DNA from: Aequorivita echinoideorum
GTDB taxonomy: Bacteria > Bacteroidota > Bacteroidia > Flavobacteriales > Flavobacteriaceae
Assembly: GCF_018476645.1 (NCBI RefSeq)
Contig: NZ_JAHCTB010000007.1
Coordinates: 1 to 64,000 of the forward strand
DNA length: 64,000 bases
Direction: 5' to 3'
A program made the translations under genes and the position numbers. Below, piece after piece: positions 1 to 64,000 of the stretch. The first letter of the stretch is position 1, and the number at the start of each line of letters is the position of its first letter. Below the pieces are notes generated by a model. That model was given only the letters and a program-made list of their open reading frames with translations. It had not been told where the DNA came from and made no database searches.

Positions 1-26
1 TCGTTTCCCCTATGTCAAGATATTTG

Positions 27-46
27 TCCGCCGATGGCGGACAGTT
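27..46. other. Hairpin in the 23S-5S spacer
   Basis: A perfect 7-bp inverted repeat (GTCCGCC / GGCGGAC, loop GAT) lies in the AT-rich spacer before the 5S gene. It may be an rRNA processing stem or a relic of the 23S 3' region. The 23S 3' end itself could not be recognised in bases 1-120. Confidence 0.4.
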
Positions 47-120
47 TATAAGTTCAGTGGTCTGTGTTTATGAGAATAGCTCTTAAACCTGTAAGCTCCA
101 AACTTTTAAACTTAAAACTA

Positions 121-227
121 AGGTGGTTATAGCGACGGGGCTCACCTCTTACCTTTCCGAACAGAGAAGTTAAGCCCGTTTGCGCCGATGGTACTGCATC
201 CCGTGGGAGAGTAGGTCGCCGCCTTCC
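121..227 (+). rRNA. rrf: 5S ribosomal RNA
   Basis: This is the 5S rRNA of the large ribosomal subunit. The sequence carries the 5S core CCGAACAGAGAAGTTAAGC and the 3' block GGGAGAGTAGGTCGCCGCC. The ends (AAGGTGGT near 120-127 and GCCGCCTT near 219-226) pair to form helix I with two G-U pairs. The length of about 107 nt fits flavobacterial 5S. It follows a spacer and is followed directly by a strong terminator, so it is probably the last gene of an rRNA operon whose 16S and 23S genes lie left of the window. The exact ends are uncertain by a few bases. Confidence 0.95.
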
Positions 228-232
228 TTTAG

Positions 233-267
233 AGTCCCCTCCAAGAAACGGAGGGGACTTTTTTTAT
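233..267 (+). terminator. Rho-independent terminator of the rRNA operon
   Basis: A perfect stem (AGTCCCCTCC / GGAGGGGACT with a short A-rich loop) is followed by a run of seven T. It stands directly after the 5S gene and should end the rRNA transcript. Confidence 0.9.
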
Positions 268-325
268 GCAACAGATCGAGAAAGATTAACTGAAATTCTT
301 ATTGTATTCTTTAGAAAAGAATAAC

Positions 326-550
326 TTAAAATATAGATTCTAAAATTGTTTTTATTCCTTTAAAACATAAGTAAATTGCTCCTGCACCTGCAATAATTCC
401 AAAGAAAAGAAATATATAGAGCGTAAAATTTTCTTTATTCAGAAAAGAAATTGTTATTAAATAAGGACTTAAAAAAAGTAGAGGCAATGCAAAGGCCATA
501 TATTTTAGACCTTTTTTCAACAAATTTACATCTGTATGTTCTTTACCCAT
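326..550 (-). CDS. Small two-TM membrane protein (DUF6095-like)
   Basis: A 74-residue protein with two hydrophobic stretches (about residues 17-36 and 43-64) separated by a short polar turn, so probably an inner-membrane hairpin protein. It resembles the uncharacterised DUF6095 proteins of flavobacteria; this assignment is from memory. It starts with ATG one base after the stop codon of murQ, so it is almost surely the last gene of the murQ transcript. No catalytic residues are visible and no function is proposed. Downstream lies the convergent rRNA operon terminator. Confidence 0.75.
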   Translation of the reverse strand: MGKEHTDVNLLKKGLKYMAFALPLLFLSPYLITISFLNKENFTLYIFLFFGIIAGAGAIYLCFKGIKTILESIF

Positions 551-551
551 T

Positions 552-1358
552 TTAATAATTATTTATAGCATCTCGGACATTCTTGTATTTTTCCAAAAGT
601 ATCTGGGCTTCCTGCTTTGAAATATTCAGTTCATTCATAATCATTCGCACACCACGCTCCACAAGTTTTTTGTTGCTCAATTGCATGTCAACCATTTTGT
701 TTCCTTTAATTCTTCCCAACTGAATCATGGCAGTGGTGGAAATCATATTTAAAATCATTTTTTGAGCAGTTCCTGCCTTCATCCGTGAACTTCCGGTTAC
801 AAATTCAGCGTCGACAGTCACAACTATTGGAAACTTCGCCACCATAGCTAATGGACTTCCTTCATTACAAGTAATACAGCCTGTAGCAATATCATTTTCG
901 TTACAAATCTTCAATGCAGCAACTACATAGGGTGTGGTGCCCGAAGCTGCAATGCCAATTACAACATCCTTTTTAGAAATATTTTCTTTTTGAAGATCTT
1001 TCCAACCTTGGTCTTCAGAATCTTCAGCAAATTCAACAGCTTTGCGTATCGCGATATCCCCTCCAGCAATCAAACCAATAACCAAATCCTGTGAGACACC
1101 GAATGTAGGGGGACATTCGCTAGCATCAAGAATTCCCAAACGTCCGCTAGTGCCGGCTCCAATATAAAATAATCTGCCTCCAGCTTTAAGTTTTTCAACT
1201 ATTGCATCCGTGAGTTTTTCAATCTGTGGCACCGCTTTTTCCACAGCAAAAGCAACCGTTTTGTCTTCATTATTTATATTATGAAGCAATTCAGAAATAC
1301 TCATTTTTTCTAAATGGTTGTATTTTGAATCTTCCTCGGTAGTCTTTATAAAATCCAT
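552..1358 (-). CDS. murQ: N-acetylmuramic acid 6-phosphate etherase
   Basis: MurQ cleaves the lactyl ether of MurNAc-6-phosphate to GlcNAc-6-phosphate and D-lactate, in cytosolic recycling of peptidoglycan sugars. The 268 residues contain the SIS sugar-isomerase fold with GAGTSGRLGILDASECPPTFG (about 67-87), the IGIAASGTTPYV phosphate-sugar loop and the TGSSRMKAGTAQK signature (about 189-201), followed by the C-terminal helical tail. It is somewhat shorter than the E. coli protein (about 298). It starts with ATG. It lies 15 bp after the DUF4249 gene and 1 bp before a small membrane gene, so the group is probably one transcript from the TonB receptor onward. No murP or other recycling gene is nearby. 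Confidence 0.95.
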   Translation of the reverse strand: MDFIKTTEEDSKYNHLEKMSISELLHNINNEDKTVAFAVEKAVPQIEKLTDAIVEKLKAGGRLFYIGAGTSGRLGILDASECPPTFGVSQDLVIGLIAGGDIAIRKAVEFAEDSEDQGWKDLQKENISKKDVVIGIAASGTTPYVVAALKICNENDIATGCITCNEGSPLAMVAKFPIVVTVDAEFVTGSSRMKAGTAQKMILNMISTTAMIQLGRIKGNKMVDMQLSNKKLVERGVRMIMNELNISKQEAQILLEKYKNVRDAINNY

Positions 1359-1373
1359 ACTATCAGTAAAAAT

Positions 1374-2180
1374 TTATTGAACCGTATAATTTAAAATCGA
1401 TATTTCAGAAATGCGAAAATACCCCAACGGATAATTTTCAGCATTTGTTTCATTTACAATGTTTCCCCTTACAGTTGCGGGTTGCGTTTCAAAAGGTCCC
1501 GCACCTTGATCGCTTGATTGCTGAAGCAAAATGAACATGTAATTGTAATATTGCTTACTCACACCATTGAGATAAAATGTTACCGTATCGCCAGCGGCTA
1601 AATCTTCGGCCAGAAAAAAACCAAAAATCTCATTTCCATCAAAAAATTCATCATCCAGAACGTTTTGTAAATCCCCTTTTTCTGAAAAACCTTCAAAAAG
1701 ATAATAATTTTCAATGTCTTCGGGGTCGTTGAAATAAGCTTTCAACTCTATATCATCACCTGAAAATCCACCGTCATTTTCCTGTTCCACATATTCCAAT
1801 GGCGTCACGGTGAATAGACTTTCGGTTGCGGAATATATTTCGTTATTGTAATTCACTTCTAATTTATAGGTTTCGCCCGGCATAGGTGTGATTGAATTTG
1901 TTGTGTAAATTCCATCGCCGTTGTTTTCTAATGCATAAACAATTTCATTTGAGGAAATTATTTTAACCTCGGCATCATTCACAAAATCAATTCCAGTATC
2001 AAAAAATGCATTTGTCCGGCTCAATGTAACTATGGTCAATGCCGATGTAGTATCGATTTCCTTCAATATTCGCGCATCGATTACCAATCTGGGCGCACCT
2101 TCATTCAAATCTACATCAATTACATCTTCACACGAATATGAAAAAGCTAACAATACAAAAAACAGCATCATTTTTTTCAT
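1374..2180 (-). CDS. DUF4249 lipoprotein, partner of TonB receptor
   Basis: A 268-residue predicted outer-membrane lipoprotein. The N-terminus MKKMMLFFVLLAFSYSC is a type II signal peptide ending in a lipobox Cys, followed by an acidic beta-rich body with a DVDLNEGAPRLVIDA segment typical of DUF4249. In Bacteroidota, DUF4249 genes commonly sit beside a TonB-dependent receptor, as here (3 bp after the receptor stop). By analogy with SusD-type partners it may help capture or gate a ligand, but the ligand is not known and nothing here identifies it. ATG start. The pair precedes murQ, which could hint at cell-wall sugars; this is only inference from position. Confidence 0.85.
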   Translation of the reverse strand: MKKMMLFFVLLAFSYSCEDVIDVDLNEGAPRLVIDARILKEIDTTSALTIVTLSRTNAFFDTGIDFVNDAEVKIISSNEIVYALENNGDGIYTTNSITPMPGETYKLEVNYNNEIYSATESLFTVTPLEYVEQENDGGFSGDDIELKAYFNDPEDIENYYLFEGFSEKGDLQNVLDDEFFDGNEIFGFFLAEDLAAGDTVTFYLNGVSKQYYNYMFILLQQSSDQGAGPFETQPATVRGNIVNETNAENYPLGYFRISEISILNYTVQ

Positions 2181-2183
2181 TGT

Positions 2184-4544
2184 CTAAAATTTAAAATTGT
2201 ATGTAATCGCTGGTATTATTCCAAAAATGGATAACCTTACGGCTTCATTTCTGGCTATATCCGTATTCTGCCTGAACGAAATAGAAGCGGCATTCATTCT
2301 GTTGTACGCATTGTAAACACTGAAAACCCATTCGCCTTGCCATTTTCTATCTTTATTGGAGCTTGGCGTAAGCGTCGCGGAAATGTCCAAATGATGAAAT
2401 GCTGACAAACGGCTGCTATTTCTGGCTTCGTAAACAGGAACTACCAATCCATTATAAATGTACTGTCCATTTGGATAGGTTGTAGGCCTGCCAGTTTGAA
2501 AAATAAAATTTGCACCAAATGACCATTTTTCTGAAAGCTCATATTGGCTTGTTACCGAGATATCGTGGGTTTTATCCCACGGGGCGTTGTACCAATTTCC
2601 ATTATTGATACCTGTTTCCACTGCTGTCCGTCCGGGAGTGCGCTGCTCACTTTTTGATAAGGTGTATGCAATCCAACCCTGCAATTTTCCCTCATTTTTT
2701 CTGAAAAGTACTTCCATTCCATAGGCTCGGGCCTCACCATTTAATAAAATTTGCTCCACTGAGTTATTGGCGATCAAATCTGCATCGTCCACGTAGTCCA
2801 ATCTATTTTTTACTTTTTTATAAAACGATTCAATTTCAAGGGAATATTTTTCAAAATTTCTAAAATATCCCACTGCTACTTGATCTGCCAGTTGTGGTTC
2901 AATGTATTTTCCACTGGGCGCGTAAATATCAAAAGGGGTGGGGGATGTGGTGTTGCTTATCAAATGGATGTATTGCGCCATTCTATTATAGCTTGCCTTT
3001 ACCGAGGAATTTTCATTCAACAAATACGAAATATTAACCCGTGGCTCCAGATTGGCAAAGAATTTTATGGTTTCACTTTTTCTGAATGAAATTGTATCAA
3101 TCTGTTGTGCTTTCTGGTAAATTCCCAAATCTTGATTGAAAATAATGGGGTTGTCATTTTCATATAAAAATAATTCATCCTGCCCCAATCTGTTGAATGT
3201 TGAAAACCGAAGTCCAGCTTGAACCGATATTTTTTCTGAAACATCAATTTCAGCTTCGCCATATATCGCATTTTCCCAAGCAAATTTATCTGTCAATTTA
3301 AATGCGTTGATGCCAGATTCCTGCGAAGTGGGCGTAACATTTCCAGGATTAAATTTGTAATAAATGCTGTTAAGCCCATATCTCAATTCTATATTATCTG
3401 AAGCGAAATGGGTAAAATCATATTTAAGATTTAAATTCTGAATGCCACTATCAAAGTCAAATTCCAAAAATTTGAGTTCCAGTCCGTAGTAATAGTCTGA
3501 ATATATAAACGAAAAATTTGAAAACAATTGGTCTGAAAATAAATGATTCCAACGAAGATTTAATGTGGTATTTCCGAAGCTATTCGCAAAACTATCGGAT
3601 ATTTCAAAAACGTCCCGCCCAAAATATCCCGATAAAAAGAACCTATTGTTATTGTTGAATTTATAGCTCACTTTTGTGTTGAGATCATAAAAATAGGCCA
3701 CATTGTCATTATCAAAAAGTGGTAAAAAAAGATGCGCATAACTACTTCGGCCGCCCAAAAGAATGGAAGCTGTATCTTTTTTAATAGGTCCTTCCAGCAA
3801 TAGACGGCTCGCGACCAAGCCAATTCCGCCACTTGCGTGATATTTTTGGTTATTTCCGTCTTTTTGGTAAATATCCAAAACCGAAGAAATCCGTCCGCCG
3901 TAGCGAGCGGGAATTCCACCTTTGTAGAGCGTTAAATCTTTTATGGCATCCGGATTAAAAACTGAAAAAAATCCAAAAAGATGTGATGAATTGTAGAGCG
4001 TGGCCTCATCGAGCAAAATCAAATTTTGATCGGCTGCACCACCCCGAACGTTAAATCCGCTGGCACCTTCGCCCGCACTAGTTACGCCCGGAAGCAAGGT
4101 GATAGATTTGATAACATCTGCCTCGCCCAAAACCACAGGAATTTTTTTTATAGTTTCCGCAGAGAGCGTGTTCGCACTCATCTGCGCATTTCTAATATTT
4201 AGTTTTTCAACATCTATTTCTATAATTACTTCATCCAGACTTTCGGAATCTGTACGCAGGGCTAGATCCTGTTTTACATTATCAGTTAACGAAATAGTTA
4301 TTTTTTCAGTTTTAAAACCAATGCTACTATAAGTTATCTCATAGACGCCTTTTGGCAGGGTTATGGAATAATAGCCGTATTGATTTGTTACCGCTCCAGT
4401 CTGCAACTGCGGAATGATAACGTTTACACCTATCAGTGTCTCGCCACTTTCAATTTCGGAAATAGTGCCGCTTAAAGTGAATTTTTCCTGTGCGGAACCA
4501 GCGAAATTGATACACAGGAATATAAATATGAAAAACTTTTTCAA
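2184..4544 (-). CDS. TonB-dependent outer-membrane receptor
   Basis: A large outer-membrane beta-barrel that imports a ligand using TonB energy. After the signal peptide (KKFFIFIFLCINFAGSA-Q) comes a carboxypeptidase-regulatory-like beta-sandwich (FTLSGTISEIESGETLIGV, ends near 110). Next is a plug domain with the GASGFNVRGGAADQNLILLD region, then a long barrel with alternating aromatic strands ending in FKF. The frame is open up to 4604, but the first in-frame TTG at 4604 lies inside the icd terminator. The TTG at 4544, which directly begins the signal peptide, is the likely start; no in-frame ATG is available. It is probably co-transcribed with the DUF4249 gene. The substrate is not evident. 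Confidence 0.9.
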   Translation of the reverse strand: MKKFFIFIFLCINFAGSAQEKFTLSGTISEIESGETLIGVNVIIPQLQTGAVTNQYGYYSITLPKGVYEITYSSIGFKTEKITISLTDNVKQDLALRTDSESLDEVIIEIDVEKLNIRNAQMSANTLSAETIKKIPVVLGEADVIKSITLLPGVTSAGEGASGFNVRGGAADQNLILLDEATLYNSSHLFGFFSVFNPDAIKDLTLYKGGIPARYGGRISSVLDIYQKDGNNQKYHASGGIGLVASRLLLEGPIKKDTASILLGGRSSYAHLFLPLFDNDNVAYFYDLNTKVSYKFNNNNRFFLSGYFGRDVFEISDSFANSFGNTTLNLRWNHLFSDQLFSNFSFIYSDYYYGLELKFLEFDFDSGIQNLNLKYDFTHFASDNIELRYGLNSIYYKFNPGNVTPTSQESGINAFKLTDKFAWENAIYGEAEIDVSEKISVQAGLRFSTFNRLGQDELFLYENDNPIIFNQDLGIYQKAQQIDTISFRKSETIKFFANLEPRVNISYLLNENSSVKASYNRMAQYIHLISNTTSPTPFDIYAPSGKYIEPQLADQVAVGYFRNFEKYSLEIESFYKKVKNRLDYVDDADLIANNSVEQILLNGEARAYGMEVLFRKNEGKLQGWIAYTLSKSEQRTPGRTAVETGINNGNWYNAPWDKTHDISVTSQYELSEKWSFGANFIFQTGRPTTYPNGQYIYNGLVVPVYEARNSSRLSAFHHLDISATLTPSSNKDRKWQGEWVFSVYNAYNRMNAASISFRQNTDIARNEAVRLSIFGIIPAITYNFKF

Positions 4545-4569
4545 GAAATCAATTTTTTTCGAAGATAAC

Positions 4570-4607
4570 CATAAAAAAAGCCTCCAAAGAATTGAAGGCT
4601 TCAATTT
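4570..4607 (-). terminator. Terminator after icd
   Basis: On the minus strand a short GC-containing stem (AGCCT / AGGCT, imperfect extension) is followed by seven T, 16-50 bp after the icd stop. It overlaps the region before the TonB receptor start, so that receptor needs its own promoter. A TATCTTCG element close to TAnnTTTG lies just after it. Confidence 0.65.
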
Positions 4608-4622
4608 TATGAAAATTAATAG

Positions 4623-6863
<2,241 letters not shown>

Positions 6864-6893
6864 TCAGAATTTGAATTATTTTTTTTCGAAGCA

Positions 6894-6924
6894 CAAAGAT
6901 AGTCATTTGAAAAAGTTTTTTAAA
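6894..6924 (-). promoter_or_regulatory. Bacteroidota-type promoter of icd
   Basis: On the minus strand TTTA, 19 bp, TATCTTTG matches the Bacteroidota consensus (TTTG-N19-TAnnTTTG) with one mismatch. The -7 box ends 43 bp before the icd ATG. Confidence 0.7.
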
Positions 6925-6969
6925 GAGCAACCTGTTAATTGGAGAAAACAGAAATTGGCCTAAAACAAG

Positions 6970-7145
6970 AAAAGCCATATCAAAGTAATTATACTGTGAT
7001 ATGGCTCCTTGTAAAGTAAACTTTTACCGATGGATCCAGTAAGGATCAAATGCAGCATTATTATAGTGCTGCTATCGTTGTTTACCTACGCGAGTTCAAT
7101 CATCTTGATTGTATAACAACTTGAAAGTTGCGTCCAATTATTAAT
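6970..7145 (-). ncRNA. Candidate multi-hairpin small RNA with terminator
   Basis: Read on the minus strand, the segment contains in order: a CAACT/AGTTG hairpin (7117-7130), a CAATCA/TGATTG hairpin (7097-7111), and a junction closed by GTAAAC/GTTTAC (7080-7085 with 7016-7021) and CGAT/ATCG (7074-7077 with 7028-7031). The junction encloses two hairpins, GCAGCA/TGCTGC (7052-7072) and GATCC/GGATC (7033-7047). Last comes a 10-bp perfect stem (6973-7006) followed by a T-rich tail, like an intrinsic terminator. No open frame fits the segment. It could be an independent sRNA or a leader. I considered the Rfam Flavo-1 class but cannot confirm it. The 5' end is not defined, as no clear promoter was seen. 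Confidence 0.5.
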
Positions 7146-7440
7146 AATTGACTCGTTTGTTTTTTAATCTCAATACCAATAATCAAAAGACCGTGGGTAT
7201 TTCAAGCGATTAAAAAAAGTTAAAGTGGTTCTAATAAAATTTTTAAGTTTTTAGGCTTACTGATTATGAAAACCGTAAGCATTGCAAAAATTTAAAAAAA
7301 TGTAAAAGAACTTACTTTTTGGTATCGTAATGATTTTTACATCATTTTGATATTGCTAAAATAGAATACAAAATTTTAAAATAGAAATTTATAACCTTTT
7401 TAAAATCCACGCATTACGAACATAGGTTTTAAACATTTGT
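7146..7440. other. AT-rich intergenic stretch, nothing recognised
   Basis: This very AT-rich stretch lies between the rplS terminator and the RNA candidate. I see no credible open frame, tRNA or repeat. It may hold the promoter of the RNA candidate, but no TAnnTTTG box at the right place was found. Confidence 0.5.
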
Positions 7441-7443
7441 TCA

Positions 7444-7471
7444 TAAAAAAACTCCGCGCTAGGGCGGAGTT
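7444..7471 (-). terminator. Terminator of rplS
   Basis: A stem AACTCCGC/GCGGAGTT with a 6-base loop, followed on the minus strand by a run of six T, 23-50 bp after the rplS stop codon. Confidence 0.85.
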
Positions 7472-7493
7472 AATTGTAAAATTTCGGTAAATA

Positions 7494-7844
7494 TTAAGCG
7501 CGCTTTTCTTTGATACGCGCTTTTTTACCAGTAAGATTTCTAAAGTAGTAAATACGGGCTCTACGTACGCTACCTTTTTTATTGATTTCAATTTTTTGAA
7601 GCGCTGGTAAATTCATTGGGAAAATACGCTCTACACCTACAGTTCCACTCATTTTACGAATGGTAAAGGTTTTGGTTGTTCCAGTTCCTTTTACTTGAAT
7701 AACAACGCCACGGAAAAACTGTGTACGGGTTTTTTCACCTTCACGGATTTCATAATACACAGTTATAGTATCACCAGCTCCGAATTCAGGAAATTCTTTT
7801 TTTGTTACAAATTCGTCTTGTACAAATTTAATTAACGATTCCAT
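7494..7844 (-). CDS. rplS: 50S ribosomal protein L19
   Basis: L19 sits at the 30S-50S interface of the ribosome. The 116-residue protein shows the family core FGAGDTITVYYEIREGEKTRTQFFRGVVI and the C-terminal VRRARIYYFRNLTGKKARIKE signature; the length is normal. ATG start. It follows trmD on the same strand, as in many bacteria. However, a strong promoter (7917-7947) in the 140-bp gap, plus its own terminator, suggests it can be transcribed alone with a leader of about 70 nt. Confidence 0.98.
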   Translation of the reverse strand: MESLIKFVQDEFVTKKEFPEFGAGDTITVYYEIREGEKTRTQFFRGVVIQVKGTGTTKTFTIRKMSGTVGVERIFPMNLPALQKIEINKKGSVRRARIYYFRNLTGKKARIKEKRA

Positions 7845-7916
7845 TTGTCAATTTGATTAAGGTTTGAATTAAAACAACATTCGCGTATCTCGCCAGAGGT
7901 TGGATTAAAGTGGGTG

Positions 7917-7947
7917 CAAAAATAATGAATTTATGTTTTTGTGCAAG
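7917..7947 (-). promoter_or_regulatory. Bacteroidota-type promoter of rplS
   Basis: On the minus strand CTTG, exactly 19 bp, TATTTTTG; the -7 box fits TAnnTTTG fully and the -33 box has one mismatch. It lies between trmD and rplS and would give a leader of about 65-70 nt. Confidence 0.75.
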
Positions 7948-7984
7948 AATTTATTGTGCTAATGTGCTCAATTTTAAAAATATG

Positions 7985-8659
7985 CTATTCCAATAGATCG
8001 GGTCTGCGCTGTTTGGTTCTTTCAATAGCCTTCTTTTCACGCCATTGTTCAATTTTGGGTGTATTTCCACTCGTCAAGATTTCCGGAACTTTCCATCCTT
8101 TATAATCTGCGGGTCTGGTATAAATGGGAGGTGCGAGCAAATTATCCTGAAAAGAATCTGTTAGCGCACTTGTTTCGTTTCCTAAAACCCCAGGAATTAA
8201 TCTGATAATCGCGTCACACACTATGGCCGCTGCCAGCTCGCCGCCGCTCAGCACAAAGTCACCTACAGAAATTTCACTTGTGATGAAATGGTCACGAACG
8301 CGCTGGTCTACGCCTTTGTAATGTCCGCAGAGAATAATAATATTCTCCTTTAATGAGAGCTTGTTTGCAATTTTTTGATTGAAGGTTTCACCATCGGGAG
8401 TCATGTAAATGATTTCGTCATAATTCCTTTCGGTTTTTAATTTTGAAATGCATTTGTCAATAGGTTCAATCATCATCACCATTCCTGCGCCACCGCCAAA
8501 TTGGTAATCGTCAATCTGTTTATACGCATTTGTGGAATAGTCACGTAAATTGTGTGTATAAACTTCAACGTGGCCTTTCTCGATTGCGCGTTTAAGTATG
8601 GATGCTTCAAACGGGCTTTGAATGAGTTCAGGCACGACGGTAATGATGTCTATTCGCAT
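7985..8659 (-). CDS. trmD: tRNA (guanine-N1-)-methyltransferase
   Basis: TrmD methylates G37 at N1 in tRNAs that read codons starting with C or G, preventing +1 frameshifts, using S-adenosylmethionine. The 224 residues contain the SPOUT knot motifs: [14 protein letters not shown] (about 51-64), [13 protein letters not shown] (about 108-120) and the SAM-binding [15 protein letters not shown] (about 130-144). The tail [12 protein letters not shown] is also typical. ATG start, normal length. It lies upstream of rplS on the same strand and 54 bp after the AsmA-like gene. Confidence 0.97.
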
Positions 8660-8713
8660 TGCGGAAGTATTTTATTTCTGAAATATTTCGCAAAAATAGG
8701 CAATTGCGATTGA

Positions 8714-9904
8714 TCAACCCTTTTTGGCCTGTCGCTCTTTTTTGCGTTCGGCGCGCCTTTGTTCTCTTTCTTCTTTGCGAAGCTCCCGTTTTTCTTCACG
8801 AGTAAGATCTTTTCCGTCATTGAAAGCATCCTTAAATTCTATGTTGCCATCCACTTCGCCTTTAAAGGCTTTTATCCATGCGTTTTGGAAAATATTGAGT
8901 ACGGTGGGCCATACCCCGGTCTTTACATTGTTGAGATCACCTTCAAATGGAACACGTGTGGCGAGGGTATCTGTGCGTTGATTTTTCAAAATAAATTTGA
9001 AAAAGCCCACAAATCCTTCCCATAAAATTTCGAGAAAACCGTCTCCCTCACCAATCAATTGTACATCGGTAAGCAATGGTTTTACGTACCCCTTCATGTA
9101 GCCATTTGCAATGGCCACTTCGCTATATATACCGAAACTTCCTTTATCAAAATCGATACCGGCGTAATGATTTGTGAAATCGTTCAGGGCTTTTGCATTG
9201 CCGCCGTCTATGCCAAGCGTCATATCCATATCTGGAATTTCCTTTATGAGATTTATGTTGCCGTCCAAGGACATGTTTCCGCCGCCGATGGTTATTCCCG
9301 TTGCCCTGATTGGTGAGGGGAGGGTTCGGTTTTGTTCGCGGACATTCCTAAGATTGTCTGCCGTAAGACGTATTTTGTCAATGTGAAGATCTATGTTTGG
9401 ATTTGCCTGCAATTGAACAAATGCGACTTTTCCATCATATACTTCAAAGTGGTTTATGTCAATGGGTACAATGTCCGTCAAGGCCTTGGTCCAATCTTCT
9501 GCTGTGGGCTCGCCGCCTTCTGGGGTTGCTTCTTGGTCTTCAAAAACATAGATGACATCTGGGCTGAACATGGATATTTCGCTCACGATCTTACCCCGGA
9601 AGAGGGATTTCCATTCTATGGAGATATCTGTTTTGGGAAATTTAAGAAATGGCGTCTGCGACTTTGCCGTGACTTTATCCAGATACATTCCATTGATGAC
9701 GTAAGCCCCGCGGATGAGGGCGATGTCTATATCTTCAACCTGGCCGTAATAGCCGGGAATTTCTGCCAAAACTTTGTTCACGTAATTTTTCACCAATGTG
9801 GGGAGGTACAGGCGAAACGCAATGAGCAGCACAAGGATGATTATAGGAATAATGTACCTTTTCTTCTTATAACGCTTTCTTTTTTTCTTTTCTGAGGTGC
9901 TCAT
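8714..9904 (-). CDS. AsmA/DUF748-like envelope protein
   Basis: A 396-residue protein with a Lys/Arg-rich cytoplasmic start (KKKRKRYKKKR), one transmembrane anchor (about 19-34) and a long beta-rich periplasmic body. The body has repeated segments of the DUF748/AsmA type (DIDINHFEVYDGKVAF near 155, IRATGITIGGGNMSLDGNI near 205-223). The C-terminus is an unusual highly charged helix of alternating K/R/E (about 364-396). AsmA-like proteins are linked to lipid transport or outer-membrane assembly in other bacteria; no specific role is visible here. ATG start. It may head a transcript with trmD. Confidence 0.7.
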   Translation of the reverse strand: MSTSEKKKRKRYKKKRYIIPIIILVLLIAFRLYLPTLVKNYVNKVLAEIPGYYGQVEDIDIALIRGAYVINGMYLDKVTAKSQTPFLKFPKTDISIEWKSLFRGKIVSEISMFSPDVIYVFEDQEATPEGGEPTAEDWTKALTDIVPIDINHFEVYDGKVAFVQLQANPNIDLHIDKIRLTADNLRNVREQNRTLPSPIRATGITIGGGNMSLDGNINLIKEIPDMDMTLGIDGGNAKALNDFTNHYAGIDFDKGSFGIYSEVAIANGYMKGYVKPLLTDVQLIGEGDGFLEILWEGFVGFFKFILKNQRTDTLATRVPFEGDLNNVKTGVWPTVLNIFQNAWIKAFKGEVDGNIEFKDAFNDGKDLTREEKRELRKEEREQRRAERKKERQAKKG

Positions 9905-10136
9905 TTGCTGTTAGGTTTTCAACAAATTTGATAGAATTATGGAAATGATGCAGTTAATGAAGTCATAAAAAGACCTGAATAAACAAAATTATCTATAGTT
10001 AGGCATATTAATTTTTATAAATAATTTTAAAATCTGTAAATGAATTAAATATGTTAACCGTTCATACCCGATTTTATATTTTAAAAATTTCAGAGCAAGA
10101 ACTTTTGAAATAATTTTTTTAGAATAATTTATGGCA
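9905..10136. other. AT-rich intergenic stretch
   Basis: About 230 bp of very AT-rich DNA between the AsmA-like gene start and the terminator of the small upstream gene. No credible gene was seen. It should hold the promoter of the AsmA-like gene, but no clear -33/-7 pair stands out. Confidence 0.5.
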
Positions 10137-10179
10137 TAAAAAAAAACGCCGGTTATACAATTTACCAGCGTTCTTTTTT
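10137..10179. terminator. Terminator of the small Lys/Asn-rich gene
   Basis: A stem AACGCCGGT/ACCAGCGTT (one G-U pair, 10-base loop) is flanked by A-runs on the left and T-runs on the right. It can therefore end transcription on either strand. It lies 23 bp after the stop of the 45-codon minus-strand gene and supports that this gene is transcribed. Confidence 0.75.
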
Positions 10180-10201
10180 CAATTTTGACTAATGGGCGAT
10201 C

Positions 10202-10339
10202 CTATTTATTCATATTTTTTTGAATACCCTTGTTGCCATTTTTTTGATCTTTCTTAATTGTGGATTTTAGATCGTTTGTTTTTGAAGTAGGACCATTCGT
10301 TTTTTTGTCCTGATTCTGGTTTTGATTTTTTGTGCTCAT
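10202..10339 (-). CDS. Small Lys/Asn/Gln-rich protein, 45 residues
   Basis: A short frame (ATG to TAG) coding a 45-residue, very hydrophilic, basic protein beginning MSTKNQNQNQDKKTNGPTSK and rich in K, N, Q and T. It has no aromatic residues, no membrane segment and no Cys. It is probably disordered. Evidence that it is real: an isolated intergenic place, an ATG start, and a good terminator directly after it. It could be a small nucleic-acid-binding or stress protein, but nothing shows this. I do not recognise the family. Confidence 0.5.
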   Translation of the reverse strand: MSTKNQNQNQDKKTNGPTSKTNDLKSTIKKDQKNGNKGIQKNMNK

Positions 10340-10489
10340 AGCTTTTTGTTTTAAATTAATTTTTCTTTCAATTAAATTTAATGCGAGATTAGTGGATCGA
10401 CTAACACAAAAAATACTTTATATAACACGTTTTAAAATCTTTAATACCTACATCAAACTAACACATGTAAACGGATTCTTCAATCAAAA

Positions 10490-12160
10490 TTAATTGTTGG
10501 CATACGCATCCGCGTGCACATTTTTAACAGCTCTTCCGCTCGGATCGTTCATGTTCTTGAAACTTTCATCCCATTCCAATGCAATGGGGCTACTGCATGC
10601 GATGGATGGCACACTTGGCACACTTAAAGCAGCCGTATCACTAGGGAAATGTTCTGCAAAAATGCTTCGGTAATAAAATTCCTCTTTGCTGCTCGGCGTT
10701 TGCAAAGGAAATTTATACTGGGCGTTTGCAAGTTGCTCATCCGTAACTTTATTTGCTACCATTTCTTTCAATGTATCAATCCAGTTATATCCCACACCAT
10801 CACTAAATTGCTCTTTCTGACGCCACGCCACGCTTTCGGGTAACATATCTTCAAACGCTTTCCGCAGAACCCATTTTTCCATGCGTTCATCATTAATCAT
10901 TTTGTCTTCGGGATTTATGCGCATGGCCACATCCATAAATTCTTTATCTAAAAAAGGAACTCTTCCTTCAATGCCCCAACTGGCTAAGCTCTTATTGGCA
11001 CGTAAACAATCATACATATGTAATTTATCAAGTTTTCGCACATTTTCTTTATGAAATTCTTCGGCATTGGGTGCTTTGTGAAAATAAAGATATCCACCAA
11101 ATATCTCATCGCTTCCTTCGCCCGAAAGTACCATTTTAATACCCATAGCTTTTATTGCCCGAGCCATAAGATACATTGGCGTACTGGCCCTGATAGTTGT
11201 AATATCGTACGTTTCCAAATGATAGATTACATCACGAATTGCATCCAATCCTTCTTGAATAGTAAATTTTATTTCGTGATGGACGGTGCCTAGATGGTCC
11301 GCAACTTTTTGGGCAGCGGCAAGGTCCGGGCTGCCCTCGAGCCCAATGGCAAAACTGTGCAATTGTGGGTACCAGGCACCTTCTGTGTCGTTACTCTCAA
11401 TACGCTTATCAGCATATTTTTTGGCCACTGCAGATGTTATGCTGCTATCCAATCCTCCCGAAAGTAAAACGCCATAGGGCACATCGCTCATAAGCTGGCG
11501 ATGGACAGCATCTTCTAGCGCTTTTCTGAGTTTTGCTATATCTGTTGCGTTGTCCTTAACATTTTCGTACTCCATCCAATCCCGAGAATACCAGCGCACC
11601 AATTCACCTTCCCGACTGTCAAGATAATGCCCAGGAGGGAAGAGTTCTATTTTTGTACACACGCCCTCCAAGGCCTTTAATTCTGAAGCTACATAAAAGG
11701 TGCCGTGCTGGTCCCAACCTATATACAGGGGAATTATTCCCATATGATCGCGGGCAATCAAGTAAGCATCATTCTCAATATCGTAAAGAGCGAAGCCAAA
11801 AATCCCATTCAATTCATCAAGAAATTTGGCTCCTTTTTCCATATATAACGGAATAATAACTTCACAATCACTCTTGGTCTGAAATGCATAATCAGGAAAC
11901 TGCTTACGCAAATTCATATGATTGTAAATTTCGCCATTTGCGGCAAGTACAAGATTACCATCACTGCTGAAAAGTGGTTGTTTTCCAGAGGTTGGGTCCA
12001 CAATCGCAAGCCGTTCGTGAGCCATAATGGCTTTTTCATTGTTGAAAATTCCGCTCCAGTCTGGCCCGCGGTGACGAATACATTTACTCATTGATAATAC
12101 CTGAAGTCTCAAAGATTCTGCAGGTTCCTTTAGTTTGAAAGCACATACAATTCCACACAT
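10490..12160 (-). CDS. asnB: Asparagine synthase B (glutamine-hydrolysing)
   Basis: AsnB makes asparagine from aspartate, glutamine and ATP in the cytosol. The N-terminal class II glutaminase domain starts with the nucleophile Cys2 (MCGIVC) and has the RHRGPDWSG and NGEIYNH motifs. The C-terminal synthetase domain carries the ATP pyrophosphatase loop LSGGLDSS (about 231-238), LSGEGSDEIFGGY and EGRVPFLDKEFMD. The 556 residues match the E. coli enzyme (554). The start is fixed by Cys2. The leader upstream (12228-12297) has mutually exclusive hairpins next to a U-run and may control it or end the preceding transcript. Confidence 0.97.
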   Translation of the reverse strand: MCGIVCAFKLKEPAESLRLQVLSMSKCIRHRGPDWSGIFNNEKAIMAHERLAIVDPTSGKQPLFSSDGNLVLAANGEIYNHMNLRKQFPDYAFQTKSDCEVIIPLYMEKGAKFLDELNGIFGFALYDIENDAYLIARDHMGIIPLYIGWDQHGTFYVASELKALEGVCTKIELFPPGHYLDSREGELVRWYSRDWMEYENVKDNATDIAKLRKALEDAVHRQLMSDVPYGVLLSGGLDSSITSAVAKKYADKRIESNDTEGAWYPQLHSFAIGLEGSPDLAAAQKVADHLGTVHHEIKFTIQEGLDAIRDVIYHLETYDITTIRASTPMYLMARAIKAMGIKMVLSGEGSDEIFGGYLYFHKAPNAEEFHKENVRKLDKLHMYDCLRANKSLASWGIEGRVPFLDKEFMDVAMRINPEDKMINDERMEKWVLRKAFEDMLPESVAWRQKEQFSDGVGYNWIDTLKEMVANKVTDEQLANAQYKFPLQTPSSKEEFYYRSIFAEHFPSDTAALSVPSVPSIACSSPIALEWDESFKNMNDPSGRAVKNVHADAYANN

Positions 12161-12227
12161 AATACTATTGGTTATTGGTTATTAATTTATTTGAAAAATT
12201 TAAAAATTTAATATTTGAAAATTGGTT

Positions 12228-12263
12228 AAAAAAAAAGCCTGCCAAGAAAAAAACTTGACAGGC
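12228..12263 (-). terminator. Terminator/attenuator in the asnB leader
   Basis: On the minus strand the stem GCCTGTCAAG/CTTGGCAGGC (10 bp with one G-U, loop of seven T) is followed by at least eight T. It lies 150 bp after the stop of the upstream gene and about 75 bp before asnB. An upstream AGCCTGCC (12290-12297) could pair with the same 3' arm instead. Confidence 0.75.
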
Positions 12264-12414
12264 CATATATCGCGACAAGTTTTTGCTACGGCAGGCTATT
12301 ATTATTATTAAAGCTGTTGTTGAACATAAACTTGTTTTCTTTTTATGAATGTCTAAAGTAGAAATAATTTTTTATTAAATGAAACTTCAGACAATTAATT
12401 TTTGATATAATTAT

Positions 12415-12933
12415 TTAATTTTCAAATAGAATCAATTCTTCCGGAAGCGATTCTTCTGCAATTTTATTTCCATTTATATCATAAAAAAATCGTTTTTCCA
12501 TTGCGTTGTCCCTCAATTTAACCCTGTATACTTCAAGATTCGTGGCATAAAGTGTCATAAAATCTGCCGATACAATTTCATATTGTTCTTGATCATATTG
12601 TGCCTTCAATAAAACGGTTTCTGGAATATTTTGAGCCATCATAAACTGGCTATGGAAAATGGGTGTACCTTCATCCAAGTAAGACGCGGTGTATCCATCT
12701 TGGCCATCCATACGGAATTTACTAATATAACGGATGGGCAATTGCTTGTTCGCTGTGTCCCTTTGCAGTTTCCACTCATCAACAAAACTATTGGGAAAAA
12801 GATAAGATTGGGCGTCGACGACTATGGGTGGAACATCGGTTTCTGAAACTGTTTCAAAAAGTCTTGCGGAGTTTTGTGCCCAGATAAACGGGCATAAAAT
12901 CAATACTGTAACTAAAAGTGTAATTTTTTTCAT
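12415..12933 (-). CDS. Exported protein of unknown function
   Basis: A 172-residue protein with a clear N-terminal signal peptide (MKKITLLVTVLILCPFIWA-Q) and a soluble, mixed body. The frame stays open 13 codons further upstream, but those codons run through a strong inverted repeat (12936-12981), so the ATG at 12933 is chosen. The body has no motif I recognise; the segment FRMDGQDGYTASYLDEGTP is the most distinctive. It lies downstream of the E1 dehydrogenase gene with only about 70 bp between, so co-transcription is possible. Location is probably periplasmic or outer-membrane associated. Confidence 0.7.
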   Translation of the reverse strand: MKKITLLVTVLILCPFIWAQNSARLFETVSETDVPPIVVDAQSYLFPNSFVDEWKLQRDTANKQLPIRYISKFRMDGQDGYTASYLDEGTPIFHSQFMMAQNIPETVLLKAQYDQEQYEIVSADFMTLYATNLEVYRVKLRDNAMEKRFFYDINGNKIAEESLPEELILFEN

Positions 12934-12935
12934 AA

Positions 12936-12981
12936 CGGTGCAGTTTTTTAATTTGTACCTTAAGGTACGCACACTGCACCG
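12936..12981. promoter_or_regulatory. Nested inverted repeat just upstream of an exported-protein gene
   Basis: An outer perfect 8-bp repeat (CGGTGCAG 12936-12943, CTGCACCG 12974-12981) encloses a perfect 14-bp palindrome GTACCTTAAGGTAC (12955-12968). The outer arm ends 3 bp before the ATG at 12933. In mRNA the stem would cover the ribosome landing area; as DNA it could be an operator. On the plus strand the repeat is followed by a T-rich run, but no plus-strand gene precedes it. Confidence 0.6.
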
Positions 12982-13001
12982 ATTTCTTTTTCAGTTTAAT
13001 A

Positions 13002-15416
13002 CTATCTTAACTTGGGAAACTGATTTGGATCTGCCTCATGCATAATACTATACACGGTTTCATAAACGTCTTCAACACTAGGCTTGCTGAAATAATCCCC
13101 ATCTGTACCATATGCGGGTCGATGTTCTTTGGCAGCCAACGCTTGTGGTTTACTGTCCAAATATTTATAGCCTCCCTGCATATCCACCACGGTTTGAAGA
13201 ATATATGCTGAAGCTCCACCGGGAACATCTTCATCTATAACCAAAAGTCTATTTGTCTTTCGTACACTTTTGACCATATCGTGGTTTATATCCAATGGCA
13301 ATAATGACTGAACATCTATAATTTCTGCATCAATCCCGGCTTGCTGAAGCTCTTTTGCGGCTTCTTCAACAATGCGTAGCGTACTTCCGTAGGATACCAA
13401 AGTTATATCATTTCCTTGCTTTACTGTTTCAACTACACCTATGGGTGTCCTGATTTCTGCTAGATTATTCGGCATTTTTTCCTTTAAGCGGTACCCGTTA
13501 AGGCACTCAATAACAAGCGCCGGCTCGTCAGTTTCAAGTAATGTATTATAAAATCCGGCTGCCTTGGTCATATTTCTTGGCACCAAAATATACATTCCCC
13601 TCAAAAGATGAATCAAGCCTCCCATTTGTGAACCACTGTGCCAAATGCCCTCAAGCCTGTGTCCACGGGTTCTCACGATTAGTGGAGCTTTTTGGGTACC
13701 GTGCGTTCTATAGCGAAGGGTAACCAAATCGTCGCTCATTATTTGAAGACAATACAGTACATAATCCAAATATTGAATTTCAGCAATAGGGCGTAGACCG
13801 CGCATTGCCATCCCGATTCCCTGGCCCAAAATAGTTGCTTCGCGGATACCGGCGTCTGCTACCCGCAGTTTTCCATATTTTTCCTGCATTCCTTCAAGAC
13901 CTTGATTCACGTCACCAATCTCTCCGGAATCTTCGCCAAATATTAAAACTTCGGGATGTTTCTCAAAAATCGCATCAAAATTATCCCTTAGCAATACGCG
14001 CCCGTCAACATCTTCGGCATCATCGGCATAGGAGGGAAGTACTTCCTTTATAGTTTTTGCATTTTCCTTTTCTTCTGAATAAAGGTGTGCGCTGTATTTA
14101 GGTTGAATTTTTTCGAAATAGTTATTAATCCAAGCGAGCAATTCATCCTTTTCTGAAGTATTTTCTGAAACTAAATAGCGCAATGCTTTTCTGGCAGAAG
14201 AAAGTATGTTTCGGCGAAGCGGTTCCTTTTCAGAAGCCAATTCGTTCTTTATTTTTTCTATAAAATTTTTGTTTTCGCTATTGGCAGAAACTTTTTCAAG
14301 TAACAAAATAAGATCCTGTTGTTCTCTTTTCTGTGGCTCGAGAAATGCTTCCCAAGCAGCTTTTTTACCATCGCGAACCTCTTTTTTAATTTCTTTTTCA
14401 ATTTCAGAGAGGGCTTCATCCGTAGAAATATCATTGCCAATTATCCATTCACGGAATTTCACATTACAATCGTTTTCAACTTCCCACTGCAAACGCTCCT
14501 TACTTTTGTAACGTTCATGGCTACCGCTTGTACTGTGCCCTTGTGGCTGTGTAAGTTGCTGTACGTGAATCAACACGGGAACGTGTTCTTCCCTTGCAAT
14601 GGTTGATGCTCTTTGGTATACTTCAATCAGTTCAGAATAGTCCCAACCGTTTACGCGAATAATTTCAAATCCTTTCTCATCTTCATTGCGCTGGAACCCT
14701 TTTAAAATTTCTGAAATATTTTCTTTTGTGGTTTGGTATTTTGCGTGTACTGAAATTCCGTATTCATCATCCCAAACGCTCATCACCATAGGTACTTGCA
14801 AAACTCCGGCAGCGTTGATGGTTTCCCAAAAAAGTCCTTCACTGGTACTTGCGTTACCAATAGTCCCCCAAGCTACTTCATTTCCGTTGATAGAAAAATT
14901 TGTTTTATTTTCAATGCCATTCACATTTCTGAAAATCTTCGAAGCCTGTGCCAAGCCCAGCAATCTAGGCATTTGTCCAGCTGTAGGTGAGATATCTGCG
15001 CTGCTATTTTTTTGTTGGGTAAGGTTTTTCCAGCTTCCGTCCGTATTTAAGCTATGCGTGGCAAAATGGCCACCCATCTGTCTTCCGGCGCTCATTGGGT
15101 CTGCTTCAATATCTGTGTGCGCATAAAGCCCGGCGAAAAATTGCTGAATCGTCAATTTTCCAATGGCCATCATAAAAGTTTGATCGCGGTAGTAACCGCT
15201 TCGCCAGTCGCCATTTTTAAAAGCTTTTGCCCAAGCCAACTGCGGTACTTCTTTTCCATCGCCAAAAATTCCAAATTTCGCTTTGCCTGTTAAAACCTCG
15301 CGGCGGCCCAATAGACTACATTCACGGCTGGTTACGGCAATTTTATAATCTTTAAGCACTTCGGCCTTAAAATCTTCAAAGGAAATATCGCTGCTGGTCT
15401 CTGGTTTTGTCTGCAT
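13002..15416 (-). CDS. Fused E1 alpha/beta 2-oxoacid dehydrogenase
   Basis: Thiamine-diphosphate E1 component of a 2-oxoacid dehydrogenase complex, most likely branched-chain (2-oxoisovalerate). The alpha half (about 1-400) has AGQMPRLLGLAQAS, GNASTSEGLFWETINAA (ThDP region) and GHSTSGSHERYKSKERL (phosphorylation-loop region). The beta half (about 460-804) has VLIFGEDSGEIGDVNQG, REATILGQGIGMAMRGLRPI and LLVIDEDVPGGASAYI. Normally these are two genes; the fusion is common in Bacteroidota. The first open codon is a TTG at 15455, but a TACTTTTG promoter box (15437-15444) follows it, so the ATG at 15416 is used (804 residues). No E2 or E3 genes are adjacent. Confidence 0.92.
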   Translation of the reverse strand: MQTKPETSSDISFEDFKAEVLKDYKIAVTSRECSLLGRREVLTGKAKFGIFGDGKEVPQLAWAKAFKNGDWRSGYYRDQTFMMAIGKLTIQQFFAGLYAHTDIEADPMSAGRQMGGHFATHSLNTDGSWKNLTQQKNSSADISPTAGQMPRLLGLAQASKIFRNVNGIENKTNFSINGNEVAWGTIGNASTSEGLFWETINAAGVLQVPMVMSVWDDEYGISVHAKYQTTKENISEILKGFQRNEDEKGFEIIRVNGWDYSELIEVYQRASTIAREEHVPVLIHVQQLTQPQGHSTSGSHERYKSKERLQWEVENDCNVKFREWIIGNDISTDEALSEIEKEIKKEVRDGKKAAWEAFLEPQKREQQDLILLLEKVSANSENKNFIEKIKNELASEKEPLRRNILSSARKALRYLVSENTSEKDELLAWINNYFEKIQPKYSAHLYSEEKENAKTIKEVLPSYADDAEDVDGRVLLRDNFDAIFEKHPEVLIFGEDSGEIGDVNQGLEGMQEKYGKLRVADAGIREATILGQGIGMAMRGLRPIAEIQYLDYVLYCLQIMSDDLVTLRYRTHGTQKAPLIVRTRGHRLEGIWHSGSQMGGLIHLLRGMYILVPRNMTKAAGFYNTLLETDEPALVIECLNGYRLKEKMPNNLAEIRTPIGVVETVKQGNDITLVSYGSTLRIVEEAAKELQQAGIDAEIIDVQSLLPLDINHDMVKSVRKTNRLLVIDEDVPGGASAYILQTVVDMQGGYKYLDSKPQALAAKEHRPAYGTDGDYFSKPSVEDVYETVYSIMHEADPNQFPKLR

Positions 15417-15436
15417 TTTTTGAAAAGTTTGGATTA

Positions 15437-15444
15437 CAAAAGTA
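15437..15444 (-). promoter_or_regulatory. -7 promoter box (TACTTTTG) of the E1 gene
   Basis: A full match to TAnnTTTG, 20 bp before the chosen ATG. The -33 region is weak. It makes the upstream in-frame TTG an unlikely start. Confidence 0.55.
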
Positions 15445-15555
15445 ACGATTTCCAAAAGGAAATTTTGTTGTTGAAAGTCTAAAGTTTCAGCTTTAGTATT
15501 TCAGCGTTTTGTGAATTATCTATTTTATTCACTATTTATTTCTTAATAATTAAAA

Positions 15556-18372
15556 TCAATACCATCGTCGAGTAAACAATCCAAGAAGCGTCTGCGGACT
15601 GATGGTGACAATAAATCTTACTTTTTGATCATAATTTGGCAAATTTGGCTCAAAGCCTAAATTGGAATATACGGGAAAGTACAATTCAAAATAATCGGCA
15701 ACTAAGCTTATGCGCACGCCACTGTCAAAAACCGCATTTGTGCCGCGCCCTGAGTTGTGCACCAAGCCGGCATCAGCGTAGGCATATATCCATTTCCAAA
15801 TATTGGTGCTGGCATTTACCGTGGCAATCCAATTATTTGCGAAGGCGGGCTCTAGCTGCGATTTAAAACCACCTTCCGCAATGATTAATTGTTGGCTAAA
15901 AAGTCCGGTGTCCTCACTTCGACCGTAATAATTGTAATCAAAAAGATAATCGGTAGGTCTATCAAGCGCAAAACTGAAAAAATCCTCATCATCTGGTGTA
16001 TCGTTAAATAGAAAAAGTCCGCCGAAGAAACGGAGATTGAGTTGGCGATTGCTCAAAAACAATTTTCGGTATTCAAAATCTAGAGAAACCTTGCTGAATT
16101 TTGAAGAAATCTCATAATCTACAACCCCACGGAAATAGTTTATTAAATTGGGATTTGAATACACATATTGAAGATTGAAAACGCTGTAATTGGGTTCTTG
16201 GTCCGGATCATTCGGGTTGTCATCCCTGTAAACATTAATATTCCGAAGATTAATGTATTGCTTTTCATTATCGCGAAGGTCGTTGTTCCTAAAAGCAAAC
16301 GTCATATATGGAACCAGCCTCCTGTAAAACAAATTGGTATCATAACTATAATAGCTCCCCGAAAATCCATAGCGCATCGCAAAAAGCTCTCCTTGGTTTA
16401 CTTGCTGCGTGTAGCTTATTCCGCCACTTCCCACTAGGGTTTTGCTTCGGAAGCCAAATTGTGGCTCGAGTTTGTAGTTAATTCCTTTCGGGAGAACCGT
16501 TTTGTTATACAATTTAATCCCGGCCGAAACACCATCATACAAATTATATTCAAAAATGGGCATAAAGAAAAATTGGTTGTACGCCGGATCTTCCACGTCT
16601 TGCAACAGGCGGAATTGTATGGGCCGGTCCAGCAACCCCTTCACGGCTTTGTAATTATTTCTTCGGTTGAATTCGGTTATTTTACCTTCATAATTAAGCG
16701 CTAGTTTCCGAACATTTTCTGCAGGAACCATAACCGTGGAAACACTGTCCACAGGCCTTAGCCACTTTTTAAAAACAACATCGTCATCATTGAGGCCGTA
16801 CAGCGAGACTGGAAGCTCCGTATTTTTTCTGTTTCGGACGGTCACTTGAAGCGAATCGCCAATTTTTTTCACTTTCTTTATTTTGAAATCGATAGGCGTC
16901 CGTTTGCCGGCATAGTCCTCAAAAAACCAATTTACCGGAAGCTGCGTATTTTCTGAAAGAATTTCTTCAAACCTTGAAATTGTTGAAGGTTGCAATCTAT
17001 TTTCAGCATAAAATTGCCTGATACTTTTTTTGAGAACATCGCCACCCAGATAATCCTCAAGATAGGTGAGGCCGCTTCCGCCATAATAACCGTTCGCAAT
17101 ATTCATATTATACTTCAGCAAGGAATCCTTCGGCGTAGTAAGTGCCTGCTGAATATTGTTGCGGGACATATTCAAATAAAGTATGGGATACTGATCGTTG
17201 AACTCTAAATCTGATGCATGCGCCCACCGAATTACCCACCAATTGCTTAGGTTTCCTATGACCTTCATTTTTGGATAGAATGTATCTACATATTCCATCA
17301 TCAAATAAATCTGTAGCGCGTCCTGAAGCCAATAATCCTTCCGTGGATTTAGGATTAGTGTATTGTCAATATAATTCCGCGACATCGTTTTAAGCTGCGA
17401 CATTTCATACTCAAATCCATCCGGGAAAGGGCTAATAAAACTTGGCAACAGGTTAAGCCCGTACACAGGGTTTGTGCGGTAATCCGTATCACTGACAACC
17501 ATTTTTTCAAAAGGGTAGGGGCCTAAATTTTCATCAAGAAAATGTGCAACCCTATCAATCATAAGTGCTTGCACAGGCGCATTTACACGGCTGTTGTCCA
17601 CGTTTGTTACAACACTGAATTTGTCGGTCTCGATAGTTTCAAAATTTGAATTTTTATCCAAATAAAGCGTTGCCTGCATTCTATCAACCCCATTCAAAAC
17701 GACTGATTTAGTATCATTTGAAAAATTTTCAGAAACCACATCCAAATCTGAAGTGACCGTAAATTGGGAAGGGAGTTTCAGCGTAATCTCAAATTCCGAA
17801 GGTGTTACATATAGATCGTCCGTATTTTTATTGCTGTAAATTTGCCATTCGCCATCATAGACCGCTGGTGAGATGTACCAATAGCGAAGCTTATAATTCC
17901 CGTTTCTATCTACGCCGTAACGCGTAAATTTATCATCGGGAATCTTCACATTGTATTTTAAATTGAAAGTGAATATTTCACCGGGCATCAAAGGTTTTTC
18001 GAGAATAATTTTCAGAATATCGACTTCATTGCCGCGTTGCCATTCCAAGGGTTGGGCCATTTCATCAAAAATGGTATTTATTGTGGTGCGGCCGCGATCG
18101 CTGTCTTTTTCAAAATGAAATGAACTGTCAAAATTTTCAGCAAAACGGGTAGCGAGCGGAGTCGTTTTTGAGGAAAAACTGTTTGCCCAGTCCGAAAGAT
18201 AAATTTCATTTAAAGAATCATCTGAAGAATTTTTAAATGAAATTTTTTGCTCAATAAAAAGTGTATTTTCCGAAGTATCCAAAGTGGCGTTAATGGAAAT
18301 AGTATTTTGCGCCATCGCATTACAGGCGAAAATGAGAATTAGGATGTGTAAAAATTTTCTAATGGTGTGCAA
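15556..18372 (-). CDS. M1-peptidase-like protein with outer-membrane barrel, metal site lost
   Basis: A protein of about 938 residues. The signal peptide (RKFLHILILIFACNAMA-Q) is followed by a gluzincin/M1 aminopeptidase-like part: an N-terminal beta domain (about 30-270), then a helical part where the zinc motif should be. The place corresponding to WLNEGFATYLEY reads WLQDALQIYLMMEY, and no HExxH precedes it, so zinc-dependent peptidase activity is unlikely. The C-terminal third (from about 610) is rich in alternating strands (YDGVSAGIKLYN, FGFRSKTLVGSGG), consistent with an outer-membrane beta-barrel. The start is uncertain: TTG 18372 (used here) or a rare ATT at 18363. A TAACTTTG box overlaps it. 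It lies 50 bp after the LOG gene. Confidence 0.75.
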   Translation of the reverse strand: MHTIRKFLHILILIFACNAMAQNTISINATLDTSENTLFIEQKISFKNSSDDSLNEIYLSDWANSFSSKTTPLATRFAENFDSSFHFEKDSDRGRTTINTIFDEMAQPLEWQRGNEVDILKIILEKPLMPGEIFTFNLKYNVKIPDDKFTRYGVDRNGNYKLRYWYISPAVYDGEWQIYSNKNTDDLYVTPSEFEITLKLPSQFTVTSDLDVVSENFSNDTKSVVLNGVDRMQATLYLDKNSNFETIETDKFSVVTNVDNSRVNAPVQALMIDRVAHFLDENLGPYPFEKMVVSDTDYRTNPVYGLNLLPSFISPFPDGFEYEMSQLKTMSRNYIDNTLILNPRKDYWLQDALQIYLMMEYVDTFYPKMKVIGNLSNWWVIRWAHASDLEFNDQYPILYLNMSRNNIQQALTTPKDSLLKYNMNIANGYYGGSGLTYLEDYLGGDVLKKSIRQFYAENRLQPSTISRFEEILSENTQLPVNWFFEDYAGKRTPIDFKIKKVKKIGDSLQVTVRNRKNTELPVSLYGLNDDDVVFKKWLRPVDSVSTVMVPAENVRKLALNYEGKITEFNRRNNYKAVKGLLDRPIQFRLLQDVEDPAYNQFFFMPIFEYNLYDGVSAGIKLYNKTVLPKGINYKLEPQFGFRSKTLVGSGGISYTQQVNQGELFAMRYGFSGSYYSYDTNLFYRRLVPYMTFAFRNNDLRDNEKQYINLRNINVYRDDNPNDPDQEPNYSVFNLQYVYSNPNLINYFRGVVDYEISSKFSKVSLDFEYRKLFLSNRQLNLRFFGGLFLFNDTPDDEDFFSFALDRPTDYLFDYNYYGRSEDTGLFSQQLIIAEGGFKSQLEPAFANNWIATVNASTNIWKWIYAYADAGLVHNSGRGTNAVFDSGVRISLVADYFELYFPVYSNLGFEPNLPNYDQKVRFIVTISPQTLLGLFTRRWY

Positions 18373-18426
18373 AGTTAATCCAAGAATCAATTTTTTGGAT
18401 GGCAAAAAATTTTCGGAAATGAAAAT

Positions 18427-19116
18427 TTAGAAATTGGGGCTCAAGTTATATTCGTTATAGAATTCGTTTAGAATATCGAGCACTTCGTCCTCAGTATCAA
18501 CTAAATGCACGAGATCTAAATCTTCCGCGCTCACGTTGTTATTCGCTTCCAAAAGTGTTGTTTTGATCCACGTAAACAGTCCGCCCCAAAATTCCGTACC
18601 CACCAAAATGATTGGGAATTTATCGATTTTATGTGTTTGAATCAATGTTAGTGCCTCAAAAAATTCATCGAGCGTCCCAAAACCTCCGGGCATAACCACA
18701 AACCCCTGCGAATATTTAACGAACATAACCTTCCGAACAAAAAAGTAATCAAAATCTATGCTTTTATCGCTGTCAATGTACGGATTATCGTGCTGTTCAA
18801 AAGGCAAGGTAATATTCAAGCCCACCGAAGTTCCTCCAGCCAAATGCGCACCTTTGTTACCTGCTTCCATAATTCCGGGGCCACCACCGGTAATTACGCC
18901 GTAGCCATTTTCCGTGATTTTTTTTGCAATATTTTCGGCAAGGATGTAGTATTTGTGATCGGGCTTGGTGCGCGCAGATCCAAAAATGGATACGCAAGGG
19001 CCAATGCGGCTCATTTTTTCATAACCGTTTACAAATTCGCCCATTATTTTAAAAATCGCCCAAGAATCGTTGGTTTTAACTTCGTTCCAGTTTTTTGGTG
19101 ATTGTTCGTTTCTCAT
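18427..19116 (-). CDS. LOG family protein (lysine decarboxylase-like Rossmann fold)
   Basis: Family TIGR00730; members studied biochemically are cytokinin riboside 5'-monophosphate phosphoribohydrolases, which cleave nucleotide 5'-monophosphates into base and ribose phosphate. The diagnostic motif PGGFGTLDEFFEALT (about 143-157) and the Rossmann segment GVITGGGPGIMEAGNKGA (about 73-90) are both present. The 229 residues are typical of the longer bacterial group. ATG start. It is cytosolic. It precedes the M1-like gene by 50 bp and follows a repeat-filled gap after uvrA. Confidence 0.92.
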   Translation of the reverse strand: MRNEQSPKNWNEVKTNDSWAIFKIMGEFVNGYEKMSRIGPCVSIFGSARTKPDHKYYILAENIAKKITENGYGVITGGGPGIMEAGNKGAHLAGGTSVGLNITLPFEQHDNPYIDSDKSIDFDYFFVRKVMFVKYSQGFVVMPGGFGTLDEFFEALTLIQTHKIDKFPIILVGTEFWGGLFTWIKTTLLEANNNVSAEDLDLVHLVDTEDEVLDILNEFYNEYNLSPNF

Positions 19117-19119
19117 TAA

Positions 19120-19175
19120 ATTCAGTATTCAGTATTCAGTATTCAGTTTTCAGTTCTCAGTTTTCGGTTCTCAGT
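19120..19175. repeat. Tandem heptamer array, ATTCAGT x 8 (degenerating)
   Basis: Eight head-to-tail 7-bp units: four perfect ATTCAGT, then TTTCAGT, TCTCAGT, TTTCGGT, TCTCAGT. The array begins 3 bp before the LOG gene start codon, in its 5' region. Confidence 0.95.
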
Positions 19176-19193
19176 AAAAAAATTTAAATTTTG

Positions 19194-19263
19194 CTAATTG
19201 CTAATTGCTAATTGCTAATTGCTAATTGCTAATTGCTAATTGCTAATTGCCAATTGCCAATTG
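19194..19263. repeat. Tandem heptamer array, CTAATTG x 8 plus CCAATTG x 2
   Basis: Ten exact 7-bp units without interruption, 18 bp from the ATTCAGT array and ending 5 bp before the uvrA stop codon. It lies in the uvrA-LOG gap. Slippage in copy number is likely. Confidence 0.97.
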
Positions 19264-19268
19264 CTCGG

Positions 19269-22103
19269 TCACGAATGTAATTCTTTTTTGAGGAAACGTG
19301 CGGTAAAGCTTTTTTTGCTTTCCGCTATTTCCTCGGGTGTTCCCAGTGCCATTATCTTTCCACCTTTTTTACCGCCATCTGGCCCAATATCAATTACATA
19401 ATCAACGGTTTTTATTACATCGAGATTGTGTTCTATAATAAGCACCGTATTTCCTTTTTCAACTAACTTATTGAGAACCAACATCAATACGCGAATATCT
19501 TCAAAATGAAGCCCCGTTGTGGGTTCATCAAGAATATAGAAGGTATTTCCGGTATCCCTTTTTGAAAGTTCGGTTGCCAACTTTATACGTTGCGCCTCAC
19601 CGCCAGAAAGCGTTGTGGATTGCTGGCCCAATGTTATATAGCCCAGACCCACATCCTGGATGGTCTTTACTTTTCTGTAAATCTTTGGAATATTTTCAAA
19701 AAAATCACAAGATTCATTTATGGTCATCGCCAAGACATCGTAAATTGATTTGCCTTTATATCTAATTTCCAGCGTTTCCCGATTGAAGCGTTTGCCTTGG
19801 CAGGTTTCACATTCCACATACACATCTGGTAAAAAATTCATTTCAATAACCCGAAGCCCCGCGCCCTTGCAGGTTTCACAGCGTCCACCAGAAACATTGA
19901 AGCTAAAACGGCCGGGTTTGTAACCACGGATTAAAGATTCCGGAGTTTTGGCAAAAAGATTTCGTATTTCAGAAAAAACGCCCGTATATGTGGCAGGATT
20001 GCTTCGTGGCGTGCGACCAATGGGCGACTGGTTTATATCTATTACTTTATCAATATTTTTTAGGCCTTCAATTTTTTTGTACGGCATCGGCTTTTTCACG
20101 CCATTGAAAAAATGGGCATTCAAAATAGGATAAAGCGTTTCATTGATCAACGTAGATTTTCCGCTTCCGGAAACCCCGGTCACGCCAATCATTTTTCCCA
20201 AAGGGAATTCCACCGAAATATTCTTCAAATTATTCCCGCTTGCGCCAGAAAGTTTCAACGTTTTTCCATTTCCCTCGCGCCGTTTTTTTGGAATTTCAAT
20301 TTGCTTTCTTCCGTTAAGGTAGTCCGCAGTCAGTGTTTTATGCGTTTCTATTTCTTTTGGAGTGCCTTGTGAAACAATTTCGCCACCGTATTTTCCCGCG
20401 GCCGGTCCAATATCTATCACATAATCCGCACTTTCAATCATATCTTTATCGTGTTCTACAACAATTACTGAATTCCCTATTTCCTTCAATTGCTTCAGGG
20501 AATAAATCAAGCGTTCGTTATCCCGCTGGTGCAGACCAATACTGGGTTCGTCCAAAATATAAAGAACGCCAACAAGCTGCGAACCTATTTGCGTTGCCAG
20601 TCGAATCCTTTGCGCCTCGCCGCCAGAAAGTGATTTTGAACTCCTGTCTAAAGCCAGATAGGTAAGCCCTACATCTACCAAAAACTGAAGGCGCGTGCGC
20701 ACTTCTTTTATAATTTCTGAAGCAATTTTTATTTGGGTTTCCGATAGGTCTTTTTCCAGATTTTTAAACCAATCCGCAAGCTCCACAACGTCCATATTGG
20801 CGAGTTCCGCAATGTTTTTCCCGTTTACTTTGAAGTAAAGCGATTCCTTTCTCAATCGCGTTCCATTGCACTCCGGGCACGGGATTTTATCCATATACTC
20901 CTTTGCCCAGCGCTTAAGCGAAGTAGATTCATTTGCTTCAAATGTATTCTGAATAAAAGTGGCAACGCCTTCAAAATCAATTTTATAGCTTCGGGTAATG
21001 CCAAGTGCTTTTGAGGCAATGTCAAATTTTTCATTTCCTCCGAAAAAAATTACGTCTTTGGCCTCCTTCGGAATGCTTTCAAAAGGGTCAGTTAACTTGA
21101 ATTGGTACCGCTCCGCAATCAATTCCAATTGCTTGAAGACCCAATTTTGCTTTTGCGTGCCGTGGGGAGCCAGAGCCCCTTGTTTTATGGAAAGTTTTGG
21201 ATTTGGCACAAGTTTGTTCAAATTCACTTCGTACAATTTCCCCAAACCTTTACAATTGGGGCACATTCCCTTAGGCGAATTGAACGAGAAATTATTCGGC
21301 TCCGGATTGGGGTATGAAATGCCAGATGTGGGGCACATCAAGGAACGACTGAAGTATCTAATTTCATTGGTGTCGTTGTCCAAAACCATCAGCACGTCCT
21401 CGCCGTGGTACATTGCCGTATTTATGGTTTCACTTAAACGTTTATTGTTATCGCTTTCATCAGAAATTTTCAACCGATCAATTACAATCTCTATATCGTG
21501 GGTTTTGTAGCGGTCAATCTTCATTCCCTTCACAATATCCCGAACCTCACCATCTACCCGCACTTTTAAAAATCCCTGCTTTGCAATTTGCTCAAAAAGC
21601 TCGCGGTAATGCCCTTTTCTACTGCGAACAATAGGGGCGAGGATACTCACTTTTTTATCATTGAAATCCTCGAGAATAAGCTGCTTTATCTGTTCGTCAC
21701 TGTAGCTTACCATTTTTTCGCCCGTGTTGTAACTGTAGGCGTCACTAGCTCTGGCGTAAAATAGACGGAGAAAATCATAAATTTCAGTGATGGTACCTAC
21801 CGTGGAGCGCGGACTTTTGCTGGTTGTTTTTTGCTCAATGGCGATAACTGGCGAGAGTCCATCAATTTTATCAACATCCGGTCGCTCGAGACTTCCCAAA
21901 AATTGTCTTGCGTATGCCGAAAAAGTCTCAATGTATCGGCGCTGGCCTTCGGCATAAATGGTATCAAAAGCCAATGAAGATTTTCCGCTGCCGGAGAGTC
22001 CTGTAATTACCACCAATTTTTCCCTTGGAATGCGTACATCAATGTTCTTTAAATTGTGCACCCGCGCGCCCAGAACCTCAATAAAATCTTCATTTTTTTC
22101 CAT
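19269..22103 (-). CDS. uvrA: UvrABC excinuclease subunit A
   Basis: UvrA is the ATP-driven DNA damage sensor of nucleotide excision repair and loads UvrB. Visible are two ABC ATPase units (Walker A ITGLSGSGKSSLAFD near 32-46 and GVTGVSGSGKSTL near 643-655), two LSGGEAQRI signatures, and the zinc-binding CPTSG...CPNCKGLG and CETCKGAG...CETCQGKR motifs. At 944 residues it is of normal length. A TACCTTTG -7 box (22110-22117) overlaps an in-frame TTG at 22112, so the ATG at 22103 is the start. It appears to be transcribed alone. Confidence 0.98.
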   Translation of the reverse strand: MEKNEDFIEVLGARVHNLKNIDVRIPREKLVVITGLSGSGKSSLAFDTIYAEGQRRYIETFSAYARQFLGSLERPDVDKIDGLSPVIAIEQKTTSKSPRSTVGTITEIYDFLRLFYARASDAYSYNTGEKMVSYSDEQIKQLILEDFNDKKVSILAPIVRSRKGHYRELFEQIAKQGFLKVRVDGEVRDIVKGMKIDRYKTHDIEIVIDRLKISDESDNNKRLSETINTAMYHGEDVLMVLDNDTNEIRYFSRSLMCPTSGISYPNPEPNNFSFNSPKGMCPNCKGLGKLYEVNLNKLVPNPKLSIKQGALAPHGTQKQNWVFKQLELIAERYQFKLTDPFESIPKEAKDVIFFGGNEKFDIASKALGITRSYKIDFEGVATFIQNTFEANESTSLKRWAKEYMDKIPCPECNGTRLRKESLYFKVNGKNIAELANMDVVELADWFKNLEKDLSETQIKIASEIIKEVRTRLQFLVDVGLTYLALDRSSKSLSGGEAQRIRLATQIGSQLVGVLYILDEPSIGLHQRDNERLIYSLKQLKEIGNSVIVVEHDKDMIESADYVIDIGPAAGKYGGEIVSQGTPKEIETHKTLTADYLNGRKQIEIPKKRREGNGKTLKLSGASGNNLKNISVEFPLGKMIGVTGVSGSGKSTLINETLYPILNAHFFNGVKKPMPYKKIEGLKNIDKVIDINQSPIGRTPRSNPATYTGVFSEIRNLFAKTPESLIRGYKPGRFSFNVSGGRCETCKGAGLRVIEMNFLPDVYVECETCQGKRFNRETLEIRYKGKSIYDVLAMTINESCDFFENIPKIYRKVKTIQDVGLGYITLGQQSTTLSGGEAQRIKLATELSKRDTGNTFYILDEPTTGLHFEDIRVLMLVLNKLVEKGNTVLIIEHNLDVIKTVDYVIDIGPDGGKKGGKIMALGTPEEIAESKKSFTARFLKKELHS

Positions 22104-22109
22104 AGTTTG

Positions 22110-22117
22110 CAAAGGTA
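22110..22117 (-). promoter_or_regulatory. -7 promoter box (TACCTTTG) of uvrA
   Basis: A full TAnnTTTG match 6 bp before the uvrA ATG, which implies a very short leader. The -33 element is not clear. Confidence 0.5.
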
Positions 22118-22209
22118 CTCAATTGAATGGGAAATTCAGGGGTGACCGTATTCCGTTGATGTTAATTTTTAATTTATGGCTGAAACTTGAACTGTTGTTT
22201 TTGAAGATA

Positions 22210-23211
22210 TTATTTTTCGTAGAGTAAATTTCTGCGAAACGTCAATAAAATGAAGACAAACAAGCTAATTACCAAAGAGTAATCAACGATTAAAACATAA
22301 ACCGAAAATTGAAAAAGAATGCTTAGCAAAGGAAGCAAGATTCCAAGGCATAAAAGCATCAAGAAGAGGTAATAGAAATATGAAAATATTCTTGGTAATT
22401 TTTGACAATCTACCGAAGGGAAAATGTAGAGCGCAGGTAAAACCTCATTGGTTAAGTTTTCCCAGAGCTTTGCGAAAAAAACTTCATTGAAAGAAGATTT
22501 TTCGAATAAGGAATAATCAATATCGCGCGCCAATTTCAATATTTTTTCCTGATTTCTTTTTGTAACGGATTCAAGTTGAAGCGAATCCTTATAAAGTCCA
22601 AATTTATAGCCAAAAACGTAAGCCAAACCCTCTCCAGTTTTATGCTCTATCCATTTTGAAACCAAATTATTATCGTAGGCTAAAGGATACGTAACGGTTT
22701 CAGTCTTTTTGTATTCCTTATCTGAATTCATTAATAAGGATTTCAGTTCCAAATAAAGATTTTCGGTTTCATTGAAATGGTGTGTTTCCTGTAAAAATGA
22801 AATAGCTTTTTTGCTTTTCGCCTTATAAAATTCCTTCACGTCAAAAAATGTAAGCGTGGGAAAATCTTCTTCAATATATTCTCTGAGCCCCGGCATCCAA
22901 ATATTTGAATTCACCAAAATGGCCGCAATATTTCTGAATTTATGCATTTTCTTGGTGGCATCAGTCACATTATTTCCTTTCGGTTTTTGGTCTTTGACTT
23001 TAAGAATTCCAAAGGCAAGAAAAACCATAAAAATGGCAACAAAAAAAGTACTGATGTATATAAAAATTGTTGTGCTTTGCCTAATGTTTTCACCGAACCC
23101 AGCAATATTTTCTACACTTTGCCAAAATAAGATGAAAAGCACCACGCAAATGATTGCGCTCGTTGCTACGGAGAAAAAAGTGTAATATTTTGAAATGGAT
23201 TTGTTGCTCAT
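22210..23211 (-). CDS. Four-TM membrane protein of unknown function
   Basis: A 333-residue protein with two N-terminal transmembrane helices (about 12-34 and 47-70), a large charged soluble domain (about 75-270), and a pair of hydrophobic segments near the C-terminus (about 277-325). The arrangement TM2-soluble-TM2 suggests an inner-membrane protein with a cytosolic central domain. I see no catalytic motif and do not recognise the family. ATG start. It lies between ggt and uvrA on the same strand with gaps of 207 and 106 bp, so probably a separate transcript. Confidence 0.7.
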   Translation of the reverse strand: MSNKSISKYYTFFSVATSAIICVVLFILFWQSVENIAGFGENIRQSTTIFIYISTFFVAIFMVFLAFGILKVKDQKPKGNNVTDATKKMHKFRNIAAILVNSNIWMPGLREYIEEDFPTLTFFDVKEFYKAKSKKAISFLQETHHFNETENLYLELKSLLMNSDKEYKKTETVTYPLAYDNNLVSKWIEHKTGEGLAYVFGYKFGLYKDSLQLESVTKRNQEKILKLARDIDYSLFEKSSFNEVFFAKLWENLTNEVLPALYIFPSVDCQKLPRIFSYFYYLFLMLLCLGILLPLLSILFQFSVYVLIVDYSLVISLFVFILLTFRRNLLYEK

Positions 23212-23418
23212 AAACTTTATCCAAAGATCTTTCAGATTTTTTTTCTGAAGAAAATCTTTGCTTGCCGTTCAGCAAATATATTTAAAGCCACTATGTGAAA
23301 AACCAATTAGGGGCAAAATTGATAATGACCAAATCTAATCTATTTTATAGGTCATTTCCAAGCACTTTCGATGTAATGCGTAACTATTTCGCTAAGAAAC
23401 CTTTTAACTTAATTTAGC

Positions 23419-25140
23419 TTAAAACCCAGCAGCAGTGTCATCCCCGCGTGGATCTGCGCCAGCCTGAAGTTGGCCATTAGCAAGAATAAGAATGGCATCC
23501 ACCTTGCCAATAATGGGATCAGCAGCTTTATTTTCGGGGTATCCTTTGTCTTTCAAAGCATCAATCAAGGACGGATCAAATCTATTTTTTTCGTACCTAA
23601 TGGCATCGGGAAGCCATTGATGATGAAAGCGTGGTGCTTTGACGGCCTGCTGCATATTCATATCAAATTCGTAAACATTTAAAATTGTTTGCAGTACGGA
23701 TGTAATAATCGTGGCGCCGCCGGGAGTGCCCACAACCATATATAATTCTCCGTTCTTCTCAACAATTGTTGGCGTCATGGCGCTCAGCATTCTTTTTGCA
23801 GGAGCGATGGAATTTGCCTCGCCACCCGTAAGTCCGTACACATTTGGAACGCCTGGCTTTGCGCTGAAATCGTCCATTTCATTGTTTAAAAAAAAGCCCA
23901 ATTCCTTCGCATATAATTTTGAACCATATTCAGAATTCAATGTAATGGTTGCAGAAACTGCATTTCCAAATTGGTCCACGATACTATAATGTGTAGTTTC
24001 AGAACTTTCGTACCCTTCAATTTTTCCGGGAGAAATTTCTTCGGAAGGGGTTGCTTTTTCAAATGAAAAGTTCATCATTCGCCGAAGTAGATATTCTTCC
24101 GAAAGTAATGAATCTGTTGGTATTTCAACAAAATCTGGATCTCCCAAATAGTTGCTTCGGTCCGCATATGCACGTTTTTCAGCTTCAGCTAAAAGTTGGA
24201 TATATTCAATAGAATTATGCCCAAAACTTGAAATAGGGTAGGGTTCAATCATTTTTAGTATCTGGGCAAGGCAAATTCCGCCGCTCGATGGCGGCGACAT
24301 AGAAATAATACGAAGATCTTTATAACTGAAAACAATGGGTTCCCGCCACTGGGCTTCGTAATTTTCCAAATCTTTTAAAGTGATAATACCGCCTTTGGAT
24401 TTTAAAAAATCCACTAACTTTTTGCCCGTTTCCCCGCCATAGAATTCACGTCTGCCATTTTTTGAAATTCGGATTAATGTATTTGCCAATGCGGGATTTT
24501 TTAAAGTATCTCCAACCTGAAAATTTTCTGTAAATAGAAATTCACCGTCATTATATGTAAGAAATTCCTCCCGAAATTCTCTGAACCGCTCGGCCTGCAT
24601 TTGCGTGACGGCAAAACCCTTTGTTGCCAGCTGAATTACGGGTTCCAAAAGTATTTCTATAGGCAGGGAACCAAATTTTTCGTGCACGGCAAAAAGTCCG
24701 GCCAAATTTGCGGGAACGCCAACGGCCAGACCTCCTCGCGTACTTTTTTCTGGTTGAAAGTTTCCGTTTTTGTCCAAATACATATTCCGCGATGCAGCGA
24801 GTGGTGCTTTTTCACGGTAATCCAGCGCACCTATTTCGCCATATTGCGTTCGGTAAACCATAAAACCACCGCCACCCAGCGAGCCGGCGTACGGATAACA
24901 AACGGCGAGCGCAAGTTCCGTGGCAATCATTGCGTCAAAGGCGTTGCCACCTTTTTGTAGAATTTCAGTTCCTATTTTTGAAGCCTCAGTACGGGCGGAA
25001 ACGACCATCGCATTTTCAGCCGTAATGGGAGCAGCTTCAGTTACAAATGTTTCAGCTTCAACTATTTTTTCTTCTGAAATCTTTTTGCAAGATGAAAGCA
25101 CTAGCACTGAAAGAAAAAGGATTTGCAAGAAATATTTCAT
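23419..25140 (-). CDS. ggt: Gamma-glutamyltransferase (lipoprotein)
   Basis: GGT hydrolyses or transfers the gamma-glutamyl group of glutathione and related peptides outside the cytosol. It is made as a precursor that cuts itself at a Thr. The N-terminus MKYFLQILFLSVLVLSSC is a lipoprotein signal. The large-subunit part contains GGNAFDAMIATELALAVCYP and GSLGGGGFMVYR. The catalytic Thr begins the TTHYSIVDQFGNAVS block (about 381-395), and the small subunit has MSAMTPTIV and VGTPGGATIITSV. The length of 573 is normal. The upstream ACP phosphodiesterase gene overlaps it by 4 bp, so they are translationally coupled. Confidence 0.95.
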   Translation of the reverse strand: MKYFLQILFLSVLVLSSCKKISEEKIVEAETFVTEAAPITAENAMVVSARTEASKIGTEILQKGGNAFDAMIATELALAVCYPYAGSLGGGGFMVYRTQYGEIGALDYREKAPLAASRNMYLDKNGNFQPEKSTRGGLAVGVPANLAGLFAVHEKFGSLPIEILLEPVIQLATKGFAVTQMQAERFREFREEFLTYNDGEFLFTENFQVGDTLKNPALANTLIRISKNGRREFYGGETGKKLVDFLKSKGGIITLKDLENYEAQWREPIVFSYKDLRIISMSPPSSGGICLAQILKMIEPYPISSFGHNSIEYIQLLAEAEKRAYADRSNYLGDPDFVEIPTDSLLSEEYLLRRMMNFSFEKATPSEEISPGKIEGYESSETTHYSIVDQFGNAVSATITLNSEYGSKLYAKELGFFLNNEMDDFSAKPGVPNVYGLTGGEANSIAPAKRMLSAMTPTIVEKNGELYMVVGTPGGATIITSVLQTILNVYEFDMNMQQAVKAPRFHHQWLPDAIRYEKNRFDPSLIDALKDKGYPENKAADPIIGKVDAILILANGQLQAGADPRGDDTAAGF

Positions 25141-25721
25141 AATTCCTGCAACTTTTTATTTGAAAAAAGAATCAATTCGTCAAAGAAAAGGGTGAATTCA
25201 TTTTCAAATTCTTTATAAAATTGGTTGAGTTCATTTACCGCGAGATTCATTTTTGCGACACCCTTTGTGCGCACGTTCATTTGCGCCAATATTTGACCAA
25301 TTCCTTCAATTGATGCATAGCTTAGCAGCCAATTGTCGGCAATCATGTACGGCATCATTTTTTGGATTCTGGGAGGGAGTTCCGTAAAATTCTTGCGAAG
25401 CAATTCATAAAAATTTTCTACATAAATATCCAAAGGTATTTTGCTGTATTTGTTCCAGTTTTTAGCCAAAAAGTGATCATACAGAATATCCACGATTACC
25501 CCGCTGTAATGGCCATAATTTTTGTGAAGCCTTGCCGTGCTTTGCCTCACAATTTCATGACTGTCTGTAAACGTATCAATTTCACGGTGCAGTAAAATGC
25601 CCTTTGCAACGGATGGTGGAAATTTTTCAAAACGGCTTCCCTTGATGCCATCGGCTATAAAGTTACCTATAATTACGTCTTCTTCGGGGCCGGAAAGGTA
25701 GATGTGGGCTAAAAAATTCAT
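25137..25721 (-). CDS. acpH: Acyl carrier protein phosphodiesterase (AcpH/DUF479)
   Basis: The AcpH family removes the 4'-phosphopantetheine group from ACP; metal-dependent HD-like fold. The protein shows the family start MNFLAHIYLS, then GNFIADGIKG (about 19-28) and LHREIDTFTDSHE (about 44-56), with Asp/His ligands. Its 194 residues match the E. coli protein. The frame is open from a GTG two codons upstream, but the ATG at 25721 fits the family start. Its stop overlaps the ggt start by 4 bp (ATGA type). Whether it acts on ACP in this organism is not shown. Confidence 0.88.
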   Translation of the reverse strand: MNFLAHIYLSGPEEDVIIGNFIADGIKGSRFEKFPPSVAKGILLHREIDTFTDSHEIVRQSTARLHKNYGHYSGVIVDILYDHFLAKNWNKYSKIPLDIYVENFYELLRKNFTELPPRIQKMMPYMIADNWLLSYASIEGIGQILAQMNVRTKGVAKMNLAVNELNQFYKEFENEFTLFFDELILFSNKKLQEL

Positions 25722-25767
25722 CTCCACAATTTACAAAATAGGCAGAAAGAAATCTGTTTTAAAAAGG

Positions 25768-25775
25768 TATCTTTG
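25768..25775 (+). promoter_or_regulatory. -7 promoter box (TATCTTTG) of glmM
   Basis: A full TAnnTTTG match, 18 bp before the glmM ATG. The in-frame TTG at 25773 lies inside this box and is therefore not a start codon. Confidence 0.55.
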
Positions 25776-25793
25776 CCAAAAATTTTTCAGAAA

Positions 25794-27182
25794 ATGACAT
25801 TGATTAAATCTATTTCAGGAATACGCGGTACCATTGGCGGCACCCAAAGCGATAATTTGACTCCCATAGATGCTGTAAAATACGCAGCCGCATACGGTAG
25901 CTGGATAAAAAAGCAACGAAACAAGGACCGTTACAAAGTTGTTGTGGGCCGTGATGCGCGTATTTCAGGTGAAATGATACAGCAACTTGTCATGAACACG
26001 CTTGTGGGAATGGGAATCGATATTATTGATGTGGATCTTTCCACAACGCCCACGGTTGAAATGGCCGTGGCGATGGAGCACGCGGACGGCGGGATTATCC
26101 TTACCGCAAGCCATAACCCGAAACAATGGAATGCACTGAAATTGCTAAACAACAAAGGCGAATTTTTAAATGCGGAAGCAGGACAGGAAATTTTGGATAT
26201 AGCTGAAAACGGATCGCTTGAATTTGCGGATGTTGATAATCTCGGGGAAATCACAAAAAACGATGCTTACATTGATCTGCATATAGATGAAATTTTGAAT
26301 CTGGAACTTGTGGATGAGGAGCTGGTTAAAAATGCAAAATTGAAAGTGGTTGTGGATGCTGTCAATTCAACGGGTGGTATTACGGTTCCCTTGCTTTTAA
26401 AGGCTATGGGAGTAGAAACTATAAAGTTACATTGCACGCCAAATGGTAATTTTCCCCACAATCCGGAACCTTTGAAGGAACACTTGGGCGATTTAATGAA
26501 AATGGTGGTGGATGAACAAGCGGATTTCGGGATCGTGGTGGACCCAGATGTAGACAGACTTGCTTTTGTTGATGAAAATGGCGAAATGTTTGGCGAAGAA
26601 TATACGCTGGTTGCAGTTGCCGATTATGTTTTGAAAAACAAAACGGGCAATACGGTTTCAAATATGTCATCCTCACGTGCGCTGCGTGACATTACTGAAA
26701 ACCACGGCGGAAAATACACGGCGAGCGCGGTAGGAGAGGTTAATGTGGTTGAAAAAATGAAAGAAACGAAGGCGGTAATTGGTGGTGAAGGCAATGGTGG
26801 AATTATTTACCCAGAGCTTCATTATGGCCGCGACAGTCTGGTGGGGATTGCATTGTTCTTGACTTTTTTAGCTGATGAAAAAATATCGGTCAGTCAATTG
26901 CGGAAGAAATATACTTCCTATTTTATGAGCAAAAAGAAGATTGAACTCACGCCGCAACTAGATGTGGATTCTCTTTTGAAGAAAATGGAGTCGAAATATG
27001 CTTCGGAAGAAATTTCTACCATTGATGGTGTGAAAATAGATTTTGCTGAAAATTGGGTTCATTTAAGAAAATCAAACACGGAACCCATTATTAGAATTTA
27101 CACCGAAGCAAAATCGCAGGAAGAGGCTGATACCTTGGCAGATAAATTTATTTCGGAAATTGAGGAAATGGCGGGACTTTGA
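25794..27182 (+). CDS. glmM: Phosphoglucosamine mutase
   Basis: GlmM interconverts glucosamine-6-phosphate and glucosamine-1-phosphate, feeding UDP-GlcNAc for peptidoglycan and LPS. The alpha-D-phosphohexomutase pattern is complete: SISGIRGTIGG at the start, the phosphoserine loop TASHNPKQWNALK (about 94-106), the metal loop DPDVDRLAFVDENG (about 240-253), the sugar loop GGEGNGGIIYPELHYGRDS (about 329-347) and the C-terminal phosphate loop RKSNTEPIIRIYTEA. The 462 residues are normal. The start is ATG 25794, since the earlier TTG lies in the promoter. The stop codon abuts the stop of the convergent acyltransferase gene. Confidence 0.94.
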   Translation: MTLIKSISGIRGTIGGTQSDNLTPIDAVKYAAAYGSWIKKQRNKDRYKVVVGRDARISGEMIQQLVMNTLVGMGIDIIDVDLSTTPTVEMAVAMEHADGGIILTASHNPKQWNALKLLNNKGEFLNAEAGQEILDIAENGSLEFADVDNLGEITKNDAYIDLHIDEILNLELVDEELVKNAKLKVVVDAVNSTGGITVPLLLKAMGVETIKLHCTPNGNFPHNPEPLKEHLGDLMKMVVDEQADFGIVVDPDVDRLAFVDENGEMFGEEYTLVAVADYVLKNKTGNTVSNMSSSRALRDITENHGGKYTASAVGEVNVVEKMKETKAVIGGEGNGGIIYPELHYGRDSLVGIALFLTFLADEKISVSQLRKKYTSYFMSKKKIELTPQLDVDSLLKKMESKYASEEISTIDGVKIDFAENWVHLRKSNTEPIIRIYTEAKSQEEADTLADKFISEIEEMAGL

Positions 27183-28058
27183 TCAATTTTGATTTCTAAG
27201 TTTCCAGCGTTTATGAGACCAAAGATAAAATTCCGGTTGGTGGTGGATTTGCTTCTCAATTTCATTCAAAAATTTTCGGGTAATTTCAAAATCTGGAAAA
27301 TCTTTTGGTTTTTCAGCCAAAGGAATAAAACGCGCGGTGTAATAGCCGCGTTTTATTTTTTCAACGTGAAGATACATTGCTGAAAAATCCAGTTTTTTTG
27401 CAAGTTCCTCAGTTCCGGTAAATACGGGAACGTCAATTCCCATAAATGTATCGCGATGCTTGAAGGCACCCATTTTCGGAGTTTGGTCAGAAAGGATCAA
27501 GGTCAGTGATTTTTCTCCTTTTTTACTTCTTCGGAATAAAAGTGGAACTATTTTCCGGTTTGAAACGATGGTGGCGCCAAACCGTCCACGGATTTTCTTC
27601 ACAAGTTTATCAAAATATCTATTGTCCAATTTCTTATAGACTGCAAAACCTTTGTAGGGCATCATTTTATTGAGAATCCCACTCCATTCCCAACTGGCGT
27701 AATGGCCGCACATTAAAAGAATGTTTCGGTCTTTTTGGTAATATTCTTCAAGAATATGGAGGTTTTCAAAATGAAATCTACTTTTTATTTCCGCTTCAGA
27801 AATGCTTATACTTTTAATAGTTTCAAAAATAATGTCGCACAAATGGCGGTAAAATTTCTCCGCGATTCTTTTGCGGTCTGCTTTTGGCATATTTGGGAAA
27901 ACGAGCGCCAGATTTTCATTCACCACGTTTTTTCGATAACCGATTACGTAATAAACCAAATAAAAAAGCAGGGTGGATTTTATCTGAAGAATGCGCAAAG
28001 GCAAAAGTGAAATAAGCCAAAGCATTGGGTAAACCAATATGTAGAGCAATCTCTGCAT
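27183..28058 (-). CDS. Lipid A biosynthesis acyltransferase (LpxL/HtrB-like)
   Basis: An inner-membrane acyltransferase that adds a secondary acyl chain to lipid A. It has an N-terminal hydrophobic segment (about 2-40), then the HX4E-type motif CGHYASWEWSG (about 118-128), in which His and Glu are the expected catalytic pair. ILSDQTPKMG (about 187-196) and VFTGTEELAKKL (about 210-221) complete the lysophospholipid acyltransferase pattern. It has 291 residues, typical for Bacteroidota. The ATG at 28058 is chosen; the in-frame TTG upstream lies in the promoter box 28074-28081. It is convergent with glmM with no spacer. Confidence 0.9.
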   Translation of the reverse strand: MQRLLYILVYPMLWLISLLPLRILQIKSTLLFYLVYYVIGYRKNVVNENLALVFPNMPKADRKRIAEKFYRHLCDIIFETIKSISISEAEIKSRFHFENLHILEEYYQKDRNILLMCGHYASWEWSGILNKMMPYKGFAVYKKLDNRYFDKLVKKIRGRFGATIVSNRKIVPLLFRRSKKGEKSLTLILSDQTPKMGAFKHRDTFMGIDVPVFTGTEELAKKLDFSAMYLHVEKIKRGYYTARFIPLAEKPKDFPDFEITRKFLNEIEKQIHHQPEFYLWSHKRWKLRNQN

Positions 28059-28073
28059 TAAGAAATTTTGATA

Positions 28074-28081
28074 CAAAACTA
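28074..28081 (-). promoter_or_regulatory. -7 promoter box (TAGTTTTG) of the acyltransferase gene
   Basis: A full TAnnTTTG match, 15 bp before the ATG; the in-frame TTG at 28076 lies inside it. Confidence 0.5.
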
Positions 28082-28168
28082 CTTAAATTGAAGTTTTAAT
28101 CTTGGACTTCACCTGTAATAATTAACGCTAAAAAAATGGTAAATTATCCGTTTTACGTTTTTCATTTC

Positions 28169-28176
28169 TAATTTTG
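28169..28176 (+). promoter_or_regulatory. -7 promoter box (TAATTTTG) of the rhomboid gene
   Basis: A full TAnnTTTG match, 24 bp before the ATG at 28201. The TTG inside the box opens the frame but should not be the start. Confidence 0.5.
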
Positions 28177-28200
28177 CGTTGCAAACATTTTCAACTTAGT

Positions 28201-28854
28201 ATGATGAACAACATCCATATTGCCACTATTATAATTATTTCGGCGAATGTTATTATTTCCTTGAAAGGATTTAACGATTTTTCGTTTTTTGAAAAATACA
28301 AATTCAATATTGGCGGAATTAGGCGTGGCGAGCAAGTGCGTATGGTAAGTGCTGGGTTTCTGCACGCCGATATGTCACACCTTTTATTTAACATGCTTAC
28401 CCTATTTTTCTTTGCAAATGTGGTAATTAATGAAGTTGGTGTAACGCGTTTTGTGATTATTTATGTAGTGAGCTTGATTTTGGGTAATCTGTTGTCATTT
28501 TATTTCCATAAAGATGAATATCAATACAGTGCGGTTGGTGCTAGCGGTGCGGTAATGGGAATTTTATATTCAGCGATTTTATTTTACCCTGATATGGGGC
28601 TGTATTTATTTTTCATACCAATCGCAATACCGGCTTGGGTTTTTGGGATGGCATATTTGTTGTATTCCATCTACGGCATGAAAAAAAGGTTGGGAAACAT
28701 TGGCCACGACGCACATATTGGTGGCGCCATTGGCGGTTATGCGCTTACGCTTCTTTTTGCACCATATTTATTGGAAACAAACTGGTGGATTGTAGCACTT
28801 TTGGCCATACCGCTTATAATCCTTTTCGTGATGCATAAACTTGGATACATTTAA
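28201..28854 (+). CDS. Rhomboid family intramembrane serine protease
   Basis: A six-helix inner-membrane protease that cuts transmembrane helices. The catalytic Ser is in GASGAVMG (about 117-124), the catalytic His in DAHIGGAIGGYA (about 168-179), and the loop GFLHADMSHLLFNMLTLF (about 53-70) carries the family's conserved HxxxN region. 217 residues from the first of two adjacent ATGs (28201, 28204). It is divergent from the acyltransferase gene and 13 bp before a SIMPL gene, so the two are probably co-transcribed. The substrate is unknown. Confidence 0.92.
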   Translation: MMNNIHIATIIIISANVIISLKGFNDFSFFEKYKFNIGGIRRGEQVRMVSAGFLHADMSHLLFNMLTLFFFANVVINEVGVTRFVIIYVVSLILGNLLSFYFHKDEYQYSAVGASGAVMGILYSAILFYPDMGLYLFFIPIAIPAWVFGMAYLLYSIYGMKKRLGNIGHDAHIGGAIGGYALTLLFAPYLLETNWWIVALLAIPLIILFVMHKLGYI

Positions 28855-28867
28855 CTAAATAAAAAAA

Positions 28868-29557
28868 ATGAAAAAACTCAGAATCCTCTCAGCAATTGTA
28901 GTATTAATTTTCACAAGCTCCATGATAGCCCAAAATCAAACACAGACACCCACAGTAGATGTTACCGGCGAAGGTATAGTGCGTGTAGTTCCGGATGAAG
29001 TAACTATTAACATTCGTGTTGAAAACACGGGCGAAAGCACACAATATTTAAAACAGCAAAACGATGCAATCATCAATGAAGTTTTAAAATTTCTGAAAAA
29101 AATGGGCATTGCAGATAAAGATGTGAAAACGGAATACATAACGCTCAATAAAAACTACGATTACAATACAAAAACCTACACTTTTGCCGCAAACCAATCG
29201 CTTTCCGTAAAATTACGTGATCTTAAAAAATATGAAGAATTAATGAAAGGTCTATTGGACAGCGGGATAAACAGAATTGACGGTGTTCAATTTTCGTCGT
29301 CTAATAATGAGGCATTGGAAAGTCAGGCCCGAAAGAAAGCAGTAGAAAATGCACAGATGAAAGCAAAGGAATATGCAACGGTTTTGGGTCAAAGTATTGG
29401 CAAAGCGGTTTCCATCAGTGAATATAAAAATGTGAGCGGGCCCCAGCCTATGTACAAAATGGCAATGAGTGATTCCTCGGGAGGGGATTCCCAGTCTATT
29501 TCATTGGGTGAAATGGAAATTAGAACCACTGTAAATGTAAGTTTCCTTTTAAACTAA
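28868..29557 (+). CDS. SIMPL (DUF541) domain periplasmic protein
   Basis: A 229-residue exported protein with signal peptide MKKLRILSAIVVLIFTSSMIA-Q and a single SIMPL/DUF541 domain: PTVDVTGEGIVRVVPDEVTINIRVEN (split across about 28-53), the GIADKDVKTEYITLNKNYDY middle and the AVSISE and GEMEIRTTVNVSF end. Relatives form oligomeric periplasmic or surface assemblies and include oxidative-stress proteins, but no activity is visible here. ATG start. It follows the rhomboid gene closely and is ended by a strong bidirectional terminator. Confidence 0.9.
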   Translation: MKKLRILSAIVVLIFTSSMIAQNQTQTPTVDVTGEGIVRVVPDEVTINIRVENTGESTQYLKQQNDAIINEVLKFLKKMGIADKDVKTEYITLNKNYDYNTKTYTFAANQSLSVKLRDLKKYEELMKGLLDSGINRIDGVQFSSSNNEALESQARKKAVENAQMKAKEYATVLGQSIGKAVSISEYKNVSGPQPMYKMAMSDSSGGDSQSISLGEMEIRTTVNVSFLLN

Positions 29558-29571
29558 GCTTGAAACTGAAT

Positions 29572-29609
29572 AAAAAAACCTCGGCGAATTTTCGCCGAGG
29601 TTTTTTTTT
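29572..29609. terminator. Bidirectional terminator between SIMPL and TlpA-like genes
   Basis: A perfect stem CCTCGGCGA/TCGCCGAGG with a 3-base loop, flanked by seven A on the left and nine T on the right. It serves both convergent genes. Confidence 0.92.
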
Positions 29610-29629
29610 GGGGAAATATTTTGACCAAT

Positions 29630-30748
29630 TTATTCGCCCAGTAAAGAAGCTATTTTTTGTTCCAAGGCGGGACCGCGTAAATTTTTGTCTATAATCATTC
29701 CGTTTTCATCCAGCAAAAAAGTTGCGGGAATAGAACGTACACTATACATCTGCGCAATAGGATCTTGCCAGAATTGTAGGTTTGAAACGTGATACCAATC
29801 CATTTTATCATCTTCGATTGCTTTAAGCCACTTATCTTTTGCTTCTGCTTTATCCAGCGATACACTTATAATGTTGAGACCCTTATCGTGATATTTGTTA
29901 TACACATTCACAACATTTGGATTCTCCATACGGCAAGGTTTGCACCAAGAAGCCCAGAAATCAATAATTGTGTATTTTCCCATCGCATCCTTTAACGAAA
30001 GGGTTTTGCCAGAAGGAGTAGGGGCGCTAAAGGCTGGTGCCATACTGCCTACATCCGCCTTTTGCATCTTGGCAAGATTTTCCTTCAAATCTGTGGTAAT
30101 TTCAGATGAAGCAATTTTTGGACTCAGGTTTTGAACAAATTCGGAAGCTTCACTTGGGGAAATTTCATTTCTGCTAACCATTTCAGAAATAAGCATTACC
30201 GCGAAAAGTGTATTGTTGTTTTCTTCCAAAAATTTCTTTTTGAATTTTGTTTCATCTTCAACAATCGCCATATTATCTGCTTGGAGTTTCGCAATCATTT
30301 CAGAATTATTTTGCTGTCTCGCTTGTTTGAAATCTTCCATCATTTGCTGTCTCTTTGCTGTAAATGAAGCAATTTCAGAAGCAAATTTGCTGTACGCATC
30401 ATTTTGGGCCCCGCCAGTAACACGGGAAGCATTGATACTATCTTTATAGATTTTCGCCTTTAAATCTGCATTTTCGGGGAAGTAAATAATAGTTCCATTC
30501 ACTCCATCTATTCTCAGGAAATTAAGGTCTACGCCTTCTTTTTTTGGATAGGTGGCGGAAAATTTTTCTTTTTGAATGGTAATGGTGTCGATTACCTTGG
30601 GCTGTTTGTTTTCAAAAGTATAAACAAGGATTTCTGTTCCATCTGCAAAACCAATGGCTTCACCCTTAAGTTCGAAAGTATTGGTATCCTTTTTGCAAGA
30701 CACCATGATAATTGATAATGTAATGAACAATGCAAAAATGCGTCTCAT
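29630..30748 (-). CDS. TlpA-like thiol-disulfide protein with DUF4369
   Basis: A lipoprotein (MRRIFALFITLSIIMVSC) of 372 residues. The N-terminal half is a DUF4369-type beta domain (FELKGEAIGFADGTEILVYTFEN). A helical linker (about 130-225) follows, and then an AhpC/TSA-TlpA thioredoxin domain with the redox centre WASWCKPCRMENP (about 265-277) and the cis-Pro segment VRSIPATFLLDENG (about 339-352). Such proteins reduce periplasmic disulfides, for instance in cytochrome c maturation; the target here is not visible. ATG start. Convergent with the SIMPL gene. Confidence 0.9.
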   Translation of the reverse strand: MRRIFALFITLSIIMVSCKKDTNTFELKGEAIGFADGTEILVYTFENKQPKVIDTITIQKEKFSATYPKKEGVDLNFLRIDGVNGTIIYFPENADLKAKIYKDSINASRVTGGAQNDAYSKFASEIASFTAKRQQMMEDFKQARQQNNSEMIAKLQADNMAIVEDETKFKKKFLEENNNTLFAVMLISEMVSRNEISPSEASEFVQNLSPKIASSEITTDLKENLAKMQKADVGSMAPAFSAPTPSGKTLSLKDAMGKYTIIDFWASWCKPCRMENPNVVNVYNKYHDKGLNIISVSLDKAEAKDKWLKAIEDDKMDWYHVSNLQFWQDPIAQMYSVRSIPATFLLDENGMIIDKNLRGPALEQKIASLLGE

Positions 30749-30878
30749 AATATGCTGTAATTTTAAATTTGCGCAAAAGTAGCAGATTATTATTTTAATC
30801 GCAGTTGAAACTATTGATTATTTGAGAATTATTAACATACTATCGCACCAATAACACGTACATTTATCCATTGAAGTT

Positions 30879-33254
30879 ATGTTGAATATGAAAAACAATA
30901 CAAAGGATTTTCCGCTTAAAATCAATATTGGTTTTAAAAAAGTTTTTGACGCCTACAGGCAAAAGGTTGCAGATGGCGAGGTGCGAGCTTCCATTGCTGA
31001 GGAGATTTTTGAGATAGAGAGAAAACATCCCATTCTTTCTGAAGGTATTACCGATTTTGAGAAATTGGAAGATTACAGTGAGGAAATTGACATAGTTCTG
31101 GACCAACTTTTTCCACCCTTGGCGCAAAAAAATGAGATTAAGATTGCGACCGTGCCATTTCAACAAGGGGAATTCAAGAGTACAAAGCGATATAAAGATA
31201 TTGCGAAGGACGCCGGTGAAGGTTTTCACTTAGACATTATCGATTTTGACGATGATGAAATGTATATAATGGGTTGCAGCATCATACTTCAATATTATTA
31301 TGGGTATAAAATAGATTTCAAAAGGTCTTTTTATTACAATATTCCTGATGCACGCGGTATCATCAAAAACTACCGAATGTTATACAATGGTGACTTCGTT
31401 GAAATTGAAAAGACCGATGCCGCCCCTCAAATTACCGATGAAGATTTAAATGAGCTTTTAGAAAGTTTTGATGATATTTCAACTTGGAAAATTAAATTTC
31501 CTCCCCAAAGCTACATTTTTAATGGGTTTGTTATCGCTTCACTTTTTGACGTTACCACAGATGTTTCCATTTCAGACTTCAAAACAAATCTTTTACGGTT
31601 AGAAACCACCGGTGGCTTGGAGAATACAGATTTCAGTAGAATTTTTCGTTCCATTTTCGATCTCAAGGATTTAAGGATAGGGTTTGCGGATTATAATGAA
31701 GAGGATAAAACTTTTGAGAGAAATCTTTTTAAGGAAATTCCGAGTTTTATTCTGAATGAGAAAAAATCTGAGATCAGTAAAGAAGCTCTTTGCAATGCTT
31801 CCTATTATACGCTTTTCAAGCAAAAGGAGTTTTATTGCATTACCGATGCGGAACGTTATCACAGTTTATATCCCGAAAATCCACTTTACAAAAAAATGCT
31901 GGAACAAGGATTAAAGAGTGCCATTTTCGCGGCCATTGTTTCAAATAATAAAATTCTTGGAATTCTGGAACTTGTTTCACCCAATGCAAAAGATTTGAAC
32001 ACAATCAACGCCAATAAGTTGCGTGATATTATGCCTTTTCTCGTGGATACCGTAAAACGTAGCAAAGATAATTTGGAAAATGAATTGGAATTAATTATTC
32101 AAGAGGAGTGTACTGCAATCCACGCAAGCGTACATTGGAAATTTAGACAGGAGGCCAAGCGTTATTTCAATTCAATTTCAGAAGGAAGTCCCACAATTTT
32201 TCAGGAAATTGTTTTTGAGGACGTGTATCCCCTTTACGGGCAAACGGACATCAAAGGTTCTTCAGAAGCTCGAAATGAAGCAACAAAAAAGGATTTGATT
32301 CTTCAACTGGAATATATTTCAGAAGTAATAAAAAAATTAAATGCCGTTCAGAATTTACCTATTTTGGATCAAATAGAATTTACCATTCAAACTTTTTTGA
32401 ATGAGATTACAGAAAATTTACAGGTAGATACGGAACGAAAAATAATGAATTTTCTAGTCACTGAAATCATTCCATTTTTTAAATATATAGGTGAAAAGAA
32501 TCAAACCTATAGAATTCTGGTGGAGGATTACTACAAATTGATTGACGTAAATACTGGCTTCGTTTACAAAAATAGAAAGGATTACGATGAATCTGTAATG
32601 CTAATAAACAAACGGCTTGCGGCTATACTGGATAAAAAACAACAAGAAGCACAGCGCATGTATCCGCATTATTTTGAGCGTTTTAAAACGGACGGTGTGG
32701 AGCATAATCTATATATCGGCGAGGCCATTACCAAGGACAATTCTTTCAACAAAATATATTTGAATAACTTGAAATTATGGCAGTTACAGGTTATCTGCGA
32801 AATGGAAAATAATTTTTACAAATTCAAGGATAAACTTCCGGTGTCGCTGGATGTAGCATCCATGATTTTGGCATTCAATGGTTCGCTTTCATTGCGTTTT
32901 AGAATGGACGAAAAACGTTTTGATGTAGACGGAACCTACAATGCCAGATATGAAGTTGTAAAAAAGCGTGTGGACAAAGCGCACATAAAAAATACTGACG
33001 AAAGGGTAACACAGCCCGGAAAAATTTCAATCATTTATTCCCAAAAAGAGGATGAGGTTGAATATATGAAATACATTCAATTTCTTCAGCACCAAAAACT
33101 ACTTGATACTGATGCTGAAATCGTTGAAGTTGAAGATTTACAAGGTGTTACCGGACTGAAGGCGATTCGAGTAAGTGTCCTGTATTCAAAAAATATCGAT
33201 AAGGTAAAGGAATATTATACCTACGAAGATTTGATTTCAGAAATACAGGAATAA
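30879..33254 (+). CDS. Large cytosolic protein, GAF-domain-like
   Basis: A 791-residue protein with no signal peptide or membrane segment. It resembles long flavobacterial proteins annotated as GAF-domain proteins: a region near 290-400 (SEISKEALCNASYYTLFKQKEF ... IFAAIVSNNKILGILELVSP, not contiguous) looks like a GAF fold, which often binds small ligands such as cyclic nucleotides. The N-terminal part (about 50-230) and the helical C-terminal part (about 400-791) are unassigned. ATG start; an in-frame ATG three codons later is possible. Its stop lies 2 bp from the stop of the convergent HD-PycTM gene. Confidence 0.6.
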   Translation: MLNMKNNTKDFPLKINIGFKKVFDAYRQKVADGEVRASIAEEIFEIERKHPILSEGITDFEKLEDYSEEIDIVLDQLFPPLAQKNEIKIATVPFQQGEFKSTKRYKDIAKDAGEGFHLDIIDFDDDEMYIMGCSIILQYYYGYKIDFKRSFYYNIPDARGIIKNYRMLYNGDFVEIEKTDAAPQITDEDLNELLESFDDISTWKIKFPPQSYIFNGFVIASLFDVTTDVSISDFKTNLLRLETTGGLENTDFSRIFRSIFDLKDLRIGFADYNEEDKTFERNLFKEIPSFILNEKKSEISKEALCNASYYTLFKQKEFYCITDAERYHSLYPENPLYKKMLEQGLKSAIFAAIVSNNKILGILELVSPNAKDLNTINANKLRDIMPFLVDTVKRSKDNLENELELIIQEECTAIHASVHWKFRQEAKRYFNSISEGSPTIFQEIVFEDVYPLYGQTDIKGSSEARNEATKKDLILQLEYISEVIKKLNAVQNLPILDQIEFTIQTFLNEITENLQVDTERKIMNFLVTEIIPFFKYIGEKNQTYRILVEDYYKLIDVNTGFVYKNRKDYDESVMLINKRLAAILDKKQQEAQRMYPHYFERFKTDGVEHNLYIGEAITKDNSFNKIYLNNLKLWQLQVICEMENNFYKFKDKLPVSLDVASMILAFNGSLSLRFRMDEKRFDVDGTYNARYEVVKKRVDKAHIKNTDERVTQPGKISIIYSQKEDEVEYMKYIQFLQHQKLLDTDAEIVEVEDLQGVTGLKAIRVSVLYSKNIDKVKEYYTYEDLISEIQE

Positions 33255-33256
33255 AA

Positions 33257-34441
33257 TTACCCCTTCCAATAGAAGAAAATCGCAAAGGATATCAGTGAAA
33301 TAATAGTTCCAGCTACGAATATAGTGTAGGTAAGCCTCAAAATTCTATATTTTCTATCAAGAACTTTTCCTAGAAAATATAAATCCTTTGTGAGGGAATT
33401 ATACATATAATCCCTGTCTTTTAGCATTTCATCAATCGCCCATTCATATTGGTCCAGTTCCATTTTGTGGAAATTCCCGAAGAATGCCAGATTAACACTT
33501 TTGTTCTCAACATCTTCTTTGGTGAATTCGCCACGGGTTACGTTGGGACGCGTGGCAATAACCGCAAGGATCATGGTTATGGCACTAAAAAGTACAAAAA
33601 TGGCGGTGGGTATAATAAGGTAATTGTTATTGTCCAATTTTGAAATAAGATTGGAAAGCACCAACGATATAATGATGGCATTAACGGAAAGCATAATGTT
33701 TGCCTTGGTATCTGCTATATCACTTAACTTTATATGGTTTCGGAGCGCCACACGATAAAAAGTCTGGATTCCCCTGTCTGGACTTTCGTTTTTGTATTTC
33801 GCTTTTAATTTTGCTTTAGTGCGTTCGCGGCTTAATTTTTCTTTACTTTTTCTCCGATCCTTCATCAAATCGGCCAGGTTATCTTCCTTTACGGGCTGCC
33901 ATTTTTTGAGCGCATAGTCGGTATAAAACTTATGTTCTTCAATGAACATTTTTATATTTTCGTTTCGCCATTCTTTGGGCGTATAATTATGCACGTTTTG
34001 GGAAATATATTCCTGTCTCAAAAATTCGCTGGCCTCTTCAAAATAGTCCTTACCCAAGTGCGATGAGTCCGCATCCCGGATAATCTCTTCCAATTTATTT
34101 TTCGGCGTGGTATTTTTAAATTCGGTGGCTAGAATACATTTTTCAACACCTTCGATTATATCTTTTTCGACATTCTGGGAAGTCAAAAATTCATTGGCGA
34201 TTTTTGCGCTTTCTATTTCATGGCCTTTTCGCTTAACCGTATATCCCGTATCGTGGAGCAAAGCCGCCAATCGCAGTATTGTAGCATCTTTAACATTAAT
34301 TTGTGAATGTTCAATAATTTCATTTATACTTTTATAAACACGTTTTGAGTGGGTATAATTATGGTAAATAAATGTACTTGGAAGCTTGTCTTTAAAGAGT
34401 TGCAAAACAAAATTATCAGTAGCTTCAATAATATCGCTCAT
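33257..34441 (-). CDS. HD-domain hydrolase fused to Pycsar-effector-like membrane domain
   Basis: 394 residues in two parts. Residues about 20-190 form an HD phosphohydrolase domain: His31, the LLHDTG motif (His63-Asp64), His74 and a RDADSSHLG segment supply the expected metal ligands. Residues about 235-394 resemble the PycTM/DUF5706 membrane effector domain of Pycsar systems: NHIKLSDIADTKANIMLSVNAIIIS leads into one helix pair, and a last TM segment ends the protein (about 370-391). A basic linker (about 190-225) joins them. Start ATG 34441; an upstream TTG also opens the frame. No nucleotide cyclase is nearby, so a phage-defence role is not shown. Confidence 0.75.
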   Translation of the reverse strand: MSDIIEATDNFVLQLFKDKLPSTFIYHNYTHSKRVYKSINEIIEHSQINVKDATILRLAALLHDTGYTVKRKGHEIESAKIANEFLTSQNVEKDIIEGVEKCILATEFKNTTPKNKLEEIIRDADSSHLGKDYFEEASEFLRQEYISQNVHNYTPKEWRNENIKMFIEEHKFYTDYALKKWQPVKEDNLADLMKDRRKSKEKLSRERTKAKLKAKYKNESPDRGIQTFYRVALRNHIKLSDIADTKANIMLSVNAIIISLVLSNLISKLDNNNYLIIPTAIFVLFSAITMILAVIATRPNVTRGEFTKEDVENKSVNLAFFGNFHKMELDQYEWAIDEMLKDRDYMYNSLTKDLYFLGKVLDRKYRILRLTYTIFVAGTIISLISFAIFFYWKG

Positions 34442-34494
34442 AGGTTTCAAATTATCAATCCAAAGTACTAAAATTTAAAAGTCCAAACAGCCAT

Positions 34495-37400
34495 ATGGTT
34501 AAAATTAACATCTTTATAACTTTTGTATCCGCACTCTTATTAACTTCCTGTGCCACTTACAAACCTCAATATGCTACTCCACAAGACAAAACTTTCCAAA
34601 CACCTAATAAAGAGATAGACAAAACATTCTTTTTAATGGGAAATACAGGGAACGATGAATCCAAAAAATCTGCTTCCCTACAAGCGCTTCAAAAATATGT
34701 TTCTGAAAATAATACCGAAGATAGTTATGTGCTATTTCTTGGGAATAGTTTTTATCCATCTGGAATGATACCGAAGGATGAAAAGCTGAAAGCAAAAGCC
34801 GAAATTGCCATGCAGAAACAGGTAGATGCGTTGAAGGATTTTAAAGGAAAAGTCGTAGTAGTACCGGGAAACCTAGACTGGAAAAGCGGAGTTGATGGAT
34901 TGGAACTTGAGGAGGATTTTTTGAAAGCACGCTATAATGATGCAGACATCCTGCAGCCCAATAATGGTTGCCCTATGGAAAGCATTGATATTAATGAAGA
35001 TGTACAACTTATTATAGTTGATACACAATGGTATTTGGAAGATTGGGATGATTATCCAAAAATGAATGACAAGTGCGATATAAAAACACGTCAAAAACTT
35101 TTCATTGAGATTGAAAATGAAATAAAGAAAAATGCCCACCGCACTATTGTTTTTGCTATGTTTCATCCTTTGATAACAAATGGGCAACTCGGCGGCCAAT
35201 ATCCCTTGATACACAAAGATGTTTTAAGTACGTTAATAAAGCCAATCAAAACGCAAGGGGCTATCTCAAAGCAGGATCGTTACAACGAACGATACAATGA
35301 ATTTATGAGCAGAATGGAGGTTTTGACGAAGGATTTGAACAGGCTCATTTTTGTTTCCGGCGCAGAGAAATCACTCCAGTATATTGAAAAACCACGAGCA
35401 AAGCAAATTATCTCAGGTGCCGCCAATGATACTACAGCGGCGCGATTGGGTCAATTCGGTAAATTCAGTTATGGCGGAAATGGATTCGCCAGACTTGACG
35501 TAAATAAAGACGGTTCATCAAACGTAACTTTTTTAAAGGCAAAAAATGATGGAACATCTGAAGTTCTCTATCAAGCTGAAATTTTTCCCGCAGAAAAGGA
35601 GTATGATCTTTCAAAAGTTCCAAATTCATTTCCCGCAACGGTAAGGGCTTCAGTTTATGAAGATTCGCAGGTTGAAAAAACAGGTTTCTTCAAAACACTT
35701 TGGGGTGAACACTACCGAAAAATATACGGCACTGATGTTACCGCAAAAGTCGCTGTCCTGGATACACTATACGGCGGTCTGAAAGTTATTCGTCCTGGCG
35801 GTGGGCACCAGACACGCTCTCTTCGATTGGAAGATAAAGATGGAAAAACCTATAACATGAGAGCTCTGGAGAAAAGCGCAGTGCAATTTTTGCAGACCGT
35901 TATAATTAAGGACAAAGAAATTGAAGCGGATTTTGTGAATACAATTCCTGAAGAATTGATTCAGGATTTCTATACTGCCGCCCATCCCTACGGCGCATTT
36001 GCTATTCCAAAACTTGCGGATGGTGCAGGAGTGTTGCACACCAATCCAAAACTTTTCTGGGTGCCGAAGCAAAAAGCATTAGGTAAATACAATGAAAACT
36101 ACGGCGATGAACTCTACATGATCGTAGAACGTCCCGATAAAGAATTTGATGGTGAAATCTTCGGAAATGCGGATGACGTTGAAAGTACGGATGACCTTTT
36201 GGCAAAATTAAGAGAGGATGAAAAGTATAGACTTGATGAAAAAGCCTATGTACGCGCCAGAATTTTTGATATGTTGATAGGAGATTGGGACAGGCATAAC
36301 GACCAGTGGCGTTTTGCACAGCACAAAAATGATGATGGCTCGTCCACTTTTATCCCCATTCCTCGGGATAGGGATCAGGTTTTCTCAAATTTTGATGGTG
36401 GATTGCTGGATGTTGCGCGCACACTTTTTAATACCTCACGTCAATTTCAAGTGTATGGTGAAGAGTTGAAACATACCAAATGGTTCAATTCTGCGGGAAT
36501 AAAATTGGACAATGCACTCATCAATAATGTAACAAGAGAGGAATGGATTGCCGAAGCGCAGGCAATTCAAAATGGAGTTACGGATCAAATTATTGAAGAA
36601 GCATTTGACGATTTACCTAAAGAAGCCCAAGATGAATCAGCTTCAGAATTAAAACAAAAATTGAAAGGCAGAAGAGATAATATCGTAAAAATTACGGAAG
36701 AATACTACGAGTATTTCTCAAAATTGCAAGTGCTTACCGGAACTGATAAAGATGATTATCTTGAAGTCACCCGATTGCCAGAAGGTAAAACGAATATCAA
36801 GATCTATCGTTTAAAGGATGGTGAAAAAGCGGATTTATTGGTCGATAGAACATTTGATGCGAAGGAAACAAAGGAAATTTGGCTCTACGGTCTGGATGAT
36901 GATGATGTTTTTGATGTGAAAGGTGATGGCAATAAGCCAATTTTCCTAAGGATAATTGGTGGTCAAAATAATGACACCTATAAAATTTCAAATGGAAGAA
37001 AGGTTAAAGTATACGACCAAAAAAGCAAGAATAACACAATTGAAGAAAAAGGCGGTGCCAGCTTTAGATTGACTGATAATTACGATTTCAACACATATAA
37101 TTATCAAAAACAGATACAATCTATCAATCTTTTGGCACCATCTGTAGGCTTCAATCCAGATGATGGAATACAAGTTGGACTTACAAATACATTCACGCTC
37201 AATGGCTTTCAGCGCAATCCTTTCACGCAACAGCACAGAATAGGTTTTGGATATTATTTTGCTACAAACAGTTTTGATTTGGATTACGAAGGACAATTTG
37301 CCAATATTTTTGGAAGCTGGAACTTTTTAATTGGCGGATACTATAAAAATGCCAACTTCGCTGAAAACTTCTTCGGTATAGGTAATGAAACCATTAATCC

Positions 37401-38169
37401 GCAATATGAATTTGATTTTGATAGAGATTACAACCGTGTAAGAATTGGCGGTTATGGCGCCAATATTGGAATTGTAAAAGATTCGCCTTACGGAAGTTTT
37501 TATCAATTTAAAGCAATTTTTGAAGGAATTGAAGTAGAAGGCACTGATGGAAGGTTTATCACAGATTTGCCCGTTCCTCCCACAGAATTAGATGAGACCC
37601 AATTTTTCGCCACTGCGGAAGGAACCTACGGTTATGAAAGTTACGATAACAAAGTAAACCCCACCAAAGGAATGCGCTTCGACTTGAGCGTGGGAGCCAC
37701 TCAAAATATTGACGATGAAGACGCCATTTTTGGATATGTAAAGCCAAGAATTATATTTTACAATGCATTATCGAAAAATAGAAAGTTTGTTTTAAGAACT
37801 GATTTCCGCAGTCAAATAAATATTGGTAACAATTACGAATTCTACCAGGCTGCGCAATTGGGAGGCGATAATGGCTTACGCGGGTATAGAAACGAGCGAT
37901 TTACCGGAAGGACATCTGCTGTGGGAAGTGGTGATATTTTGTATAATTTCAATAGATTTAGAACGGCCCTAACTCCGGTACAAATTGCCATTTTTGGTGG
38001 TTACGACGTGGGAAGAGTTTGGGTGCGAAATGACACGTCAGATGTATGGCATAGTTCTTTTGGTGGTGGCTTATTGGTAAATGCCGCGGATGTTATAAGT
38101 GGAAAATTTAACTTATTTACGGGAGGTGAAGGACTGCGCTTTACGTTTGGTCTTGCATTTTCAATGTAA
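34495..38169 (+). CDS. Lipoprotein: degenerate phosphoesterase, kinase-like segment, outer-membrane barrel
   Basis: 1,224 residues. The lipoprotein signal (LLLTSC, Cys19) is followed by a calcineurin-like phosphoesterase fold (about 43-330) whose metal-binding motifs are mostly lost: GDxG reads GNTG, GDN reads GNS, GNHE reads GNLD, MHHP reads MFHP and GHDH reads GAEK. A central region has MLIGDWDRHNDQWRFAQ (Asp597-His601) and then IPIPRDRDQVFSNFDG, reminiscent of the catalytic and metal loops of CotH/FAM20-type kinases. The last about 330 residues form a BamA/D15-like barrel with LRGYRNERF and a terminal Phe-rich strand. It is a tandem paralogue of the next gene, 5 bp downstream. Confidence 0.8.
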   Translation: MVKINIFITFVSALLLTSCATYKPQYATPQDKTFQTPNKEIDKTFFLMGNTGNDESKKSASLQALQKYVSENNTEDSYVLFLGNSFYPSGMIPKDEKLKAKAEIAMQKQVDALKDFKGKVVVVPGNLDWKSGVDGLELEEDFLKARYNDADILQPNNGCPMESIDINEDVQLIIVDTQWYLEDWDDYPKMNDKCDIKTRQKLFIEIENEIKKNAHRTIVFAMFHPLITNGQLGGQYPLIHKDVLSTLIKPIKTQGAISKQDRYNERYNEFMSRMEVLTKDLNRLIFVSGAEKSLQYIEKPRAKQIISGAANDTTAARLGQFGKFSYGGNGFARLDVNKDGSSNVTFLKAKNDGTSEVLYQAEIFPAEKEYDLSKVPNSFPATVRASVYEDSQVEKTGFFKTLWGEHYRKIYGTDVTAKVAVLDTLYGGLKVIRPGGGHQTRSLRLEDKDGKTYNMRALEKSAVQFLQTVIIKDKEIEADFVNTIPEELIQDFYTAAHPYGAFAIPKLADGAGVLHTNPKLFWVPKQKALGKYNENYGDELYMIVERPDKEFDGEIFGNADDVESTDDLLAKLREDEKYRLDEKAYVRARIFDMLIGDWDRHNDQWRFAQHKNDDGSSTFIPIPRDRDQVFSNFDGGLLDVARTLFNTSRQFQVYGEELKHTKWFNSAGIKLDNALINNVTREEWIAEAQAIQNGVTDQIIEEAFDDLPKEAQDESASELKQKLKGRRDNIVKITEEYYEYFSKLQVLTGTDKDDYLEVTRLPEGKTNIKIYRLKDGEKADLLVDRTFDAKETKEIWLYGLDDDDVFDVKGDGNKPIFLRIIGGQNNDTYKISNGRKVKVYDQKSKNNTIEEKGGASFRLTDNYDFNTYNYQKQIQSINLLAPSVGFNPDDGIQVGLTNTFTLNGFQRNPFTQQHRIGFGYYFATNSFDLDYEGQFANIFGSWNFLIGGYYKNANFAENFFGIGNETINPQYEFDFDRDYNRVRIGGYGANIGIVKDSPYGSFYQFKAIFEGIEVEGTDGRFITDLPVPPTELDETQFFATAEGTYGYESYDNKVNPTKGMRFDLSVGATQNIDDEDAIFGYVKPRIIFYNALSKNRKFVLRTDFRSQINIGNNYEFYQAAQLGGDNGLRGYRNERFTGRTSAVGSGDILYNFNRFRTALTPVQIAIFGGYDVGRVWVRNDTSDVWHSSFGGGLLVNAADVISGKFNLFTGGEGLRFTFGLAFSM

Positions 38170-38174
38170 TATCT

Positions 38175-41100
38175 ATGATTTTTAAAAGAAAATATTTCTA
38201 TTTTATTTTAACCATTGCATTGACGTCGTGCGCAACGTATGCGCCACAATATAAATTTCCGGATGCCAATCCCATTTATCCATCTGAAAAAACGGTTGAA
38301 AAAACTTTTTATTTAGTGGGTGATGCGGGTCTTTCGCCTATGGGCGGGATGAGCGAGGCGTTGCAGACTTTCAAAAATTATCTTTCGAAAGAGAAAGTAA
38401 ATGACAATTACACTATTTATTTAGGAGATAACATTTATCCTTCAGGATTGGAGCCAGAGGGAGATCCAAAAAGGAAAATGTCTGAAAATATGATTGATGC
38501 CCAGTATAAAGCCGTAAAGGATTATACTGGGCAAACTGTTTTTATACCCGGAAACCACGAATATTACAGTGGGGGCGTGGTGGGCCTAAAGCGGGAGGAG
38601 GATTACGTGGAAAAACTTTTTGGTGGCGAAGATGCTTTTAGGCCAAGCAACGGTTGCCCATTAGAAAGTGTAAACGTTTCAGATGATATTCAATTGATTG
38701 TTATTGATTCGCAATGGTATTTGGAGGATTGGAACAAAAATCCAACGATGAATAAAGATTGCGACATAAAATCACGTGAAAAATTCTTCATTGAACTGAA
38801 TCTGGAAATTCAAAAAAATAAAAATAAGACCATTGTTTTTGCAATGCACCATCCTATGTACACAGATGGTAATCACGGCGGTTATTTTGCCTTGGAAAAA
38901 CATTTGTATCCCCTTCAGAAAAAAATACCCATGCCTTTTTTGGCATCCATTGTGGTTCAGGTGCGTTCGCAGGGAGGTGTCTCGGTGCAGGACAGGTACA
39001 ATGAGTTATATAACAATTTGATGAATAGACTTCAACAGATTGTAAAGAACCACAAACGAGTTGTATTTGTTTCCGGCCATGACCACACGTTACAGTATAT
39101 CGAGGATGGTAATTTTAGGCAGATTGTTTCCGGAAGCGGTTCAAAGGAGTCTTATGCGGCCACGGGCGAGAATGGATATTTCAGTAACGGAAGGCAGGGT
39201 TTTGCCGTTCTCGATGTCTTTACAGATGGTTCCTCTTGGGTTCGTTATTATGCGGGAGATGAAAATTTTGAACCTGAGATAATTTTTCAAAAAGAAGTGA
39301 TTCCCGCTCCGGTCAATGTGGATTTGAATCAATTTCAGGAAGAATTCCCGTCTGAAGTATCCGTTCCCATCTATAAGCAGGACAGTATTCGCGAAGCACT
39401 TTTTTTCAAAACAATTTGGGGCCAAAAATACGAGAATGCATATTCCACTTCGGTTCGTGCAAATGTTGCCGTGCTGGATACTTTATATGGTGGTCTTACT
39501 GTTATCAGGGAAGGAAAGGAATTGGATTACAGATCGCTCGTGCTACGTGATAAAAAAGGAAATCGCTACCGAATGCGGGCAATGGGTAAAAATGCGCTTC
39601 AGATTTCGGAGAAATTGGTATTTGATGCTAACAATGAAAACCCAGCGCAAGTTGAGAAACAGGAGGTTCCAAAGCCAGAAATTCTGAATGTAGATTTCTA
39701 TACGGCATCGCATCCTTATGCCGTGATGGCAATTCCGTATATGGCAAAGGCCATCAACGTTTTTTATACTACGCCGGAGCTTTTTTATGTTCCGAAACAA
39801 AAAAGATTGGGCAACTACAATGACAATTTTGGGGATGAACTTTATTTGATTTCCGTGGAACCTTCCGAAAGAAGTGAAGGAGAAGTTTTATTTGAGTACC
39901 CCGATGATGTAGAAACCACAGATGATATTTTAATAAAATTACGTAAGACCGGAAATGTTTTTGTTGATGAACAGAGCTATATAAAATCACGACTTTTTGA
40001 TATGTTAATAGGCGATTGGGACCGTGAAAATGACCACTGGCGCTGGGCACAGTATGACAACAATACTGGGGAAGACGTTTATGTGCCAATCGCAAAGAAT
40101 AGGGACGAGGCTTTTTCAAGTTTTGAGGGCAATATTCTGGATATTACGAGATCCATTTTTGGCGGAACTAGGCAATCACACGTTTATTCCAAAAATTTGA
40201 CAGATTTAAAATGGTTCAATCAAGAAGGAACTATTCTGGATCGCGCGCTTATTCAAAATTCAGGAAGAAATCAATGGAAATTTTTAGCCACCGTTATCCA
40301 GGATAGCATTACAGATTCCATAATTGACAATGCTTTCGAAAAAATTCCACAAGAAGTCCAAGATGAATCACTTCAAAATATAAAAAAAATTTTGAAGGAA
40401 AGAAAAAAGAATCTGGTTGATATTGCGGACAGATACTACACCTATTTATCAACCCTTCAGACCATAGTGGGGACGGATTATGATGATATTTTCGAAATAA
40501 CTAGACTACCCGATGGCAAAACAAATATAAAGACATACACTACCATCAACGGCGTAAAGTCTGATACGCTGATTGATAGAACCTTTTCGCATAAGGATAC
40601 AAAAGAACTTTGGCTCTACGGATTGAATGGAAATGACAGTTTTAGAATAGTGGGCGATCACAATGATTTGATTTATGTGAGAGCCGTTGGAGGGCACGGA
40701 ACAGATAGCTATGATTTGGAAGAAGGAAGGCGTGTGAAGGTGTATGACTATCAAAATTTAGAAAGTACCGTGGTAGAAAAAAAAGGCGGAAGTTTACGTT
40801 TTACAGATGTTTATAATCTGAATACGTATGATTACCGGAAGCAGATAGACCGCACCCACGGCGTAGTTTCCGCAATTGGTTACAATCCTGATGATGGTTT
40901 TAGGGCGGCGGCACAGTATATATTTAGAATCGATAATTTTCAAAAAAATCCGTTCTCACAAAGGCACACGCTCAATGCAGCATATTTTACGGATGTTGAC
41001 AGCTATGAACTTGCATATACCGGTGAATTTGCAAATATTAAAGATGATTTGAACCTAAGCTTGGGCGGAAGATATACCAGCCCAAATTACACCATAAATT

Positions 41101-41885
41101 TCTTTGGCTTCGGAAATGAAACCGAGAATTTACAAGAGGAAGCCGGTTTTGATTTCAACAGGATCAAGGTTCAAAATATTTCTGCAAACGTGGGGCTTCT
41201 TCGCAATAGCCTTTTTGGAAGTTTCTTTAAACTCCAAACATCCTTTGAAACCTATAGGGTTGATGATAGCGGAACTAATTTTTTCAATTTAATCGGGAAT
41301 CAAACCACTGATAATAAATATTTTGGAACGCTTGAAGGAATCTACAATTACCGAAGTGCGGACGATGTAATTAACCCAACGCTCGGGATGATGTTTGATC
41401 TTCAATTGGGCGTAACGGATAATCTTGAAGATAATTCAAGGGTTTTTGGCTTTTTAAAATCAAGAATTGGTTTTTATAATACCTTGATACGTGATAGGAG
41501 TTTGGTTTTGAAAACCAATTTGAGAACCCATTTAAATTTTGGAAACCAATACGAATTCTATCAAGCTGCTTTTATTGGCGGAGACAGTGATCTGCGCGGT
41601 TATCGTGCAGAACGATTTATGGGAAGATCTGCACTTGTGGGAAGTGCCGATTTACGCTACAAATTTCCGTCTTTTAAAATTGGTATTATCCCGATAAATA
41701 TTGGAATCTATGGCGGTGCAGATTTGGGACGGGTTTGGCAACGTAATGAAACTTCGAAAAAATGGCATAATTCCCGAGGTGGAGGATTGTACATCAATGG
41801 TTCCGGTGGGCTAAATGGTAGTTTTAGCGCCTTTAATTCTACGGAAGGAACAAGGGTAACTTTCGGTCTCGGATTTGATTTCTAA
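38175..41885 (+). CDS. Lipoprotein: intact phosphoesterase, kinase-like segment, outer-membrane barrel
   Basis: 1,236 residues, same plan as the preceding gene: lipobox (ALTSC), phosphoesterase, central domain, BamA/D15-type barrel (LRGYRAERF, ending GFDF). Here the phosphoesterase metal site is complete: VGDAG, YLGDNIYPSG, PGNHEYYSGG, AMHHPMYTDGNHGG and SGHDHTLQY. The central loop reads DWDRE (Asp614-Glu618) in place of DWDRH. The protein would be anchored at the outer membrane, with the phosphoesterase probably acting on a phosphoester in the periplasm or at the surface; the substrate is unknown. It is probably co-transcribed with its paralogue (5 bp gap) and is followed by a terminator. 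Confidence 0.85.
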   Translation: MIFKRKYFYFILTIALTSCATYAPQYKFPDANPIYPSEKTVEKTFYLVGDAGLSPMGGMSEALQTFKNYLSKEKVNDNYTIYLGDNIYPSGLEPEGDPKRKMSENMIDAQYKAVKDYTGQTVFIPGNHEYYSGGVVGLKREEDYVEKLFGGEDAFRPSNGCPLESVNVSDDIQLIVIDSQWYLEDWNKNPTMNKDCDIKSREKFFIELNLEIQKNKNKTIVFAMHHPMYTDGNHGGYFALEKHLYPLQKKIPMPFLASIVVQVRSQGGVSVQDRYNELYNNLMNRLQQIVKNHKRVVFVSGHDHTLQYIEDGNFRQIVSGSGSKESYAATGENGYFSNGRQGFAVLDVFTDGSSWVRYYAGDENFEPEIIFQKEVIPAPVNVDLNQFQEEFPSEVSVPIYKQDSIREALFFKTIWGQKYENAYSTSVRANVAVLDTLYGGLTVIREGKELDYRSLVLRDKKGNRYRMRAMGKNALQISEKLVFDANNENPAQVEKQEVPKPEILNVDFYTASHPYAVMAIPYMAKAINVFYTTPELFYVPKQKRLGNYNDNFGDELYLISVEPSERSEGEVLFEYPDDVETTDDILIKLRKTGNVFVDEQSYIKSRLFDMLIGDWDRENDHWRWAQYDNNTGEDVYVPIAKNRDEAFSSFEGNILDITRSIFGGTRQSHVYSKNLTDLKWFNQEGTILDRALIQNSGRNQWKFLATVIQDSITDSIIDNAFEKIPQEVQDESLQNIKKILKERKKNLVDIADRYYTYLSTLQTIVGTDYDDIFEITRLPDGKTNIKTYTTINGVKSDTLIDRTFSHKDTKELWLYGLNGNDSFRIVGDHNDLIYVRAVGGHGTDSYDLEEGRRVKVYDYQNLESTVVEKKGGSLRFTDVYNLNTYDYRKQIDRTHGVVSAIGYNPDDGFRAAAQYIFRIDNFQKNPFSQRHTLNAAYFTDVDSYELAYTGEFANIKDDLNLSLGGRYTSPNYTINFFGFGNETENLQEEAGFDFNRIKVQNISANVGLLRNSLFGSFFKLQTSFETYRVDDSGTNFFNLIGNQTTDNKYFGTLEGIYNYRSADDVINPTLGMMFDLQLGVTDNLEDNSRVFGFLKSRIGFYNTLIRDRSLVLKTNLRTHLNFGNQYEFYQAAFIGGDSDLRGYRAERFMGRSALVGSADLRYKFPSFKIGIIPINIGIYGGADLGRVWQRNETSKKWHNSRGGGLYINGSGGLNGSFSAFNSTEGTRVTFGLGFDF

Positions 41886-41894
41886 AAATTGATA

Positions 41895-41930
41895 CATTAA
41901 AAAACCCGCTAAAAAGCGGGTTTTTTAATG
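41895..41930. terminator. Bidirectional terminator between the phosphoesterase-barrel pair and dps
   Basis: A perfect 16-bp stem (AAAAAACCCGCT/AGCGGGTTTTTT core, 4-base loop) with A and T runs on both sides. It serves the convergent genes. Confidence 0.93.
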
Positions 41931-41939
41931 TATGTAATT

Positions 41940-42431
41940 CTAAATTTCAGGATGGTTTTGTGAGGTTTTCATGGTCCAGGCATCCAGCATCCAGCTCACT
42001 TTTTCAAGATCAGCAATAAAGCTTCCTATCATATCAATAGTTCCTTCATCGCCGGCAGCATCGGCTTTTTCTACCACTTTTCGCATTTGTTTCAGTAAAA
42101 GTCCGTGGTCTTCCAAAAGAATTTTTACCATCTCAGTATCTTTTGTTTCTGAAGGTGATTCTTTTAGATTGCTTATTTTCAAATAATCAGTAAAATTGCT
42201 TGTAGGTTGAAAGCGAAGCGTTAAAATACGCTCGGCAATTTCGTCAACTTTTATTTTTGCGTCTTCATACATTTCTTCAAATTTTATATGAAGATCAAAA
42301 AAATTGGGTCCTACCACATTCCAGTGAAAATTTCGCAATTTTTGATAATACATATGGTAATCTGCCAACAGTATATTCATCTGTTCGGCCGTGGCCGTAA
42401 TTTTCTTTTTATCAAGATTTAAATAATTCAT
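41940..42431 (-). CDS. dps: Dps-family DNA-protecting ferritin
   Basis: Dps forms 12-mers that oxidise and store iron and shield DNA from peroxide. The 163 residues are an all-helical ferritin-like protein with the ferroxidase-centre segments QKLRNFHWNVVGPNFFDLHIKFEEMYED (split: FHWNV about 37-41, DLHIKFEEMYED about 46-57) typical of Dps. A further conserved helix contains the DHGLLLKQMR segment. ATG start. It is transcribed alone toward a strong shared terminator; the promoter should lie in 42432-42560, opposite cysQ. No OxyR site could be judged by eye. Confidence 0.93.
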   Translation of the reverse strand: MNYLNLDKKKITATAEQMNILLADYHMYYQKLRNFHWNVVGPNFFDLHIKFEEMYEDAKIKVDEIAERILTLRFQPTSNFTDYLKISNLKESPSETKDTEMVKILLEDHGLLLKQMRKVVEKADAAGDEGTIDMIGSFIADLEKVSWMLDAWTMKTSQNHPEI

Positions 42432-42536
42432 TTATATAGTTTTTGGTTATTCCCAAAGATACTTCATTGAAGATAATTTTTGCAATTCTGAAAAAAGGTT
42501 TAGTGTTTTTTTAACGGCAATAAAGATTCCGTATCA

Positions 42537-42567
42537 CTTTTAAAGCCTTCGGTTTATTGTAACTTTG
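42537..42567 (+). promoter_or_regulatory. Bacteroidota-type promoter of cysQ
   Basis: CTTT, 19 bp, TAACTTTG; the -7 box is a full TAnnTTTG match and the -33 box is approximate. It ends 6 bp before the cysQ ATG. Confidence 0.55.
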
Positions 42568-42573
42568 GAATCT

Positions 42574-43380
42574 ATGAATGAAAATGAACTCAAGTCCTAT
42601 TTGGAAACCGCCATAGTTGCTTCGCTAAAGGCCGGACGGGAAATATTGAAAATTTACGATACCAACTTTGATGTTGAAATTAAGGAAGATAATTCTCCTT
42701 TAACGCAAGCCGATAAAAACGCAAATAAGGTTATCAATTACTATCTTCAACAAACCAATATTCCAATAATTAGCGAAGAAAACAAGCAATTGCCTTACGC
42801 TGAAAGAAAACACTGGACGCGTTGCTGGATTGTTGATCCGCTGGATGGAACAAAGGAATTTATAAAAAGAAATGGCGAATTTACCGTAAATATCGCGCTT
42901 GTAGAAAATGGCAATCCTGTACTTGGAGTGATTTATGTTCCTGTGACCAAGGAATTGTATTTCACTTCAGAAGATTTAAAAAATTCAAAAAAAATAACAA
43001 TTACTTCCGAAGATGAAACTATTGAAAATATTTTTAAGAATTCTTCGGTTATAAAGCCTTCAGCAATCAGCGATACTGTGAAAATTGTGGGAAGTCGGTC
43101 GCATTTAAATGATAATACAAAAAAATTCATTTCAGAAATTGAAAAAAAACATAGTGTTGAAATGGTCTCAAAAGGGAGCTCAATAAAGTTCTGTCTGGTA
43201 GCTGAAGGCGCAGCACACATTTATCCCAGATACGCGCCCACAATGGAATGGGATACCGCGGCGGGCCACGCGATATGCAAAACTGCCGGAGTAGAGGTAA
43301 TTGACCATAAAACCAAAAAACCGATGATCTACAACAGGCCCAATCTGCTGAATAACTATTTTATAGTAAGTTCACTGTGA
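42574..43380 (+). CDS. cysQ: 3'(2'),5'-bisphosphate nucleotidase
   Basis: CysQ removes the 3'-phosphate from PAP (and PAPS), the product left after sulfate transfer or reduction. It has the inositol-monophosphatase fold and is Mg-dependent. It carries IISEENKQLPYAER and the metal motif WIVDPLDGTKEFIKRNGEFTVNIAL (core about 89-113), with the second site WDTAAGHAI (about 226-234). It has 268 residues from ATG 42574; the TTG nine bases earlier lies in the promoter. It heads the plus-strand cysQ-cysC-cysD-cysN group, consistent with removing PAP made when PAPS is used. Confidence 0.95.
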   Translation: MNENELKSYLETAIVASLKAGREILKIYDTNFDVEIKEDNSPLTQADKNANKVINYYLQQTNIPIISEENKQLPYAERKHWTRCWIVDPLDGTKEFIKRNGEFTVNIALVENGNPVLGVIYVPVTKELYFTSEDLKNSKKITITSEDETIENIFKNSSVIKPSAISDTVKIVGSRSHLNDNTKKFISEIEKKHSVEMVSKGSSIKFCLVAEGAAHIYPRYAPTMEWDTAAGHAICKTAGVEVIDHKTKKPMIYNRPNLLNNYFIVSSL

Positions 43381-43473
43381 AATATATACTTGCAGATTTC
43401 AGAAAAAATGATTTTATAGTATCTTCACAAACGCAATTTGCCGCACGGCAATCGGTTCTAAAATTTGGCTGAG

Positions 43474-44070
43474 ATGGAAAATATAATTCCCCATAAATTC
43501 AACATTGGCAAGACAGAGCGAGCTGGACTCAAAAACCACGACACGGTGCTTCTCTGGTTTACGGGCCTTTCAGGTTCCGGCAAGTCCACCATTGCGAATG
43601 CCCTGGAAACGGAACTATATCATAAAAAGATACACACCTATATTTTGGACGGTGACACTATAAGAAAGGGCCTTAACGGAAATCTTGGTTTTTCAGAAGA
43701 AGATAGAAGCGAAAACATAAGGCGCATTGCCGAAGTTGCCAATTTGATGCTGGATGCAGGATTGGTGGTTATGGCATCATTTATTTCGCCCTACCGCGAG
43801 GATCGCGAACAGGTAAAACGAATTGTTGGGTATACCAAAATGATTGAAATTTTTATAAATACACCAATTGAAACCTGCGAAATAAGGGATGTAAAAGGTC
43901 TTTACGAAAAGGCACGGAAAGGTGAAATAAAGAACTTCACCGGCGTAGATGCACCATACGAAGCACCATTGGCGCCAGATATTGAAATAGATACAACAAA
44001 AATGTCAATCAATGAGGCGGTGAATTTGATATTAATAAAGATTTCATCAAAAATTGAAATAAGAAACTGA
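43474..44070 (+). CDS. cysC: Adenylylsulfate kinase
   Basis: APS kinase phosphorylates adenylylsulfate to PAPS. The protein has the P-loop GLSGSGKST (about 31-39), the DGDTIRKGLNGNLGFSEEDRSENIRRIAEVA block (core DGDTIRKGLN about 59-68) and the ASFISPYREDRE motif. The 198 residues are of normal length. The ATG at 43474 is used; an in-frame TTG three codons upstream is less likely. Next in line are cysD and cysN, so the pathway sulfate - APS - PAPS - PAP recycling is complete in this cluster. Confidence 0.95.
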   Translation: MENIIPHKFNIGKTERAGLKNHDTVLLWFTGLSGSGKSTIANALETELYHKKIHTYILDGDTIRKGLNGNLGFSEEDRSENIRRIAEVANLMLDAGLVVMASFISPYREDREQVKRIVGYTKMIEIFINTPIETCEIRDVKGLYEKARKGEIKNFTGVDAPYEAPLAPDIEIDTTKMSINEAVNLILIKISSKIEIRN

Positions 44071-44103
44071 AGCTGAATTAATCTGCAGATTATACTAAAA
44101 AGT

Positions 44104-45009
44104 ATGAATAAATATTATTTGAATTATTTGGATGAGCTGGAATCTGAAGCAATTTATATTCTTCGTGAGGTTTGGGCACAGTTTCAAAATCCAGTAATTC
44201 TCTTTTCTGGCGGAAAAGATTCAATTGTGGTGACTTATTTGGCAAAAAAGGCTTTTTTTCCATCAAAAATTCCCTTTCCGCTTTTGCACGTGGATACGGG
44301 CCATAATTTTCCCGAAACGCTTCAATTTCGAGATGAGTTAATTAAAGATTTGGGACTTACACTTCTTGTAGCCTCAGTTCAAGAATCGATAAATAGCGGA
44401 AGAGTCTCCGAAGAAAAAGGAAAAAGCGCTACACGAAATGCGCTTCAGATTACAACATTACTCGACGCTATTGAGCATCATAAAATTGATTGCGCCATTG
44501 GCGGCGGAAGGAGGGATGAGGAAAAAGCACGCGCAAAAGAGCGGTTTTTTTCGCATCGGGATGATTTTGGACAGTGGGATCCCAAAAACCAGCGGCCCGA
44601 ACTTTGGAATATTTTAAACGGAAAACATTTTGAAGGCGAACATTTTAGGGCCTTTCCCATTAGCAATTGGACTGAAATGGATGTGTGGAATTACATTGAA
44701 CGCGAAAACATCAAAATTCCTTCGTTATATCTGGCACACCAGCGGGAGGTGGTTTGGCGAAACCAATGTTGGATTCCATTTTCAGAATTTTTGAAATTGG
44801 ATGAAAATGAAAAAGTTGTTTCAAAGAAAATTCGCTTTAGAACATTGGGAGATATTACTATTACCGGAGGAATTGAATCTGAGGCAGATACTGTCAATAA
44901 AATAGTTTTTGAAGTTGCAGCAATGAAGCAAACCGAACGCGGAAATAGAAGCGATGATAAGCGCAGTGAAACCAGTATGGAGGACAGAAAGCGACAGGGA
45001 TATTTTTAA
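44104..45009 (+). CDS. cysD: Sulfate adenylyltransferase subunit 2
   Basis: CysD makes APS from sulfate and ATP, driven by the GTPase CysN. It is an N-type ATP pyrophosphatase: ILFSGGKDSIVV (PP-loop, about 32-43), HVDTGHNFPETL (about 64-75), AIGGGRRDEEKARAKERFFS and the C-terminal RQGYF end. 301 residues, as in E. coli (302). ATG start. It lies 33 bp after cysC and 17 bp before cysN, clearly one transcript. The GGRRDEEKARAK block is the APS-binding segment of the family. Confidence 0.96.
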   Translation: MNKYYLNYLDELESEAIYILREVWAQFQNPVILFSGGKDSIVVTYLAKKAFFPSKIPFPLLHVDTGHNFPETLQFRDELIKDLGLTLLVASVQESINSGRVSEEKGKSATRNALQITTLLDAIEHHKIDCAIGGGRRDEEKARAKERFFSHRDDFGQWDPKNQRPELWNILNGKHFEGEHFRAFPISNWTEMDVWNYIERENIKIPSLYLAHQREVVWRNQCWIPFSEFLKLDENEKVVSKKIRFRTLGDITITGGIESEADTVNKIVFEVAAMKQTERGNRSDDKRSETSMEDRKRQGYF

Positions 45010-45026
45010 TATTCAAGAAAAAAAGA

Positions 45027-46283
45027 ATGGAAATAGATAAAAATCAATTACTTAGATTTACTACTGCCGGAAGTGTGGATGACGGTAAAAGTACTTTGAT
45101 AGGGAGATTGTTGTATGATAGCAAATCCATTTTTGAAGATCAAATTGCAGCGGTAGAAACTACCAGTAAGAGAAAAGGACACGAAGGAATTGATCTCGCA
45201 TTGTTTACCGATGGTTTACGGGATGAACGCGAACAAGGTATCACAATTGACGTGGCCTATCGCTATTTTACCACTCCCAAGCGCAAATTTATAATTGCTG
45301 ATACGCCCGGCCATATTCAATATACCCGAAATATGGTTACGGGAGCATCCACAGCCAATGCCGCACTTATTTTGGTAGATGCCCGCCACGGAGTTATTGA
45401 ACAAACCAAACGGCACGCTTTTATTGCTTCGCTTTTGCAAATACCGCATATTGTGGTCTGTATCAATAAAATGGATCTGGTTGATTATTCAGAAGAAATA
45501 TTTCAGCGCATAATGCATGATTTTGAAGGTTTCTCTTCAAAACTTTACGTGAAGGATATTCAATTTTTACCCATTAGCGCTTTGCACGGGGATAATGTGG
45601 TAAACAGATCCACGAATATGGATTGGTATCAAGGAGCGCCATTGCTATATACCTTAGAGACTATGCATATTGGGAGTGACATCAATAAAATTGATGCACG
45701 CTTTCCTGTGCAGACGGTTCTTCGGCCACAGCGGGATGAATTTATAGATTATCGCGGATATGCTGGGCGGGTTGCAAGCGGAATTTTTAGACCGGGTGAT
45801 GATATTGTAGTTATGCCATCGGGTTTTGCTTCAAAAATAAAGAGCATCGATACAATGACAGGGACAATTTCTGAAGCTTTTGCACCTATGAGTGTTGCTA
45901 TAACCCTGGAAGACGATATAGACATAAGTCGCGGGGATATGATTGTAAAAACCAATAACCAACCAAAGGCCGTCCAGGAATTTGATGCCATGCTCTGCTG
46001 GTTGCATAATACTGCTGCAAAGTCGCGAGCTAAATATAGCATTCGGCATACGAGTAATGATCAAAAAGCAATGATAACAAACGTTGTCTATAAGATTGAT
46101 ATAAACACATACGCAAGGGAAGAAGATAATAAAGAACTGGAAATGAATAGCATTGCACGCGTGACGCTGCGTACAACCCGCCCCATAATGGCTGATGAAT
46201 ACCGGGAGAATCGTGCTACCGGAAGTTTTATTCTTATTGACAACACAACACACGAAACCGTAGCTGCCGGAATGATTGTGTGA
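45027..46283 (+). CDS. cysN: Sulfate adenylyltransferase subunit 1 (GTPase)
   Basis: CysN is an EF-Tu-like GTPase that couples GTP hydrolysis to APS formation by CysD. Visible are G1 TAGSVDDGKSTLIGRLLYDS (about 13-32), the G2 region with EREQGITIDVAYR (about 68-80), G3 DTPGHIQYTRNM (about 92-103) and G4 NKMDLVD (about 147-153), followed by two beta-barrel domains. The 418 residues are shorter than E. coli CysN (475) but usual for bacteria with separate CysC. ATG start. It is the last gene of the sulfate-activation group; udk has its own promoter box. Confidence 0.95.
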   Translation: MEIDKNQLLRFTTAGSVDDGKSTLIGRLLYDSKSIFEDQIAAVETTSKRKGHEGIDLALFTDGLRDEREQGITIDVAYRYFTTPKRKFIIADTPGHIQYTRNMVTGASTANAALILVDARHGVIEQTKRHAFIASLLQIPHIVVCINKMDLVDYSEEIFQRIMHDFEGFSSKLYVKDIQFLPISALHGDNVVNRSTNMDWYQGAPLLYTLETMHIGSDINKIDARFPVQTVLRPQRDEFIDYRGYAGRVASGIFRPGDDIVVMPSGFASKIKSIDTMTGTISEAFAPMSVAITLEDDIDISRGDMIVKTNNQPKAVQEFDAMLCWLHNTAAKSRAKYSIRHTSNDQKAMITNVVYKIDINTYAREEDNKELEMNSIARVTLRTTRPIMADEYRENRATGSFILIDNTTHETVAAGMIV

Positions 46284-46329
46284 ATTGGGTTTTTGAAACC
46301 CCTCAACCACACACTTAAAACCTTTTCCA

Positions 46330-46337
46330 TACCTTTG
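46330..46337 (+). promoter_or_regulatory. -7 promoter box (TACCTTTG) of udk operon
   Basis: A full TAnnTTTG match, 16 bp before the udk ATG. No clear -33 partner at 19 bp. Confidence 0.45.
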
Positions 46338-46353
46338 TACAAACCTAAAAACT

Positions 46354-46974
46354 ATGCTCATTATTGGCATTGCCGGCGGCACCGGAAGCGGAAAAACTAC
46401 TGTTGTGGACCAGATTGTGGCAGAATTACCAGCAGATGAGGTCTGTGTAATTTCACAAGATTCCTATTATCACGATACCAGCGAACTTACCTACGCGGAA
46501 CGTGTAAAAATTAATTTTGACCATCCCAATTCCATCGATTTTGATCTTTTGGTAAGCCATTTGGAAGAACTTCGGCAGGGAAATTCATTTGAGCAGCCCG
46601 TATATTCTTTTGTGGAGCACAACCGCACCGGCGAGACCATTACCACATTTCCGAAAAAAGTAATTATTGTCGAGGGAATTCTTATCTTAACGCACCCCGA
46701 TATCCGTGAAATGTTCGACATTAAAATTTTTGTGCACGCAGATAGCGACGAACGGTTGATTCGCCGTTTAAAAAGGGACATCGCAGACCGCGGACGCGAT
46801 TTGGAAGAAGTTTTAAACCGTTACCAGACCACGCTAAAGCCAATGCACCAGCAATTTATTGAACCAACCAAGGAGTACGCGGATATCATCATCCCCACAA
46901 ATCGTTACAACACCGTGGCGGTAAATGTAATACGCAGTATTATAAATCAAAAACTTAACTATTCGGAGCTGTGA
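46354..46974 (+). CDS. udk: Uridine kinase
   Basis: Phosphorylates uridine and cytidine to UMP and CMP with ATP or GTP (pyrimidine salvage, cytosol). The P-loop GIAGGTGSGKTTVV is at about 5-18, followed by SQDSYYHD (about 36-43), NFDHPNSIDFDLL (about 55-67), the VIIVEGILIL block and the RLKRDIADRGRDLEEVLNRY lid (core about 130-149). 206 residues, normal. ATG start. Its stop overlaps the GTG start of the next gene by 4 bp, so udk, the DivIC-like gene and mutA are translationally linked. Confidence 0.96.
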   Translation: MLIIGIAGGTGSGKTTVVDQIVAELPADEVCVISQDSYYHDTSELTYAERVKINFDHPNSIDFDLLVSHLEELRQGNSFEQPVYSFVEHNRTGETITTFPKKVIIVEGILILTHPDIREMFDIKIFVHADSDERLIRRLKRDIADRGRDLEEVLNRYQTTLKPMHQQFIEPTKEYADIIIPTNRYNTVAVNVIRSIINQKLNYSEL

Positions 46975-47306
46975 AGTTTTCAGAATTCAGACAGAAAAAA
47001 TGGGTGCGGGTGGTGAGCAATAAATATATGCTCATTCTCATACTTTTTGTGGTTTGGATGGTGTTTTTTGATACAAATTCATATCTAATTCATCACGAGC
47101 TGGATCACGACATCAATGGGCTCGAGGAAAATAGGGATTTCTATAAAAATGAAATCGATAGCGATAAGGCGTTTATAAAAAAAATGGAGGACAGTAATGA
47201 AATGGAAAAGTTCGCTCGCGAAAAATATTATCTGAAAAAAGAAAACGAGGATATTTTCATTATCGAAAACGAAGATTCCATCAAAGAAAAAAAAGAAAAT
47301 GAATGA
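46971..47306 (+). CDS. Septum formation initiator family protein (DivIC/FtsB-like)
   Basis: A 111-residue bitopic membrane protein. It has a short cytosolic start, one TM helix (about 20-37), then a coiled coil (DINGLEENRDFYKNEIDSDKAFIKKMEDSNEMEKFAREKYYLKKENEDIF; core about 45-95) ending in the FAREKYYLKK motif typical of the DivIC/FtsB family, which bridges FtsL and FtsQ in the divisome. It starts with GTG overlapping the udk stop. It overlaps mutA by 8 bp. The C-terminal tail is very rich in Glu and Lys. Confidence 0.9.
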   Translation: MKFSEFRQKKWVRVVSNKYMLILILFVVWMVFFDTNSYLIHHELDHDINGLEENRDFYKNEIDSDKAFIKKMEDSNEMEKFAREKYYLKKENEDIFIIENEDSIKEKKENE

Positions 47307-48669
47307 TTTTTTGTTTGAAGAATTCAATGAAGTCTCCGCAAAACAGTGGAAACAACAGATTCAATACGATCTAAAGGGTGCCGATTATAACGAGGCGCTT
47401 ATCTGGCAAAGTCCTGAAGGCATAAATGTGAAGCCGTTTTATCACGCGGACGATTTCAAGGAAAATTTTCGGCCCGTTCCCGGGCAGCCCAAAAGTTGGA
47501 AAATCGCACAATCCATATTTATTGACGATGAGGCAATAGCCAACAAAATTGCACTGGATGCCATCGATCGCGGAGCGGAATCCATTATTTTTTCGGCTGA
47601 AAAGGAATTCGATTTCAACAAAACATTCGCCTCTTTTCCCTTTGAAGAAATACCTATTTATTTCGAAATAAAATTTCTTTCTGATGCATTCTATTCCAAA
47701 CTCATTTTATTTTTTTCAGATAAGAAAGCAACGGTTCACTATAATATTGATATCATAGGAAATTTGGCCCGCACGGGAAACTGGTTCCATAGTTTAAAGG
47801 AAGACCACGCAATTTTGGACAGTATTCTTGAAAAAAATGCTTCCGAAAATATCTTGTCAGTTCATGCTTCTTTGTATCAAAACGCGGGTGCAAACATTGT
47901 CCAGCAGCTTGCGTATGCTTTGGCACACGCCAATGAATATTTAAATCACTTGAGCCCTGCATTGCTGCAATCGCAAATTTTCACATTCCAACTGGCCACT
48001 GGTCCCAATTATTTTTTCGAAATAGCCAAAATCCGTGCATTGCGTATTCTTTATGAAACATTGGCACGAGAATACAACGCAAGGGAAATCTGCCACATTG
48101 TTGTCACTCCTTCAAAAAGAAACAAAACGTTATACGATTATAATGTAAATATGCTTCGCAGCACCACCGAATGTATGAGCGCGGTGCTGGGCGGCGCAGA
48201 TGCGGTGTGCAATCTTCCGTACGATGCACTATACCACAAAAGCAATGAATTTGGCGAGCGAATCGCTAGAAACCAACTGCTTGTACTCAAACACGAGAGC
48301 TATTTTGATACCGTAAGCAATCCCGCCGATGGCACCTATTACATTGAAAGCCTTACGGAAGAACTGGCGGAAAAAGCGCTTCAGTTATTTAAGGAAATTG
48401 AAAAAGGCGGCGGATTTCTTCAGCAATTGAAAGATGGAACCATTCAGAAAAAAATTAAGGAAAGTGCTGAAAAAGAGCAGCAAGCATACAATGCTGGGCA
48501 ACTGAAGTTATTGGGGACCAATTACCATCCAAACAAAAATGATAGGATGAAAGAGGATTTGGAGCTGTTTCCATTCGTGAAAAACAATCCCGTCAAGACC
48601 TTAATTGCTCCAATTGTCGAAAAACGCCTTGCTGAAACAACGGAACAAGAACGCTTAAAAACTGAATAA
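47299..48669 (+). CDS. mutA: Methylmalonyl-CoA mutase small subunit
   Basis: Non-catalytic partner of the B12-dependent mutase that interconverts methylmalonyl-CoA and succinyl-CoA. The 456 residues cover only the TIM-barrel-like part (FEEFNEVSAKQWKQQIQYDLKGADYNEAL at the start; LATGPNYFFEIAKIRALRILYETLARE about 225-251; SNPADGTYYIESLTEELAEKA about 336-356). The C-terminal cobalamin-binding-like domain found in longer MutA proteins (about 620 residues) is absent, as is common in flavobacteria. ATG start, overlapping the DivIC-like gene by 8 bp. The catalytic subunit lies 800 bp downstream with two envelope genes between. Confidence 0.9.
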   Translation: MNDFLFEEFNEVSAKQWKQQIQYDLKGADYNEALIWQSPEGINVKPFYHADDFKENFRPVPGQPKSWKIAQSIFIDDEAIANKIALDAIDRGAESIIFSAEKEFDFNKTFASFPFEEIPIYFEIKFLSDAFYSKLILFFSDKKATVHYNIDIIGNLARTGNWFHSLKEDHAILDSILEKNASENILSVHASLYQNAGANIVQQLAYALAHANEYLNHLSPALLQSQIFTFQLATGPNYFFEIAKIRALRILYETLAREYNAREICHIVVTPSKRNKTLYDYNVNMLRSTTECMSAVLGGADAVCNLPYDALYHKSNEFGERIARNQLLVLKHESYFDTVSNPADGTYYIESLTEELAEKALQLFKEIEKGGGFLQQLKDGTIQKKIKESAEKEQQAYNAGQLKLLGTNYHPNKNDRMKEDLELFPFVKNNPVKTLIAPIVEKRLAETTEQERLKTE

Positions 48670-48851
48670 TGGCAGCAGAACTTGAAGTTTTATTGGGTAT
48701 TATCTTCGTAATCCTTGGGCTCGCAATCTTAATACGATTGAAGAAATTGAGCAAATCCAGATATTACAGATGGGTATTTTTGGCCGGAGCCATACTCTTG
48801 ATTGGGTTCGGTATTTCATTGGCAATGGAAGTAATTGTGGAAAATGTATAG
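48669..48851 (+). CDS. Small two-TM membrane protein
   Basis: 60 residues with two hydrophobic helices (about 5-23 and 35-54) around a basic loop (RLKKLSKSRYYRW), so an inner-membrane hairpin. It starts at the TAATG overlap with the mutA stop and overlaps the next lipoprotein gene by 8 bp, so it is translated within the mut transcript. I do not recognise the family and see no functional motif. Confidence 0.75.
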   Translation: MAAELEVLLGIIFVILGLAILIRLKKLSKSRYYRWVFLAGAILLIGFGISLAMEVIVENV

Positions 48852-49482
48852 AAAAACGACACTTGTATTCTTGATAATCTTATCGCTAACGGTAGTTTCC
48901 TGTATGGAAATTGGTACGCAGGTGGTAGATTGGATGAATCTGGAAGAAGGCGAAACACATATATCCGGCAAATACCACATTTTGGAGGAAGACGGCGCGC
49001 GCGTTTTTCTGCCAGAGAGTTTTGACAGGTATTCCCTTGCCGAATATCAAGAGGTTTTAAGGAAAAAACTGCCGCCGGCCCAGGCTTCAGCACAGATAAC
49101 CAGCATCAACAAAAAGATGCAAATGGACGGCAAAATGTACATCTATTTTGATGAACTTTCTGGCGCTACATTTCTGGTGTACAGTCTTCCGTATACCGAG
49201 CTTTCAAAAAGCGATGCCCGCCAGGCTTTGGGGATTATGCGCATTCAAAATGAAAATGCCTTGGCACCGGGAACTTCCTATGAAAAAGTTACCGCAAAAT
49301 ACGTGGGCTATCCCACAAATTATATTTTTAAAAGTGTTTACAGAATCGCTTCAGAAGAAGATGACTTCCAGTATTTTAATTCAGTATATTTTGTAACACG
49401 ACAGGGCAAGACCTTCGGCTTCCAACTTACCACGGGCGTCGGGGTGTTTTTTGACCCGTACATTGAAAAATTGGATTTATAA
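48844..49482 (+). CDS. Lipoprotein of unknown function
   Basis: A 212-residue exported protein; [20 protein letters not shown] is a lipoprotein signal peptide with a lipobox Cys. The body is mixed alpha/beta with no motif I know ([21 protein letters not shown] and [19 protein letters not shown] are distinctive). The frame opens at a TTG at 48835, but ATG 48844 directly starts the signal peptide. It overlaps its neighbours at both ends (8 bp and 1 bp), so it is tightly embedded between the two methylmalonyl-CoA mutase genes. Confidence 0.75.
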
Positions 49483-51665
49483 TGGCAAGAAAAGATTTAC
49501 AGCATATCAATTTAAAAAAGACAGATGGCGAAAAATCAGCGACGAAAGACCAATCTGTCACCGCAAGCACTCCCAACAATCATCGGGACGAGGAGCAACC
49601 TTCCACATTTCAGACGGCAGAGGAAATCCAAATAAAAAAAACCTACACGGAAGAAGATATAGAAAACCTAAAACATTTAAACTTCGTCGCCGGAATCACT
49701 CCCAACCTCCGTGGGCCGTATTCTACTATGTACGTACGCAGGCCGTGGACCATACGTCAATACGCAGGTTTTAGCAATGCCGAGGAAAGCAACGCTTTTT
49801 ACAGAAGAAACCTTGCCGCGGGCCAAAAAGGTCTTTCCGTGGCGTTTGACCTTGCTACCCATCGTGGCTACGATAGCGACCATGAAAGGGTAGAGGGCGA
49901 TGTAGGTAAAGCAGGTGTAGCCATAGATAGCGTGGAGGATATGAAAATTCTTTTTGACCAGATTCCACTGGACAAGATGAGCGTGTCGATGACGATGAAC
50001 GGCGCCGTGCTTCCCATTATGGCGTTTTACATTGTCGCCGCCGAGGAGCAGGGCGTTTTGCCAAAAGAATTGGCTGGCACCATCCAGAATGACATTCTGA
50101 AAGAGTTTATGGTGCGAAACACCTATATCTATCCGCCCACGCCATCGATGAAGATCATCAGCGATATTTTTGAATTCACTTCCCAAAATATGCCCAAGTT
50201 CAACAGCATCTCCATTTCCGGTTACCATATGCAGGAGGCAGGAGCCACGGCAGATATTGAACTTGCATACACCCTGGCAGACGGTCTGGAATACATCCGC
50301 ACCGGCATAAAGGCGGGAATGGATATAGATACCTTTGCGCCCCGATTGTCTTTCTTTTGGGCCATTGGGATGAACCATTTTATGGAAATCGCAAAGATGC
50401 GTGCCGCCCGTATGCTGTGGGCAAAAATTGTAAAACAGTTTAACCCGAAGAGCGAAAAATCATTGGCACTGCGCACCCACTGCCAGACTAGCGGTTGGAG
50501 CCTTACCGAGCAGGATCCGTTCAACAATGTGGCGCGTACCGCCATTGAAGCTGCCGCGGCAGTTTTCGGTGGAACGCAATCGTTACACACCAATGCGTTG
50601 GACGAGGCCATAGCCCTCCCAACCGATTTCTCTGCACGCATTGCGCGGAACACACAGATTTTCCTGCAGACCGAAACCCAGATCACTAAAACCGTAGACC
50701 CGTGGGCGGGCAGTTATTATGTGGAAAGCCTTACGGATGAAATTGCCAAGAAAGCCTGGGCGCTTATCCAGGAAGTGGAGGAACTGGGCGGAATGACCAA
50801 GGCCATAGAGGCGGGCATCCCCAAACTCCGTATTGAGGAAGCATCAGCAAAAAAACAGGCGCGTATTGATAGCGGGCAGGATATCATTGTGGGCGTAAAC
50901 AAATATAGACTCGCCAAGGAAGATCCCCTGCAGATTCTGGATGTGGATAACCAAAAGGTGCGCAACTCACAGATAGCGCGTTTGGAACGTATAAAAGCGG
51001 AACGCGACACCAAAAAAGTAGCAGATGCCCTGGCAGCAATTACCGAGTGCGCACGCACGGGCGAAGGCAACTTATTGGCATTGGCCGTAGAAGCCGCCCG
51101 CCATAGGGCTACTTTGGGCGAAATCTCAACCGCTATGGAAAAGGAATTTGGCAGGTATAAGGCGCAAATTCGTTCCTTTAGTGGTGTATATAGTAAGGAA
51201 ATGAAAAAAGACGAAAGCTTTGAAAAGGCGCGGCAAATGGCAGACCAGTTTGCCGAACAGGAAGGCCGCCGCCCCCGTATTATGATTGCCAAAATGGGGC
51301 AGGACGGTCACGACCGTGGTGCCAAGGTGGTAGCCACCGGCTATGCCGATGTAGGTTTTGATGTGGACATAGGCCCACTCTTTCAGACCCCGGCAGAGGC
51401 CGCCAAGCAAGCGGTGGAAAATGACGTGCACATATTGGGCGTCTCCTCCCTCGCCGCGGGCCACAAAACCCTCGTGCCACAGGTTATTGAAGCCCTAAAA
51501 AAATACGGTCGTGAAGATATTATGGTCATCGTGGGCGGCGTGATACCCGCGCAGGACTACCAGTACCTTTTTGATGCCGGCACAGTGGCAGTGTATGGTC
51601 CCGGCACCCGCATTAGCGATGCCGCTATTGAAATGTTGGGGATTTTGATTGAGGGGGTGGAGTGA
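49482..51665 (+). CDS. mutB: Methylmalonyl-CoA mutase large (catalytic) subunit
   Basis: Adenosylcobalamin-dependent isomerase of methylmalonyl-CoA and succinyl-CoA, used in propionate metabolism. The barrel has [21 protein letters not shown] (core about 78-96), the [13 protein letters not shown] and [12 protein letters not shown] segments and [20 protein letters not shown]. The C-terminal B12 domain has the DGHDRGAKV base-off motif (about 608-616), where His binds cobalt, and the later GGVIPAQDY. 727 residues, normal. ATG start in a TAATG overlap. The GC content is visibly higher than that of its neighbours, most sharply against the AT-rich restriction genes that follow. Confidence 0.96.
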
Positions 51666-51725
51666 TTAAAAATTTAAAAACCAAAATTTAATTTTTGTAA
51701 CTTACAAAAAAGAAGATTGATTAAA

Positions 51726-52676
51726 ATGAAAGCTAAAGAACCATTATTTGACTATATAAATCCTGAATTAGAATATTCAATAGAAAATGGAGATTGTTTA
51801 AAGGTTTTGAAAAAATATGATGATCAAAAGTTTGACCTCATCATTACTTCACCACCATATAATATTGGAAAATCTTATGAGACAAAAACATCGATTGAAG
51901 AATATCTCGACACCCAAGAGGATATAATAACTGAATTAATTCGAGTGTTGTCTGATAATGGCAGTATATGTTGGCAAGTTGGAAATTTTGTGGATAAGGG
52001 AGAAGTATTTCCTTTAGATATATACTATTATCAAATTTTTAAAAAACTTGGATTAAAATTACGTAATAGAATAATTTGGCATTTTGGACATGGTCTTCAC
52101 GCATCAAATCGATTTTCAGGTAGATATGAAACTATACTGTGGTTTTCAAAAACCGACGATTATATTTTTAATTTGGATAATGTTCGCGTTCCTGCAAAAT
52201 ACCCCGGCAAACGTCATTTTAAAGGTCCGAATAAAGGTAAACTTTCGGGAAACCCTAAAGGTAAAAACCCTTCCGATATTTGGGAAATAGTTTTAAAAGA
52301 TTGGGAAAATGAACTATGGAATATTCCAAATGTTAAATCTAATCATCCAGAAAAAACTACTCATCCCTGTCAATATCCAATAGAACTTGTTGAAAGATGT
52401 GTTTTAGCTTTAACAAATCAAAACAGTTGGGTTTTAGATCCTTTTAATGGGGTTGGCTCCGCTGTAATTGCTGCTTTAAAAAATGATAGAAATGTCATAG
52501 GTATTGATAAGGATAAGGAATATTGTAGAATTGCAAAAAATAGAATTGAGGAATTAAAAGAAGGTCAGTTAAAAATGCGTCCCATAAATAAACCCATACA
52601 TAAACCTGATAAAAAAAATAAGCTTTCACAATTTCCACAGGAATGGCAAGAATTAAAACTGGAAAAAAATAAATGA
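51726..52676 (+). CDS. Type II DNA methyltransferase, TSPPY (beta) class
   Basis: A S-adenosylmethionine-dependent amino-methyltransferase of 316 residues. The catalytic motif TSPPYNIG (about 41-48) comes before the SAM-binding motif DPFNGVGSAVIAAL (about 240-253), the order of the beta class. The TSPPY form is typical of N4-cytosine and some N6-adenine enzymes. Start ATG 51726; a TTG three codons earlier also opens the frame. It overlaps the endonuclease gene by 4 bp (ATGA). The DNA is much more AT-rich than mutB next to it, which suggests lateral acquisition. It protects the host DNA from the paired nuclease. Confidence 0.93.
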   Translation: MKAKEPLFDYINPELEYSIENGDCLKVLKKYDDQKFDLIITSPPYNIGKSYETKTSIEEYLDTQEDIITELIRVLSDNGSICWQVGNFVDKGEVFPLDIYYYQIFKKLGLKLRNRIIWHFGHGLHASNRFSGRYETILWFSKTDDYIFNLDNVRVPAKYPGKRHFKGPNKGKLSGNPKGKNPSDIWEIVLKDWENELWNIPNVKSNHPEKTTHPCQYPIELVERCVLALTNQNSWVLDPFNGVGSAVIAALKNDRNVIGIDKDKEYCRIAKNRIEELKEGQLKMRPINKPIHKPDKKNKLSQFPQEWQELKLEKNK

Positions 52677-53287
52677 AAATAGCTCAAAAATACTCACACT
52701 TAAATGGAGAAGAATATTTAATTGTTCATTATAATAAGCTTTACAAGGAAATTATTTCAGTTATAGAATCGATAAAAGCTGATGATTTCAAAACGAAAGT
52801 CAGTAAAGAAAAAACCAAAAAAGGCAATAAATTATATAGTCCACGGGAATTAAATACTGCTTTTGATCGAGCTTTTCAAAAAGTGGGCTGGAATGAGAGT
52901 CGTTATTCATACTATATAACCCTTAATAGGGAATTAATGGAGAAAAGCTTGTTGATGACAACAAATGAACAGAAGGTGTTTCTTCAAGAAAATGGGGAAG
53001 AATCACCAATTTATAGCTACAACCAAACCGATTTTGTTAAAAATAAAATTGCAGTAGAAGTGCAGTTCGGGAAATATTCTTTTGTAGCGTATGATTTGTT
53101 CGTAAAACATATGCTATTCTATTCGGGAGGAGTAATTAATTTAGGTATAGAAATACTTCCCACTAAAAAAATGCAATTGCAGATGTCCAGTGGTGTAGCA
53201 TATTATGAGGGAGAAGTTTACAATGTTATGCGTCAAGGAAGAAATAGCCCGCCCGTACCGCTTCTTATCTTGGGAATTGAGCCCTAA
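52673..53287 (+). CDS. Type II restriction endonuclease, BglII/BstYI-like
   Basis: A 204-residue protein directly coupled to the methyltransferase. It contains Asp120, Glu129 and Gln131 in QTDFVKNKIAVEVQFGKY. The spacing D-x8-E-x-Q is the same as in the BglII active site (Asp84, Glu93, Gln95). The family includes BglII (AGATCT) and BstYI (RGATCY), so a GATC-centred target is a guess, not shown by the sequence. It has no HNH or PLD motif. The composition is AT-rich like the methyltransferase. ATG start overlapping the methyltransferase stop. Confidence 0.85.
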   Translation: MKIAQKYSHLNGEEYLIVHYNKLYKEIISVIESIKADDFKTKVSKEKTKKGNKLYSPRELNTAFDRAFQKVGWNESRYSYYITLNRELMEKSLLMTTNEQKVFLQENGEESPIYSYNQTDFVKNKIAVEVQFGKYSFVAYDLFVKHMLFYSGGVINLGIEILPTKKMQLQMSSGVAYYEGEVYNVMRQGRNSPPVPLLILGIEP

Positions 53288-53339
53288 TAAATTAAATATA
53301 ATGAGCAATAGAATCAATAAAATATTATTTAGACATACT

Positions 53340-53413
53340 CCCGCTACCAGAAGCATCTCTCTCGTGAGCACCACAACCAATAACCCCGTTAGTGCGAACG
53401 TCCCGACCAACAC
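53340..53413. repeat. Two REP-like copies after the restriction gene
   Basis: Two degenerate copies (53340-53378 and 53382-53413) of a roughly 40-bp element, whose best copy at 54240-54283 contains CCCGCTAGCGCGAGCGTCCC followed by GCTCGTGAGCAYCACAACC. The core GCGAGC-GTCCC-GCTCGT forms a hairpin. Confidence 0.65.
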
Positions 53414-53447
53414 AAAACTTCGAAATATTTATTTATAAAAAAGTATA

Positions 53448-53455
53448 TATTTGCG
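53448..53455 (+). promoter_or_regulatory. -7 promoter box (TATATTTG) upstream of the RDD gene
   Basis: A full TAnnTTTG match, 84 bp before the RDD gene start. The -33 element is not clear. Confidence 0.4.
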
Positions 53456-53539
53456 CGCTTTAAATGACTTTTCTGTTCAAGAAAAACGGAACAAACCTTA
53501 TAAGCATAATAACATACTTTAATCCATTAACGCAAACAA

Positions 53540-53959
53540 ATGCAAAATTTCGAACAAACCAATACATTAATCCTTGCTGAAACGGGAAAGCGATTTTTAA
53601 ATAACCTTATTGATACCATTTGTTTTTACTTTCTTATTTTCTTGAGCGCAATGCTTTTCGATGAAGTGCTGGGCATTGTGCCCGAAGAAGGTGCTGATTG
53701 GTTCGTTCTTTATTTCATTCTTCTTTATGTAGTGTTCCACGCATTATTTGAGTATTTTTTTGGGAAAACTCCAGGAAAGTTTCTTACGAAAACAAAAGTG
53801 GTTAAAAGGGACGGAACAAGACCTACATTCTGGAATATTCTTGGGCGCAATACGGCGCGTCTAATTCCATTTGATCCCATTTCCTATCTTTTTTCAACGA
53901 GAGGTTGGCACGATCAGGTTTCCAATACCTATGTGGTAATGGATCATAGTAAAATATAA
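53540..53959 (+). CDS. RDD family membrane protein
   Basis: A 139-residue protein with the RDD pattern: a first helix preceded by GKRFLNNLIDTICFYFLIFL (about 14-33), a second helix (about 56-74), then FGKTPGKFLTKTKVVKRDGTRP and a conserved NILGRNTARLIPFDPISYLF end. Members are inner-membrane proteins of poorly known role, some proposed as ion or substrate transporters. ATG start. It stands alone between repeat-rich gaps. Confidence 0.88.
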   Translation: MQNFEQTNTLILAETGKRFLNNLIDTICFYFLIFLSAMLFDEVLGIVPEEGADWFVLYFILLYVVFHALFEYFFGKTPGKFLTKTKVVKRDGTRPTFWNILGRNTARLIPFDPISYLFSTRGWHDQVSNTYVVMDHSKI

Positions 53960-54020
53960 TATATATATATTTTAAAGCTAGTATTTCAATCAAGTCTACC
54001 ATAATTGTAAAAACTACTCT

Positions 54021-54051
54021 GCTACCACGAGCCTCCCGCTCATTATTGCTC
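54021..54051. repeat. REP-like copy (degenerate)
   Basis: GCTACCACGAGCCTCCCGCTC followed by ATTATTGCTC is similar to the core of the copy at 54240-54283 with several changes. Confidence 0.5.
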
Positions 54052-54090
54052 AAAATCCATAGATACAAATAGGGTTGCTATAAAACAGAA

Positions 54091-54205
54091 CGGCATCTTT
54101 CAATCAAAAGATGCCGTCCCAACACTTAAAAGATGCCGTCCCGAGGAGGCAAAGATGCCGTCCCAAGACCCAAAAGATGCCGTCCCTCCATAGCACGGGA
54201 CGGCA
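54091..54205. repeat. Four 22-bp direct repeats flanked by inverted copies
   Basis: GATGCCGTCCC occurs at 54110, 54132, 54154 and 54176, spaced exactly 22 bp. On the left an inverted copy (CGGCATCTTT, 54091-54100) forms a 10-bp perfect hairpin with the first repeat. On the right an inverted copy (GGGACGGCA, 54197-54205) can pair with the last repeat. The group lies 185 bp upstream of the 243-residue protein gene. Confidence 0.95.
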
Positions 54206-54239
54206 GGTTTAGGATTTCTTCTTGAATCCCGCGTTTTTC

Positions 54240-54283
54240 CCCCGCTAGCGCGAGCGTCCCGCTCGTGAGCATCACAACCCACA
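54240..54283. repeat. REP-like element, best-preserved copy
   Basis: A palindromic core GCGAGC-GTCCC-GCTCGT is followed by GAGCATCACAACCC. It is the clearest of four related copies in 53,340-54,283 and resembles the short palindromes often seen dispersed in Bacteroidota genomes. Confidence 0.65.
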
Positions 54284-54388
54284 ACCCACAACCAAAAACT
54301 TCCCAAAAAAAATACGTACATCCACGTATAGCCATGTCCGTAAAATGCTATAGCTTAGGTTTATTGTTAAACATAAACCATAGAAATC

Positions 54389-55120
54389 ATGGCAAAACAA
54401 AATGAAACCGGCCACGCCGTAAACGTGGAAAACTTCCACAAGCTAATCCAGTACGTAACCACCTATGGGCTCGACTACAGCCCCAGCAATCCAGAACTGC
54501 AGCTGCCACAGCTCACCGCCCAGCACACGGCGGCAGAAAACGTCCAGCAGACGCTAACAGACCAAGTCCCGCTCTTCAACGCCGCCAGAAACGCGAGGCT
54601 GGAGCTTTTTGAAAATTCAGACAAACTCGCAACAAGGGTCATCAACGCCCTCGAGGTATCCGGCGTTTCAAAGGAGGTAGTCAAGGACGCCAAGACCATC
54701 AACAATAAGATTCAAGGCAGAAGGGCAAGCGAGCCGCAGCAGGTGCCCGCCAACACGCCGCCGCCCAACAGCATAAGCGCCAGCCAAAAATCCTATGTCC
54801 AGATGGCACAGCATTGGGCCGCATTGGTAGCATTATTGGAAAATCAGCCCGCGTACAACCCTAACCAACCCGAACTCAAAGTAGAGGCACTGGATCAGAT
54901 GCAGCAAGATATGAACGCAGCCAATGAAGCAGTAAATACCGCCTATGCACAGTACGAGGAAGTGCTCACCAGGCGCGATGAGGTGCTTTACGAACCCACC
55001 GGCGGGGTCGTGGCAGTCGCCGCACTCGTTAAAAAACAGGTAAAGGCGATATACGGTGCAGACAGCCCCCAATTCAGGGCAACCAACGCCATAAATTTCA
55101 AGACCTTCAAGCGCAAATAG
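54389..55120 (+). CDS. Duplicated-domain protein of unknown function
   Basis: A 243-residue cytosolic, Ala/Gln/Asn-rich helical protein without signal or membrane segment. It is built from two related halves (about 12-112 and 130-240): each has a start near FHKLI/AALVALL, a Y-x-P-x-x-PEL-x(2-3)-L element, a long helix with A-R-x-x-R/T-R-x-E, and an end with V-x-x-A/VKK-x-x. It resembles a family of unannotated flavobacterial proteins beginning MAK-NETGHA. No function is known to me. The GC content is higher than its surroundings, and it is flanked by the 22-bp repeats upstream and the 21-bp array downstream. ATG start. Confidence 0.75.
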   Translation: MAKQNETGHAVNVENFHKLIQYVTTYGLDYSPSNPELQLPQLTAQHTAAENVQQTLTDQVPLFNAARNARLELFENSDKLATRVINALEVSGVSKEVVKDAKTINNKIQGRRASEPQQVPANTPPPNSISASQKSYVQMAQHWAALVALLENQPAYNPNQPELKVEALDQMQQDMNAANEAVNTAYAQYEEVLTRRDEVLYEPTGGVVAVAALVKKQVKAIYGADSPQFRATNAINFKTFKRK

Positions 55121-55270
55121 AAACCATTACTTTTCCCCTATTAATTTTCCCAAAATTTACATTCAAATACCTCCCCTAAATCCCCCACATCCATTCATAA
55201 AGCAACGATGTTATTCTGAAGATCTTCATCCCTTTCGTAAAAATGCGGCAATATTTCTACCGAAAATGCC

Positions 55271-55648
55271 ATCATTTCAAAAATATAAAAAACCATATAG
55301 CAGAAATATAGTACCGTATAGCACAAACATCCCACCATATTAAATAACCAAAGCACCATATAGCATATATATGTAACCATATCGAATAATTAAAGCACCA
55401 TATAACATATATATTGAACCATTTCGAATAAACAAAGCGCCATATAGCATATATATTGAACCATATTGAATAACCAAAGCACCGTATAGCATAAATGGGT
55501 CATCGTATAGTATAAATAAAGTAACGTATAGTATAACTAAACCACCATATAACATAATTAAAACACCGTATAGTGTAAATATCCCACCGTATAGCATAAA
55601 CCTGTCACCGTATAACATAAAAAACCCATCATATGGTAGAAAAATTTA
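55271..55648. repeat. 21-bp direct repeat array, about 17-18 units
   Basis: Seventeen units of exactly 21 bp run from 55292 to 55648 without gaps (consensus ACCRTATAGCATAAATAnnnn), and a weaker unit precedes them at 55271. The first half of each unit (ACCRTATAGCATA) is best conserved; the last five bases vary. Every unit has a TATA core, and 21 bp equals two helical turns, so all cores face the same side of the DNA. No gene is encoded. Confidence 0.97.
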
Positions 55649-55672
55649 GCCATGCTAAAGAAAATAAATTGT

Positions 55673-55756
55673 AACCATCAACCATCAACCATCAACCATC
55701 AACCATCAACCTTCAACCAGCAACCAGCAACCAGCAACCAGCAACCAGCAACCATC
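55673..55756. repeat. Tandem heptamer array, AACCATC/AACCAGC x 12
   Basis: Twelve uninterrupted 7-bp units: five AACCATC, one AACCTTC, five AACCAGC, one AACCATC. The array lies 47 bp upstream of the SDR gene and directly follows the 21-bp array. Confidence 0.97.
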
Positions 55757-55803
55757 AAACCCAAAATCTTTTCATACTTTTACCATTCAACAAGCAAAAA
55801 ATT

Positions 55804-56685
55804 ATGGACTACACAGCAAAAATGCTTCGGGATGATGCCCTAAAGGGAAAAACAATCGTAGTAACCGGCGGCGGAAGCGGCCTTGGCAAGGCAATGACCA
55901 CCTACTTTTTGGAACTCGGCGCAAACGTGGTAATTACCTCCCGCAACATAGAAAAACTGAACAAGGTAAAGGAAGAACTGGAAGCCCAAACGGGCGGCAA
56001 GGTATTACCAGTGCAGTGCGACGTCCGCAATTATGATGAAGTGGAAGCTATGGTGAAAGCCTCGGTAAAAGAATTCGGGAAAGTAGATATACTGCTCAAC
56101 AACGCCGCGGGCAATTTCATCTCACCCACGGAAAGACTATCGGCAAACGCGTTCGACACCATCATAGACATCGTGTTGAAGGGGACCAAAAACTGCACCC
56201 TCGCCTTCGGCAAACATTGGATAGACCAAAAGGAAAACAACAAAACTGTACTTAATATAGTAACCACCTACGCGTGGACGGGCTCTGCCTACGTGGTGCC
56301 AAGTGCCACGGCAAAGGCGGGCGTGCTTGCCCTTACCCGCTCCCTTGCGGTGGAATGGGCCAAGTATGGCATCCGCTTCAACGCCATTGCTCCGGGACCG
56401 TTCCCTACTAAAGGTGCGTGGGACAGGCTACTGCCCGGCGATTTAAAGGATAAATTTGACCTCGCCAAAAAAGTTCCTTTAAAGCGGGTGGGCGAGCACC
56501 AAGAGTTGGCCAATCTGGCGGCCTATCTCGTTTCAGACTTTTCTGCCTACCTAAATGGCGAAGTAATAACCATAGACGGCGGCGAGTGGCTAAAGGGTGC
56601 TGGCCAGTTCAATCTATTGGAGGCAATCCCAGAGCAGATGTGGGATCAACTGGAGGCTGTGATACGGAATAAAAAGAAATCCTGA
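55804..56685 (+). CDS. SDR oxidoreductase, 2,4-dienoyl-CoA reductase-like
   Basis: A 293-residue short-chain dehydrogenase. It has the NAD(P) loop VTGGGSGLGKA (about 20-30), SRN at the end of beta-2, and LLNNAAGNFISPTERL (about 97-112). The place of the usual YxxxK reads SATAK (AYVVPSATAKAG), with Ser instead of Tyr. This matches the 2,4-dienoyl-CoA reductase subfamily, so a role in unsaturated fatty-acid beta-oxidation with NADPH is likely. The end has GEVITIDGGEWLKGAG. ATG start. It stands alone between heptamer arrays; GC content is high compared with the flanks. Confidence 0.88.
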   Translation: MDYTAKMLRDDALKGKTIVVTGGGSGLGKAMTTYFLELGANVVITSRNIEKLNKVKEELEAQTGGKVLPVQCDVRNYDEVEAMVKASVKEFGKVDILLNNAAGNFISPTERLSANAFDTIIDIVLKGTKNCTLAFGKHWIDQKENNKTVLNIVTTYAWTGSAYVVPSATAKAGVLALTRSLAVEWAKYGIRFNAIAPGPFPTKGAWDRLLPGDLKDKFDLAKKVPLKRVGEHQELANLAAYLVSDFSAYLNGEVITIDGGEWLKGAGQFNLLEAIPEQMWDQLEAVIRNKKKS

Positions 56686-56707
56686 AGGTTATATTCAAAT
56701 TTTAAAT

Positions 56708-56756
56708 TTCAGAGTTCAGAGTTCAGAGTTCAGAGTTCAGAGTTCAGAGTTCAGAG
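56708..56756. repeat. Tandem heptamer array, TTCAGAG x 7
   Basis: Seven exact 7-bp units starting 23 bp after the SDR stop codon. Confidence 0.97.
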
Positions 56757-56775
56757 TTATGGGTTTTCAATTTAA

Positions 56776-56817
56776 CAACTCACAACTCACAACTCATAAC
56801 TCATAACTCATAACTTC
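56776..56817. repeat. Tandem heptamer array, CAACTCA/TAACTCA x 6
   Basis: Three CAACTCA, two TAACTCA and one TAACTTC, all 7 bp, in the region upstream of parA. With 56708-56756 it fills most of the SDR-parA gap. Confidence 0.93.
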
Positions 56818-56901
56818 CCTTGTTTAATTCCTGTTAACAAAAATCATTTTCTATCCACATAATTAATTGTACTTTTAAGCCCTAAAATTTCGCATATATT
56901 A

Positions 56902-57672
56902 ATGGGTAAAATTATTGCAATTGCAAACCAAAAAGGCGGTGTGGGGAAGACCACAACCTCTGTAAATCTGGCCGCCTCGCTCGGCGTTCTTGAAAAAAAG
57001 GTTTTGCTTATAGATGCAGACCCACAGGCAAATGCCACCTCTGGATTGGGTATAGATGTAGAAACCGTTGAGGTGGGCACCTATCAATTATTGGAGCATA
57101 GCACTACCGCAAAGGATGCCATTGTTCCCACCAATTCCCCCAACCTTAGCCTCATTCCCTCACACATAGATCTTGTGGCTATCGAGATTGAGCTTGTTGA
57201 TCAGGAAAACCGGGAATACATGCTCAAAAAAGCGATTGTTGATTTAAAAAAAGAATACGATTATATTCTTATAGATTGTGCGCCCTCATTGGGCTTGCTT
57301 ACGCTGAATGCCCTTACTGCGGCAGATTCGGTAATTATTCCCATTCAGTGTGAATACTTTGCTTTGGAAGGTCTCGGAAAGCTATTGAATACCATTAAAA
57401 GTGTGCAGAAAATACATAATGAAAATCTTGATATTGAAGGTTTGTTGCTTACTATGTACGATCAGCGCCTGCGCCTTTCAAACCAAGTGGTGGATGAGGT
57501 GAAAAAGCATTTCAATGAAATGGTTTTTGAAACAATCATACAGCGTAATGTACGTTTAAGTGAAGCACCCAGCTACGGCGAAAGCATCATTAGTTACGAT
57601 GCCGCAAGCAAAGGAGCAGATAACTATTTGAGTCTGGCGCACGAATTAATTCAGAAAAACGAAAAAGAATAA
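56902..57672 (+). CDS. parA: Chromosome partitioning ATPase ParA/Soj
   Basis: ParA is a deviant Walker ATPase that moves ParB-bound origin DNA. The N-terminal motif NQKGGVGKTTTSVNLAASL (about 9-27) holds the signature Lys and the P-loop; Walker A' DADPQANATSG (about 39-49) and IDCAPSLGLLTLNAL (about 118-132) follow. 256 residues, the Soj-like chromosomal size without an HTH extension. ATG start. A TTTT-N19-TACTTTTA element upstream resembles a promoter. parB follows without any gap. Confidence 0.96.
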   Translation: MGKIIAIANQKGGVGKTTTSVNLAASLGVLEKKVLLIDADPQANATSGLGIDVETVEVGTYQLLEHSTTAKDAIVPTNSPNLSLIPSHIDLVAIEIELVDQENREYMLKKAIVDLKKEYDYILIDCAPSLGLLTLNALTAADSVIIPIQCEYFALEGLGKLLNTIKSVQKIHNENLDIEGLLLTMYDQRLRLSNQVVDEVKKHFNEMVFETIIQRNVRLSEAPSYGESIISYDAASKGADNYLSLAHELIQKNEKE

Positions 57673-58572
57673 ATGGCGAAAGCGACGAAAAAACAAGCAC
57701 TTGGCCGCGGACTTTCAGCTCTTTTGAAAGATCCTTCAAATGATATAAAATCGGTTGCAGACAAAAACGCCGATAAGGTAGTGGGCAGCATTGTGGAACT
57801 GGATCTGGGCAGTATTGAAGTCAACCCATTTCAGCCACGTACCAGCTTCAATGAAGAATCGCTTCGCGAATTGGCTTCATCCATAAAGGAATTGGGCGTA
57901 ATCCAGCCTATTACCGTTCGTAAATTGGATTTCAATAAATACCAACTGGTAAGTGGCGAACGCCGTTTCCGTGCCTCAAAGTTGGTTGGGCTGGATACCA
58001 TCCCGGCATACATTCGCATAGCGAATGACCAGGAATCGCTGGAAATGGCATTGGTCGAGAATATCCAGCGCCAGGATTTGGATCCCATCGAGATTGCACT
58101 TTCCTATCAGCGCTTGATTGAAGAAATAAGCGTTACGCAGGAAGAGTTGAGCGACAGAGTGGGCAAAAACCGCTCGACAATAGCCAATTATTTGCGTTTG
58201 CTGAAACTGGATCCCATTATCCAGACCGGAATGCGCGATGGATTTATAACTATGGGCCACGGCCGTGCGCTGATTAATGTTGAAGATCTTGGCGACCAGC
58301 TGGATATTTATGAAAAAATAGTAAGCCAAAACCTTTCCGTGCGTGACACCGAAGCGCTTGTGCGAACCTATAAAAATCCAGAACAAAAGTCCGCTCCGCA
58401 AAAGCCGAGTGCTCCGCCCTATGCCAAAAAGGCAAAAAAAGAATTGACCGATCTCCTTGAAACTTCCGTAGAGGTGAAGGTTACCAAATCCGGGAAGGGA
58501 CAATTGGTAGTTCCTTTTAAAAATGAAGCGGATTTCCAGCGTATTTTGAAGCTTATTAAAAGTGAGGAATAA
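57673..58572 (+). CDS. parB: Chromosome partitioning protein ParB/Spo0J
   Basis: ParB binds parS near the origin and spreads with CTP. It starts with the typical KKQALGRGLSALL (about 5-17). The ParB/Srx domain has NPFQPRTSFNEESLRELASSI (core about 52-72), GERRFRASKLVGL and ENIQRQDLDPIEIALSYQRLIEE (core about 128-150). An HTH region (SDRVGKNRSTIANYLRLLKL, about 158-177) and a C-terminal dimer domain complete it. 299 residues. The ATG follows the parA stop directly. No parS was found by eye in this window. Confidence 0.96.
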   Translation: MAKATKKQALGRGLSALLKDPSNDIKSVADKNADKVVGSIVELDLGSIEVNPFQPRTSFNEESLRELASSIKELGVIQPITVRKLDFNKYQLVSGERRFRASKLVGLDTIPAYIRIANDQESLEMALVENIQRQDLDPIEIALSYQRLIEEISVTQEELSDRVGKNRSTIANYLRLLKLDPIIQTGMRDGFITMGHGRALINVEDLGDQLDIYEKIVSQNLSVRDTEALVRTYKNPEQKSAPQKPSAPPYAKKAKKELTDLLETSVEVKVTKSGKGQLVVPFKNEADFQRILKLIKSEE

Positions 58573-59161
58573 CGTTCTATATATTTTCTTTCTTTTCTTC
58601 GTCACATCTTTGTGCGCGCAGGCTCAAGACACGCTTACCGTAGAAAAAAATGAAAAAATAATAGTAGTAAAAGATACTGTAGCATCCCGTTTTGAATACG
58701 ATCCATTAGCTCCGGCGCGCGCCGCTTTTTATTCGGCCGTGATTCCGGGTTTGGGGCAGGTTTATAACAAAAGATATTGGAAAATTCCAATCATTTATGC
58801 TGGGATGGCCGCCGGAATTTATTTCTACAAACAAAATGATGACGATTATAACCGCTTCAGAAATGCCTATAAAAGAAGGCTTGCAGGCTTCACTGATGAT
58901 GAATTTTATGGTGATGGCACTACGCCATTAATATCAAATGACAGATTGATCAACGCGCAACGTTCTTCCCAAAAAAATAAGGATTTAAGCCTTATCGTAA
59001 CCATAGCCTTCTATCTTTTGAATGTTGTGGATGCCAATGTTGATGCGCATTTGCGGCAATATGAAGTAAGTGAGGATCTTTCGCTTCAACCCAATTTTGA
59101 TTACAATCAATTCAATGCGCAAACGCAGTATGGAATGTCGTTAACCTATCGTTTTAATTAG
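58562..59161 (+). CDS. DUF5683 membrane-associated protein
   Basis: A 199-residue exported protein. The signal peptide is RNNVLYIFFLFFVTSLCAQA. DUF5683 follows, with PARAAFYSAVIPGLGQVYNKRYWKIPIIYAGMAAGIYFY (core about 50-88), which includes a hydrophobic helix, and a second hydrophobic stretch near 141-155. It begins with GTG inside the end of parB (11-bp overlap). The parA-parB-DUF5683-dapB-lepB order is a conserved flavobacterial block in my knowledge. The function is unknown. Confidence 0.85.
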   Translation: MRNNVLYIFFLFFVTSLCAQAQDTLTVEKNEKIIVVKDTVASRFEYDPLAPARAAFYSAVIPGLGQVYNKRYWKIPIIYAGMAAGIYFYKQNDDDYNRFRNAYKRRLAGFTDDEFYGDGTTPLISNDRLINAQRSSQKNKDLSLIVTIAFYLLNVVDANVDAHLRQYEVSEDLSLQPNFDYNQFNAQTQYGMSLTYRFN

Positions 59162-59168
59162 AAAGACA

Positions 59169-59873
59169 ATGAAGATAGCACTGCTCGGTTATGGAAAAAT
59201 GGGAAAGACGATTGAAAAATTGGCTTTGGAAAAGGGGCATACTATTGTGTATAAAAGTACAAGCAATTCTGAAGAAGGAGAATTCCAAGAAGCTGAAGCC
59301 GTGATTGAATTTTCGTCTCCCGAAGCCGCCGTGGATAATATTTCAAAAGCATTGAATGCCGGCATTCCCGTAATTTGCGGTACAACCGGTTGGTTGGAAA
59401 AGTATGACGAAATGGTAAACTTATGCGAAAAACGTAACGGAAGCTTTATCTCTGCGTCCAATTTCAGTGTTGGGGTAAATCTCTTTTTCAATATTAATGA
59501 ATACGTTGCAAAATTGATGGAAACGTGGAAAGATTATACTGTTTCCGTTGAGGAAATCCATCATTTACAGAAAAAGGATGCCCCAAGTGGAACGGCAATC
59601 ACCCTTGCGGAAGATATTCTGAAACATAGCGAGAAAGAGCGGTGGAAACTGGACGCTTCAGATAAGAAGTTTCTAAACATCACCGCAAAACGCGAAGAAG
59701 ATGTAAAGGGAACGCACATTGTGAGTTATGATTCTGCCATTGATAGCATTTCAATTAAGCACGAGGCGCACAGCCGTGAAGGTTTTGCTTTGGGCGCAAT
59801 TTTAGCGGCGCAATGGCTTCAAAATAAAAAGGGAGTTTTCACGATGAAGGATGTTTTGGGCATTAAAAACTAA
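59169..59873 (+). CDS. dapB: 4-hydroxy-tetrahydrodipicolinate reductase
   Basis: DapB reduces hydroxy-tetrahydrodipicolinate with NAD(P)H in the lysine/meso-diaminopimelate pathway. The N-terminal Rossmann motif is LLGYGKMGKTIE (about 4-15); GTTGW (about 75-79) and the SASNFSVGVNLFF segment (about 95-107) follow. The catalytic region VEEIHHLQKKDAPSGTA (core about 127-143) contains His and Lys. 234 residues, short as is usual for Bacteroidota. ATG start, 7 bp after the DUF5683 gene. It feeds both peptidoglycan and lysine. Confidence 0.96.
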   Translation: MKIALLGYGKMGKTIEKLALEKGHTIVYKSTSNSEEGEFQEAEAVIEFSSPEAAVDNISKALNAGIPVICGTTGWLEKYDEMVNLCEKRNGSFISASNFSVGVNLFFNINEYVAKLMETWKDYTVSVEEIHHLQKKDAPSGTAITLAEDILKHSEKERWKLDASDKKFLNITAKREEDVKGTHIVSYDSAIDSISIKHEAHSREGFALGAILAAQWLQNKKGVFTMKDVLGIKN

Positions 59874-59907
59874 TGTCGAAAAAAAAATAATTTTAAAGAA
59901 TTAAACG

Positions 59908-61461
59908 ATGAGTTGGACAGGTTGGTTTATATTTTTCTTGATAGTACAGGTTATCCATTTTGCGGGAACGTGGAAGTTGTATCAAATTGCAGGCAGAAAA
60001 GTTTGGGAAGCTGCAGTGCCAGTGTACAATGCCGTAGTGCTGATGAGAATAATCAACCGTCCGTGGTGGTGGACTGTGCTGCTTTTTATTCCAATCGTGA
60101 ACTTGATTATGTTTCCGGTAATCTGGGTAGAAACGTTGCGCAGTTTTGGACGAAATTCCACTACGGATACACTTTTGGTTATTATAACTCTCGGGTTTTA
60201 TATCTATTACGTCAATTACACGCAAAAGGTTTCACATCTCCCTGAAAGAAGCCTAAAACCGAGAACATCAGCCGGAGAGTGGGTGAGTTCCATTCTGTTT
60301 GCCGTGGTGGCCGCAACCATTGTGCACGGATATGTGATGCAGCCGTTCACTATTCCAACTTCTTCTTTGGAAAAAACACTTTTAATTGGTGATTTTCTTT
60401 TTGTAAGTAAATTTCATTATGGGGCAAGACCTCCTATGACACCTGTTGCATTCCCTATGGTACACGACACCATTCCGGTAATCAATAAAAAATCTTACCT
60501 CACAAAGCCGCAGATTCCCTATTTTAGATTTCCCGGGTTTCAGGATATAGAGCGGAATGACATCGTAGTTTTTAATTGGCCCGTAGATACGGTGAATGCC
60601 TTCCAGCAATATGGAGATGGAAAATATTACTATAAACCCATAGATAAAAAATCGAATTACGTAAAACGCTGCGTAGGCCTTCCCGGAGATTCTTTGGAGG
60701 TACGCGATGGCTATGTTTTTATAAACGGAAAACAAAATCAATTGCCAGATAGGGCTAAGATTCAGTTTTCTTATGAAATAAAAACCAACGGTCCGTTAAA
60801 TCCTGAACTGTTACAAAACCGCTACAATATTACAGACCGTTATGGTTATGAATCGAATACATATAGGTTTGCGGCCATTTCAGATGAATCATTGGCACTT
60901 CTGAAAAACAATCCAAACGTGGTTGAAATAAGTAAATTACATTCCACTAAAGGACAATGGGACACTGGCATTTTCCCAAATAATATGAATTATCCTTGGA
61001 ATAACGACTTCTTCGGCCCATTGTATATTCCAAAAAAAGGCGCCGCTGTTGAAATTACACAGCAAACCATTCCGCTTTACAAACGTGTAATTGAAGTATA
61101 TGAAGGAAGCGAACTGGGTATCGATAACAAAATCACACAATCTGGAACACAAGTTCTTTTGAACGGGCAGCCAATTACGGAATATACCTTTAAGCAGAAT
61201 TATTACTGGATGATGGGGGATAACCGCAACAACAGTGAGGATGCTCGTACTTGGGGATTTGTTCCCTTCAATCATGTGGTTGGAAAACCAGTTTTCATCT
61301 GGGCGAGTTGGGATAACCTAACGGGAAGCGTACGCTGGGATCGGGTCTTCACAACTGTGGGCGGAAGCGGGCAGCCGGTGTCTTACCTGCTCTATTTTAT
61401 AATTCTGGTTATAGCCTATTTGGTTTTTGATTTTATAAGAAAGCGAAGAAAGACTACCTAA
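59908..61461 (+). CDS. lepB: Signal peptidase I with N-terminal DUF5684-like domain
   Basis: Cleaves signal peptides of exported proteins at the inner membrane. Residues about 1-120 are an extra membrane domain (several helices, with the AAVPVYNAVVLMRIINRPWWW segment) resembling DUF5684. The S26 peptidase domain begins near 130 with a TM helix and the catalytic Ser in PFTIPTSSLEKTL (about 149-161). The catalytic Lys is in NYVKRCVGLPGDSLEVRDG (core about 250-262), and MMGDNRNNSEDARTWGFVP lies near 433-451. A final TM helix (about 490-508) ends in RKRRK. 517 residues, long but usual for this phylum. ATG start. A hairpin follows the stop. Confidence 0.95.
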   Translation: MSWTGWFIFFLIVQVIHFAGTWKLYQIAGRKVWEAAVPVYNAVVLMRIINRPWWWTVLLFIPIVNLIMFPVIWVETLRSFGRNSTTDTLLVIITLGFYIYYVNYTQKVSHLPERSLKPRTSAGEWVSSILFAVVAATIVHGYVMQPFTIPTSSLEKTLLIGDFLFVSKFHYGARPPMTPVAFPMVHDTIPVINKKSYLTKPQIPYFRFPGFQDIERNDIVVFNWPVDTVNAFQQYGDGKYYYKPIDKKSNYVKRCVGLPGDSLEVRDGYVFINGKQNQLPDRAKIQFSYEIKTNGPLNPELLQNRYNITDRYGYESNTYRFAAISDESLALLKNNPNVVEISKLHSTKGQWDTGIFPNNMNYPWNNDFFGPLYIPKKGAAVEITQQTIPLYKRVIEVYEGSELGIDNKITQSGTQVLLNGQPITEYTFKQNYYWMMGDNRNNSEDARTWGFVPFNHVVGKPVFIWASWDNLTGSVRWDRVFTTVGGSGQPVSYLLYFIILVIAYLVFDFIRKRRKTT

Positions 61462-61484
61462 ACCCTATACCATATAATTAAAAC

Positions 61485-61515
61485 GAAGCCCCATTACCAA
61501 AAGTAGTGGGGCTTC
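61485..61515 (+). terminator. Hairpin after lepB, probable terminator
   Basis: A 13-bp stem (GAAGCCCCATTAC/GTAGTGGGGCTTC with one G-T mismatch pair) 24 bp after the lepB stop. The T-run is missing on the plus strand, so termination efficiency is uncertain. Confidence 0.55.
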
Positions 61516-61893
61516 AACATTAAACTAATTCAGGTCTCTTCACCGCAATTAAGTGTGAGTCTCTGACCTACTTTTATCTACGATATTCAGGGGAATTTGG
61601 ATTTTGCTTAGATGAAGTTTTCTAATCTAAAATCTAAAATACTTCAAATTACCTTAGTGAATCCGCATTTTTCGGTAATATTACTCAACACTTTGTCTGA
61701 AATTCAAAAGATTAAAGAAACCGAACTTAAAATTTTTGTACCTTTTCACTCTCCTCAAAATAGTTCTATTGTATTTAGGTAATTGATTTATAATCAAAAC
61801 CTTCAGATTGCATTTGAAGAACATTTTATCATTTGCAATTTCAGTTTCAATTTAACACTAACAACCCATTGAATTCTCAAAACCAACCCAATC
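61516..61893. other. Intergenic stretch, nothing convincing
   Basis: About 380 bp of AT-rich DNA. It holds one 56-codon plus-strand frame (61612-61782) that I do not accept as a gene, and no tRNA, repeat or clear promoter. It should contain the promoter of the hydrolase gene that follows. Confidence 0.5.
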
Positions 61894-64000
61894 ATGGAAC
61901 CAATTCAAAAACTTGTGGTTTATGGCCATAAAGAAACTACTCTAGATGACGTAATCGTTTACAATCTACAATCGGTAAACAGGGATATTTCAAACCAGCA
62001 TACCATTTCACTTCAACAAGGAGATAAACTTCAATTGGTCTTGGAAGACGGCACCACGTGGATGTGCGATGCTTCAACGCTCCACGAAATTTATCCAGAA
62101 CTCGACCCGGCATTAAGACCGCCAGGAACCAGAGATATTTTACCCGAAGTATTTGTGCTTCCCTCTAGCGTTGAAGCTCCAGCAACCGAAAGAGGAATTA
62201 TTGGGAAGATTGCACTAAAACTGTTGAAGATTTTTACAAAGAAAGCGGTGGGAGGCGGGATTATGGCGCTTGCGGAAAAATTGGAAAATGAACATTTAAA
62301 ATTTAAGATTTCTGAAGATGTATTGGCTCCCGATTATCTTGAAAACGGTGCAGCTCTTTATACTGTGGACAAGAATTTTAATTTTGGGAAATTTGATGGA
62401 AAATCTTCAAACAAGCCTTTTTTTCTTTTTATTCACGGCACAAATTCAGATACGTTTGGCGCTTTCCAGGAATTGAGCAAGGGAAAGGCAACTTGGGATA
62501 GTTTGCACCAGATATATGGCAGTAATGTAATCGCTTTTCAGCATAGAACCCTTTCCGAAAGTCCGCTTAAAAATGCCGTTAAACTGGCGAAGTTGTTGCC
62601 GGACAATGCTACGCTTCACTTACTTACCCATTCGCGCGGTGGCATTGTGGGTGATATTCTGAACAAATATAGCAGTACGAATGATGAAAATTCTTTGGGT
62701 TTTAATAGCGAACATATTTCATTGCTTGAAAAGGAAGGCGGCAGAGAGGATGATATTGCAAATATTGAAGCGCTCAATACCATTTTCCGTGATAAAAAAT
62801 TAACTATTGCAAAATTTATTAGGGTAGGCTGTCCTGCGGCAGGAACTAAGTTGGCCTCCAAAAGGCTGGACCACATCCTGAATGTTTTCAATAATTTGCT
62901 CGGTCTGGTGGGCGGTATTTTTGGGGATATATTAATGGAGCTATTGAAGGCGGCAGTAGAGAGCAAAGATGATGTAAAAATCCTGCCCGGTCTGGAAGCC
63001 CAACGTCCGGAATCGCCTTTCATAAAAATTCTTAACAACCCCAAACTGGAAACCGCAATTGACGGCAAACCACTTGCAGTTATTTCCGGAAATGGAAGGG
63101 TAAGTTTCTCTGGGCATGGTTTGATTGTGATTTTAGGCAAACTATTTTATTGGCAACGCAATGACCTGGTGGTAAATACGGATTCAATGTACCTTGGCGT
63201 ACGGCGTAAAAATAATATCCAATATTTTTTCGATCAGGGTGCCGATGTAAATCACGTGAAATATTTTTCAAATGAAAAAACCCGTGAAGCAATAAGGCTA
63301 GTGTTACAAACGAGGGAAGGCGAACTTGTTCCCGGCTTCAAAAGCATTCCGCAACATCAAATTCCCGGTAGCGATAGAGCGCTTATTGAGTCCGGCGAAT
63401 TATATCCAGACCCAAAAATGCCCACTGGAAATAGATCCATCGTAATTCTGCTTCCTGGAATTATGGGTTCTAATTTATCCCAAAAAGATAAGGAGATTTG
63501 GTTGCACTACGGAAGAATTTTAACAGGCGGATTAAAAAATCTGGATTATTCAAGTCTGAATAAAATTGTGGCAGAATCCGTAGTGAAAACTTCCTATGGA
63601 AAGCTTTATAAGTGGCTTTCTTCCAAATATGATGTCATAGTATATCCCTTCGACTGGCGAAAACCGTTACCGGAATGTGCCAATGAATTTCGTTCAAAAA
63701 TTCAGGGTTTATTGAAATTGGGGCAACCTATAAAAATTATCGGCCATTCCATGGGCGGGGTTTTAGTTCGTGATTTCATTGTGAATCACGATGATGTTTG
63801 GCAGGAGCTGAAGGCTACCAAAGGATTTAAAATCATCTTTTTAGGATCACCGCTCGGGGGTTCATTCCGTATTCCTTCCGTACTTTTTGGGGAAGATGCC
63901 ATTATCAAAAAATTGAGCAGCTTGGATTTGGTACACACGAAGCAGACATTGCTGAAAATGTTTTCCAAATTTCCCGGAATTCTCGCCCTTCTTCCATTGA
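61894..64000 (+). CDS. Large protein with two alpha/beta-hydrolase domains (3' end outside window)
   Basis: An open frame of at least 702 codons cut by the window edge. There is no signal peptide. After a small beta-rich start (about 1-70) and a linker, domain 1 shows the oxyanion segment FIHGTNSDTFGAF (from about 179) and the nucleophile elbow THSRGG (Ser247). Domain 2 has LLPGIMGSNL (about 519-528), like the LCAT/lipase family, and the elbow GHSMGG (Ser619). It is probably an esterase or phospholipase with two active units; the substrate is unknown. ATG 61894 is chosen. The C-terminus could carry a further domain outside the window. Confidence 0.75.
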   Translation, partial: MEPIQKLVVYGHKETTLDDVIVYNLQSVNRDISNQHTISLQQGDKLQLVLEDGTTWMCDASTLHEIYPELDPALRPPGTRDILPEVFVLPSSVEAPATERGIIGKIALKLLKIFTKKAVGGGIMALAEKLENEHLKFKISEDVLAPDYLENGAALYTVDKNFNFGKFDGKSSNKPFFLFIHGTNSDTFGAFQELSKGKATWDSLHQIYGSNVIAFQHRTLSESPLKNAVKLAKLLPDNATLHLLTHSRGGIVGDILNKYSSTNDENSLGFNSEHISLLEKEGGREDDIANIEALNTIFRDKKLTIAKFIRVGCPAAGTKLASKRLDHILNVFNNLLGLVGGIFGDILMELLKAAVESKDDVKILPGLEAQRPESPFIKILNNPKLETAIDGKPLAVISGNGRVSFSGHGLIVILGKLFYWQRNDLVVNTDSMYLGVRRKNNIQYFFDQGADVNHVKYFSNEKTREAIRLVLQTREGELVPGFKSIPQHQIPGSDRALIESGELYPDPKMPTGNRSIVILLPGIMGSNLSQKDKEIWLHYGRILTGGLKNLDYSSLNKIVAESVVKTSYGKLYKWLSSKYDVIVYPFDWRKPLPECANEFRSKIQGLLKLGQPIKIIGHSMGGVLVRDFIVNHDDVWQELKATKGFKIIFLGSPLGGSFRIPSVLFGEDAIIKKLSSLDLVHTKQTLLKMFSKFPGILALLPL

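Follow-up and report, generated by a model that had tools for sequence, protein, structure and literature searches.

The window analysed here, a stretch of 64,000 nucleotides from Aequorivita echinoideorum, carries two genes for Omp85 lipoproteins side by side on its forward strand (the copy names P1 to P4 are coined in the present analysis). As judged from open reading frames, alignment and motifs, P1 (34,495–38,169; 1,224 residues) is phosphatase-degenerate and kinase-intact, and P2 (38,175–41,885; 1,236 residues) is phosphatase-intact and kinase-degenerate. Both frames lie where the initial annotation had placed them, 5 bp apart, and its description of adjacent paralogues that correspond motif by motif is borne out by an end-to-end alignment with 45% identity and 65% positives. 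The two proteins share one domain order, in which a lipobox, read directly from the P1 sequence as LTSC with Cys19 (34,540–34,551), is followed by a purple-acid-phosphatase-like domain, a kinase-fold domain, a beta-rich linker and a 16-strand Omp85 barrel.

The barrel of P1 (37,111–38,166), assigned from the model and a family match, has 16 predicted strands and resembles BamA (Z 25.6) and TamA (Z 25.4), and that of P2 (40,842–41,882) is bounded by alignment with P1 and recognized by homology and an NCBIfam match. The matches to NCBIfam Omp85_fam, at E 1.1e-13 for P1 and 6.3e-14 for P2 (residues 1047–1207), are significant although their 51–52 bits fall below the cut-off of 200, and together with the model they uphold the attached D15 barrel proposed earlier. 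LRGY is present in both sequences, RG(F/Y) being the loop 6 motif of the Omp85 superfamily. The P1 linker (residues 745–872; 36,727–37,110) is all beta in the secondary structure of the model, and the beta-alpha-alpha-beta-beta pattern of POTRA domains is absent from its predicted strands. A phosphatase–Omp85 architecture is already known: the “Metallo” subfamily of Heinz and Lithgow (2014) resembles P1 and P2 in joining an Omp85 barrel to an N-terminal PF00149 domain, and is listed as non-POTRA (PMC4104836). The available extract of that paper labels PF00149 a metalloprotease and mentions neither a kinase-fold domain nor reciprocal loss (PMC4104836). PMC10281475 cites a paper on a Riemerella metallophosphoesterase that may or may not belong to this family. 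Among the matches listed for the open-licence literature, we found neither the kinase-fold domain nor a split of the P1/P2 type described.

The N-terminal domain of P2 is a member of the metallophosphoesterase family in the Pfam scan (PF00149, E 1.7e-8, 35.6 bits against a cut-off of 21.5) and matches tartrate-resistant (purple) acid phosphatase by sequence (E 1.2e-4). Its calcineurin-type motifs read in the motif alignment as first described: GDAG (38,319–38,330), GDN within GDNIY, which holds the bridging Asp and the purple-acid-phosphatase Tyr (38,424–38,438), GNHE (38,550–38,561), MHHP (38,844–38,855) and GHDH (39,075–39,086). Across the P2 clade all eight scored phosphatase residues, including the Tyr, are present in 38 of 38 members, so that the dinuclear ligand set is complete. 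The corresponding P1 domain (residues 40–368; 34,612–35,598), defined from model and motifs, gives no Metallophos match in the Pfam scan and no phosphatase among PDB sequences at E up to 1, and its membership of the fold comes from the model, which superimposes on human purple acid phosphatase 2bq8 over 268 residues at 2.7 Å (Z 28.9). The degraded P1 motifs GNTG, GNS, GNLD, MFHP and GAEK are likewise as quoted in the initial annotation, with the refinement that GNLD retains its Asn ligand, the one left of six scored metal ligands (five are lost); the purple-acid-phosphatase Tyr is also retained. Asp52, His92 and His223, in purple-acid-phosphatase numbering, are kept in 0 of 30 P1-clade members, and no first copy with a complete metal ligand set occurs among these 30 orthologues. 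Near-invariant phosphatase columns are retained in P1 at 0.35 in the active site versus 0.81 elsewhere. According to its model P1 is a fold member of the purple acid phosphatases, not a predicted phosphatase. The likeness to the tartrate-resistant enzyme lies in the fold of this dead domain and, in P2, in the scored ligands including the Tyr, whereas in the pair this domain shares its chain with a kinase-fold domain and a barrel, and in P1 it is dead. Plasmodium GAP50, a non-catalytic membrane anchor, has a similar fold (Z 26.9 against the P1 model); its context is unrelated, and it serves solely as an analogue for the dead phosphatase domain of P1.

The central domain of P1 (residues 395–744; 35,677–36,726) adopts a kinase fold in its AlphaFold model (pLDDT 82, pTM 0.84), where a fold unrelated to any kinase would have spoken against the kinase-like character suggested earlier. 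Structural comparison places the model in the group of PI4KII (Z 15.1), CotH (14.1), CtkA (13.5) and HipA, and Foldseek returns CtkA at E 1.4e-5 with modest TM-scores of 0.42/0.54. Against PDB sequences a profile of eight standalone and two fused kinase domains finds CtkA at E 1.2e-4; a profile of the fused domains alone gives a chance match (E 1.3) and no kinase, so the profile made mainly of standalone domains is needed to reach CtkA. P1 and P2 themselves have no Pfam kinase match at E up to 1, and the best scores in four standalone relatives stay below the cut-offs for both CotH (PF08757; 15.8 against 23.8 bits) and HipA_C (PF07804; 13.9 against 30.5 bits). A profile–profile comparison that drew on 121 of the 216 sequences in the kinase-domain alignment gives a weak match to flavobacterial CotH (probability 2%, E 0.024) and a still weaker one to flavobacterial HipA (0.3%), the DWDRH loop being aligned in both. 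A relation to FAM20 is neither favoured nor excluded: the Golgi casein kinase is a lower Foldseek match (2.9e-3) and no FAM20 protein occurs among the best 50 structural matches. The family resembles the CotH/CtkA/HipA/PI4KII group in fold and in the position of catalytic and metal loops, and differs in its sub-threshold Pfam scores, its envelope tethering and a Gln at the position where CtkA has Asn.

The domain could also be a lipid kinase or transfer AMP, so that it would not form a simple opposing switch with the phosphatase. Lipid kinases (PI4KII) rank first among the structural matches, and a precedent exists in PlpD, an Omp85-patatin reported to target phospholipids from the periplasmic side (PMC11116518). 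The best Z-scores of PI4KII, CotH and CtkA nevertheless lie within about 1.6 of one another, so that substrate class is not readable from the fold, and we regard this alternative as fairly unlikely.

The central motifs quoted in the initial annotation, DWDRH with PRDRD in P1 and DWDRE with KNRDE in P2, are found as such. In P1 the family alignments locate a conserved, putatively nucleotide-binding Lys460 (35,872–35,874), a catalytic loop DWDRHNDQW (residues 597–605; 36,283–36,309), aligned through the family loop with GNFDRHNGNW of CtkA, and a metal loop PRDRD (residues 623–627; 36,361–36,375). The roles given to the conserved Lys and to the catalytic and metal-binding Asp residues are inferred from these alignments. 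All 11 scored kinase-loop residues are kept in 30 of 30 P1-clade members, and Lys460, Asp597, Asp599, Gln604, Asp625 and Asp627 are 99–100% conserved in the 171 of 216 kinase-domain sequences that carry His601. The P2 domain (about residues 407–761; 39,393–40,457, bounds from the P1 alignment) has DWDRE (40,014–40,028), with His601 replaced by Glu and, just downstream, Gln604 by His, and KNRDE (40,095–40,109), with Asp625 replaced by Asn (P1 numbering). Its clade keeps His601 in 0/38, Gln604 in 0/38 and Asp625 in 2/38 members, with Lys460 retained in 37/38 and Asp599 in 38/38. Kinase active-site columns are retained at 0.71 versus 0.75 for other conserved columns, hardly more eroded, and targeted loss across the whole P2 kinase site is not supported; the loss is specific at three positions only. 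The proposal that the copies divided their activities, one a phosphoesterase and the other kinase-like, is supported by these residues together with the kinase-like fold, the two activities being putative.

The two sites were scored in 175 full-length relatives (open reading frames of at least 1,150 residues, reduced from 188 by removing copies with an identical core), M denoting the phosphatase site and K the kinase site, + kept and − scored residues lost. There are 85 M+K+, 48 M−K+, 42 M+K− and 0 M−K− copies; broken copies (P2 of L053 and L020, L091, and the third copy of L048) stand outside this set. Every scored kinase residue is kept in all 48 M−K+ copies. These counts bear on the reading that the phosphatase is the sole enzyme and the kinase-fold domain a conserved binding or scaffold module (a pseudokinase, or a lipid or nucleotide binder) that is merely relaxed in P2. 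The sub-threshold Pfam scores, the Gln for Asn and the even erosion of a P2 site that retains Lys460 and Asp599 would suit such a module, as would the periplasm, which is not known to contain ATP. The near-invariance of the six key residues and the intact M−K+ copies speak against it, since change is seen where the genome holds another intact copy, and we consider it distinctly unlikely.

All 42 M+K− copies share their genome with an M−K+ copy, in 36 cases at the same fetched locus and in 6 elsewhere, and all 27 tabulated genomes in which no M−K+ copy was found have M+K+, although an M−K+ copy may be missed where a surveyed genome is incomplete. Excluded from the genome table are G488 for its broken frames, G495 for a contig edge, and G458 and G459 for second copies that are incomplete; G456 is counted once. 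L110 (G500) was removed as a duplicate, and its M+K+ state, read separately, is one of the 27. Third copies and unlinked copies obey the same rule as P1 and P2. Active/inactive pairs, whose conservation in tandem the initial annotation proposed to check, recur in relatives, but the pattern is wider, as it includes these third and unlinked copies. Gene dosage alone might account for this distribution, if one phosphatase per cell is enough, extra kinase-barrel copies are useful, and P1 and P2 are not functionally paired. Extra copies, mostly unlinked, are indeed mainly M−K+ (26 of the 32 fetched, among which L303 and L323 are primary copies read a second time), and in 13 genomes M+K+ stands beside M−K+. 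By itself, however, dosage does not explain why kinase residues were lost from P2 and from the M+ copies of Leeuwenhoekiella and Gelidibacter, and we think it rather improbable as the full account.

In a tree restricted to the C-terminal part of the proteins, P1 (30/30), P2 (38/38) and P3 (14/14) each form a clade uniform in state with SH-aLRT support of 100, and P3 groups with P2 (support 90). Because of this clade-wide uniformity the site losses in P1 and P2 are not chance. Shuffling of domains between copies was rejected as the source of the pattern, since P1, P2 and P3 each form one group in single-domain phosphatase and kinase trees made from 97 of the 175 copies, the support for P1 in the phosphatase tree being only 79. 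Domain rates were compared at the 28 loci that have both copies, giving 378 locus pairs and 14 disjoint pairs. For the phosphatase domain, P1 is the faster-diverging copy in 374/378 locus pairs (13/14 disjoint), and for the kinase domain in only 28/378 (2/14 disjoint); both effects persist after normalization to the barrel, in 370 and 336 of 378 pairs. The linker and barrel are faster in P1 in 8/378 and 75/378 pairs, so that P2 is faster there also and a general difference in rate accounts for some of the effect seen in the kinase domain.

Purifying selection still acts on the two degenerate domains, with median dN/dS of 0.06 for the dead P1 phosphatase and 0.04 for the dead P2 kinase, within a range of 0.02–0.06 for every domain of both copies. 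Decay of the degenerate copies as pseudogenes, to which a broken P2 frame in one Aequorivita relative might point, is rejected for the clade by these low values and is extremely improbable overall, as the frames are open and the states conserved over 30 and 38 orthologues.

We therefore favour, with moderate confidence, a bifunctional ancestor that was duplicated and then underwent reciprocal loss, leaving P1 as the kinase and P2 as the phosphatase of an envelope pair. The observed part of this model comprises the architecture, the folds of the P1 models, the reciprocal active-site loss with its recurrence, and the purifying selection; catalysis, substrate, phosphate donor, periplasmic location and pairing are what we infer beyond it. 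The ancestor, which would survive as the M+K+ copies across the family, may have been an Omp85 barrel with two opposing enzyme modules, an N-terminal phosphatase of the purple-acid-phosphatase type and a kinase-fold phosphotransferase, which together controlled how an envelope target is phosphorylated. Tandem duplication in this lineage could then have separated the two activities, P1 keeping the kinase site with a dead phosphatase domain as scaffold and P2 the phosphatase site with a dead kinase domain as scaffold, and the two would probably work against each other as a pair, perhaps within one hetero-oligomer. Reciprocal loss alone does not show that both activities have one shared substrate.

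The periplasmic side is the most likely location by analogy with PlpD, which also has an enzyme fused to an Omp85 barrel and whose enzyme domain is reported to be periplasmic, as a homodimer; it differs in that its enzyme is a patatin and in possessing a POTRA domain (PMC11116518). A simple lipobox pattern is found in 22 of 30 P1-clade members and a loose one in 33 of 85 M+K+ copies, so that either lipidation is not universal or script-chosen start codons hide the lipobox. Acidic residues right after the lipobox Cys are a surface-export signal, and none of the lipobox-bearing copies has at least two in that position.

A broader reading, which we advance tentatively and with some doubt, is that of a widespread envelope-tethered kinase-fold family in the phylum, whose phosphatase-fused members would be bifunctional and repeatedly split, P1 and P2 being an opposed pair on one barrel scaffold. 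The pair is an unusually clean case of subfunctionalisation within single proteins, with two active sites whose state can be read in each copy, and because the activities are naturally split over two genes, each could be deleted alone with the scaffold left in place. Reversible phosphorylation is normally bound to cytoplasmic ATP; if the broader reading is true, the phosphatase-fused members would carry out reversible phosphorylation beyond the cytoplasm. The conserved joining of kinase-fold, phosphatase and barrel domains raises the question of whether the outer envelope can run a kinase, with which donor and on which target. The recurrence of the split among relatives suggests a phosphorylation switch, so far unstudied, in the outer membrane of bacteria.

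P1 (34495-38169, forward strand, 1,224 residues) and P2 (38175-41885, forward strand, 1,236 residues), the tandem Omp85 lipoproteins, are 45% identical over a full-length alignment and are the sole copies found in the 2.93 Mb genome. Both read as starting with a signal peptide followed by the lipobox LTSC, and the two genes, separated by 5 bp, probably form a single operon. The AlphaFold model, made for P1 only (residues 25-1224, 46 aligned sequences; pLDDT 84.9, pTM 0.81), predicts four modules: a phosphatase-like domain at about residues 40-368, a kinase-fold domain at residues 395-744, a beta-rich linker and a C-terminal barrel of 16 strands. The barrel resembles BamA (Z 25.6) and TamA (Z 25.4). 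The modelled N-terminal domain of P1, although degenerate, resembles human and pig purple acid phosphatase (Z 28.9, 267-268 residues), followed by Plasmodium GAP50 (Z 26.9), a non-catalytic protein of purple-acid-phosphatase type. The equivalent domain of P2 scores above the Pfam metallophosphoesterase cut-off, and its closest solved sequence relatives are likewise purple acid phosphatases (E 1.2e-4).

Modelled separately (pTM 0.84), the central domain of P1 has CtkA as its top Foldseek match (E 1.4e-5), while a second structure comparison returned PI4KII (Z 15.1), CotH (Z 14.1) and CtkA (Z 13.5). A sequence profile built from eight standalone and two fused domains also matches CtkA (E 1.2e-4), aligning the CtkA loop LGNFDRHNGNW with the family loop IGDWDRHxxQW. 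A profile from the fused domains alone found no kinases in the PDB, profile-profile comparison of the domain with CotH and HipA was weak, and all matches of the family to Pfam CotH and HipA_C fell below cut-off. Overall the kinase fold is well supported, and the domain is a putative kinase.

The two active sites have been lost reciprocally. Across 175 full-length copies, six ligands of the phosphatase site (M) and seven residues of the kinase site (K) were scored, with M+ or K+ denoting that all are kept and M- or K- that some are lost. This gave 85 M+K+, 48 M-K+, 42 M+K- and no M-K- copies; the copies are related and therefore do not represent 175 independent events. In a quick tree of linker and barrel only, rooted on the relative L031 and carrying a long-branch warning, each trait requires four changes. 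The P1 clade is M-K+ in 30/30 copies, P3, a third tandem copy of some genera, is M-K+ in 14/14, and P2 is M+K- in 38/38 (SH-aLRT 100 for each clade). P3 clusters with P2 (support 90), and phosphatase-intact copies of Leeuwenhoekiella type branch between P1 and P2/P3 (support 85). In purple-acid-phosphatase numbering, Asp52 is lost from all 30 P1 copies and retained in 11 of 14 P3 copies; Asp14 and Tyr55 are lost from all 14 P3 copies and retained in 9 and 24 of the 30 P1 copies, respectively. Taken with the tree, these differences suggest that the phosphatase site was lost at least twice within the tandem array. A single loss would also fit the absence of His92 and His223 throughout both clades, were the branching wrong.

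An M-K+ copy lies at the same fetched locus for 36 of the 42 M+K- copies, and whole-genome searches placed one elsewhere in the genome for the other six (L045, L048, L063, L064, L077 and L109). Four of these six are weaker instances, since a single kinase residue differs: His601 to Asp or Asn in Leeuwenhoekiella and Asp625 to Asn or His in Gelidibacter (P1 numbering). Among 48 tabulated genomes none had an M-K- copy; the eight with M+K-, chosen for that state, all also carry M-K+, 13 carry M+K+ alongside M-K+, and 27, including that of L110, carry M+K+ with no M-K+ found. The suggested order is duplication, phosphatase loss in the extra copy and then, in some lineages, kinase loss in the phosphatase copy.

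Rates were compared at 28 loci carrying both genes (378 locus pairs, 14 of them disjoint). P1 has the faster-diverging phosphatase domain in 374/378 pairs (13/14 disjoint), and the faster-diverging kinase domain in just 28/378 (2/14). Because the linker and barrel of P2 are also somewhat faster (mean P1/P2 ratios 0.65 and 0.89), domain rates were normalised to the barrel, and the effects persist in 370/378 pairs for the phosphatase (mean 1.53) and 336/378 for the kinase (mean 0.81). Conserved phosphatase columns of P1 are retained at 0.35 in the active site versus 0.81 elsewhere; the loss is targeted. In the P2 kinase domain retention is alike at the active site and elsewhere (0.71 versus 0.75), with His601 and Gln604 lost in 38/38 and Asp625 in 36/38 copies of the clade. 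Median dN/dS among close pairs is 0.02-0.06 for every domain of P1 and P2, dead ones included; these values are approximate, as 5-7 of 8 pairs were usable, the remainder being saturated, and dS was mostly about 1. The degenerate domains are therefore retained for a role other than their former catalysis.

Matches to P1 occur in 167 of 395 genomes sampled from the phylum. Alongside the full form of about 1,240 residues, the family includes kinase-barrel proteins (about 850-950 residues) that lack the phosphatase, and standalone kinase-fold proteins (410-423 residues) that carry a hydrophobic anchor at the N-terminus. Standalone proteins at L112-L119 and L169 have intact DWDRH/DRD loops, and L150-L168 combine kinase fold and Omp85 barrel with the phosphatase absent; kinase motifs are lost in the distant kinase-barrel proteins L151, L156, L168 and a 321-aa ORF of L158. 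Conservation is 99% or higher for Lys460, Asp597, Asp599, Arg600, Gln604, Trp605, Asp625 and Asp627 in 171 kinase domains, many closely related, this being the His601-carrying subset of 216 aligned domains; His601 was left out of the count because it defined the subset.

Divergent from P1, its start 44 bp away, lies a gene whose product combines an HD domain with a PycTM membrane domain of the Pycsar effector type (33257-34450, reverse strand), next to one for a 791-aa protein (30879-33254, forward strand) with no Pfam matches at E up to 1. Relatives of the former occur in 76 of 80 fetched loci and of the latter in 68, single-copy loci included. After the pair, translations suggest a putative Dps and then CysQ, CysC, CysD and CysN of sulfate activation (41940-46283), an order repeated at many loci of the duplicated clade. 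In one Aequorivita relative (L053, 10001-13713, and L020) P2 is broken across two frames and P1 is intact.

The architecture was partly known, since Heinz and Lithgow 2014 (PMC4104836) described PF00149-bearing Omp85 proteins as a ‘Metallo’ subfamily among non-POTRA architectures, terming the domain a metalloprotease; the portion of that text covering the subfamily and the open-licence matches listed make no mention of the kinase-fold domain, the purple-acid-phosphatase identity or the reciprocal loss. The barrel-fused enzyme of PlpD is reported to stay periplasmic as a homodimer (PMC11116518). From this precedent, the lipobox and the even strand number, we favour a periplasmic location for the enzyme domains. 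The chief difficulty would then be the phosphate donor, because the periplasm is not known to contain ATP. We propose as the most likely mechanism that the Omp85 barrel tethers two opposing enzyme domains to the outer membrane, with P1 carrying the kinase-type site in this organism and P2 that of the phosphatase; each dead domain may serve as a scaffold or regulatory partner.
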